A stretch of 34,190 bases of DNA from Opitutia bacterium (GTDB lineage Bacteria > Verrucomicrobiota > Verrucomicrobiia > Opitutales > Opitutaceae): assembly GCA_016199925.1 (NCBI GenBank), contig JACQFT010000001.1:1-34190 (forward strand). The letters are read 5' to 3'. Positions 1 to 34,190 of this stretch are shown here, piece by piece (position 1 is the stretch's first letter; every line of letters starts with the position of its first letter). The notes below the pieces were generated by a model. That model saw nothing but the letters and a program-made list of their open reading frames with translations. It had not been told where the DNA came from and searched no databases. A program made the translations under genes and the position numbers.

Positions 1-2
1 GG

Positions 3-242
3 CAGGTGTGGACGGCGCTCCTGGTGCATCTGCTCCTGCGCTTCCTCGCGTGGCGCCACCGGTGGGCGCACAGCTTCACCCGGCTGTTCACCTTCGTGCG
101 CGCCGCGCTGTGGCTGCGGCGCGACCTCGCCGACTTGCTGCGCCGCTGTGGGACAGCGCCGGGGGCCGGGGGCGCGCTCGCCCCGCCCCGCCAGAGCGAA
201 CTCCCCGGATTCGCCGCGCTGTTCGTGGGACAGCACGCGTGA
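3..242 (+). CDS. IS4-type transposase, C-terminal fragment (cut by window edge)
   Basis: An open frame enters from the left edge and stops at 240-242, giving about 79 residues. The first part (QVWTALLVHLLLRFLAW, then RWAHSFTRLFTFVRAALW) is the hydrophobic and aromatic C-terminal segment I recognise from IS4-family DDE transposases of Verrucomicrobia. It is followed by the usual short basic tail ending in a Pro/Gly-rich stretch. The catalytic DDE residues would lie outside the window, so activity cannot be judged. No terminal inverted repeat can be assigned because the left end is missing. The GTG at 6 is an internal codon rather than the start. Family assignment is by recollection of the C-terminal pattern, so it is moderately sure only. 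Confidence 0.65.
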   Translation, partial: QVWTALLVHLLLRFLAWRHRWAHSFTRLFTFVRAALWLRRDLADLLRRCGTAPGAGGALAPPRQSELPGFAALFVGQHA

Positions 243-791
243 ACTCCGCCCCGTAAACGCCCTGCCGACCCAGAAAGTATCAATCGCCCACGTTCCCGCC
301 GCACCCCTGCTCACGCTCCCGCGCAAGCAGTTGCCTCCCCGTGCCCGCACGCTATGGGACGGGACTGATAATAAGTGACACTTCCCTCGACGCGTCGCGC
401 GAAGTGTCACTTGTGATATGACACTGCGCGGGGGCCGACGGCGCGGGCGCTCCGGTTCCAGTTGACCGACGACGAAAGGAGACCGTTGTGCGCGCCTCAC
501 CGCCGGCCGCGCCCGGGCGCCCGGCTCCGGGTGAAGACGCTCGGGGCAAGGCGCGAGGTTTTTGACCAAGAGTCCGGCAGCTCGCGCGTGATGCCGGCTG
601 CGAGCCGTTCGATGCGGGCAAGCTCAGCGCGGCGCGCGAACTCGAGCCGCTCGCGATGCTGTGGATCCGCCGGGCGCTCTCCGGCGACCGCAATACGAAC
701 TTCGCTGGGCGCGGCTGACGCGCTGAGCACTCCGCGGTGGCGCGAGTTTCGTCCGCCGGAGTTTTCTTGCGCGCCGTCGGAGTCTCGACCG
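243..791. other. Non-coding gap between transposase and HDOD gene
   Basis: About 550 bases without a convincing gene. It holds a strong inverted repeat at 373-412. On the minus strand an open stretch 497-730 (GTG start, 77 residues, Arg/Glu-rich in the middle) could be a small gene or a relic. Its composition is not persuasive and I recognise no family. The right end of the insertion sequence should lie somewhere in the first 150 bases of this gap. Confidence 0.4.
373..412. repeat. Perfect 12-bp inverted repeat (stem-loop)
   Basis: The arm AAGTGACACTTC (373-384) is exactly complementary to GAAGTGTCACTT (401-412) across a 16-base GC-rich loop. A further partial copy of the half-site, TGACAC, lies at 419-424. 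It sits downstream of the transposase and upstream of no obvious start, so it may be an insertion-sequence end, a terminator-like hairpin or a protein-binding site. There is no T-tract after either arm, which speaks against a classical terminator. Confidence 0.6.
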
Positions 792-2357
792 TCAGCGCGC
801 GAGCGTGCGCGCGAGGAGGGAGAGGAGTTCGCGGATCTGCTGGGCTTGCGCGGGCGACAGGGCGATCTTGCGGCGCTCCGGCCAGCCGACGAGGAGGAGA
901 CCGGCGAGCGATTCGGAATCGGCGACGGGCATGAGCGCGAACGCGGCGAGCGCGGACGAGTCGCGCAGCCACTCCGGGGTGTGCGCCGCGAGGGCGGCGT
1001 CGCGCGCGTCGTGGACGAGCAGGTTGTCGCGGCGGGTGAGGCACAGGCCGAAGAGCGTGCGTTCGCCCGGGGTGATGGTGGCGTGCGGCGGGAGTTCGCG
1101 CCACGCGCGGCCGAGGCCGTGCGCGACCTCGAGCGCGAGGCGGCCGCGGCGCGGCAGGAAGAGCACGCACTCGGGCGCGCCGAAGGCGCGTTGCATGACG
1201 GCGAGCAGCGCGGTGCAAACGGTCGCGTCGGACGTGCCGGCGGCGGCGGCGAGCGCGGTGAGGTTTTCCAGGCCGGCCTGGAGAATGAACTCGGGGGTGT
1301 CGGCGCGAGGCGGCGCGGCGGGCGGCGCGGAATCGGCGGGCGCGACGGCCGGCGGGGGCGGCAGCGGCGGAGCCGAGTCGGGCCGGGCAAAGGCGTCGGC
1401 GGCTTGAGGCGGATCTTTTTTGGCGATGCGGTGCTTCACGCGGTCGAGCACGCCGAGGGGCAGGGTGTGGATGCCGAGGCCGTGCTTGAGGCGGGAGAGT
1501 TGGTGCGAGGCTTCGGCGAGGAACGCGGGCATCCGGGCGCCGAGGCCGGGCAGCAGCCGGGCGAAACGCGCTGCGAGCCGGCTGCTCTGGTCGTGAAAAT
1601 CCGCGGCGTTGAGGCCGGGCGTGCAGACGAGTTCGCAGAGTTCCGCGGAGAATCCGGCCAGCGCATGGAGGCGCACAGTGGCGGGGCTGTCGACACTGTC
1701 GAGCGCCTCGGGCACGCAGGGCTTGAGCGCCGTGAGGATTTCGGGCGGCAGATTCTCCGCGCGCAGGAGTTCGTAGCCGAGCTCGGCGGGCGTGAGCCCG
1801 AGCAGGGTGCGAAAGGCGGCGTCGGCGGGCATGGTCTTCGCGAGGCTGAGCGCCGTGCGGTATTCGGAGGTGAGGAACGTGGTCATGACGATGCGGCCGA
1901 AATGCCGGAGGGCGGCGCAGACGAAGGCTTGCTCGGGGTCGACGAGCGATTGCTCGGCGCCGGCGGCCTGGGCGAAGAGGCCGGAGCAGAGCGAGAGCGC
2001 CGAGGCTTCGCGCTGTTCGTCGGGCGAACGGTAGCGGTTGCTCTGCTCGAGGAGGAGCAGCGACAGCGCGAGGGTGCGGACGCGGTTGAAGCCGATGACC
2101 TGGATTGCCTGCGGCACGGTCGTGATGCGCACATGGCCGGGATTGTAGCCGAGGGAATTCGCGATCTGGAGGGTCTTGACCAGCACGGTCGAGTCTTTCT
2201 TCACGAGGTCGGCGAGTTCCTGCACGGTGACCTCGTCGTTCTGCTGGGCGAGAGTGTGGACGAGCCTGATGAGCTCGGGAAAAGCGGCGGCCTGGCTGGA
2301 TCGGAGCGCGGCGGTGGCACGGCGCACCGTTTCTTGGGCGCGGGAGGAGTCAGTCAC
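792..2357 (-). CDS. HDOD domain protein with C-terminal GAF domain
   Basis: A 521-residue cytoplasmic signalling protein. Residues ~10-220 form an HDOD domain, seen in the pattern FPELIRLVHTLAQ, LVKKDSTVLVKTLQIANS and the run VPQAIQVIGFNRVRTLALSL. HDOD domains are HD-related helical modules without a full metal site, found in regulators of motility, stress and signalling. An Ala/Pro-rich linker (~315-355) leads to a GAF-like domain at ~358-500 that probably senses a small ligand or serves as a partner-binding module. There is no output domain beyond this. The start is GTG at 2357 with GGAG only two bases upstream, an unusually short spacing, so the true start could be slightly inside. It is transcribed alone or with the two minus-strand genes to its right. 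A long open frame on the opposite strand is a GC-skew shadow. Confidence 0.85.
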   Translation of the reverse strand: MTDSSRAQETVRRATAALRSSQAAAFPELIRLVHTLAQQNDEVTVQELADLVKKDSTVLVKTLQIANSLGYNPGHVRITTVPQAIQVIGFNRVRTLALSLLLLEQSNRYRSPDEQREASALSLCSGLFAQAAGAEQSLVDPEQAFVCAALRHFGRIVMTTFLTSEYRTALSLAKTMPADAAFRTLLGLTPAELGYELLRAENLPPEILTALKPCVPEALDSVDSPATVRLHALAGFSAELCELVCTPGLNAADFHDQSSRLAARFARLLPGLGARMPAFLAEASHQLSRLKHGLGIHTLPLGVLDRVKHRIAKKDPPQAADAFARPDSAPPLPPPPAVAPADSAPPAAPPRADTPEFILQAGLENLTALAAAAGTSDATVCTALLAVMQRAFGAPECVLFLPRRGRLALEVAHGLGRAWRELPPHATITPGERTLFGLCLTRRDNLLVHDARDAALAAHTPEWLRDSSALAAFALMPVADSESLAGLLLVGWPERRKIALSPAQAQQIRELLSLLARTLAR

Positions 2358-2420
2358 AACTCCTACAAAGGCACGGAACGCGAAAAGTTGAGGGAAATAG
2401 CGGCCGGCCGGCGCCGGACT

Positions 2421-3020
2421 CTAGCGGTCGGGCCAGCAAAAACCCGGGGCGCCGCCGAAACCGCGGCCGAGGAAACCGTCGCCCTCGTAGTGCGAGAAGG
2501 CGACCGCGAGCTGGTAGCGGCCCGCCGGATCGGTGAACGTGGCGGCGATCGAGCCGCCGCGGACCGAGCGGCCGCCGCTGCCCCAGCCGTAGAGGAACGA
2601 TACTTCGCCATGCACCTCGAGATGGCGCGGGTCCTTCACGGCGGTGTCGAGCGACGCGAGTTTCGAGGCGGGCGCGGTGAACACCGGTCCGGCGGCGAGC
2701 GCGGCCGCGACGAAATCGTCGAGCCGGTCCTGCTCGCCGGGGGTGAGACGGTCGAGTCCGGCTTGCGCGCGCTCGGCGGGGCGGCGGCGACTGACGAAGG
2801 AGCCGGCGAAGGCGCGCACACCGCCCTGGCGGGCGGCGGTGACTTCGCGGGCGACGAGGGTGTCGAGCGCGGTGTCCTCGGCGGCGGAAAGTTTGGTCAA
2901 CCCGGCGGCGCTGCGTTGCGCGGGGGCGAGAGTCGCCGTGAAGCCGCCGTCGGCGGCGCGGAGGGCGCCGGCGCCCAGAACGCACACCAGCGCGGCGGCG
3001 GCGAAGCGGAGGAATGACAT
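2421..3020 (-). CDS. Small secreted protein of unknown function
   Basis: A 199-residue protein with a clear signal peptide (MSFLRFAAAALVCVLGAGALRA, cleavage probable after ALRA). The mature part has a helical, Arg/Ala/Leu-rich half with a repeated theme: LTKLSAAEDTALDTLVARE near residue 40 and LDRLTPGEQDRLDDFVAAA near 95. A C-terminal half rich in Gly, Ser and aromatic residues follows (VSFLYGWGSGGRSVRGGS), probably beta-structured. A single Cys lies near the C-terminus. I do not recognise a named family; similar signal-peptide proteins with this helical duplication occur in Opitutaceae. The gene sits 63 bases from the HDOD gene on the same strand and could be co-transcribed with it. The start ATG at 3020 is chosen because it gives the signal peptide; upstream codons in the same frame are repeat-derived. 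Confidence 0.7.
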   Translation of the reverse strand: MSFLRFAAAALVCVLGAGALRAADGGFTATLAPAQRSAAGLTKLSAAEDTALDTLVAREVTAARQGGVRAFAGSFVSRRRPAERAQAGLDRLTPGEQDRLDDFVAAALAAGPVFTAPASKLASLDTAVKDPRHLEVHGEVSFLYGWGSGGRSVRGGSIAATFTDPAGRYQLAVAFSHYEGDGFLGRGFGGAPGFCWPDR

Positions 3021-3086
3021 GGGGGCTATGACGCCCGAATCGGGACGGAGGTTCCAGTGGATTCGTGCCGCGGCGGGCGGCGCGCA

Positions 3087-3149
3087 GGTAGCGCGGAGCT
3101 TCCGCCCGCGGGCGCGGCTCGTTCGCGGGCTAAAGCACGGCGCTACTCC
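3087..3149. repeat. REP-like inverted pair, family B, copy 1
   Basis: The left arm GGTAGCGCGGAGCTTCCGCC and the right arm GGCTAAAGCACGGCGCTACT are imperfect reverse complements around a short GC-rich loop. The right arm reads GTAGCGCCGTGCTTTAGCC on the minus strand. A second copy of the same design lies at 9951-10026. It fills the gap between two minus-strand genes. Confidence 0.55.
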
Positions 3150-3163
3150 GGATAGCCGCCCGC

Positions 3164-4840
3164 TCATGATTTTTCCGCCGGCGACGCGCGCCGCGGGCGC
3201 CGCAGCATGGTGAACACGAGGGAGACGGCGACGAGCACCGTGCCGAGCACGAGGAAGGAGAGGTTGCGATACAGCGGCTCGAAGCGGCTCAACCCGACGA
3301 TGACGAGGTAGAGCGCCGTGAGCAGGAGGGTGCCGTGGCCCATCCACCGGTATTTCTGATTTCGGACGAGCAGATTCATCGCGTAGTAAAGCAGCGCGAC
3401 GCCGGTCCACGCGAGGCCCGCGTATTTGGCCGGCACCAAGTGATAGCTGGCGTAGGGAAAGATGATGAACGCGCTGAGGAGATAGGCGTTGCGCATCAGT
3501 TCGCTCTTCAACTCGAGGCGCTCTTTCTGCACGTTGAGGATGCGCGCGCTGACCAGCGCCACGACGCCGAAGCCGAGGCTGATGCCGTTCTCGGCTTTCG
3601 CCACGACGACGTAGGCAAGCACGATGCCGGTGTAGATGAGGAAGTTCGCCACGACGATGAACCGCGAGCGGAACCAGATGGCCGTCGCCACCACCAACAC
3701 GCTTTGCAGCGAGAGCCACACGAACAGGTCGGGGATCGGCGTGGCCCTGAAGATCGCCAGGCTCAGCGCCATGTAGCCCGTCATCGCATAGACGAAGGTG
3801 GAGATGCGGCTGTGCTCGCGCCGCCAGAACGCCACCGCGAGCAGGAGGAAAACCGCCGAGGCCGCGAGGTGTGCCGCGACAAACCGGGACTGGAACGCTG
3901 CCGCGCTGTGCAGCAGGAAAACGCCGTAGCCGGCGCCGCAGTTGAAGAGCGCGCCGACGACGGGCACCGCGTCCTCCCGGTCGCGGCGCGCGCGCCCCAG
4001 CGCCCCGACGGCGAAGAGCACGATGCACGCGAGCACGAACGCGAGCGCCGCGGGCGGGCCGGGCAGGGCTTGCACCTTGCGGCCGAGCAGCGGGTCGTTG
4101 AGCGCCCAGAGCAGATACGTCGCAAACGCCGGCCCGATCGCCGCCGGCACCACGACGGGCCAGCCGGCCCGCACACTGGCGGCGACCGCGAGGGCCGTGA
4201 GCAGCAGCAGCCCGGGCAGCACGAAGCCGGCCGCCCCGACCGCGAGGAGCGACACGGCGCCCGTGAGGAGCGCGACGCCGAAGAGCCACGGAGATTTCCG
4301 CCGCCACGCGAGGGTGAGATTCAGCGCGACGACGAACGCCAGCCACCCGCGGCCGGACCACTCCGCGGTGGACAGCACGGGGCGCGGGCCGAAGAAAAAC
4401 AGCCGCAGCGTCGCGAAGCACAGCAGCGCCAGGCCGGCGCCGCGCAGGTAGCCGGCGAGCAGCTCGAAAGATTTCCGCCAGAGGTGCGCGATCAGGCCCA
4501 GCCCGGCCGCGAGCGCGTAGCCGAAGATCGCCGGGGCGGCGGCGGGCAGGCTCGCATAGGGCAGCGTGAGCGTAAACGCCAGGCCCGCGGCCAGCACGAG
4601 GATGCCGACGACGGCGAACCAGTTTTGGCCGACTTGAAATTCCAGTTCATCCTCCGTCCGCGGCGCGGGGACGGCGGGGGCGGCGGAAGTCGGCTCGGGC
4701 GCGGGTGGCGCCGGCGTTGGAGCGAAGGGCGTGTCGTCGGCCAACCCCAGCCGGGCCTCGACACGCGCCAGGCGGGCTTCCAGGCGGGCCATGCGGTCGG
4801 CCTCGCGGTCATCCGCCGGGGGGTAGGGCGTGGGTTGCAT
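3164..4840 (-). CDS. Large polytopic membrane protein, DUF2339-like
   Basis: A 558-residue integral membrane protein. The start ATG at 4840 gives MQPTPYPPADDREADRMARL. It is followed by a short coiled coil (LEARLARVEARLGL, about residues 20-35), a Pro/Ala-rich linker to ~70 and then about 14-16 hydrophobic helices to the C-terminus. An N-terminal coiled coil, proline linker and many transmembrane segments without known transporter motifs match the layout of DUF2339 predicted membrane proteins, whose function is unknown. The last ~180 residues (after VVAKAENGISLGFG) carry well-conserved aromatic-rich helices. An open frame extends upstream to 4939 (MRSKAQPRSS), but that extension looks like intergenic sequence. 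No good ribosome binding site is visible at either start. No catalytic motif is seen. Confidence 0.7.
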   Translation of the reverse strand: MQPTPYPPADDREADRMARLEARLARVEARLGLADDTPFAPTPAPPAPEPTSAAPAVPAPRTEDELEFQVGQNWFAVVGILVLAAGLAFTLTLPYASLPAAAPAIFGYALAAGLGLIAHLWRKSFELLAGYLRGAGLALLCFATLRLFFFGPRPVLSTAEWSGRGWLAFVVALNLTLAWRRKSPWLFGVALLTGAVSLLAVGAAGFVLPGLLLLTALAVAASVRAGWPVVVPAAIGPAFATYLLWALNDPLLGRKVQALPGPPAALAFVLACIVLFAVGALGRARRDREDAVPVVGALFNCGAGYGVFLLHSAAAFQSRFVAAHLAASAVFLLLAVAFWRREHSRISTFVYAMTGYMALSLAIFRATPIPDLFVWLSLQSVLVVATAIWFRSRFIVVANFLIYTGIVLAYVVVAKAENGISLGFGVVALVSARILNVQKERLELKSELMRNAYLLSAFIIFPYASYHLVPAKYAGLAWTGVALLYYAMNLLVRNQKYRWMGHGTLLLTALYLVIVGLSRFEPLYRNLSFLVLGTVLVAVSLVFTMLRRPRRASPAEKS

Positions 4841-5247
4841 CGGCAGGGGGGCGGGCTGGCGCCGGGCGCGCCCGCTACGGGTGAAGCATCGTCCTATCGG
4901 CGGCGCGGCACTACTCCGCGGTTGCGCTTTGCTCCGCATCCCTTGTGGCGGGCGGGCGATAAATGCTCGCCGGCGCAGACTCCGAGCATCGAATCAGGCC
5001 GGCGGCTGGAGCCGTGATGGAAGCGGCCGTGGTCGCGACCGTCGCGCGCAAGCACGCTCCCACGGTCATCCATCCAAGCCAAAATGAGCTTCGGGATATT
5101 TGCCCCAAGGTGGATAAGCTCGGCTCGTCCGGCGCATTCACCGGCTGATTTTCCCGGGCTCGCGCCGCCTCAGGCATTGCGGTGGGCGGATAATTTTCCA
5201 GAATCCCGGTCGCGACGGATGCTGCCGCCCCAACCGGAGATTTTTCC
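4841..5247. other. Divergent intergenic region without a gene
   Basis: About 400 bases between a minus-strand and a plus-strand gene. Open frames in it have no recognisable protein features. Part of it (about 5020-5075, with the string GCGCGCAAGCACGCTCCCAC) resembles the GC-rich, CGCGC-containing interspersed sequence seen elsewhere in this window. The promoters for both flanking genes should lie here, but no convincing -35/-10 pair stands out. Confidence 0.4.
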
Positions 5248-5673
5248 ATGAAACGCTATTTCGCCTACGGATCGAACCTCAGCCACGCCCAGATGGTCAA
5301 ACGCTGCCCGCAATGCGAGGCGCTCGGCCCCGCCGTGCTCGCCGGTTACCGCTGGTATGTGACGGCGCGCGGCTACGCGTCGCTCCTGCCTTCGACGCGC
5401 GACCGGGTGTTCGGTCTCGTCTACAGCATCTCCGACACCGACGAGGTTGCCCTCGACCGCTACGAGGGCATCGCGGCCGGCGCCTACGTGAAGAGCGAAG
5501 TGACGGTGCGTTTCAAAGGCGAGGACATGAGCTGCATGCTCTACGTCGATCCGATCGCCCAAGAGGGCCGGCCGAAAAAACGCTACGCCGCCGCGATCCG
5601 GAAAGGCATCAAGGACGCGAAGCTCCCCGCCGACTACGTGAAAAAGTATCTGGAAAAATATCTCGTGGATTGA
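5248..5673 (+). CDS. Gamma-glutamylcyclotransferase-like (AIG2/GGCT fold) protein
   Basis: A 141-residue single-domain protein. The glycine-rich substrate loop YGSNL is at residues 7-11. The general acid/base glutamate of the family is E73 in LDRYEGI, followed by a short beta region and a basic C-terminal helix (KKYLEKYLVD). The family cleaves gamma-glutamyl groups as 5-oxoproline from dipeptides, gamma-glutamylamines or related amides; the substrate here cannot be read from sequence. The length is normal for stand-alone bacterial members. ATG at 5248 is supported by GGAG at 5236-5239 with an 8-base spacer, one of the clearer ribosome binding sites in the window. The gene stands alone, followed by a REP-like element. 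Confidence 0.85.
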   Translation: MKRYFAYGSNLSHAQMVKRCPQCEALGPAVLAGYRWYVTARGYASLLPSTRDRVFGLVYSISDTDEVALDRYEGIAAGAYVKSEVTVRFKGEDMSCMLYVDPIAQEGRPKKRYAAAIRKGIKDAKLPADYVKKYLEKYLVD

Positions 5674-5712
5674 GACGGACGCGGCGCCGGGAACGGCCTG
5701 GCGGTCAACTGG

Positions 5713-5766
5713 AGGAGCGGCTTTCCGCGGCGAGGAATTTTGGCATCGCGGCGTAAAGCCGCTCCT
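5713..5766. repeat. REP-like inverted pair, family A, copy 1
   Basis: The left arm AGGAGCGGCTTTCCGCGGCG and the right arm CGCGGCGTAAAGCCGCTCCT are near-perfect reverse complements around an AT-richer loop. The same element recurs at 13141-13196. The half-site resembles the widespread TAGGAGCGGCTT class of bacterial REP sequences. Confidence 0.7.
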
Positions 5767-5786
5767 ACAGTTCGGAACGGAGAAGA

Positions 5787-5817
5787 CAAAAGCCCGCGAT
5801 GACGGGCAGCGCGGGCT
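5787..5817 (-). terminator. Rho-independent terminator for the minus-strand peptidase gene
   Basis: Read on the minus strand, AGCCCGC (5817-5811) pairs with GCGGGCT (5797-5791) across a 13-base loop and is followed directly by a T-tract (TTTTGTCT). It lies about 145 bases downstream of the stop codon of the M3 peptidase, in the right orientation to end that transcript. Confidence 0.6.
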
Positions 5818-5840
5818 GATCTGAACTGGAGGGTCCGCGT

Positions 5841-5867
5841 CCCGCCGTCGCCAAGGCTATGGCGGGA
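5841..5867 (+). repeat. Interspersed CGCCAAGGCTATGGCG element, copy 1
   Basis: CCCGCC (5841-5846) and GGCGGG (5861-5866) bracket TCGCCAAGGCTAT. The reverse complement of the same core is at 31437-31462. Translations of this element (AKAMAGK and RQGYGGQ) are familiar from spurious open frames in many environmental bacterial genomes, which marks it as an interspersed repeat. Confidence 0.6.
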
Positions 5868-5900
5868 AAGCCGTGCGGGGTGTCGCGGGCGCGCTTGCGC

Positions 5901-5958
5901 GCGCCAAACTGCGCGTGCAAGCGCTGGGCGACGTTTGCGAAACCAAACCGAAAGGCCG
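5901..5958 (+). repeat. Interspersed GC-rich element, copy 1
   Basis: It begins GCGCCAAACTGCGCGTGCAA and ends near ACCAAACCGAAAGGCCG. A similar sequence in the same orientation lies at 27331-27390 (GCGCCAAACCGCGCGCGCAA, ending ACAAACCGGAAAGCCG). Both copies are intergenic. Confidence 0.5.
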
Positions 5959-5960
5959 TG

Positions 5961-8114
5961 TTACTTCGCCGGTGCGTCGAGGCCGCGCTTGACGAGCAGC
6001 GGCTGCAGGTCGGGGTCGCCGCCGGTGAAGTCGCGGAAGAGTTGCAGCGCGTCGTCGGTGCCGCCGCGCGAGAGAAGCGTCTGGCGGAAATGGTCGCCGT
6101 TGGCGCGGGTCAGGCCGCCGTGAGCCTTGAACCACTCGACGCTGTCGGCGGAGAGCACCTCGCTCCAGAGGTAGGAATAGTAGCCGGCCGAGTAGCCGCC
6201 GGAAAAGATGTGGGCGAAATAGGTCGAGCGGTAGCGCGGCGGCACGGGCGCGAAATCGACGCCGGCCTTTTTCAGGGCCGCCGCCTCGAACGCCACGACG
6301 CCGTCGGCGCCGGGCACGGCGGCCGCGTCGAGCTGGTGCCAGGCCTGGTCGAGCAGAGTGGCGCCGAGTTGCTCAGTGGTGGCGAAGCCCTGGTTGAATT
6401 TCTCGGCGGCCTCGACTTTGGCGAGCAGTTCGGCCGGGAGGGGCGCGCCGGTCTGGTAGTGCCTGGCGTAGTGCTGCAGCACCGCGGGCCAGGTCATCCA
6501 CATTTCGTTCACCTGCGAGGGGAACTCCACGAAGTCGCGCGGGACCGCCGTGCCGGCGAAGCGCGGGTATTTCACGTGCGAGAACATGCCGTGGAGGGCG
6601 TGGCCGAATTCGTGGAACATCGTTTTCACGAAGTCGTGCGTGAGGAGCGTGGGCTGGCCGGCGGGCGGCGGCGGGATGTTGAGGTGGTTCGCCACGACGG
6701 GCAGCCGGCCGGTGAGGCCGTCCTGCGAGACGTAGGCGGACATCCAGGCGCCGCCGTTCTTGTTCGGCCGCGCGTAGAAGTCGGCGAGGAAGATCGCGAG
6801 CGGCGAGCCGTCGGCGTCGAACACGTCGAACACGCGCACGGTCGGCTCATAGACGGGGAGGTCGTGGCGCTCCTTGAAGGTGAGGCCGTAGAGCTGGCCG
6901 GCGGCGAAAAACACGCCGTCGCGCAGCACGCGGTCGAGCTCGAAGTAGGGTTTGAGTTGCGACTCGTCGAAGGCGTAGCGGGCGGCGCGCACTTTTTCCG
7001 CATAGAAGCGCCAGTCGGCCGCGCTCAGCGGGAAGCCGCCGGGGGCGGCGTCGATGAGGGCCTGCATGTCGGCGGCTTCCCGGCGGGCGTTGGCGACGGC
7101 GGGGACGGCGAGTTGCGCGAGGAGCCGGTTCAGCCGGTCGACGGTGCCGACGGTCTGCTCCGCGAGCTGGAACGCGGCGTGGTGCGGGTAACCGAGGAGG
7201 GCGGCGCGCTCGGCGCGTAGTTTCGCCAGGGCGGAGACGACGGCGCGGTTGTCGAACTCGCCGCCGCGGCTGCCGCGGGCGAGCGAGGCCGCCATGATTT
7301 TTTCCCGCGCGGCGCGCTGGGTGAGATCGGCGAGCGGCGGCTGGCCGGTCGTGTTCTGGAGGGCGACGAGGAATTTGCCGTCCTTGCCCGCGGCCTTCGC
7401 GGCGGCGGCCATGGTCGCAAGCTGCGAGTCGCTGAGGCCGGCGAGTTCCGCGCGCGTGTCGAAGACGACCGCCGAGGCATCGCGCTCCTTGAGCACGTTT
7501 TGCGCGAAGGCGGTCTGGAGCGTGGCGAGTTCGCCGTTGAGGGCGCGGAGTCTGGCCTGTTCGGGCGCCGCGAGGAGCGCGCCGGCGCGGACGAAGTCCT
7601 GATAGTAGCGCCAGAGGAGGCGCTTCGACTCCGGGTCGAGGCCGAGCGAGTCGCGGGCGTCGTAGAGTGCGCGCACGCGGGCGAAGAGTGCGGGATCGAG
7701 GTTGACGGCGTCGCTGTGCGCGGCAAGACGCGGCGCGAGCGTGCGCTGGATTTGCTGCATCGCCGGGTTAGTGTGGGCGCCCGAGAGATTGAAGAACACC
7801 GTCGTGGCGCGGGTGAGCAGCGCGCCGGATTTCTCGAGGGCGACGATGGTGTTGTCGAACGTGGGCCGGGCCGGGTTGTGGGCGATCGCCGCGACCTCCC
7901 GGAGGTGCTCCGTCATGCCCTGCTCGATCGCGGGCAGGAAATGCTCGTTCCGGATCAGGTCGAACTGCGGGTAGTGGAACGGCAGCGGGCTTTCGCGGAG
8001 GAGCGGGTTGTCGGTCATGGCGGCGGGGGGCGCGTCGGCGGCATGGAGGGCGGCTGCGGCCAGCAACGCGGCGAGGAGGCGGAGGGCGGGGGCGGTGAGC
8101 AAGTTCGTTCGCAT
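5961..8114 (-). CDS. Exported M3-family metallopeptidase (oligopeptidase / dipeptidyl carboxypeptidase type)
   Basis: A 717-residue zinc peptidase. The N-terminus MRTNLLTAPALRLLAALLAA followed by AALHA is a signal peptide, so the enzyme probably acts in the periplasm. The catalytic region carries HEFGH at residues 501-505, the zinc-binding and catalytic motif, with the third zinc ligand expected at E530 in DFVEFPSQ. The downstream GGYSAGYYSYLWSEVLSADS is the conserved substrate-closing segment of the M3A family (Dcp and oligopeptidase A). Members cut short peptides, Dcp releasing C-terminal dipeptides. Length fits the family (about 680 plus leader). ATG at 8114 was chosen for the signal peptide; the frame stays open much further upstream but crosses another gene. 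DUF2937 lies 59 bases upstream on the same strand, and a terminator follows at 5787-5817. Confidence 0.92.
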   Translation of the reverse strand: MRTNLLTAPALRLLAALLAAAALHAADAPPAAMTDNPLLRESPLPFHYPQFDLIRNEHFLPAIEQGMTEHLREVAAIAHNPARPTFDNTIVALEKSGALLTRATTVFFNLSGAHTNPAMQQIQRTLAPRLAAHSDAVNLDPALFARVRALYDARDSLGLDPESKRLLWRYYQDFVRAGALLAAPEQARLRALNGELATLQTAFAQNVLKERDASAVVFDTRAELAGLSDSQLATMAAAAKAAGKDGKFLVALQNTTGQPPLADLTQRAAREKIMAASLARGSRGGEFDNRAVVSALAKLRAERAALLGYPHHAAFQLAEQTVGTVDRLNRLLAQLAVPAVANARREAADMQALIDAAPGGFPLSAADWRFYAEKVRAARYAFDESQLKPYFELDRVLRDGVFFAAGQLYGLTFKERHDLPVYEPTVRVFDVFDADGSPLAIFLADFYARPNKNGGAWMSAYVSQDGLTGRLPVVANHLNIPPPPAGQPTLLTHDFVKTMFHEFGHALHGMFSHVKYPRFAGTAVPRDFVEFPSQVNEMWMTWPAVLQHYARHYQTGAPLPAELLAKVEAAEKFNQGFATTEQLGATLLDQAWHQLDAAAVPGADGVVAFEAAALKKAGVDFAPVPPRYRSTYFAHIFSGGYSAGYYSYLWSEVLSADSVEWFKAHGGLTRANGDHFRQTLLSRGGTDDALQLFRDFTGGDPDLQPLLVKRGLDAPAK

Positions 8115-8173
8115 GGGACGCCGAGTGGGCCAGAGTGCTCGCGCCGTGGCAAGACTGCCGCGGCGAATGCGGC

Positions 8174-8713
8174 CTAGCGCGCGACGACCCGGGGGCGGGC
8201 GCGGCCCAGGCGCGCCAGCGGCCCCCGCACGACGCCGTGATAGAGGGCGAGCAGCACGAGCATGCCGAGCAGCGCGTAGGCGAGGCCCTCGAAGGTCGTG
8301 GGCACCGCCGGCTGGAAAATCCGCCACGTCGCGCGCGCGATGTCGGCTTCGAGATAGCGCAGGAAAACAAACGGCCGCGTCCACAGCGACGCGCTGAGGA
8401 GGGCGTCGTGCGCGGCCTGCAAGTGCTCCGTGCGCGCGACGGCTTCGGTCATCACGCCGCCGAGTTTCGCGACGGCAGGGTCGGCGTTGGCCGCAGTTTG
8501 CGCGATGAGCCGGTCGAGGGTGAGGCCGGTTTGCGCGGCGGCGTGCTGGAACTGCGCGAGCTGGCGCCGCGCCTCGTCGAGGTGGCCGCCGAGGCGCTGC
8601 AGGTATTGTTGCATGAACTCCGGCGCCTGGGAAAACAGCACCGCGCCCACGACGCACAGCGCGCGGTCGGCGAGAGTGTCGCCGGCGGAGAGGAGTTTTC
8701 GCCCGAGGTTCAT
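8174..8713 (-). CDS. DUF2937 family membrane protein
   Basis: A 179-residue protein. The N-terminal hydrophobic segment (ALCVVGAVLFSQ) is followed by PEFMQQYLQRLGGHLDEARR, the signature-like part of DUF2937. A long amphipathic helical region (~45-120) follows, then a second hydrophobic helix near the C-terminus (FEGLAYALLGMLVLLALYHG) and a basic tail. This gives a two-helix anchored protein with a soluble coiled middle. Function is unknown. ATG at 8713 gives the family's normal N-terminus; the much longer open frame upstream runs through the duplicated repeat at 8741-9106 and is not real. It likely forms an operon with the M3 peptidase downstream. Confidence 0.8.
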   Translation of the reverse strand: MNLGRKLLSAGDTLADRALCVVGAVLFSQAPEFMQQYLQRLGGHLDEARRQLAQFQHAAAQTGLTLDRLIAQTAANADPAVAKLGGVMTEAVARTEHLQAAHDALLSASLWTRPFVFLRYLEADIARATWRIFQPAVPTTFEGLAYALLGMLVLLALYHGVVRGPLARLGRARPRVVAR

Positions 8714-8740
8714 GCCGGCACTGTGGGCAGGCGCCGCCCG

Positions 8741-8914
8741 CAACGCAAGCGATGCGGGCGCCCGCCGTCGAAACCGGCCCCTCCGGCCGCGCCACCCGGC
8801 CCGTTTGTAATATCTTGTATTACATCGCGGCCGAGCCGGCCGCGGGCGGCGATTCGACGCGAAGGGGGGGCCGGGCGGCGGCGGGGCGCGCGCCTCGACG
8901 GCTCGCTCCGCCCT
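8741..8914 (+). repeat. Tandem ~175-bp repeat, copy 1
   Basis: It starts CAACGCAAGCGATGCGGGCG and ends GACGGCTCGCTCCGCCCT. Copy 2 (8931-9106) is almost identical, differing by an insertion of two C and a few substitutions. Inside lies the hyphenated palindrome TGTAATATCTTGTATTACA (8806-8824), with 7-bp perfect arms, in otherwise very GC-rich surroundings. Confidence 0.85.
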
Positions 8915-8930
8915 ACCTTGAGCGGGCCTG

Positions 8931-9106
8931 CAACGCAAGCGATGCGGGCGCCCGCCGTCGAAACCGGCCCCACCGGCCGCGCCACCCCCGGCCCGTTTGT
9001 AATATAATGTATTACATCGCGGCCGAGCCGGCCGCGGGCGGCGATTCGACGCGAAGGGGGGGCCGGGCGGCGGCGGGGCGCGCGCCTCGACGGCTCGCTC
9101 CGCCCT
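8931..9106 (+). repeat. Tandem ~175-bp repeat, copy 2
   Basis: Second copy, offset by 190 bases from the first and separated from it by 16 bases. The internal palindrome here is TGTAATATAATGTATTACA (8998-9016), so the arms are conserved while the centre differs. The copy ends exactly where recognisable EamA coding sequence begins (TGG GGC GGC at 9108). Confidence 0.85.
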
Positions 9107-9128
9107 CTGGGGCGGCTCGTTTATTTTC

Positions 9129-9935
9129 ATGCGCGTGGTCGCGCCCGTGCTCGGTCCGGTGTGGACGAGCGGCCTGCGCCTCTTCCTCGGCGGCGGGGCG
9201 CTGCTGCTGTATTTCCAGATCATCGGGTTCAACGCCAACTGGCGCGCGCATTTCCGCCACTACGCCGTCATCGGCGTGCTCAACTCCGGCGTGCCGTTCC
9301 TGCTCTACGCCTACGCCGCGCTGCATTTGCCGGCGTCGTTGTCGGCGATTTTCAATTCCACGGCGCCGCTCTTCGGAGCGGTCTTCGGCGCCGTCTGGCT
9401 GGGCGACCGGCTCACGGGTGCGCGCCTGGGCGGTATGGCGCTGGGCATCGTCGGCGTGGCGGTCGCGAGCTGGCGCCCGGGTGTGGCGCTGGCGCCGGGC
9501 AGCGGGCCCGCGACAATCGCGTGTCTGGGCGCGACGTGCTGCTACGGCCTCGCTGGAACCTACCTGAAAAAATTCGCGCGCCACGTGCCGCCGCTCGGCA
9601 TGGCCGGTTGCAGCCAGATGCTCGCCGGCGTCCTTGTGCTGTTGCTCACCCCGCTGTCGGCGCCGCGCAGCGCACTCACGCCGGAGGTCGCGGCGTGCCT
9701 GCTCGCGCTTGCGCTCCTGTGCAGCGCCGTGGCCTACGTGCTCTACTTCCGCCTGATTGCGGACGTCGGTCCCGCCAAGGCGCTGACGGTGACGTTTCTC
9801 ATCCCGGTCTTCGGCATTCTCTGGGCGGTGCTCTTCCTCGGCGAAAGAATCACCGTGCCGATGCTCGTGGGTTGCGCGCTGATCGTGCTCGGCACGTTCG
9901 TGGTCGTGCGGCCGAAACCGGCGCCGGCCGCCTGA
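9129..9935 (+). CDS. EamA/DMT-family permease, probably 5'-truncated
   Basis: A 268-residue protein from ATG 9129. It has nine or so hydrophobic helices and two EamA repeats; the second contains ALTVTFLIPVFGILWAVLFL and the GERIT motif, and the first ends with an equivalent WLGDRLT. The family exports metabolites or takes up small molecules; substrate unknown. In-frame codons upstream of the ATG read LWGGSFIF, the classic end of the first EamA helix (normally WG.SF...R). The true gene therefore began further upstream. That upstream part is replaced by the 8931-9106 repeat, which is open in this frame only back to 9003 and offers no ATG, GTG or TTG. The remaining product lacks helix 1 and has no ribosome binding site, so it may be a pseudogene. 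Confidence 0.75.
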   Translation: MRVVAPVLGPVWTSGLRLFLGGGALLLYFQIIGFNANWRAHFRHYAVIGVLNSGVPFLLYAYAALHLPASLSAIFNSTAPLFGAVFGAVWLGDRLTGARLGGMALGIVGVAVASWRPGVALAPGSGPATIACLGATCCYGLAGTYLKKFARHVPPLGMAGCSQMLAGVLVLLLTPLSAPRSALTPEVAACLLALALLCSAVAYVLYFRLIADVGPAKALTVTFLIPVFGILWAVLFLGERITVPMLVGCALIVLGTFVVVRPKPAPAA

Positions 9936-9950
9936 CGGAAACGTTTCCGG

Positions 9951-10026
9951 GGTAGCGCGGTGCTTCAGCCCGCGTTCTGCCTGTCTGCGGCCATCCTTTT
10001 CAGACTCGGGCTAGAGCACCGCGCGG
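9951..10026. repeat. REP-like inverted pair, family B, copy 2
   Basis: The left arm GGTAGCGCGGTGCTTCAGCC and the right arm GGGCTAGAGCACCGCGC are near reverse complements around a ~40-base loop. Same design as 3087-3149. It sits between the EamA gene and the S9 peptidase gene. Confidence 0.55.
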
Positions 10027-10136
10027 CCAGGCTCGACCTGACGGCAAAGGCCCCGGCGCCCGGGGCAACACGTTTCGTGCGCGCGGCGAAAAACTTCCGC
10101 GTTGCACGCGCCTTCGCCGCACTTAGCAATCCCCGG

Positions 10137-12281
10137 ATGCAACCTCTGCTTCGTGGCCGTCTGCTCCCCGTCGTTTGCTGCTTGGGCCTCCTCGGAAATT
10201 TTGCAGCCGCCGGGCGCGCTGCGCCCGGGCCCGACGCCCCTGCGGACCGGGATGAATACCTCTGGCTCGAGGACATTGACGGCGCGAAGTCGCTCGAGTG
10301 GGTCCGCGCGCACAACGACGCCACCGCCAAACGCCTCGGCGCGCTCGCCGATTACGCAGGCCTCAAAGCGGACGCGATGACCGTGCTCACCTCGAAATCG
10401 CGCCTCCCCGTCGTCAACCAGCACGGCAAGTATCTCTACAACCTCTGGCAGGATCAGGAGCACCCGCGCGGCCTCTGGCGCCGCACGACGCTCGCCGAGT
10501 TCCGCAAGGAGAACACCGAATGGGAAACGTTGCTCGACATCGACGCCCTCTCGAAGGCCGAGGGAAAGCTCTGGGCGTTCGGTGGCGCGAGTTTTCTGCC
10601 GCCCGACAACAGGCGCTGCCTCGTCCAGCTCGCTCCCGGCGGCGGCGACGCGGCCGAGGAGCGCGAGTTCGACCTCGAGGCGAAAGCGTTTGTCGCGGGC
10701 GGCTTCGTGCTGCCGGCGGCGAAATCGCGGGTCGCGTGGCGCGACCTCGACACGCTCTACGTCGGCACCGACTTCGGGCCCGGCTCGATGACCAAGTCCG
10801 GTTATCCGCGCGTCGTGAAACTCTGGCGGCGCGGCACACCGCTCTCCGCCGCGACGACAATTTATGAGGCGGCGGAGAAATCCGTCTCGGCCTTCGCCTT
10901 CCGCCTGCGCATGGCCGGCGGCGGCGAGATCGACCTCGTCACCGACGGCCTCACCTTCTGGACGCAACAAGTGAGCCAGCTCATCGACGGCAAACTGCAT
11001 CCGCTCGCGATTCCCGCCACGGCGCGCATTGCCGGCGGTTACCGCGGGCGGCTCGTGCTCTGGCTGCGTGAGGACTGGAATTTCAACGGCACGGTCTATC
11101 CCGCCGGTGCCGTCGTGCTGGCCGAACCCGCCGCATTGCGCGGCGAGAAAGGCGCGGTCGAACTTCTCGTGGCGCAGACGCCGAGCTCCATCGTGCGCGG
11201 CGTCGTCGAGACTCCCGCCGGCATCCTCGTCTCGACGCTCGACGACGTGCGCGGCCGGCTGGCGCGCTTCAAGCACGGCGCCGGCGGCTGGACGCGCGAG
11301 GCGATCGCGTTCCCCGACAACGGCTCGCTGCAAGTTCAGTCCACCGACGACGACACCGGCGACGCCATCGTGCAGTTCGAGACGTTCCTCACGCCGCCCG
11401 CCCTCTACTTCGTCGGCGCGAACGGCGGCGCGCCCGAGCCGCTGAAGTCGCAAGCCCCGACCTTCGACGGCTCGCGCTTCGAGGTGCAGCAGCTCTGGAC
11501 GAAATCCGCCGACGGCACGCGCGTGCCTTACTTTGTGGTCGGGCCGAAGGGCATGAAACTCGACGGCACGAATCCCGTGTGGATGTTTTCCTACGGCGGC
11601 TTCGAGAACGCGCTGACGCCCGGCTACTCCGGCTCCTATGAGGACATGCACGGCGCCTACGGCAAAATGTGGCTCGAGCGCGGCGGCGTGTTCGTGCTCG
11701 CGAACATCCGCGGCGGCGGCGAGTTCGGCCCGGCGTGGCATTTGTCGGCGCTGAAGGAGAATCACTCCAAGTCATTCGAGGATTTCGAGGCCGTCGCCGC
11801 CGATCTGGCCGCGCGCAAGATATCCTCGCCCGCGCACCTCGGCATCGAGGGCCGCAGCAACGGCGGCCTGCTCGTGGCGGCGACGATGCTGCGCCACCCC
11901 GAGCTCTACGGCGCGGTCGTGTGCGGCAATCCGCTCGTCGACATGAAGCGTTATCACAAGCTCCTCGCCGGAGCGAGCTGGGTGGGCGAATACGGCGATC
12001 CCGACCTGCCCGCCGAATGGGAGTTCATCCGGCGCTATTCGCCCTACCAGCAGATGCGGCCGGGGCTGAAACTGCCCGCGGTGATGTTCTATTCCACGAC
12101 GCGCGACGACCGCGTGCACCCCGGCCACGCCCGCAAGATGGCTGCGAAGATGGAGGCGATGGGCTACGCGCCCGAGTATTTCGAAAACGTCGAGGGCGGC
12201 CACCACGGCCCTGTCGTCACCGAGCAGACCGCGACGCGCATTGCCCGCACCTTCGCGTTTCTCTGGCGGCAACTGCGGTGA
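10137..12281 (+). CDS. Exported prolyl oligopeptidase family (S9) serine peptidase
   Basis: A 714-residue enzyme. A signal peptide (residues 1-~28, ending AAAGRAA) implies export. The N-terminal half is the beta-propeller gate of the S9A family, beginning DEYLWLEDIDGAKSLEWVRA. The C-terminal alpha/beta hydrolase domain has the nucleophile S574 in EGRSNGG, the acid in TRDDRVHPGH (D657/D658) and the histidine in EGGHHGP (H689/H690), so the triad looks intact. The GGFEN and NIRGGGEFGPAWH motifs (oxyanion and substrate pocket) are present. The family cuts short peptides after proline; members of this subtype are often annotated simply as prolyl oligopeptidase. The ATG at 10137 gives the signal peptide; the open frame back to 9960 runs through a REP-like element and is not coding. 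Confidence 0.93.
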   Translation: MQPLLRGRLLPVVCCLGLLGNFAAAGRAAPGPDAPADRDEYLWLEDIDGAKSLEWVRAHNDATAKRLGALADYAGLKADAMTVLTSKSRLPVVNQHGKYLYNLWQDQEHPRGLWRRTTLAEFRKENTEWETLLDIDALSKAEGKLWAFGGASFLPPDNRRCLVQLAPGGGDAAEEREFDLEAKAFVAGGFVLPAAKSRVAWRDLDTLYVGTDFGPGSMTKSGYPRVVKLWRRGTPLSAATTIYEAAEKSVSAFAFRLRMAGGGEIDLVTDGLTFWTQQVSQLIDGKLHPLAIPATARIAGGYRGRLVLWLREDWNFNGTVYPAGAVVLAEPAALRGEKGAVELLVAQTPSSIVRGVVETPAGILVSTLDDVRGRLARFKHGAGGWTREAIAFPDNGSLQVQSTDDDTGDAIVQFETFLTPPALYFVGANGGAPEPLKSQAPTFDGSRFEVQQLWTKSADGTRVPYFVVGPKGMKLDGTNPVWMFSYGGFENALTPGYSGSYEDMHGAYGKMWLERGGVFVLANIRGGGEFGPAWHLSALKENHSKSFEDFEAVAADLAARKISSPAHLGIEGRSNGGLLVAATMLRHPELYGAVVCGNPLVDMKRYHKLLAGASWVGEYGDPDLPAEWEFIRRYSPYQQMRPGLKLPAVMFYSTTRDDRVHPGHARKMAAKMEAMGYAPEYFENVEGGHHGPVVTEQTATRIARTFAFLWRQLR

Positions 12282-12312
12282 GTTTCTCGTCGGAAGTTTC
12301 ACGGAAGGAAAC

Positions 12313-12367
12313 GAAAGGAACGAAGCGCCGAGCGTCCTCCGCGTGCGTTGTTTCCTTCGTTGCTTTC
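12313..12367. repeat. Imperfect hairpin downstream of the S9 peptidase gene
   Basis: GAAAGGAACGAAG (12313-12325) pairs with CTTCGTTGCTTTC (12355-12367) with one mismatch around a 29-base loop. It begins 32 bases after the S9 stop codon. It may act as a transcript end or be an interspersed element; there is no T-tract. Confidence 0.45.
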
Positions 12368-12454
12368 TGGGCGATGAATCTGGACCGGAATTGATGGGAA
12401 AATCGCCGCGATCCGCGTTTGACCGCCGCGCCGATTTGCTTCGGGCTGCGGCGC

Positions 12455-13120
12455 ATGGCCCGCAGCGTCGTGCTCAACAATACTCCGCGTTGCCCGCGCT
12501 GCCAACTGCCGCCGCGCTGGTGCATTTGCGCGGCGCAGCGCGACCTCGCGGGCCCGCTCGGCGTCACCGTGCTCCAGCATTTCATGGAGTCCTACCGGCC
12601 GAGCAGCACCGGGCATCTCATCAAGCGCGTGCTGCCCGCCGCGACGCTCCACCTTTACCGCCGGGAACGCTCGCTCGCTCGCGCCGATCTCGCGCCCGAC
12701 GACCGGGAGCTGTGGGTGCTTCACCCGAACGGCGAATCGATGCCCGCGCACGCCGACGTTTCCCGCGTGCAGGTCGCGTTGATCGACGGCAATTGGGTGC
12801 AGGCAACCGAAATGGCGCGCGCCGCCGCGGCGTGGGGCCGTCGCGTTAGTCTGCCGATGACGGGTGAGAGCCGTTACTGGTTGCGCGCGCAGAGCGGAGT
12901 GGGTCGCTTCTCCACGATGGAGGCGCTGCTGTTTCTCCTGCAAGCGCTCGGCCTCGCCGAGACGCACGCGCAGCTCCGGCTGCAATTCGAACTGCACGTC
13001 TTCGCGAGTCTGTGCGCGCGCGGACAAAAGCAGCAGGCGCAGAAATACGTCGCCGATTCTCCCGTGCGCGAAGCGTTCCCGGACTTGATCGCCAAGCTCA
13101 CGCACAGCCGGCGGGATTGA
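12455..13120 (+). CDS. DTW-domain tRNA-uridine aminocarboxypropyltransferase
   Basis: A 221-residue enzyme of the DTW/TapT family, which transfers the 3-amino-3-carboxypropyl group of S-adenosylmethionine to uridine in tRNA (acp3U). The N-terminus carries the four-cysteine knuckle CPRCQLPPRWCIC (C13, C16, C23, C25). The family's Asp-x-Thr-Trp signature appears as DGNW at 111-114 within ALIDGNWVQA, so the usual Thr is Asn here. STMEALLFLLQ follows, the conserved helix after the active site. The frame is open from a TTG at 12419, but ATG at 12455 starts close to the zinc knuckle and gives the normal length. No strong ribosome binding site. Monocistronic, with a REP-like element after it. Confidence 0.85.
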   Translation: MARSVVLNNTPRCPRCQLPPRWCICAAQRDLAGPLGVTVLQHFMESYRPSSTGHLIKRVLPAATLHLYRRERSLARADLAPDDRELWVLHPNGESMPAHADVSRVQVALIDGNWVQATEMARAAAAWGRRVSLPMTGESRYWLRAQSGVGRFSTMEALLFLLQALGLAETHAQLRLQFELHVFASLCARGQKQQAQKYVADSPVREAFPDLIAKLTHSRRD

Positions 13121-13140
13121 ACCGCGGCGTCATGAACCGG

Positions 13141-13196
13141 AGGAGCGGCTTTAGGCCGCGATAGGTTGTGCTGAATCGCGGCGTGAAGCCGCTCCT
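13141..13196. repeat. REP-like inverted pair, family A, copy 2
   Basis: AGGAGCGGCTTTAGGCCGCG and CGCGGCGTGAAGCCGCTCCT form the arms. The sequence matches the element at 5713-5766 in arms, loop length and orientation. It lies 20 bases after the DTW gene stop. Confidence 0.7.
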
Positions 13197-13337
13197 ACAG
13201 CCGAACCGATCACGGCGCGAGTTGGGCGGCGTCCGCAGGAATCGCATTGTCGCCGCCGAACCGCGGGGCTAGACCTCCCTCGCCCACACCGCCCCAGCCC
13301 CTGCCGCATCCCCCGCGGCGAACCCCCGCCCCCCGCC

Positions 13338-14972
13338 ATGAATGGACTCATGATGAATCAACCGCTGTTGATTTCTTCGCTCATTCGCCATGCCGACACT
13401 TGCCACCACGACACCGAGATCGTCTCGCGCCTGACCGAGGGCGGCCTCCATCGCTGCACCTACGGCGACGCGCACCGGCGGTCGCGCCAACTGGTGCGCG
13501 CGCTGCTGCGGCTCGGCGTCGCGGCCGGCGACCGCGTGGGCACGCTCGCCTGGAACAATTACCGGCACTTCGAGATTTATTACGCAGTGTCGGGGATGGG
13601 GGCGATTTGCCACACGGTGAATCCGCGGCTCTTCGCCGAGCAAATCGCCTACATCGTCAACCACGCCGGCGACCGGGTGGTTTTTTTCGATCTCACTTTT
13701 GTCAAGCTGGTGGAGACGGTCCGCCCGCTCTGCCCGGCGGTGGAGCACTGGGTGGTGCTGACGGACCGCGCGCATCTGCCGGCGGGCGCCGCGCCGCTGC
13801 TCTGCTACGAGGACTTGGTGACGGCGGAGAGCGACGACTACGAGTGGCCGGAATTCTCCGAGGAGACCGCCGCCGCGCTTTGCTACACCTCCGGCACGAC
13901 GGGCAACCCGAAGGGCGTGCTCTACTCGCACCGCTCGACGGTGCTGCACGCCTACGCGATCAATCTGCCCGATTCGATGGGCCTCTCCGCGCGCGACACG
14001 GCGCTGCCGGTGGTGCCGATGTTCCATGTCAACGCCTGGGGGCTGCCCTACGCCGCGCCGATGGTCGGGGCGAAGATGGTGCTGCCCGGGCCCGGCCTCG
14101 ACGGGGCCAGCCTGTGCGAACTCTACGCCGCCGAGCGCGTGACGATCTCCGCCGGCGTGCCGACGATCTGGCTGAACACCCTCGCGCATCTGCGCGAGAA
14201 AAACATCCGCCTGCCCTCGCCGCACCGCACGATCATCGGCGGCGCGGCGGCCTCGGCGGCGCTGATCCACGCGCTCGAGCACGAACAAGGCATCGAGGTC
14301 CGCCACAGTTGGGGGATGACGGAGACCAGCCCCGCCGCCACGATCAACACCTTCAAGGGCCAGCACGCCGCGCTGTCCGCCGAGGCGCGCGACCAAGTCC
14401 ACGGCAAGCAGGGCCGCATCGTGCCCGGGGTGGAGCTGCGCATCGTGGACGACGCCGGCCGGGAGCTGCCGCGCGACGGCGCCGCGTTCGGCGACCTCGA
14501 GGTGCGCGGCCACTGGATTTGCCGCGAGTATTTCAAGGAGGAGGGCGCGGGCGTGCTCCGTCCGGGCGGCTGGTTTCCAACCGGCGATGTCGCCACGCTC
14601 GATGCCGACGGCTACATGCGCATCGTCGATCGCACGAAAGACATCATCAAATCCGGCGGCGAGTGGATCAGCTCGATCGAGCTGGAGAACCAAGCGCTCG
14701 GCCATCCGGCGGTGGCGGGCGCGGCGGTGATCGGCCTGCCGCACGAGCGGTGGAGCGAGCGGCCGCTGCTCATCGTGGTGAAACGCGCCGGGCACGAAGT
14801 CACGGGCGCGGAGTTGATCGAGTTTCTCCGCAGCCGGGTCGCCAAGTGGTGGTTGCCCGACGCGGTGGAGTTCACCGACGCGATCCCGCTTACGGCCACG
14901 GGAAAAATCTCGAAGCGCACGCTCCGGGCGACCTACGCGGGTTACTACACGAAGCAGCCGGGGGCGACGTGA
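13338..14972 (+). CDS. Acyl-CoA ligase (AMP-forming; medium/long-chain or DmdB-like)
   Basis: A 544-residue adenylate-forming enzyme that activates a carboxylic acid as acyl-AMP and then acyl-CoA. The ATP-binding loop YTSGTTGNPKG is at 183-193. HSWGMTETSP (motif A5) and GWFPTGDVATLDADGY (A7), with DRTKDIIKSGGEW (A8, the hinge), follow. The catalytic lysine is K523 in TATGKISKR. The segment FHVNAWGLPYAAPMVGAK and the overall architecture resemble the long-chain acyl-CoA synthetase/3-methylmercaptopropionyl-CoA ligase (DmdB) subgroup; the acid used cannot be decided. The start could be the ATG at 13338 or the second ATG five codons later (MNQPLLISSL). It is the only beta-oxidation-type gene here; no dehydrogenase or thiolase neighbours are present. 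Confidence 0.88.
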   Translation: MNGLMMNQPLLISSLIRHADTCHHDTEIVSRLTEGGLHRCTYGDAHRRSRQLVRALLRLGVAAGDRVGTLAWNNYRHFEIYYAVSGMGAICHTVNPRLFAEQIAYIVNHAGDRVVFFDLTFVKLVETVRPLCPAVEHWVVLTDRAHLPAGAAPLLCYEDLVTAESDDYEWPEFSEETAAALCYTSGTTGNPKGVLYSHRSTVLHAYAINLPDSMGLSARDTALPVVPMFHVNAWGLPYAAPMVGAKMVLPGPGLDGASLCELYAAERVTISAGVPTIWLNTLAHLREKNIRLPSPHRTIIGGAAASAALIHALEHEQGIEVRHSWGMTETSPAATINTFKGQHAALSAEARDQVHGKQGRIVPGVELRIVDDAGRELPRDGAAFGDLEVRGHWICREYFKEEGAGVLRPGGWFPTGDVATLDADGYMRIVDRTKDIIKSGGEWISSIELENQALGHPAVAGAAVIGLPHERWSERPLLIVVKRAGHEVTGAELIEFLRSRVAKWWLPDAVEFTDAIPLTATGKISKRTLRATYAGYYTKQPGAT

Positions 14973-15010
14973 AGTGGAGCGCGCGCGTGCGGGTGAGAGC
15001 GACGGCGCTC

Positions 15011-15099
15011 GCAAGCGCGGCTGAAGGCGACGGCGGGCGTTTTGTTTGACCACGGATTGCGCGGATGGGGACGGATCAAGGCACGGATCTTCCGGTGGC
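15011..15099 (+). repeat. Interspersed ~89-bp direct repeat, copy 1
   Basis: It starts GCAAGCGCGGCTGAAGGCGA and includes GACCACGGATTGCGCGGA. Copy 2 is at 15172-15259. Between them, AAATCCGTGGT (15133-15143) is the reverse complement of the ACCACGGATT part, so the region can also form a long hairpin. CCACGGATT...CACGGAT strings of this kind are common repeats in Verrucomicrobia and Planctomycetes. Confidence 0.75.
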
Positions 15100-15171
15100 C
15101 GGGATCGGGGATTGCATCCGTCTCGATCCGTGAAATCCGTGGTGAGAAAAACGGGTGGACGCGGCGCGGCG

Positions 15172-15259
15172 GCAAGCGCGGCTGATGGCGACGGCGGGCG
15201 TTTTGTTTGACCACGGATTGCGCGGAGGAAGACGGAGCAAGCACGGATTTTCCGGCGGC
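15172..15259 (+). repeat. Interspersed ~89-bp direct repeat, copy 2
   Basis: It starts GCAAGCGCGGCTGATGGCGA and ends GCACGGATTTTCCGGCGGC. It differs from copy 1 at scattered positions. The two copies fill the gap between the convergent acyl-CoA ligase and aldo/keto reductase genes. Confidence 0.75.
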
Positions 15260-15339
15260 GACTTGTGGTGGAGCGGGTTGACCCCAACGCGCTTTTTGCG
15301 CCGCTCCTCCCGGCAAGGCATCCGCGGGCGAGATTTCGC

Positions 15340-16329
<990 letters not shown>

Positions 16330-16508
16330 CGCCCGACCGTAGTCAGTGCGGCGGAAAAGTAAAACGCGGGCGGCTGGCGGAGCCCCAACGCCGGCAGCCC
16401 GGGGCAATCTTTGTTCCAAACCCGGGCAGGGCAGGAAGTTTTCGACTGGGGTGCAAATCTGGATTGCAAAGCATCGCCCTGCGATAGAGGGGATGCGCCA
16501 CAATTTCG

Positions 16509-18344
16509 ATGAAAGCCACGCCTGCCAGCCTCGCCCCCTCGCTCTCCCCGTCCGCGGCCCCGGCGGCGGACGAACTCGCCGACTTCCGCACTGACCGCCG
16601 GGTGCTGCTGCTCTGCGGCTTGGCTCTGCCGATCGGGTGCATCGGGGCCGTCGTCGCAAAGGGCCTGCTCTGGGCGATCGCGGTCGTCACCAACGGCGCG
16701 TTTTTTCTCCGCTTTTCCGCCGAACCGGTCGAGGCGCAGAACAACCACCTCGGCTGGTGGGTGGTGCCGGTGGTGGTCGGCGGGGCGCTGGTCATCGGGC
16801 TGATGGCCCGTTACGGGTCGGAGAAAATCCGTGGACACGGGATTCCCGAGGCGCTCGAGGCGATTCTGCTCGGGCGGAGCCTGATCGACCCGAAGGTGGC
16901 GGTGCTGAAACCGGTGTCGTCGGCGGTTTCCATCGGCACCGGCGGACCGTTTGGCGCCGAAGGCCCGATCATCATGACCGGCGGTGCGTTCGGTTCGCTC
17001 TTCGCGCAGTTGTTTCGGCTGACGGCGGCGGAGCGCAAAACGCTGCTGGTGGCCGGGGCGGCGGCCGGCATGGCGGCGGTGTTTGCGACGCCGGTCGCGG
17101 CGGTGTTGCTCGCGGTGGAACTGCTGCTTTTCGAGTGGAAGCCGCGGAGCTTCATTCCGGTGGCGCTGGCCGCCATCGTGGCGGCGTTGGTGCGGGTGCC
17201 GTTGCTGGGCGCGGGTCCGGTGTTTCGCGTGCCGCTCCATGCGGCGCCGGGCGCCGGGGCGTTCGCGTTCGCACTGCTGGTCGGAGTTTGCGTGGGATTG
17301 GGCTCGGGCGGGTTGACCTCCCTTGTCTATGCGTGCGAAGACGGGTTCGCGAAGCTGCCGGTCCACTGGATGTGGTGGCCGGCGATCGGCGCGGTCGTGG
17401 TCGGGGTCGGCGGTGCGCTGGATCCGCGGGTGCTTGGCGTGGGCTACGGGACGATCCACGGTCTTTTGCGGGGCGAGTTGCTGGGCCCGGCGCTCGTCGG
17501 TCTGCTCGTGGCCAAGGGCCTGGTGTGGGCGATTGCGCTCGGCTCCGGCACTTCGGGCGGGGTGCTCGCTCCGCTGCTGATGATCGGCGGTTCGCTCGGG
17601 GCCTTGCTGGGATCGGCGGTCGGCGGCAGATTCGGCGACGCGGGTCTCTGGGCGATGGTCGGCATGGCCGCGATGATGGGCGGCACCATGCGCGCGCCGC
17701 TTACCGGCGTGGTGTTTTTGCTGGAGCTGACCGATGACTTCGCGGCGCTGCCGCTGCTCTTTGTCGGCAGTGTGGCGGCTCTCTGCGTGACGGTGCTGTT
17801 GTTGCGCCGCTCGATTCTTACGGAAAAATTGGCGCGGCGGGGCCGCCACGTCGCCCGCGAATACAGCGTGGATCTGTTCGAGCTGATGCGGGTCGGCGAT
17901 GTGATGGACCGCGTGCCGCCGGTGGTTTCGGCGGACGTGACCGTGGCGGCGCTGTCGGATCGGATTGCCCGGGGCGATGCGCTCCTGTCGAAGCGGCAAG
18001 GCACGCTGGTGGTCGATGCGAACGGCAGTCTCGTGGGCATCCTCACGCGGGCCGACATCTTCCGGGCGCTGCAGGGCGGCTCAGCGCCGACCACGACCGT
18101 GCGCGAGGCGGCGAGCACCGATCTGGTGGTCGCCTATCCCGATGAGACGTTGCGGGACGCCGTGGCAAAAATGCTCCGCCGCGACGTCGGGAGGCTGCCC
18201 GTGGTGGCGCGGGGCGGCGGCGTGCGCATCGTGGGTTATTTGGGGCGCGCCGACGTCCTCGAGGCCCAATTGCGCCGGCAGGAGGAAGAAGAGCGGCGCG
18301 AGCACGGACCGCTGCGCGAGACGGCCCGGGCTTTCACTGGCTGA
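16509..18344 (+). CDS. ClC-family chloride channel/antiporter with CBS domain pair
   Basis: A 611-residue protein. Residues ~30-440 are the ClC membrane domain and ~455-595 hold two CBS repeats ([20 protein letters not shown] and [14 protein letters not shown]), probably binding adenine nucleotides. Of the anion-pathway motifs, the first, usually GSGIP, is GHGIP here (109-113), with His replacing Ser. The second keeps the gating glutamate (GAEGP, E151). The third is GGVLAP. A glutamate aligned with the proton-pathway residue of E. coli ClC is present (E209 in FEWKP), which favours proton/chloride exchange, by inference. The C-terminus is a charged helix ([12 protein letters not shown]). ATG 16509 starts a short Ser/Pro-rich cytosolic tail. 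It is transcribed divergently from the aldo/keto reductase. Confidence 0.9.
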
Positions 18345-18868
18345 GCGATGCCGACCGCTTTTCCAAGCAAAGCGAACGCGGGTTGATCGCTCCGTTCTGG
18401 TCCCGGGGGCAAGCCGGGTGCGCCGAGCGCAGGGCTGGGTATGGTTCAATCGGTCCCGGTGGGGCGAACAGCAGGCGCGGTCGCACCGGGCCCCGCCACC
18501 GGGGAGGCGCTGCGTTTGATCTCCGGGCGGCCGCGTGGCCCCGCCGAAAGGTCTTCGGCGCGGTCGGACCAGACTCGCCCGTCGGCCCAGACAGTCGTGC
18601 GCGCGAAGCGGAGACCGCATCCCCGCCACCGACCGACCCAAGATTTTGGCCGCGAGCAAGCGCAGGTCGCGCTCGGCCGCCGAAGCGCCGGCGTGCGGCG
18701 GCCGGCGCGCGCTTCATCGTCGGCGCGCTTTGCTCGCGGTGCCTTCGCGCGGTCAAACCGCCGGACTCCTTTCCCCGGGGCGCATCGGCGGCCGCTGATC
18801 TTACGCGTGAGCAGATGGTGTTTGACGCCGCCGGCCGACGGGTTTCGCTTCTCGCCGGGCCGGCAATT
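18345..18868. other. Long gap without a recognisable gene
   Basis: About 520 bases between the ClC gene and a small membrane-protein gene. All six frames have open stretches, but the predicted peptides are Arg/Pro/Ala/Gly shadows without hydrophobic or motif structure. I see no tRNA, hairpin with T-tract or repeat shared with other parts of the window. A long leader for the small gene downstream is possible. Confidence 0.4.
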
Positions 18869-19162
18869 ATGAAAAACGTCGAAGCGGAGAAGTCGTCGAA
18901 ATCACGGGCGGAGTCTGTGGCGTTGGGCCTGACCTTGGGCGCGGTGCTGGGGTCAAGGGGCCATCCGATGGTGGCGTTTGCCGTGGGGTTGGCGGTGGTC
19001 TTGGTGGTCGTTGAGCGCAGCGCCCTCACGCGGTCGGAGAAGAAACAAATCTACGGCCAATGCACTGGATTGGTCCTGGGGACAGTCGTCGCGAGCTTTG
19101 TGGTCGATAACTGGGCCGAAATCAAAACCGGGTTCGCCGAGGGCTACGCCCGCACACGCTGA
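18869..19162 (+). CDS. Small two-helix membrane protein
   Basis: A 97-residue protein starting ATG 18869 (MKNVEAEKSSKSRAESVALG). A charged N-terminus is followed by one hydrophobic hairpin (VALGLTLGAVLG, then MVAFAVGLAVVLVVV) and, after a polar stretch with ERSALTRSEKKQIYGQ, another hydrophobic segment (GLVLGTVVASFVVDNW). The tail is soluble. I do not recognise a family. The same frame stays open back to 18383, but the extra residues look like translated non-coding sequence. It sits convergent to the SGNH/MBOAT pair. Moderate confidence that it is a gene, based on a coherent hydropathy pattern and a sudden change in composition at the ATG. Confidence 0.55.
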   Translation: MKNVEAEKSSKSRAESVALGLTLGAVLGSRGHPMVAFAVGLAVVLVVVERSALTRSEKKQIYGQCTGLVLGTVVASFVVDNWAEIKTGFAEGYARTR

Positions 19163-19351
19163 TATCGGCCCGCGGGTTCGGCCGCCGTCATTGTCTGGAA
19201 GTGGCGCGGTGCTTTCGGCCGCGGGTTCTCACGCGGAAGGCGGGCTGAGGCTCGGCGCGGCCGCGGACCGCGGTCGCGTCAGCTCACGGCGCGAGCCTCG
19301 ATCGGCGCGCGGGTTTTTCCCGGGAGTCGCACGCCGTATGGCCTTCCCGCC

Positions 19352-20434
19352 TCAGCGGCCGGCCGCCATCGCGCGTTGCAGGTGCGGGGCGAGGCGCTTC
19401 GTGAACTCGACGGAGTCGGCTGCCGACAAGTGCGACCACTCCGGGCAATCGAAGCCGGACAGTTCCGGATAATCCGAATAGTAGATGCCGGGCGCGCCCG
19501 ACTCGCGGATGATGCGGTCCCACGGGCCGGCGCGGGGAGTGGCCTGATCCTCGATTTTCTTCACCTCGCCCGTGTGCGGGAAGCGCACGAAGATCACTTT
19601 GCCGCCGCGAGCCTGCAGCTTCTTCACGGTTGCGGCTGTGTCTTTGAAACGCTGTTCAACGGCCAGCCCGACGGCTTTCATGAATTCTTCCTTGGGAATC
19701 CAGCTGGGCGGCGGGGGCGGTTGGAAGAGCTCTAGCCAGCCGAACTTCACGCGGTCCTGTAGCGGGCCGGGCTTGGCGCAGGCCTCGGCCATGCGCATGC
19801 GGCGGTCGCGGTCGGTCGTCTGGAAATACGGGGGCAGTTTCGGGGCGACGAGCGCGCCGGGGCGGTTTTTGATTTCGATGCGTTTGAGCAGTTGCTTGAG
19901 CGTCAGGTCCTCCTGTTTGAGGCAGGCGAGATTTTGCTCGAGCAACAGCGCGAGTTCGTGGCTGGCGCGTTGGGCGGCAGTTTGGGTGCGGAAACGCTTC
20001 AGCGCCGCCAGCGATTCGTCGATCGGGCTGCCTTCCGGCGCGAGCCACAACGCGGGCAGGAGGCTCGCGATGACCGTGCCGTGGAATTTCTCGTCGGCCA
20101 CCAAGTCGGCCAGGATGGGGTAGGCGCAGGTGCCGGGGAGTGCGAGTTGCACCGGCCGTTTGCCCAGACTTTGTTCGAGGGCGTCGAGGTCGACGTCGAA
20201 AATCGCGCGTGAGTCGCCGATGACGACGATCGAGTCAGGCTGGACTTTGCGGCGTTCCTGCGCCCAGAAGTCCGAGGTATCGTTGTGCGTCGGCGCGTAG
20301 CCGAGGCGGCGCGCACGGACTTCCCACGCCACGGCCGCGACGGCGGTGAGCAACGCGGCCGTCAGCGCGAGGCGGCGCCACGGCAAGTCGGGGATCACCC
20401 GGCGGAAATCAAAATTGGAAGTAGATGAAGGCAT
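19352..20434 (-). CDS. SGNH/AlgX-like membrane-anchored protein, partner of the MBOAT acyltransferase
   Basis: A 360-residue protein with one N-terminal anchor (WRRLALTAALLTAVAAVAW, ~19-38) and an extracytoplasmic domain. Nucleophile block I is IGDSRAIFD with S75. The terminal catalytic pair would be D329 and H335 in FDCPEWSHLS. This is the arrangement of AlgX/AlgJ/DltD-like SGNH proteins that complete O-acetylation or acylation of an exported polymer. The gene overlaps the end of the MBOAT gene by 26 bases, so translation is probably coupled and the two proteins work together. No polysaccharide synthase lies nearby; the acceptor is unknown. The helical middle (residues ~120-260) is family-specific and variable. 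Confidence 0.8.
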   Translation of the reverse strand: MPSSTSNFDFRRVIPDLPWRRLALTAALLTAVAAVAWEVRARRLGYAPTHNDTSDFWAQERRKVQPDSIVVIGDSRAIFDVDLDALEQSLGKRPVQLALPGTCAYPILADLVADEKFHGTVIASLLPALWLAPEGSPIDESLAALKRFRTQTAAQRASHELALLLEQNLACLKQEDLTLKQLLKRIEIKNRPGALVAPKLPPYFQTTDRDRRMRMAEACAKPGPLQDRVKFGWLELFQPPPPPSWIPKEEFMKAVGLAVEQRFKDTAATVKKLQARGGKVIFVRFPHTGEVKKIEDQATPRAGPWDRIIRESGAPGIYYSDYPELSGFDCPEWSHLSAADSVEFTKRLAPHLQRAMAAGR

Positions 20435-21830
20435 TGCCGCTGTCTTGGTTGAGGAGGATGGCGCAGAGCATGACGGTCCAGACGCCGACGACGAGCCAGC
20501 GCGGTTTGGTCGCGACCATGGCTTCGAGGCTGGTGTTGCGCAGACGCGAGTGGGCGAAGAGCAGGCCGGCGGTCACGAGACCGACTTGCCAGAGTTCGCG
20601 CGTGCCGAGCAGCGCGTCGCCATGCGGGAACGCCCCGACCATCGCGCGGATGAGGCGCGCCGCCGTGGTGAAATCGGCCGCGCGGAAAAAGACCCACGCG
20701 AAGCAGACGACCACGAAGGTCCCACCGCCGACGAGAAACTGGACCGCGCGCGTGCGGTTGATCTGCGCCTTGTTGATGAACCAGTCGAGCAGACGCTCGA
20801 GGACGAGGAAGACGCCGTGGATGACGCCCCAGACGACAAAGGTCCACGCCGCGCCGTGCCAGAGCCCGCCGATGAACATCACAAGCATCAGGTTCACCGC
20901 CGAACGCGCCGTGCCGTGGCGGTTGCCGCCGAGCGGAATGTAGAGGAAGTCGCGCAGGAAGGTGGAGAGCGAGATGTGCCAGCGCCGCCAGAAATCCGAG
21001 AAGCCGACCGCCGCGTAGGGGAAACGGAAATTGTCCTTCAGGTGAAAGCCGAGGCACAGCGCCGCGCCGATGGCGCACGTCGAATAGCCGGCGAAGTCGA
21101 AGAAGATCTGGCCGGAGAACGCCAGCACGCCGGCCCAGGCGTCGAGCCATTGTAGCGGACCGCCGTGACCGAAGACCGTGTCGGCGGAGCCCGAGAGCAG
21201 CGTGTCGGCCAGCACGGTTTTCTGAAACAGGCCGAGCGTCATCAGCATCAGGCCCCAGCCGAACTGGCCCGGGCGCAGCGCCGGCGCGCTGACGAGTTGC
21301 GGCAGAAAATCCGCCGCGCGCACGATCGGGCCGGCCACGAGCTGCGGGAAGAAAGACACGGCGAGCGTGAAGTCGCGCAGCGATTTCGTCGGCGCGCAGA
21401 CGCCGCGATAGACATCGAGGGTGTAGGAGAGCGAGTGGAAGGTGTAGAATGAAATCCCGATCGGCAGGAAGACGTCGAGGTGCGGGGGCTGGTAGTGCAC
21501 GCCGGCGCGCTCAAGCAGCCACTGGGTGTTCGCGAGGAGGAAGTTTCCGTATTTGAAAAATCCGAGCATGCTCAGGTTCGAGGCCACGCTGGCCCACATC
21601 CAAGCCTTGCGGGTGCCCGGCGTCGACGCGCCGGCGATGCGGGAGCCGAGATAGAAGTCGAGCGCGGTGGTGGCGAAGAGCAGCAGCGCGAACGGCGGAT
21701 TCCACGCGCCGTAGAAAACGTAGCTCGCCACGAGCAGCAGGTTCTTGCGCGCTTCCCAGCCGCGCAGCAGCCAGTAGGTGCCGACGACGACAACGAAGAA
21801 GACGACAAACGTCAGGGAATTGAACAGCAT
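20409..21830 (-). CDS. MBOAT-family membrane-bound O-acyltransferase (AlgI/DltB-like)
   Basis: A 473-residue polytopic membrane protein. It starts MLFNSLTFVVFFVVVVGTYW, the usual N-terminus of AlgI-type MBOATs, and contains the YTFHSLSYTLDVYRG and RRWHISLSTFLRDFLYIPLG motifs. The active-site histidines appear in GLWHGAAWTF (H325) and WGVIHG (H338). The protein moves acyl groups, usually acetyl, across the membrane to an extracytoplasmic acceptor, with an SGNH protein finishing the transfer. Here that partner is encoded directly downstream with a 26-base overlap. Length is normal for AlgI homologues. The C-terminal residues (NQDSGNAFIYFQF) are typical of the family. The upstream gap of ~235 bases should carry the promoter. 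Confidence 0.93.
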   Translation of the reverse strand: MLFNSLTFVVFFVVVVGTYWLLRGWEARKNLLLVASYVFYGAWNPPFALLLFATTALDFYLGSRIAGASTPGTRKAWMWASVASNLSMLGFFKYGNFLLANTQWLLERAGVHYQPPHLDVFLPIGISFYTFHSLSYTLDVYRGVCAPTKSLRDFTLAVSFFPQLVAGPIVRAADFLPQLVSAPALRPGQFGWGLMLMTLGLFQKTVLADTLLSGSADTVFGHGGPLQWLDAWAGVLAFSGQIFFDFAGYSTCAIGAALCLGFHLKDNFRFPYAAVGFSDFWRRWHISLSTFLRDFLYIPLGGNRHGTARSAVNLMLVMFIGGLWHGAAWTFVVWGVIHGVFLVLERLLDWFINKAQINRTRAVQFLVGGGTFVVVCFAWVFFRAADFTTAARLIRAMVGAFPHGDALLGTRELWQVGLVTAGLLFAHSRLRNTSLEAMVATKPRWLVVGVWTVMLCAILLNQDSGNAFIYFQF

Positions 21831-22066
21831 CAGTTGGGTGGGGACTGAAGGGGGTAACCGACTCGCGGAACGAAAGTAGAACGCGGGAACACGGCAACGA
21901 AAATTTGGCCGGCGTCAGCGCCGCCGTTTCTGGCGCCGGTGCGGGCCGGACTCATTTTCAGAGGAGAAACGCCACGGCGCCGGCCGAAGCGCTCTGGCTC
22001 GGGCTGAGGAATTTTCCTGCGAACCTTCCGGGGCGTGAGCGAGCTCGCCGACCTGCCCGGCCCGGC

Positions 22067-22345
22067 TCACTTGTGCTTCGGGGGACCGGCCAAGCGCGAC
22101 GCGATCCGACTGGCAGCGAAAAGAACTCCGCCGCCGGCCAGCGCCGCGACGACGAAGTGCGTCGCGCTCAACCCGCCGGCCGATCCGCCGCAAAGCTCCG
22201 GCCCGCCCAGCCCGAGCGCGGCGCCGAGCCCGACGTAGGCGGCGACGCACAGCACGCACTTGGGCGTGAGCGCGAGCAGCGCCGCCGGCAACAGCCACCG
22301 GACGGCGCGGCGAACACGGGAAGACTCAGCGCGCGCCGACGACAT
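22067..22345 (-). CDS. Small Cys-containing membrane protein
   Basis: A 92-residue protein. A basic N-terminus is followed by a hydrophobic helix containing TPKCVLCVAAY (C30, C33), a Gly-rich connector with C52, a second hydrophobic helix (FVVAALAGGGVLFAASRIAS) and a basic end. A CxxC set at the start of a membrane helix is reminiscent of small MerC/MerT-like metal or thiol membrane proteins, but I cannot assign it. The start overlaps the end of the DUF899 gene by 20 bases, so the two are translationally coupled. The context suggests a redox or metal-related accessory role, by inference. Confidence 0.65.
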   Translation of the reverse strand: MSSARAESSRVRRAVRWLLPAALLALTPKCVLCVAAYVGLGAALGLGGPELCGGSAGGLSATHFVVAALAGGGVLFAASRIASRLAGPPKHK

Positions 22346-23072
22346 CGACGGCCTTTTCGTAGCGGTCGTGGTGACGGAGCCATTGCATGCCGTATTCGTC
22401 GTTCGCCTCGTCGCGGCCCTTGGGCACGAGGTCGAGCAGATGGTATGTGCCCATCACCACCTCCACGCCGCGGCCATAGGTGGAGTAGGTGTGATAGACG
22501 TCGCCGGCGGCGTCGCGGAGAAAGACGCTGATCGCGGGCGCCTCGGTCTGCGGGAAATCCATCTTGCCGTAATTGTAGTTCACGCCCCCGCGCTGGATTT
22601 CCTCCGCGGTGAACGACACGTGGAAATCCCGGTTGAAGGCGGTGCCGTGCGACGAGACCCAGGTGACCGCCCAGCCCATCCGCGCCTTGAACGGCAGGCT
22701 TTCAGCGAGCGGGGCGTGGGAGACGGCGGCGAAGGAAACATCGCGCGCCTTCAGGTGCGCCACGGTCGGGTTGATATGATCCAGCATGAAGGAGCAGCTC
22801 TTGCAGCCTTCCGCCCAGCCGGGACCAAACATGAAATGCTGGACGATCAGCTGGCTGCGGCCCTCGAAGAGATCGGCGAGCGACACGCGGCCGGTCGGTG
22901 ACTCGAAGGTGTAGGCTTGGTTGATTTTCACTCGCGGCAGTTCGCGCCGGCGCCGGGCGAGCCGGTCGCGGAGCCGGGTGAATTCTTTTTCTTCGCGCAG
23001 GAGCTCGTGGCGGGCCGCGAGCCATTTTTCGGGAGACACGATGGCCGGATTTTCCAGGGAGTCGTTATTCAT
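22326..23072 (-). CDS. DUF899 family thioredoxin-fold protein
   Basis: A 248-residue protein of the DUF899 family, a thioredoxin/peroxiredoxin-related fold of uncertain reaction. Diagnostic stretches are the N-terminal basic helix (EKEFTRLRDRLARRRRELP), the region GRSQLIVQHFMFGPGWAEGC, and the vicinal cysteines C90 and C93 in GCKSC where a redox motif would sit. FNYNYG-type sequence appears as VNYNYG, and the C-terminal STYGRGVEVVMGTYHLLDLVPKG is also typical. Family members occur next to ArsR regulators and AHSA1/SRPBCC proteins, as here, where both lie just upstream on the same strand. The start ATG at 23072 is clear. The end overlaps the next small gene. Confidence 0.88.
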   Translation of the reverse strand: MNNDSLENPAIVSPEKWLAARHELLREEKEFTRLRDRLARRRRELPRVKINQAYTFESPTGRVSLADLFEGRSQLIVQHFMFGPGWAEGCKSCSFMLDHINPTVAHLKARDVSFAAVSHAPLAESLPFKARMGWAVTWVSSHGTAFNRDFHVSFTAEEIQRGGVNYNYGKMDFPQTEAPAISVFLRDAAGDVYHTYSTYGRGVEVVMGTYHLLDLVPKGRDEANDEYGMQWLRHHDRYEKAVDVVGAR

Positions 23073-23183
23073 CGGAGCTTGAGTTTGGTTTGTGACTGCG
23101 GTTGAGGAGGCGGATTCGGGAGGGGGAAGCGGCCGGGCAAGGCGGTAGCCCGGGGTCCTTTCGGACGGAGAACGGGAGGCGGA

Positions 23184-23774
23184 TTAGCGGGGCGGAGCCG
23201 CCGGAGAATGCTCGGACGGATCAGCCTCGGACGCGGCGGGCCGGAGTTTTTCGTATTCGGCGACGAGGCGGGCATGGGTCGCCCAGAACGGTGGCCGGGG
23301 CGAATTTTCCAGCAGCGCGATGAGGAGTGTGAGGTGGGTGTGCCAGCCGGCGGCGTAGTTGGTGAGATCGGCCTGCTCCTCGGCACCGCGGGTGCGGTGG
23401 GTGAGGACCAGCAACACCTCCCGGCCCTGCGGGGTCAGCTCGAAGGTGACCTCCGAATCGTCGCTGCCGAACGTATAGGCGAGCAAGCGCGGCGGCTCGC
23501 ACCTGAGCACGCGCCCCGCGAAGGTCACGCCGGGATCCTGCACTTGGGCGAAGCGCGCCGGCGGTGTCTCGCCGGGCGCAAGATTCTTGTGCACCATGGC
23601 GAACACGACTTTGCCGCCGGCCCTCTGCTCGAGCACGCCGCCACAGAGCCAGCGGGCGCGTTTCTCGGGATCGACCAGGTAAGACCAGACGCGTTCGATG
23701 GGGCCGGGGAGCGTGCGCACGAGGCGCACTTCCGCCGGGCCGTGGAATTTTCCGAGGATGTCGTTTGGTTTCAT
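23184..23774 (-). CDS. SRPBCC/AHSA1-like (START-fold) protein
   Basis: A 196-residue protein. The N-terminal pattern VRLVRTLPGPIERVWSYLVD, the PEKRARWLCGG segment and the strand-rich middle (SDDSEVTFELTPQGREVLLV) are typical of the activator of Hsp90 ATPase homologue 1-like group with its hydrophobic ligand cavity. A Pro/Ala/Ser-rich tail of ~15 residues follows the final helix. It starts 6 bases after the ArsR gene stop, so the two are co-transcribed. ArsR-SRPBCC pairs are widespread; the ligand is usually unknown. No catalytic residue can be pointed to. Confidence 0.88.
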   Translation of the reverse strand: MKPNDILGKFHGPAEVRLVRTLPGPIERVWSYLVDPEKRARWLCGGVLEQRAGGKVVFAMVHKNLAPGETPPARFAQVQDPGVTFAGRVLRCEPPRLLAYTFGSDDSEVTFELTPQGREVLLVLTHRTRGAEEQADLTNYAAGWHTHLTLLIALLENSPRPPFWATHARLVAEYEKLRPAASEADPSEHSPAAPPR

Positions 23775-23780
23775 GGGAAG

Positions 23781-24113
23781 TCAGGGCCTCTTCTTTTTCT
23801 TTGCGAGCCGCTCGTCGTCGGCCTTCAGCTCGCGCTCCAGGGCGTCGAGGCGGCGCGACCACGCGGCGCGGGTTTGGTGCAGCCACGCGTCGAGTTCGTC
23901 GAAGCCGGCGGGGTTGAGCGATTGGATGCGCGACTGGCCGTCGGCGCGGGTGACGACGAGGCCGGCCGCGCGAAGAACGTTGAGATGCTGCGAAATCGCC
24001 GGGGCGCTCAGGTCGAACTCCTCGACGAGCTGGCCGGCGGACAGCTCGCGCTCGGCGAGCAGCTCGACGATGCGGCGGCGGGTGGGATCGGCGATGGCTT
24101 CAAGGGCGAGCAT
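23781..24113 (-). CDS. ArsR-family winged-helix repressor
   Basis: A 110-residue DNA-binding protein. It opens MLALEAIADPTRRRIVELLA, the ArsR signature. The helix-turn-helix LSAGQLVEEFDLSAPAISQHLNVLRAAGLV spans about residues 24-53, and a beta wing (RADGQSRIQSLN) follows. The C-terminal half is a charged helix (WSRRLDALERELKADDERLA). There are no Cys pairs in the recognition helix, so it is of the non-metal type found with SRPBCC genes. It heads a minus-strand cluster with SRPBCC, DUF899 and a small membrane protein. The inverted repeat immediately upstream (24124-24139) is the likely operator, implying autorepression of the cluster. Confidence 0.92.
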   Translation of the reverse strand: MLALEAIADPTRRRIVELLAERELSAGQLVEEFDLSAPAISQHLNVLRAAGLVVTRADGQSRIQSLNPAGFDELDAWLHQTRAAWSRRLDALERELKADDERLAKKKKRP

Positions 24114-24123
24114 GGCGATAAGA

Positions 24124-24144
24124 TTAAGCAGATACTTAATTAAG
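24124..24144 (-). promoter_or_regulatory. Probable ArsR operator in front of the repressor gene
   Basis: Read on the minus strand the site is TTAAG-TATCTG-CTTAA (24139-24124), preceded by CTTAATTAAG (24144-24135), itself a perfect palindrome sharing half of the first. It starts 11 bases before the ArsR ATG. The AT-rich island stands out in GC-rich surroundings. Position and symmetry fit an autoregulatory operator; recognition by this repressor is inference. Confidence 0.6.
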
Positions 24145-24296
24145 CAAGGGCAAAAATACCTCGCGGCCGCCGGCGCGCGGAGGCGGCCCCTCGCCGTCGC
24201 TCCAGGGATGCCACTCGCCGCAATGGAGAGGACAGGCGTCGCAGGCCGTTTGCCGGCGTGGCCGTTCTCGGGTGCACTGCCCGGCAGCCCCGGCCC

Positions 24297-24899
24297 ATGA
24301 GTGATCTACGGCATCTCCTCCTGATTTGTTTCGGCGTTTGGGCTGCGGCCGACGCCGGCGGCACCACGGTCGTCCCGCCGGATTTCGCGCAGCTCGTGAA
24401 CGGTTCCGACTACGTCGTGCGCGCCCGGGTGGCGAAAGTCACCGCCGAGCCGCGCACGGTCGAGGGCCGCGCCCTCATCTTCACCCGGGTCGAATTCGAA
24501 GTGCTCGCCGTGCTCGCGGGCGCGCCGCCGCGCAATCTCGTGCTCGTCATGCTCGGCGGCAAGCTTGGCGACGAGGAGCTCTGGATCGGCGGCGCGCCGC
24601 GCTTCGCGGCGGGCGACGAGGACATACTCTTTGTCTCCGGCAACGGCGCGAACCTCCATCCGCTCTACGCGCTGGGCCACGGCCGCTATCCCGTCCGCCG
24701 CGATGCGGCCGGGCGAGAGTTCGTCGCGCGCAGCAACGGCGTGCCGCTGACCGGGGTCGCCGAGGTCGCGCTCCCGCTCGCGGAAGAACCGCCCGGTGCC
24801 GGCCCCGGGCCGAGGGGCGCCGCCGGCCGTGCGCTGACGCCCGCGGAGTTCGCGGCCGCGATCAAGCAAACGCGGGCCTCTTCCCTCCGTGAAAAATAG
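24297..24899 (+). CDS. Small exported protein preceding the metalloprotease gene
   Basis: A 200-residue protein with a signal peptide (MSDLRHLLLICFGVWAAADA). The mature part is beta-rich: YVVRARVAKVTAEPRTVEG and FTRVEFEVLAVLAGAPPRNL, followed by LVMLGGKLGDEELWIGGAPRF and a gap-free run to a C-terminal polar tail with Gly/Pro. This looks like a small periplasmic or extracellular domain of a kind often found next to matrixin-type proteases in Verrucomicrobia. I cannot name a family. The gene overlaps the start of the protease gene by 11 bases (shared GTG AAA AAT AG), indicating coupled translation. ATG 24297 was chosen for the signal peptide over an upstream in-frame GTG. Confidence 0.7.
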   Translation: MSDLRHLLLICFGVWAAADAGGTTVVPPDFAQLVNGSDYVVRARVAKVTAEPRTVEGRALIFTRVEFEVLAVLAGAPPRNLVLVMLGGKLGDEELWIGGAPRFAAGDEDILFVSGNGANLHPLYALGHGRYPVRRDAAGREFVARSNGVPLTGVAEVALPLAEEPPGAGPGPRGAAGRALTPAEFAAAIKQTRASSLREK

Positions 24900-25815
24900 A
24901 AACCCCTTCCGCCTTGCCGCCGCCCCGTGGGCCGCGTTGTTCGCCGTCGCTTCTGCCGCCGCCTTCACCTTCGACCGCGGCCCGACCGGCACGCCGATCT
25001 CGATCAACCCCGGTTCGTTCACGATGGCGATCCGGCTCGGCACGACGCCCGTGCTGACCGACGGCAGCGATTTCAGCACGAGCGTGCTCGCCGCGATGGA
25101 CGAATGGAACGCCGTGCTCGGCCGCCTCCAGTTCCTCGGCGTCATCCAGCCGCCGGGGGGCGTGCAGCTCGAGGAAGACCGCGTGAACGAAATTGTTTTT
25201 TCCCCGACGGTCTATGGGCAGGCCTACAGTCCTGGCGTGGTCGCCGTCACGATGTCGCGGCGGGCCGGCACTCCGCGGGCCGACGGCACGTGGCAGCGCG
25301 TGCAGGCCGACATTTTCTTCAACACCGCCAACACCTGGAACTCCTATCGCGGCGCGCGCCAGCAAAACCCGCTCGATCTCCGCCGCACCGCGCTGCACGA
25401 ACTCGGGCACGTGCTGGGCCTGGAGCACCCCAACGCCGCCGGCCAGACGGTCGCCGCGGTCATGAACAACAACGCCGCCGAGCAAAGCCTCACCGCCGAC
25501 GATGTCGCGGGCGGGCAGGCGCTCTACGGGCCGCCGGGCGCGGTCACCCGGCCGGCGAACAACGACTTCGCTGCCGCGGAGGAATTCGTCGGGACGGCGG
25601 CGACCGGCAACAGCTTCGGCGCGACGAAACAGCTCGGCGAACCCAATCACGCCACCGGCAACTTCGGCGGCGCCTCCGTCTGGTGGCGCTGGCCCGCGCC
25701 GGGCCGCGGCACGCTCACGCTCACGACCGCGGGCAGCGGATTCGACACTGTGCTCGCCGTCTATACCGGCGCCACCGCCGGCGAGCTCACGCAGCCCGCC
25801 TCCAACGCCGACGTG
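24889..25815 (+). CDS. Matrixin-type zinc metalloprotease, N-terminal part of a frameshifted gene
   Basis: Starts GTG at 24889 with a signal peptide (residues 1-25). The zinc site HELGHVLGLEH gives H170, E171, H174 and H180, the HExxHxxGxxH pattern of matrixin/metzincin proteases. A MNNNAAEQSLTADDVAGGQALYG Met-turn-like region follows. The next segment (ANNDFAAAEEFVGTAATGNS through SGFDTVLAVYTGATAGELTQPASNADV) is a PPC-like beta domain that is cut short. After ~25815 this frame turns into Arg/His-rich nonsense and runs to a stop at 26634, while the continuation of the protein is found in the next frame from ~25816. The gene therefore carries a +1 type shift, possibly with loss of the end of the PPC-like domain. 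Confidence 0.75.
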
Positions 25816-27250
25816 CCTCGCGTTCGCCGCCGCCGACGGCGGCACCGTGCCCGTCATCGCGACGCCGTTGCGCGCGCAACTGGTGACGACCGGCGGCACG
25901 GTTTCTTTTTTCGCGCCCGGCACGAGCGGCACCGTGCAATGGCAAATCTCCACCGACGGCGGCGCGACGTTCACCAACCTCGCGAACAACGCCACGTTCT
26001 CGGGCGTCACTACGCGCACGCTCACCGTCAGCAACGCCGGCGCGGGCAACGGCGCGCTCTATCGCTACGTGCTCACCGCCCCCGGCGGCTCCGTCGCGAG
26101 CAACGCCGCGCGCCTCACCGTCGCCGAAGCGTTCTTCCCGATGCCGGTCGCGCTCGCGACCGATGCGGCGGGGAATTTCTACGTGGCCGACAGCGCGAGC
26201 GACACCATCCAACGCTTCACCAATGCCGGCGAGATCACCCTCGTCGCCGGCACCGCGGGCCAGGCGGGCTCCGCCGACGGCACCGGCGCCGCCGCGCGCT
26301 TCAACGACCCGAGCGCGCTCGCCGTCGCGCCCGACGGCACGGTCTTCGTGGCCGACACCGCCAACGCCACCCTCCGCCGCATCTCCGCCGCCGGCGTCGT
26401 GACGACGCTCGCGGGCTCCGCCACCGCGCGCGGCAACACCGACGGACCGGGCGCGCAGGCGACGTTCTCCGCGCCGGCTGGCCTCGCGCGCGACGCGGCG
26501 GGCGTGCTCTTCGTCGCCGATTCCGCCACTCACACCATCCGGCGCGTCGCCGCCGACGGCACGGTGTCCACCTTCGCCGGCCTGGCGGGCGCCGCCGGCA
26601 CTGCCGACGGCACGGGTGCGGCGGCGCGTTTTAACCGTCCGACGGGTCTCGCTCTCGACGCCAGCGGCAACCTCTTCGTCGCCGACACGACCAACAACAC
26701 GCTCCGCCGCATCACGCCCGCGGGAGCCGTCACCACCCTCGCCGGACTTGCCGGCGTGAGCGGCAGCACCGACGGCACCGGCAGCGGCGCGCTCTTCAAC
26801 GGTCCGGCCGGAGTCGCGGTGAACGGCGCCGGCAACGTCCTCGTCGCCGACACCGGCAACTCCACCATCCGCCAGATCACGCCCGCCGGCACGGTCACGA
26901 CGGTCGCCGGTTTGTCCGGCATCGCGGGCCTCACCGACGGCACAGGAGCCGACGCGTGGTTCAACCAACCGCGCGCCCTCGTCGCGCCCGGCGGCGAGAT
27001 CACCGTCGCCGACACGGGCAACGCCGCCCTCCGCCGGATTGCCGCCGGCGGAGTCGTCACGACTTTGCAGCTCGCGCGCGCGGCGGCGCCGCCGCCCGCG
27101 GTCACCCCTCCGGCGCCGGCAGCTCCGCCGCCCGCGTCATCCGGCGGCGGCGGCGGTGCGCCGGGGGCCGCCTTTTCGATTCTCCTGCCGCTGCTGCTGC
27201 TGCTCGCGCGGCGGGCGCGGGAGAGCGGGGCGGGCCGCCCCGGGCGGTGA
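25816..27250 (+). CDS. Ig-like and NHL-propeller C-terminal part of the frameshifted protease gene
   Basis: This frame is open from 25502, but sensible sequence starts near 25816 (LAFAAADGGTVPVIATP). It encodes one Ig-like domain (VTTGGTVSFFAPG to SNAARLTV) and then six NHL-type repeats with the pattern P..LA.D..GN.FVAD...TIRR....G.V.T.AG, probably a six-bladed propeller. The end is Pro/Ala-rich, then SSGGGGGAPGAAF, a hydrophobic helix (ILLPLLLLLA) and RRARE. That Gly-rich stretch, helix and basic end is the layout of GlyGly-CTERM-like sorting signals. On its own this part lacks a start and signal peptide, so unless the shift is a sequencing error the product would not be exported. Confidence 0.7.
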
Positions 27251-27330
27251 TCGGGGTCGGGCGGCACGCGGCGCAGGGCTTTCCGGTCTGCGCGCGCCGA
27301 CGTTTCCCGCGTGGGTCAGCGCGCACGCCC

Positions 27331-27390
27331 GCGCCAAACCGCGCGCGCAAGCGCGCTGCCCCACATTTAGGAAAACAAACCGGAAAGCCG
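27331..27390 (+). repeat. Interspersed GC-rich element, copy 2
   Basis: GCGCCAAACCGCGCGCGCAA, ending ACAAACCGGAAAGCCG, matches the sequence at 5901-5958 in order and orientation. It lies between the protease gene and the PEP-CTERM gene. Confidence 0.5.
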
Positions 27391-27426
27391 CGGCAGGCGG
27401 CGCATCGGTCGAGACCCGGGCTTTAC

Positions 27427-28218
27427 ATGGCGCCGTCCGGGTGCGACGATGCGACCGTGCCTCCCGCTACTCGCTCCTTCCGCTGGGTCTTCGCCGCGTT
27501 GCTGCTCGCGCCGGGGGCGGTGTCGGCGCAAGTCACCGCGCCCGCGCCGGTGCGCGAGTATCTGTTCGCCGGCAATTTTTCCGACACGTTGGGCGGGCCG
27601 GACCTGCAGCCGCAGGGCGGGAGCGTGGTGGACGGGTCCTACTTTTTTGGGCCGGGCCAGGGCTTGCTGCTCGCGGATCTGTCGTTGGCCACCAGCACCT
27701 ACACGCTCGAGCTGGCGCTGACCTACGCCGCGACCGGGGGCTACCGGAAAATCGTCGATTTCCTGAACCGAGCATCTGATACCGGCTTTTATGTGCTGGG
27801 CAATTCGCTGAACTTCTACCCCGTGGCCGACTCCGGGCTCACCGAAGTCGTCGCGGGTCAGCCGGTGCACGTCGTCTTGACGCGCGATGCGGCCACCAGC
27901 GTGATCTCCGCCTACGTGAACGGGCTGCTGAGCCTGAGTTTCACCGATTCGGGCGGCCTCGGCGTGATCAACGGTCCGAATCGAGAACTCTATTTCTTTG
28001 TCGATGACTTGGCGACTGGAGGCGGCGAAGCTGGGGCGGGCTCGGTGGATTTTATCCGTCTCTACAATCAGTCGTTGGATTCGGCCCAGGTGCTTTCGCT
28101 TTTCCAGAACGGCCCCGCCGCCGTGCCGGAGCCGTCCGTCGCGGCACTGCTCGCGCTCGGCGCCGGCCTGCTGCTCCTGCGCCGCCGCCGACGCGCCGTC
28201 GCGGCGGGTCGGGATTGA
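27427..28218 (+). CDS. PEP-CTERM-anchored LamG-like exported protein
   Basis: A 263-residue protein with a signal peptide (RSFRWVFAALLLAPGAVSA) and a LamG/concanavalin-like jelly roll: VREYLFAGNFSDTLGG at the start, TYTLELALTYAATGGYRKIV in the middle, and FFVDDLATGG with VDFIRLYNQSLDSAQV near the end. The C-terminus is VPEPSVAALLALGAGLLLL followed by RRRRR, a textbook PEP-CTERM sorting signal recognised by an exosortase. The protein is thus sorted to the cell envelope or exported with a polysaccharide matrix. ATG 27427 is used; GTG at 27457 would also give a normal signal peptide. No exosortase lies in the window. The GlyGly-CTERM-like protein immediately upstream uses a different kind of tail. 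Confidence 0.88.
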   Translation: MAPSGCDDATVPPATRSFRWVFAALLLAPGAVSAQVTAPAPVREYLFAGNFSDTLGGPDLQPQGGSVVDGSYFFGPGQGLLLADLSLATSTYTLELALTYAATGGYRKIVDFLNRASDTGFYVLGNSLNFYPVADSGLTEVVAGQPVHVVLTRDAATSVISAYVNGLLSLSFTDSGGLGVINGPNRELYFFVDDLATGGGEAGAGSVDFIRLYNQSLDSAQVLSLFQNGPAAVPEPSVAALLALGAGLLLLRRRRRAVAAGRD

Positions 28219-28465
28219 TCCCGCACCGGGCGGCAAGAGCGAGCGCGGTGCGTTGACCGGCGGGGCGGGGACTGCGCGTCGGGCGCCGGCTCCGGCCGAG
28301 TCGCGCGGAGCTGGCGCGGGGGCGGTTTGCGGCGCGGGCAAAATTGACGGGTTAACGGCTTGTCCGCCCGCTCAGGGTCTGAGTAACTCGCCCCGAAATC
28401 CGGGCCGTGGTCCATGCGGTCGCACTCCGGACCGCCGCCCTCCCAACCTCAGTATTCTACCCCCC

Positions 28466-30319
28466 ATGCCGGTCGCTCCTGTTGGCTCTTGTCCTGACGC
28501 CGCGTCGAAGCTCCCGCCCGATGCCACAGCGCGCGAAGCCGACTGGCTGGCGCGCGTTTACCGGCCGCACGAGACCAACCTGACGGTCCGCGCCGTCGTC
28601 GTCGGCATGGCCATCGGGGCGGCGATGTGCCTCTCGAATCTCTATGTGTTTTTCAAAACCGGGTGGAGCATGGGCGTGACGCTCACGGCCTGCCTCCTCG
28701 CCTTCGGATCTTTCCAGCTCCTCCAGGCGTTGCGGCTCGTCAAGCGGCCCCTCGGCGCGCTCGAGAACAACGCGCTCAGCACCGTCGCCTCCGGCGCGGG
28801 CTACATGACGGGGGGCGGCAACATGGCGGCGTTCGGCGCGCTCCTCATGCTCACCGCGGTGCGCCCCGACCCGGTCGCCATGATTGCGTGGTTCGGCGTG
28901 ATCGCCGCGCTCGGCGTCTTCGTCGCCATCCCGATCAAGCGCCAGCTTATCAACCACGAAGGGCTCGCGTTTCCCACGGGCACGGCGACGGCGGAGACGA
29001 TCGCGTCCATCCACTCCGCGGCGGCCGGAGGCGGCGGCGGCAAAGCCGCGTGGTTGGCCGGCGCCGGCGCCGCGGCCGCCGCGCTGACTTGGATGCGCGA
29101 CGCGTGGCACTGGATTCCGTCCACGTTCGGTCTGCCGCTGACGCTCGCCGGCCGCCCGTTGGCGGAGTGGACGCTTTCGTTCAAGGCCGAGGTCGTGCTC
29201 ATCGGCGGCGGCGCGCTGATGAGTTTTCGCACCGGCTGGTCGCTGCTGCTCGGCGGCTTGCTCACCTACGGCGTGCTCGGGCCCGCGCTCCTCGCCCACG
29301 GCATCATCACCACCGTCAGCTACAAGGCCATCGTCGCGTGGACGCTGTGGCCCGGCGCCGCGATTCTCGTCGCCTCCGGCCTCACGTCCTTCGCGCTGGA
29401 TTACCGGAGCATCGCGCGCACGTTCACCGGACTGGCCCGGATTTTTCGGCGGCAATCCGCCGCGGCCGCCGACACCGGCCTCGCAGCCGTGGAGTGCCCC
29501 GAGTGGTGGTTTCCCGTCGGGTTCGTCGTCCTCGCGCCCGTCGTCACCGGCCTGATGGTCTGGCTTTTCCAGATTCCGCTGTGGGCCGGGCTCATCGCCG
29601 TGCCGCTGGCCGTCGCGATGGGATTCGTCGCCGCCCGCGTCACGGGCGAGACCGATGTCACGCCGACCAAGGCCCTCGGGCCCGTCACCCAGATGATCTT
29701 CGGCGTCATCACGCCCGGCAATCTCTCCGGCAATATCATGTCGGCCAACGTCACGGGCGGCATCGGGCTGCACGCCGCGGACCTGCTCACCACGCTCAAG
29801 ACGGGGTGGCTGCTCGGCGCCAAACCGCGGCACCAGTTCTACGCCCAGCTCTTCGGCGTCCTCGTCGGCGCCGCCATCGTCGTGCCTGCGTTCAATCTCA
29901 TCATCCCCGATCCGGGCGTGCTCGGCGGCGAAGCCTGGCCGGCGCCCTCGTGCGTCGTCTGGGCCGGAGTTTCCAAGTCCTTTTCCGGCGGCATCGGCGA
30001 GCTGCACGCCTCCTCCAAGTCCGCCATCCTCGTCGGCCTCGCCCTCGGCGTCGCGCTGGCGTTGTTCGAGAAATTCGCGCCCAAGACCCTCCGCCCGCTC
30101 CTGCCCTCGCCGGCGGGGCTGGGCATCGCGATGGTGCTGCCCGGCAGCAATTGCATCGCCATGTTCGCCGGCGCGTCGGCCGCGGAGTTTATGCGCCGGC
30201 GCTTCCCCGTGCTCGCCGAGAAGACCGTGGTGCCCGTCGCCTCGGGCCTGATCGCCGGCGAAAGCCTGATGGGCATCCTCATCGCCGTCCTCGTCGTCAC
30301 GGGACTCCTCGCCCGGTGA
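28466..30319 (+). CDS. OPT-family oligopeptide/metal-chelate transporter
   Basis: A 617-residue membrane protein with about 14-16 hydrophobic helices. Hallmarks of the OPT family are the N-terminal TNLTVRAVVVGMAIGAAMC, NNALSTVASGAGYMTGG, INHEGLAFPTGTATAETI, and RVTGETDVTPTKALGPVTQM, where GETD.TP is a characteristic motif of bacterial members, followed by PGNLSGNIMSANVTGGIG. Bacterial OPT proteins import oligopeptides or siderophore-like chelates with protons; specificity is unknown here. ATG 28466 was chosen because the preceding in-frame sequence is the translated end of the PEP-CTERM gene and non-coding DNA. The gene ends the conserved chromosomal block; the accessory region with repeats begins right after its stop. 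Confidence 0.92.
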   Translation: MPVAPVGSCPDAASKLPPDATAREADWLARVYRPHETNLTVRAVVVGMAIGAAMCLSNLYVFFKTGWSMGVTLTACLLAFGSFQLLQALRLVKRPLGALENNALSTVASGAGYMTGGGNMAAFGALLMLTAVRPDPVAMIAWFGVIAALGVFVAIPIKRQLINHEGLAFPTGTATAETIASIHSAAAGGGGGKAAWLAGAGAAAAALTWMRDAWHWIPSTFGLPLTLAGRPLAEWTLSFKAEVVLIGGGALMSFRTGWSLLLGGLLTYGVLGPALLAHGIITTVSYKAIVAWTLWPGAAILVASGLTSFALDYRSIARTFTGLARIFRRQSAAAADTGLAAVECPEWWFPVGFVVLAPVVTGLMVWLFQIPLWAGLIAVPLAVAMGFVAARVTGETDVTPTKALGPVTQMIFGVITPGNLSGNIMSANVTGGIGLHAADLLTTLKTGWLLGAKPRHQFYAQLFGVLVGAAIVVPAFNLIIPDPGVLGGEAWPAPSCVVWAGVSKSFSGGIGELHASSKSAILVGLALGVALALFEKFAPKTLRPLLPSPAGLGIAMVLPGSNCIAMFAGASAAEFMRRRFPVLAEKTVVPVASGLIAGESLMGILIAVLVVTGLLAR

Positions 30320-30377
30320 CGCCCGGGGCGTAGCCGGAGCCGGCGCCCGGCCCGGGCCGAGGCCGCGGGCCGGACGC

Positions 30378-30641
30378 GCGAAGGCGCGAGCCGATTGGCG
30401 AAGGCGAGTGGCGAGAGGCGAAGGCGTGAGGCGAGTGGCGAAGGCGTGAGGCGAGTGGCGAAGGCGCGAGGCGAGTGGCGAAGGCGCGAGGCCGAAGGCG
30501 AAGGCGCGAGGCGAGTGGCGAAGGCGCGAGGCCGACCGCGAAGCGCCGAAGCGAGCCGGGCGAAGGACCGAAGCGAGTGGGACGACGGACCAAAGCGAGC
30601 CGGTAAAGGGCCGAAGCGAGCCGAGCGAAGGACCGAAGCGG
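30378..30641 (+). repeat. 20-bp tandem repeat with degenerate tail
   Basis: Eight units of 20 bases run from 30378 to 30537, consensus GCGAAGGCGCGAGGCGAGTG. Some units have T for C at position 10, and some end in GGCCGA instead of GGCGAG. From 30538 the array decays into 21-23-base units around GGACCGAAGCGAGCC, up to about 30641. The 20-base period is not a multiple of three, so all frames stay open by composition; the open frames here should not be read as proteins. Confidence 0.9.
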
Positions 30642-30730
30642 AAGAAGGGTGTGCCCTCGCCGGCCCACCGAACAATGAGCCCCGTGCCCTCACCGGCCCG
30701 CGTGGCCGGGCCCGCGTGGCCCCGCGCGCT

Positions 30731-30800
30731 TTGTCACGTAATACGTGACAAGTTTCGCCCGGGGACTTTCAGAGGGGTTTGTCACGTATTACGTGACAAA
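30731..30800 (+). repeat. 70-bp direct repeat with two palindromes, left copy
   Basis: It contains TTGTCACGTA-A-TACGTGACAA (30731-30751, 10-bp perfect arms), a 26-base linker with GGGGACTTTCAGAGGGG, and TTTGTCACGTA-T-TACGTGACAAA (30778-30800, 11-bp perfect arms). The right copy at 31253-31322 is identical except for two substitutions in the linker. Together they bracket the helix-turn-helix gene. Confidence 0.95.
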
Positions 30801-30806
30801 GCTCGG

Positions 30807-31160
30807 TCAACTTAGCGGCCGACCGCGGCGCTTGGCGCTGACCCACGCGAGGAGCATGAGCGTGCGCTCACCGTCGGGCACGGCGCTTTGGGCTTTCAGG
30901 AATTCGTGCACGCGTTGGCGCGGCAAGCCGAGGTAGCGGCCGAGATTCACCTTCTCGCCGCGCTTGCGGATCAGGTAACGCGCCTCGGCGGCGAGTTCGT
31001 TCCAGAGCGGCGTGCCTGCGCCGGGCCGCACGGTGCTGCCGCGACGCACGCGGCGTGATTGACGGTAATGGTGGACGGCGAGCTTGGCCGTGGCTTCAGC
31101 GACGGACGACAGGCCTTCGCCCATGTCGAGGAGCATGCGCAGACGAGGATTGGTTTGCAT
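30807..31160 (-). CDS. Small helix-turn-helix protein inside the palindrome-flanked unit
   Basis: A 117-residue basic protein (MQTNPRLRMLLDMGEGLSSV...). The N-terminal half has two helices (SVAEATAKLAVHHYRQSRRV). The C-terminal half, GEKVNLGRYLGLPRQRVHEFLKAQ, looks like a helix-turn-helix (about residues 70-95), with a following helix ERTLMLLAWVSAKRRGR. It is very Arg-rich, consistent with DNA binding. No named family is recognised. The frame is open upstream to 31237 (MVAFCGLRRG) and through the right-hand palindrome; I prefer ATG 31160 because the upstream DNA is AT-richer and promoter-like. The stop is 7 bases from the left 70-bp repeat. The palindromes on both sides are candidate binding sites for this protein. 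Confidence 0.6.
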   Translation of the reverse strand: MQTNPRLRMLLDMGEGLSSVAEATAKLAVHHYRQSRRVRRGSTVRPGAGTPLWNELAAEARYLIRKRGEKVNLGRYLGLPRQRVHEFLKAQSAVPDGERTLMLLAWVSAKRRGRPLS

Positions 31161-31252
31161 GAGAGCAATCGGTTGGCGGCCCGTGACGCCGAACAAAACA
31201 ATTTCCGCTCCCCGCCTCAACCCGCAAAACGCGACCATCGTCGTCGGATGAC

Positions 31253-31322
31253 TTGTCACGTAATACGTGACAAGTATCACCCGGGGACTTTCAGAGGGGT
31301 TTGTCACGTATTACGTGACAAA
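31253..31322 (+). repeat. 70-bp direct repeat with two palindromes, right copy
   Basis: It contains ACTTGTCACGTA-A-TACGTGACAAGT (arms extend to 12 bp, 31251-31275) and TTTGTCACGTA-T-TACGTGACAAA (31300-31322). Only two of 70 positions differ from the left copy. For the minus-strand gene this copy lies upstream, where a promoter or operator would be expected. Confidence 0.95.
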
Positions 31323-31436
31323 TCACGCGGCGGGGCGGAGGGGCAAAACCGGCGCGCGAAGGGGCACGAGGCGTAGGGCGAGGTCGTGTGACCTCGGCAT
31401 TGAAAAACGTGGGGTGTTCGTGGCGGGGGCAACTTG

Positions 31437-31462
31437 CCCGCCATAGCCTTGGCGAAGGAGGG
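31437..31462 (-). repeat. Interspersed CGCCAAGGCTATGGCG element, copy 2
   Basis: CCCGCCATAGCCTTGGCGAA and the next bases are the reverse complement of the element at 5841-5867. It lies in the ~430-base non-coding stretch between the right 70-bp repeat and the toxin gene. Confidence 0.55.
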
Positions 31463-31512
31463 CGAGCTCGCCCGACAGAATCCACAGCCGGAGCCGGTCT
31501 CCGCGCGGAGGT

Positions 31513-31684
31513 GCGGGCTGGCCGCGTCGTAGCTCAAAGGGCGAGGACGGGAGTCGGGGCGCGGTGGCAATTCTCGCAGGTCGGTCGGAGCTCGAGCATG
31601 CCGCCCCTTGACGCCACGCGCCGCGCCCCCGAGCCGATTTCCGATCAGACAATCACAGTGAGCTACGCGACGAGGCGGTGCAGG
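31513..31684 (-). repeat. Repeat containing a DUF1272-like gene start, copy 1
   Basis: On the minus strand the unit runs from CCTGCACCGCC to AGCTACGACGCGGCCAGCCC. Inside, 31599-31534 reads MLELRPTCENCHRAPTPVLA and one more residue before a TGA. MLELRPTCENC is the N-terminus of DUF1272 zinc-binding proteins, but the remaining cysteines and Trp/Pro-rich core are absent. The ends GTAGCTCA and TGAGCTAC are inverted, so the unit can fold back on itself. Copy 2 is at 32327-32529. Confidence 0.75.
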
Positions 31685-31749
31685 CTGACGGCTTCGGTTG
31701 GCCGAGTCCCGAGTCCAATTTCGGGGATTTTTAGGTTCGATGGACTCCG

Positions 31750-32055
31750 TCAATCTCCCGTGCGCTCCCGCCCGGATTCAGGATGGCGGGCGCCGTGCAG
31801 GATGCTGAGAAATTGCACGGTGTCGCCGCGGGAGGAAATCCGGTAGCGGATGACGTAGGGGAAGCGCTCCACGAGAAATCGCCGGACGCCACCGTGGCGC
31901 GCTGGCCAGCGTTCGGGCGCGAGCATCACGGTTTCGACGGCTTTCTCCGCCTCGTCCAGAAATTCAGCACCCAAGGCCGGCCGCTGCTTTTGGTAGTAGC
32001 GTGCGGCCTCGATCAGGTCCGTTTCAAAGCCTGGATGAAACCACCGGTGCATCAA
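31750..32055 (-). CDS. ParE/RelE-family toxin of a type II toxin-antitoxin pair
   Basis: A 101-residue protein. FETDLIEAARYYQKQRPALGAEFL is the helical hairpin of the ParE/RelE fold, followed by PERWPARHGGVRRFLVERFPYVIRYRI, the strand region with the family's conserved Arg and FPY, then SILHGARHPE near the C-terminus (the usual V.H..R.P pattern). ParE types poison gyrase and RelE types cut mRNA on the ribosome; HGARHP and the FPYVIRY pattern favour a ParE/Rel-like member without deciding. It overlaps the antitoxin gene by 4 bases (ATGA), so translation is coupled. Toxin and antitoxin sit between two copies of the DUF1272-fragment repeat. Confidence 0.88.
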   Translation of the reverse strand: MMHRWFHPGFETDLIEAARYYQKQRPALGAEFLDEAEKAVETVMLAPERWPARHGGVRRFLVERFPYVIRYRISSRGDTVQFLSILHGARHPESGRERTGD

Positions 32056-32267
32056 AGCGCGGCCCGCGCGTTCTTGAAAACTTCTCCTTGGGTCTTGGGT
32101 TGGACTTGGCCGGTCTCGAGCTCGTGCGAACGGGAGAGGGCGGCGAGGTCCGCGAGGGCGTCATCGGAAGCGCCAAAGCTTCTCCAGATGGCGGTGGCGA
32201 CGCGCAGCCGGTCGCGCTCCGGCAGCTTCAACGCCGCCTCGGTGATCTGCTGCGTGTTGGCTGTCAT
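32052..32267 (-). CDS. Antitoxin, putative addiction module component (Unstab_antitox type)
   Basis: A 71-residue protein. ITEAALKLPERDRLRVATAIWRSF matches the short helical addiction-module component family, in which a conserved LP..ER..LA..L helix precedes a flexible C-terminus that wraps the toxin. It is encoded first in the operon, with the toxin start overlapping by 4 bases, the standard order. No separate DNA-binding domain is seen, typical of this family. ATG 32267 is the only reasonable start. Autoregulation cannot be shown from sequence. Confidence 0.85.
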   Translation of the reverse strand: MTANTQQITEAALKLPERDRLRVATAIWRSFGASDDALADLAALSRSHELETGQVQPKTQGEVFKNARAAL

Positions 32268-32326
32268 GCCGCTACCATCGCCCGAAGTTTCGCTCAGTCA
32301 ATTCGGTTTCCGGCTAAGACAGCGGG

Positions 32327-32529
32327 GCGGGCTTGCCGCGTCGTAGCTCAACGCGCGACTTGCCGCGCCGAAGTCGGAGTGCGGAGGCGGGAAACGGGAG
32401 AGGCGCGGTTGCAATTCTCGCAAGTCAGTCGGAGTTCGAGCATGCCGACCTTTTACGCCGCGAGCCGCGCCCCGCGAGCCAAGTTCCGGCCGGAAAATCA
32501 CAGTGCGCTACGCGGCGGGGCGGTGCAGG
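32327..32529 (-). repeat. Repeat containing a DUF1272-like gene start, copy 2
   Basis: Longer relative of the 31513-31684 unit, with the extra ~30 bases in the tail. On the minus strand 32443-32348 reads MLELRLTCENCNRASPVSRL and eleven more residues before TGA at the same conserved GAGCTACGACGCGGC end. Both copies keep the ATG, the CENC motif and the stop-end sequence, while the middle differs. It lies upstream of the toxin-antitoxin operon. Confidence 0.75.
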
Positions 32530-32540
32530 TCAGTTCGTAT

Positions 32541-32556
32541 GTGTTCCCTAGAACAC
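32541..32556 (+). promoter_or_regulatory. Candidate LexA (SOS) box upstream of the AbiGi-like gene
   Basis: GTGTTC-CCTA-GAACAC is a perfect 6-4-6 inverted repeat. Its core TGTTC-N4-GAACA equals the LexA-binding motif published for Verrucomicrobia. It lies 82 bases before the ATG of the AbiGi-like gene. It is just outside repeat copy 2, so it came with the gene rather than with the repeat. A promoter that it would overlap is not obvious. Confidence 0.6.
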
Positions 32557-32638
32557 GATTCAAGACATGGAGTGGCCCTGACTTGAAGGACTGCGAATTG
32601 ACTGATTTTCTGCGGCCGCTGAATCTAGCTAACAACAT

Positions 32639-33631
32639 ATGAACTCTGACGAGCGGTTTTTCTATCACAGTTTTCCTCGCCGTGGTCGCGACACGATTGG
32701 CGAGGTCACCAAGGGATGTGAAATTCTTGCGCTTATTCGAGATGCCGGGCTCCTTCTAGCTCCAGAGATTGTGGAGTGGAGATATTCACATGCTAATGGG
32801 TCTCCGCCACGAGTGGAGCGATTCCTTCAGAATCGAGTGTGCTTTACGGAGCTGTCGCCCAGTGAGCTTGCACGACACGCAAGTGAATTTGGTCATTTCG
32901 CGTTGGAGTTCCGAATAGAGACAATACGGAAGTTGGGAGGAATGCCTGTCTTCTACGTTCCTAATCCCAAGGAAGCAAATGACAGCACGCCGGAGCAATT
33001 GGGTTCGACGCTTGTAATTCAGCTCATGGATGCCAGGAATTTGGCCAATCATATCGCTGGGCTTTCAGAAGTGTTCAGGGGACCGGTTCCGGTGGAGCGA
33101 GAAATTGATTTCTGTGTAGAGTTCAAAGAAAATCCAAATGCCACAAAGAGTTTCCGATTGGTTACGGATGAAGCGAAGAAAACGCTAGAAGCCATTACAC
33201 ATGGAGTGACTCCAGCGCGGATGCTCGCAGACGGAATTACTGGAACGCTAAATTTATTTTATCCAACCGATGGCCATACCGAAAATTCGACGATGGTAAA
33301 TTATCGGCAGCGAGAATGGCGGATAATTGGGAATGTCTCGGTAAAAGGCGTCAGCCTTATGAAAAGGCTTAACCCAGAAGAGAGGGATCAATTGCAGCGG
33401 ATAGACGCAGAATTTTTTGGCAGAGTATTGGAGTGTCCGCTGGGTGATGTCCCTCTGCTGGACGCATGCCTAATGTATCCGAAGTTGAATGGAGAACCTA
33501 TTATTGAATTAGTGAATCGCGTTATCGTTCCAGACTCCGCAGTTGCGAAAGCGAAGAATGTCTTGTCAGGGCTTCGCCGCCCGCCGATGGTTGTATCACT
33601 GACGGAAATAGCAGAATCTCCCGGCGCTTAG
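32639..33631 (+). CDS. AbiGi-family (abortive infection) protein
   Basis: A 330-residue soluble protein. The N-terminal ~115 residues resemble the AbiGi family, named for the abortive phage resistance antitoxin: FYHSF near the start, VCFTELSPSELARHASEFGHFALEF in the middle, then GGMPVFYVPN. The rest (~120-330) is unassigned, with a basic stretch and a VNYRQREWRIIGN segment typical of this extended form. The gene is AT-richer than everything around it, with many ATT, AAT and GAA codons, a sign of recent transfer. It is a single gene here: no AbiGii-type toxin is next to it. A possible LexA box lies upstream. Its stop is only 12 bases from the 3' end of metH. Confidence 0.7.
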   Translation: MNSDERFFYHSFPRRGRDTIGEVTKGCEILALIRDAGLLLAPEIVEWRYSHANGSPPRVERFLQNRVCFTELSPSELARHASEFGHFALEFRIETIRKLGGMPVFYVPNPKEANDSTPEQLGSTLVIQLMDARNLANHIAGLSEVFRGPVPVEREIDFCVEFKENPNATKSFRLVTDEAKKTLEAITHGVTPARMLADGITGTLNLFYPTDGHTENSTMVNYRQREWRIIGNVSVKGVSLMKRLNPEERDQLQRIDAEFFGRVLECPLGDVPLLDACLMYPKLNGEPIIELVNRVIVPDSAVAKAKNVLSGLRRPPMVVSLTEIAESPGA

Positions 33632-33643
33632 TTGACCGGAGAA

Positions 33644-34190
33644 TTAGGCTGGATCGTAATCCAAGTAGGGCCCGAGCCAACGTTCCACTTCGGGGAGCGG
33701 CATGCTCTTTCGCTGGGCGTAGTCTTCCACCTGATCGCGGGCTAGCTTGCCCACCGCGAAATACTTTGAGTCCGGGTGATTCAGGTAGAAACCGGAGACG
33801 GCACTCGGGGGCATCATCGCGAAGGACTCGGTGAGCGTGATGCCGGTCGCCTTCTCAGCACCGAGGAGATCGAAGAGGAGGCGTTTCTCCGTGTGGTCGG
33901 GGCAGGCGGGGTAGCCGGGGGCGGGGCGGATGCCGCGGTATTTTTCGCGGATGATGTCCTGCATCGAGAGGTTTTCGGTTTTGCCGTAGCCGGAGAAGTC
34001 GCGCGCGGATTTGTGGAGCATCTCGGCGAGGGCTTCGGCGAGGCGGTCGCCGAGGGCCTTGGCCATGATGGCCGAGTAGTCGTCGTGCTGCTGCTCGAAC
34101 TGGTGCGCGAAGGCGTCGACGCCGTGGCCGGAGGTGACGGCGAAGCCGCCGAGGTAGTCGATGCGGCCGCTCTCCTTGGGCGCGAGGTAG
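33644..34190 (-). CDS. metH: Methionine synthase, cobalamin-dependent, C-terminal part (cut by window edge)
   Basis: Only the last ~181 residues are in the window, the activation (AdoMet-binding) domain. The frame comes in at the right edge as [40 protein letters not shown] and [36 protein letters not shown] is the AdoMet-binding motif, and [20 protein letters not shown] with QVEDYAQRK and [10 protein letters not shown] is the family's C-terminal end. The domain supplies AdoMet for reductive reactivation of oxidised cob(II)alamin. The C-terminus is complete. Function of the full enzyme: methyl transfer from methyltetrahydrofolate to homocysteine. Confidence 0.95.

Follow-up and report, generated by a model that had tools for sequence, protein, structure and literature searches.

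The closest precedent of the gene pair described in this study is found in Listeria, in which the adjacent genes mtz and tim encode a secreted metzincin and a TIMP-like lipoprotein; the tim gene is located 3′ of mtz, the pair is phage-linked, and similar pairs are present in other Firmicutes, according to the accessible text of the report (PMC8235301). Proteins of the TIMP family carry Cys1-X-Cys3 at the mature N-terminus and contain three disulfides, and Cys1 coordinates the zinc, as given in the available part of another source (PMC9409782). The DNA analyzed here (the window; 34,190 nucleotides) represents contig C89 in a 3.79-Mb draft genome (264 contigs, 89% complete), whose nearest relatives, judged by the protease, are Opitutaceae MAGs. 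The window contains a matrixin gene broken by a change of reading frame and, upstream of it, a gene for a secreted protein (Table 1). TIMP-like/matrixin pairs occur three times in the source genome (C89, C136, and C130); the matrixin of the C130 pair runs past the contig end.

Table 1. Features of the protease locus in the window (L112, nearest relative; see text)
Coordinates	Strand	Feature	Basis
24258..24899	+	Secreted protein, predicted TIMP/NTR-like OB-fold, conserved upstream partner of matrixins	ORF, Viterbi coding, fold, 69/79 loci (from the best 80 of 112)
24889..25815	+	Signal peptide, matrixin catalytic domain and first half of PPC, frame 1	PF00413, zinc site; signal peptide by eye
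25809..25823	+	Break: 37 codons of L112 reduced to the single base 25816, net -110 bases	L112 alignment, codon-usage scores, family matches
25816..26634	+	Out-of-frame Arg-rich tail, read by the protease ORF as the sequence stands	ORF listing 24889..26634
25817..27250	+	PPC end, one Ig-like domain, NHL propeller, Gly-rich/hydrophobic/Arg tail and stop, frame 2	PF01436, four intact homologues, Viterbi coding

Regarding the protease part, the profile PF00413 (Peptidase_M10) matched with 48.8 bits against a cut-off of 24, and the zinc site HELGHVLGLEH, followed further on by VMNNN, conforms to HExxHxxGxxH; H170, E171, H174, G177, and H180 are invariant in alignment A1. A propeptide with a cysteine switch is a feature of animal matrixins and lies outside the Pfam definition. 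The 309-residue protease part contains no cysteine and hence no such switch, the L112 protease contains one cysteine, and, judged from the start of the matrixin domain, there would be no room for a propeptide. The window protease is thus a matrixin by family match and zinc motif, whereas it differs from other matrixins in lacking the cysteine, in apparently having no propeptide, and in its fusion to PPC, Ig, and NHL domains. In the second frame, the NHL profile PF01436 matched with 119.9 bits over six stretches, and Viterbi coding reaches 27247. The tail at 27110-27250 is Gly-rich (SGGGGGAP...), hydrophobic, and Arg-ending; it gave 14 matches at E values up to 10 in the source genome and no fitting NCBIfam model, and the Gly-rich tail of several proteins of this genome is possibly a sorting signal. 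The next gene (27427-28215) has a VPEPS...LLLRRRRR end that is PEP-CTERM-like by eye, and NCBIfam gave no match on its stretch 28100-28215.

In the ORF listing, frame 1 is open from the GTG at 24889 to 26634, and frame 2 from 25502 to the stop at 27250. A codon-usage Viterbi model, trained on 476 kb of the source genome and making no use of homology, placed a frame switch at 25813/25814, the sole direct same-strand switch in the window; switch positions within 3 nats of the best extend over 25809-25823. On the 5′ side of the break, frame 1 scores +45.5 nats and frame 2 -64.6, and on the 3′ side the order is reversed, with +121.9 nats for frame 2 against -102.5 for frame 1. These log-odds are far beyond chance on both sides, and the passage of coding from frame 1 (matrixin protease) to frame 2 (Ig/NHL) at 25813-25817 is confirmed. 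The original prediction held the protease frame to be good up to NADV at 25815 and the next frame from LAFAAADGG onward, in agreement with the translations (frame 1, ...ASNADV to 25815; frame 2, LAFAAADGG from 25817).

Single-frame homologues with the architecture matrixin-PPC-Ig-NHL-Gly-rich membrane tail were found in G016 (854 aa), G005 (945 aa), and G047 (903 aa), and an intact single-frame paralogue of 1035 aa is encoded on C136 of the same genome. The proposal that a frameshift splits one matrixin-Ig/NHL gene is borne out by these four proteins, and the interpretation as two separate genes was rejected because the homologues are in one frame. In the survey of 252 family genomes, with matches in 58 (own paralogue included), 75 of the 78 matches pass the position of the break in one frame; the other three are the window itself, a match at a contig end (G197:C13), and a match that stops much earlier (G196:C342). 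All 32 rows of alignment A2 keep the lost stretch, and no relative with a PPC domain shortened at this place has so far been found among these rows and the 78 family matches. Judged from the sequences compared, the break is a singleton; in the accessible text of the GeneTack study, singleton frameshifts are regarded as likely indel mutations or sequencing errors (PMC3711429). Comparison with L112 gave dN/dS values of ~0.38 (281 codons) and 0.44 (69 codons), and neither half of the broken gene contains a stop. Since both halves still look constrained and lack stops, the damage would be recent or artificial. Clean and constrained frames on both sides would also be expected if programmed ribosomal frameshifting joined them. 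This explanation is hardly credible and was rejected: the homologues are in a single frame, two and a half strands would still be absent after the shift, and the region 25770-25850 contains no X XXY YYZ heptamer with an A/T second triplet, no five-base homopolymer, and no CTTTGA or CCCTGA. Neither of the marks of programmed frameshifting, conservation of the break in homologues and a slippery motif, was found, and the earlier argument against it from the lack of a slippery heptamer holds.

The PPC-like domain had been described in the original prediction as short, with a deletion as a possible cause, and alignment with an intact orthologue had been suggested for counting the missing codons. 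A first scan of genome contigs with the window protein alone as the query gave no match; the second scan identified L112 (Opitutus sp. isolate WM.026, a MAG), which is the nearest relative with 76% identity. The L112 frame continues uninterrupted across the break, with 37 PPC codons opposite window base 25816; window positions 25816 and 25823 correspond to L112 6847 and 6964, and 6 bases in the window thus stand against 116. The net loss relative to L112 is 110 bases (36 codons + 2), a value that may be off by some whole codons because the ancestral sequence is deduced from a relative of 76% identity. The L112 contig stops 348 bases beyond the match, and the NHL part lies outside this comparison. 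Mapped onto the predicted model of the intact L112 domain (mean pLDDT 85.4), the deletion takes away residues 93-129, which include two complete strands (101-106 and 111-118) and half of a third (125-134). The fold matches the collagenase CBD/PPC structures 3jqw, 1nqj, and 5sv5, none of which reaches an E value of 0.001, and the domain scores 20.9 bits with PF04151, under the cut-off of 25.9; Pfam PPC gave no match on the window part. The L112 domain is alike in fold to bacterial PPC (PF04151) and the clostridial collagenase CBD, with a complete beta-sandwich, whereas the window lacks its second half. One deletion would therefore account for the shortened PPC domain as well as for the change of frame, which a single-base error would not explain together. 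Although a single base gained or lost would join both frames, the PPC domain would still be ~36 residues short. A single-base error within a naturally short PPC domain would amount to two events at the same spot, a natural 37-codon loss and an unrelated base error, and it was rejected as very improbable in view of the A2 rows (32/32 with the stretch) and the family matches (75/78 passing the break). A larger deletion including an Ig domain was also considered, as three intact homologues have two Ig domains, and was dropped because L112 and G016 have the PPC domain directly before the Ig type of the window.

The frame break alone would be ordinary damage or an assembly error. As the preferred reading, the protease gene, once encoding one protein, probably lost ~110 bases in a single recent loss-of-function deletion within a two-gene unit. 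The ancestral locus would have consisted of a gene for a secreted TIMP/NTR-like protein followed by a gene for a matrixin-PPC-Ig-NHL-membrane tail protease, and a single ~110-base deletion would have removed the second PPC half and put the rest out of frame. The product today would be a secreted protease domain followed by the first half of PPC and a meaningless Arg-rich stretch of ~270 residues, and the Ig/NHL part, in which no signal peptide of its own is visible, would presumably not be made or exported. The function of the protease gene would thereby be lost.

Alternatively, the gene may be intact in the organism, the ~110 bases having been lost in contig building. Such an assembly or chimera fault is a real possibility, though a somewhat less probable one. 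The draft MAG is fragmented and incomplete, the lesion is single, both flanks are open and constrained as if the gene were used, and no other family match has the lesion. A published study, in its available text, attributes many of the apparent pseudogenes of assemblies to errors (PMC11017572). On the other hand, no repeat common to both breakpoints, at which an assembler could misjoin, was found in L112, which served as the proxy (a 10-mer shared between the compared L112 stretches is the overlap of those stretches). The hairpin in the lost stretch of L112 is not unusual either (z 0.31); hairpins and direct repeats, absent as candidates from L112, were also rejected as causes of a deletion. 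No left-over of the lost piece was found in the assembly: at the DNA level there was nothing alike elsewhere in the MAG among the 40 of 262 candidates scored, and at the protein level the best match (51%) was the paralogue. Frame breaks called by codon usage numbered, depending on the penalty, 8 or 6 in 476 kb of the MAG and 6 or 3 in 400 kb taken from a single-contig relative, which is 1.1 to 1.7 times as many per kb and no clear excess, these counts being few events called by the model without a homology check. On balance, a recent deletion in the sampled genome is somewhat preferred over an assembly fault. Further candidate frame breaks by codon usage alone lie in L063 (2356-5002), L070 (13846-14722 and 18645-19998), and L090 (12902-15390). 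In L046 (2695-4786, contig C80), NHL matches occur in two frames of one strand; this may represent two genes or another broken one, because the run-on filter was not passed.

The neighbour gene overlaps the protease start by 11 bases, and Viterbi coding covers 24258-24896. No family model in Pfam or NCBIfam matched its product, and Pfam searches of 53 members of the neighbour family gave single stray hits with E values of 0.11 or worse. From the best 80 of 112 protease loci in the second contig scan, 79 were kept, among which a neighbour homologue is located upstream of the matrixin in 69 (44 of the 45 loci with PPC and 25 of the 34 with matrixin alone), elsewhere in the locus in 5, and in none of the remaining 5. 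Titles of the loci in this set from the best 80 of 112 include Verrucomicrobia, Acidobacteria, one Acidimicrobiia, and one Cyanobacteria MAG, of which the phyla represented by single MAGs may be binning errors, and some loci come from the same record. A search with the neighbour profile gave 34 matches in 19 of 288 phylum genomes. Among the 30 loci listed from these matches, the metzincin motif HExxHxxGxx[HD] is present in 27 (26 downstream; upstream in L253) and absent from L255 (locus incomplete), L256, and L258; this count is not fully independent because the profile itself was built beside matrixins.

The model of the neighbour has a mean pLDDT of 87.2. In the Foldseek search, ranks 1-6 are TIMP-2 and TIMP-1 (E 2.0e-3 to 5.5e-3, best probability 1.00; no match at E <= 0.001), followed by agrin NtA and other TIMPs. 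Structural alignment by VIA gave Z 8.4 for N-TIMP-3 (3cki_B; rmsd 2.9, 112 aligned), 8.3 for the complement C5 NTR domain, and 8.2 for agrin, where a Z near 8 can mean just a common arrangement. Because these three values are so close, the fold speaks for an OB-fold of the NTR type without by itself pointing to TIMP in particular. The neighbour is accordingly predicted to have a TIMP/NTR-like OB-fold of the N-TIMP type. In five TIMP alignments, residue 25 of the model lies opposite TIMP residue 4 (chain numbers 4, 304, and 1004, the last two taken as offsets), and weak sequence alignments to TIMP-1 and TIMP-2 show the same offset of 21, by which T22 of the model would be the equivalent of TIMP Cys1. 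Zinc coordination by TIMP Cys1 is through its backbone, and in TIMPs the mature N-terminus set free by signal cleavage acts as the inhibitory wedge. In the 53 members, position 1 is T in 45, position 2 T/S in 43, position 3 V in 47, position 5 P/A in 51, and position 6 P in 47, and signal-peptidase-like residues at -1/-3 precede position 1 in 47 of 52 by a lax rule. Position by position, the predicted mature N-terminus reads T-[TS]-V-x-[PA]-P, with its first residue aligned to TIMP Cys1. Here T-[TS]-V stands for C-[TS]-C; the Cys1-X-Cys3 motif and three disulfides of the TIMP family proper are absent, and beyond position 1, 36 of the 53 members contain no Cys. At the profile level, hhalign of the neighbour alignment (A3) gave a probability of 2.3% with TIMP and 1.65% with TIMP-1 + TIMP-2. 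The score of A3 with TIMP-1 was 19.7 against a maximum of 18.7 in 100 shuffles, whereas that with TIMP-2 (14.7) was below the 95th centile of shuffles (15.8), and a search of PDB sequences with the A3 profile gave no TIMP at E values up to 10.

By analogy, the neighbour may inhibit the matrixin. An external inhibitor would make sense because the proteases appear to have no propeptide, judged from the domain start, and are nearly free of cysteine. We tentatively propose, at somewhat below an even chance, that Verrucomicrobiota, Acidobacteriota, and others possess a counterpart of the animal MMP/TIMP system, in which the free amino terminus, T-[TS]-V-x-[PA]-P, of a nearly cysteine-free secreted TIMP-like protein, encoded directly ahead of a propeptide-less matrixin, occupies the zinc site of this co-made protease. 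If so, the window holds one such unit, with the protease broken in an accessory domain and the inhibitor gene whole. About equally conceivable is that the neighbour is an NTR/OB-fold protein with another role towards the matrixin (chaperone, substrate, or localisation factor) than that of an inhibitor: the complement and agrin NTR domains score like TIMP, the TIMP cysteines are missing, and the Listeria TIMP-like protein gets cleaved by its metzincin in the accessible text of that report (PMC8235301). The conservation of the predicted mature N-terminus, in the TIMP register, speaks against this alternative. The frame break itself matters little, as one gene is damaged or mis-assembled, and an inhibitor pair would matter more. 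With a widespread and unnamed family of nearly cysteine-free proteins beside matrixins, the origin of the MMP/TIMP pairing, by shared ancestry or by convergence, would become testable on two small soluble proteins.

The neighbour family is unnamed in the libraries searched, and no TIMP-like family was found described for Verrucomicrobiota or Acidobacteria in the literature searched, a set with few subscription journals; metzincin/TIMP-like pairing as such is already published for Firmicutes. Animal TIMPs (TIMP-1, -2, and -3) are the best Foldseek and VIA matches of the neighbour, which has in common with them the register of the N-terminus, a Thr/Ser as second residue, and a Pro at position 5 or 6, whereas it has no Cys1-X-Cys3, no disulfides, no visible TIMP C-terminal domain, and weak sequence similarity. 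Like the Listeria mtz-tim pair, as far as its accessible description goes (PMC8235301), the present loci place a secreted metzincin beside a TIMP-like gene, an adjacency seen in 69 of the 79 loci from the best 80 of 112. In contrast to Listeria, in which tim comes after mtz, the TIMP-like gene here precedes the protease gene and runs into its start. Tim of Listeria is a lipoprotein, whereas inspection by eye showed no lipobox in the neighbour, and the phyla are Verrucomicrobiota and others; the two systems are likened by gene pairing and predicted fold.

Follow-up and report, generated by a model that had tools for sequence, protein, structure and literature searches.

A small helix-turn-helix (HTH) gene and the palindromes that bracket it in the window, the whole 34,190-nucleotide stretch of DNA that was analysed, probably represent a two-part system of repeats and a binding protein, in which layout and dynamics resemble those of REPIN/RAYT systems and a repressor-type protein replaces the transposase. 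The co-occurrence of gene and palindromes, the bracketing of the gene, residue-to-base covariation and lineage-specific expansion of the repeats are all supported by computation. The window locus appears to be one case of a widespread arrangement.

The HTH gene is located on the minus strand at 30807..31160 and encodes an XRE/Cro-like protein, as judged by homologue alignment, weak HTH_3/YdaS matches, an AlphaFold model and a fold search. Its reading frame is open up to 31307, and the ATG at 31160 was chosen as the start because the homologue alignment points there, which supports a predicted product of 117 aa. Directly after the stop codon lies copy 1 of a 70-bp palindrome-pair unit (30731..30800, plus strand; repeat comparison and hairpin fold), and copy 2 lies ~90 bp upstream of the start codon (31253..31322, plus strand; repeat comparison). 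Each unit contains two palindromes 48 bp apart, which were placed by exact matching at 30732..30750 and 30780..30798 in copy 1 and at 31254..31272 and 31302..31320 in copy 2. The initial annotation had described four palindromes arranged as two pairs within 70-bp direct repeats, and our results agreed with it: TGTCACGTA-W-TACGTGACA has four exact matches in the window, as opposed to 0.01 in shuffled sequence at the tolerance used, and the direct copies contain two mismatches and are separated by 452 bp, with similarity reaching ~75 bp at 95%. The order of the palindrome centres, A and then T, is common but not fixed, with the A/T centre varying among genomic copies. When folded as a single strand, the window unit forms one 25-bp hairpin (-24 kcal/mol, z = -8.8 versus shuffles). 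No known RNA family was matched, and no T-tract terminator was found in the terminator scan.

Several other features were observed around the locus. An imperfect tandem array of ~20-bp units (GGCGAAGGCGCGAGGCGAGT-like) occupies 30358-30640, right after a large membrane-transporter-like gene ending at 30319. A ParE-type toxin (31750-32055, minus strand; Pfam E 2e-11) is accompanied by a small putative antitoxin (32052-32267), and this module (31750-32267, minus strand) lies between direct repeats (31510-31629 and 32324-32473; 88-89% identical), possibly constituting a mobile or duplicated toxin-antitoxin cassette. Beside the module is a gene for a 330-aa protein (32639-33631, plus strand) with similarity to the AbiGi abortive-infection antitoxin (Pfam E 1e-5, PADLOC E 0.001).

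The host genome encodes five HTH homologues, the other four being 42-51% identical. A profile search detected homologues in 130 of 252 genomes assigned by record title to Opitutaceae, a family found in soil and freshwater, with up to 8 per genome, and strict peptide patterns matched, among GTDB genomes, only Verrucomicrobiota records, nearly all of them from Opitutae/Opitutaceae as judged by title and one titled Akkermansiaceae. No relative was found among IMG/VR contigs or PLSDB plasmids, and a phage or plasmid origin of the gene is thus unsupported. The conserved domain of the homologues reads 'RPGxxTPLWNxL ... LARxLGLPRQR ... PDAERTLxLLxWL'. Pfam searches with 31 homologues gave only weak matches, to YdaS in 22 and to HTH_3 in 7, and no match to Y1_Tnp, and neither NCBIfam nor defence-system models matched the HTH protein. 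In the AlphaFold model (pLDDT 79.5), the N terminus forms a long helix and the HTH domain is helical, its recognition helix comprising residues 81-89. The nearest PDB folds identified by Foldseek, with modest scores, were the P22 c2 repressor (prob 0.92, E 0.33) and controller proteins. These weak but consistent results suggest a lambda-repressor-like (XRE/Cro-type) fold. No nuclease or transposase motif or fold was found in the protein, and since it has no catalytic domain, movement of the repeats by the protein alone is implausible.

We looked at whether the palindrome is confined to this locus without other gene-flanking cases, which the initial annotation had named as the finding that would speak against a mobile unit, and the opposite was found. 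The host genome assembly (3.79 Mb, 264 contigs) contains 59 palindrome places (two mismatches or fewer), solo copies among them, most of which are exact and most paired 46-48 bp apart. Alignment of 14 unit copies, 2 from the window and 12 from elsewhere, revealed a conserved 27-bp spacer of about AGTTTCRCCCGGGGASTTTCAGAGGGGTT, unit ends that coincide with the palindromes, and unrelated flanks. A generic palindrome-class pattern was then counted in 95 genomes. Counts based on sequence patterns of one palindrome form, in genomes that are mostly draft metagenome assemblies, showed a median of 24 in 27 gene-positive Opitutaceae genomes versus 0 in 34 gene-negative ones (p = 3e-8), confirming the predicted co-occurrence, and the reversed control pattern had no match in Opitutaceae genomes. 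Two genomes contained palindromes with no HTH gene detected at the threshold (G017, 16; G039, 12), and in G021 the main palindrome class is an orphan for which no gene was detected; we tentatively take these palindromes to be relics, or their genes to have been missed.

Other gene-flanking cases were also found. An odd-centred palindrome is present within 250 bp of 114 of 134 distinct homologues, with other palindrome variants, often as pairs on both sides of the gene with a genome-specific spacing of 42-77 bp. The commonest flanking arm is TGTCACGTA (20), followed by TGTAACGTA, TGTCACTTA and TGTCACCTA (12 each), AGTAACCTA (6), TGTCAACTA (5) and rarer arms. The 20 homologues without the searched palindrome form nearby belong mainly to a subfamily with the helix LQDCLKA or LHVCLKA, in which PDAER is changed to LDAER and the standard palindrome is missing (L062, L137, L143, L147, L155, L165, L166, L173, L178 and L188). 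This subfamily may use another site form or may have lost its repeats.

The protein columns that share most mutual information with palindrome positions are profile columns 83-90 and 96, in or just after the recognition helix. In 12 of 12 homologues with K84 the palindrome had A or G as its first base, versus 0 of 102 among the others (R84K: TGTAAC to A/GGTAAC). On a tree inferred after removal of the recognition region, with p values that assume exchangeable branches and are indicative only, R84K and A/G at site 1 arose in seven same-branch changes (p = 2e-13), P84 or another residue at position 84 was associated with a second base other than G (T at site 2 in the case of P84; p = 5e-6), and a non-R residue at position 86 was associated with A at site 6 (p = 2e-7). 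In four homologues (L183, L184, L186 and L187) the recognition helix has diverged (APGRVHEFF, HVSRVTEYF and similar), and the palindromes beside these genes are of quite another kind (TGAACCGTA, AAGTCCGTA, TTTGCCGTA and TCTAGCGTA), which extends the covariation. When dispersed palindrome classes were compared with resident genes in seven genomes, the observed match was reached by 10 of 5040 permutations, or by 26 of 5040 when the fourth gene of G060, a genome with four HTH genes for four main palindrome classes, was left out. The helix-to-base covariation provides strong indirect evidence that the protein would recognise the palindrome directly, and palindrome binding and co-evolution of specificity are strongly supported, as far as sequence comparison can tell. 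This pairing predicts that R84K would move the preference from TGTAACCTA to AGTAACCTA, that homologues of the TGTAACCTA, AGTAACCTA, TTTCACGTA and TGTCAACTA types would each prefer their own palindrome, and that the class pattern RGTAACCYAATRGGTTACY would be confined to genomes that have, or once had, an R84K homologue.

Comparison with a relative of the same genus (G001) revealed turnover of the repeats. The main class in this relative, TGTCATATA-A-TAGATGACA, deviates from a perfect palindrome, yet no class is commoner among the 46 sites, and it is identical to the five copies around the relative's own HTH gene. That an asymmetric variant is identical at the gene and elsewhere argues for copying rather than repeated independent origin. 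Three loci at which G001 carries this young class could be compared, and the host genome lacks it at all 3; an older class is common to both genomes at three other loci. Presence/absence differences between sister species were thus found. At the G001 loci L326-L355, the 4-5 bases outside each palindrome are symmetric within a copy and different between copies (gcaa..ttgc, ggaag..cttcc, gatt..aatc), and in other genomes perfect arms extend up to 24 nt, the outer sequence upstream of the gene being unlike that downstream of it.

Both sister species contain an in-frame palindrome in a NadR-like kinase gene (L019 3048 and L307 1815), which is missing from the 12 other relatives readable at the same position. 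Symmetric changes in both arms distinguish the two versions, in each case towards the class of the genome concerned, and the host palindrome would add the peptide CHVLRDK. Either the palindrome followed the protein change, or this position was hit on two occasions. Of the solo sites compared in a closer pair of genomes (G060/G163), four are conserved intact and a fifth carries different classes, and palindromes are intact where the flanks differ. Homologues with differing palindrome types occupy the interval between an aminotransferase and a dihydrouridine synthase gene in many genera, and this constancy of one chromosomal position argues for long vertical descent with changing specificity. 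Intergenic regions in the species compared are too diverged for target-site duplications to be read. These comparative data support a probable spread of the repeats lineage by lineage.

The placement of the palindromes is REP-like and unlike that of a promoter regulon. Dispersed palindromes were found in 35 convergent, 31 tandem and 3 divergent intergenic regions, versus 19, 60 and 24, respectively, among other nearby intergenic regions (p = 4e-6), with gene contexts taken from a simple home-made codon-usage gene caller. The bias persisted after orthologous and gene-locus sites were dropped (p = 6e-5). In the complete genome G021, palindrome sites are spread evenly over the whole chromosome, and no clustering towards ori or ter was seen there.

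In the system that we propose, a small XRE/Cro-type protein would bind, presumably as a dimer, a 19-bp near-perfect palindrome that usually occurs in pairs 42-77 bp apart, which could fold into one hairpin. Some copies bracket the protein gene; others have reached intergenic positions, for the most part at the downstream ends of genes. The gene and its palindrome would evolve as a pair, the recognition helix changing and the palindromes following, and new-type copies would expand within a lineage while old types persist as relics. The bracketing copies may mediate autoregulation of the HTH gene, and the protein may take part in maintaining or spreading the repeats. Both ideas had been raised in the initial annotation, and both are supported in part. 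The presumed binding protein has sites on both sides of its gene, a layout that suggests autoregulation; dispersal, solo copies and sister-species differences agree with a repeat-spreading unit, in whose spread the protein may play a part.

Chance, or local duplication around one gene, has a negligible probability: the shuffle expectation is 0.01 and the arrangement recurs at 114 distinct genes, and the shuffles, the dispersal in the host genome and the 114 flanked homologues together rule it out. The protein could instead be a conventional XRE transcription factor controlling a regulon, its sites selected at target promoters and the bracketing sites serving autoregulation, as its XRE-like fold, the sites adjoining its gene and the conservation of some orthologous sites between species would suggest. 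We give this little credence. The dispersed sites are scarce at divergent promoters and enriched where genes converge, the 27-bp spacer is copied together with the sites, asymmetric variants are faithfully copied, and a genome may hold up to 8 paralogues with different sites. Sites in regulated promoters, expected of an XRE regulator, were not the pattern observed (3 divergent versus 35 convergent), with a role at the gene's own promoter region being possible; a promoter regulon as the sole explanation was rejected on the grounds of placement. The convergent placement, the distribution over the whole G021 chromosome and the palindromes that stay intact between species with differing flanks would all fit a chromosome-organising or transcript-insulating protein, for which the palindromes would be binding stations at gene ends, a role proposed for REP/BIME elements, and spread would be secondary. 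Such a housekeeping role fits poorly with the patchy distribution, the numerous paralogues and the rapid shifts in specificity, and the terminator scan revealed no T-tract terminator; we consider this explanation rather unlikely, albeit one to be kept in mind.

It is quite improbable that the palindromes are ordinary REP/MITE-like elements that owe their movement to a Y1 (RAYT/IS200) transposase from another locus, with the HTH protein as an adapted host binding protein. Y1_Tnp genes are common in Opitutaceae, with 7 matches in the host genome, and the hairpin geometry suits single-strand transposition. However, palindrome number correlated with the number of Y1_Tnp genes at a rho of 0.06, in an analysis that covered the Y1 class (RAYT/IS200), versus 0.69 with the HTH gene; G018 and G024 contain 16 and 46 palindromes, respectively, and no Y1_Tnp match; and no GTAG/CGTC tag adjoins the palindromes. 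RAYT/IS200 elements as the driver were rejected on account of this lack of correlation and of the two palindrome-rich, Y1-free genomes. The HTH protein may recruit, license or protect, or may merely follow repeats spread by another route. A bolder version of the two-part system, which we put forward tentatively and rate as possible, is a chromosomal repeat class that spreads via a non-catalytic repressor-type protein, which would bind hairpin palindromes and recruit, or protect against, host replication/repair enzymes, with specificities co-diversifying into separate repeat populations within a genome.

To our knowledge, all REPIN-like repeat populations described so far depend on a single family of transposases. 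If an unrelated repressor-type protein takes that place in a parallel system, dispersed hairpin repeats and their cognate protein would be able to persist together without a RAYT-family transposase, and the comparison would help to sort essentials, such as binding and gene-end placement, from non-essentials. The more than 100 natural pairs of protein and palindrome, in which changes of helix and site can be traced, would also constitute a test set for repressor-like specificity switching. In the open-access literature, to which the search was confined, we found no account of dispersed palindromes that co-evolve with a repressor-type gene.

Known systems share parts of this arrangement. The XRE/Cro-cI autoregulators (P22 c2, restriction-modification controller proteins and YdaS/Cro) resemble it in the HTH fold, the presumed palindrome-bound dimer and the sites by their own gene, but here sites also lie downstream, form spaced pairs with a conserved spacer and have spread away from divergent promoters. 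Rickettsia palindromic elements occur inside genes (cited in PMC3733652), like the in-frame palindrome within the NadR-like kinase gene, but the present system provides one clear coding case and its sequence is unrelated. GTAG repeats have been reported for Opitutus terrae (PMC3733652), and the GTAG/CGTC-tagged REPs are likewise short palindromic extragenic repeats from the same bacterial family (PMC3733652); the repeats described here differ from them in sequence and have neither the tag nor a link to a tyrosine transposase.

The closest likeness is to REPIN/RAYT systems, in which a REPIN is a doublet folding into one hairpin, the defining geometry (PMC3116915). In both systems repeats flank a protein gene (here at 114 of 134 homologues), doublets form one hairpin and are dispersed extragenically, the repeats are amplified and the gene is not, gene-bearing genomes contain more repeats, and the gene can hold one chromosomal site over long times with vertical descent (PMC3116915, PMC8049555). 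The differences are that the protein here is a 117-aa XRE-like DNA-binding protein and not a Y1/HUH tyrosine transposase, that the palindromes are near-perfect, odd-centred and without a GTAG tag (in the 14 aligned unit copies, read by eye, no GTAG/CGTC tetranucleotide lies next to the palindromes), that copy numbers are in the tens rather than the hundreds, and that a genome holds several paralogues with different specificities. The initial annotation had seen a REPIN/RAYT layout without a tyrosine transposase; this layout and its dynamics hold, and the protein is a helical HTH protein with no Y1_Tnp match. A tyrosine transposase and a GTAG/CGTC tag both belong to the definition of REPIN/RAYT, and the system has neither; it works like, but is not, REPIN/RAYT.
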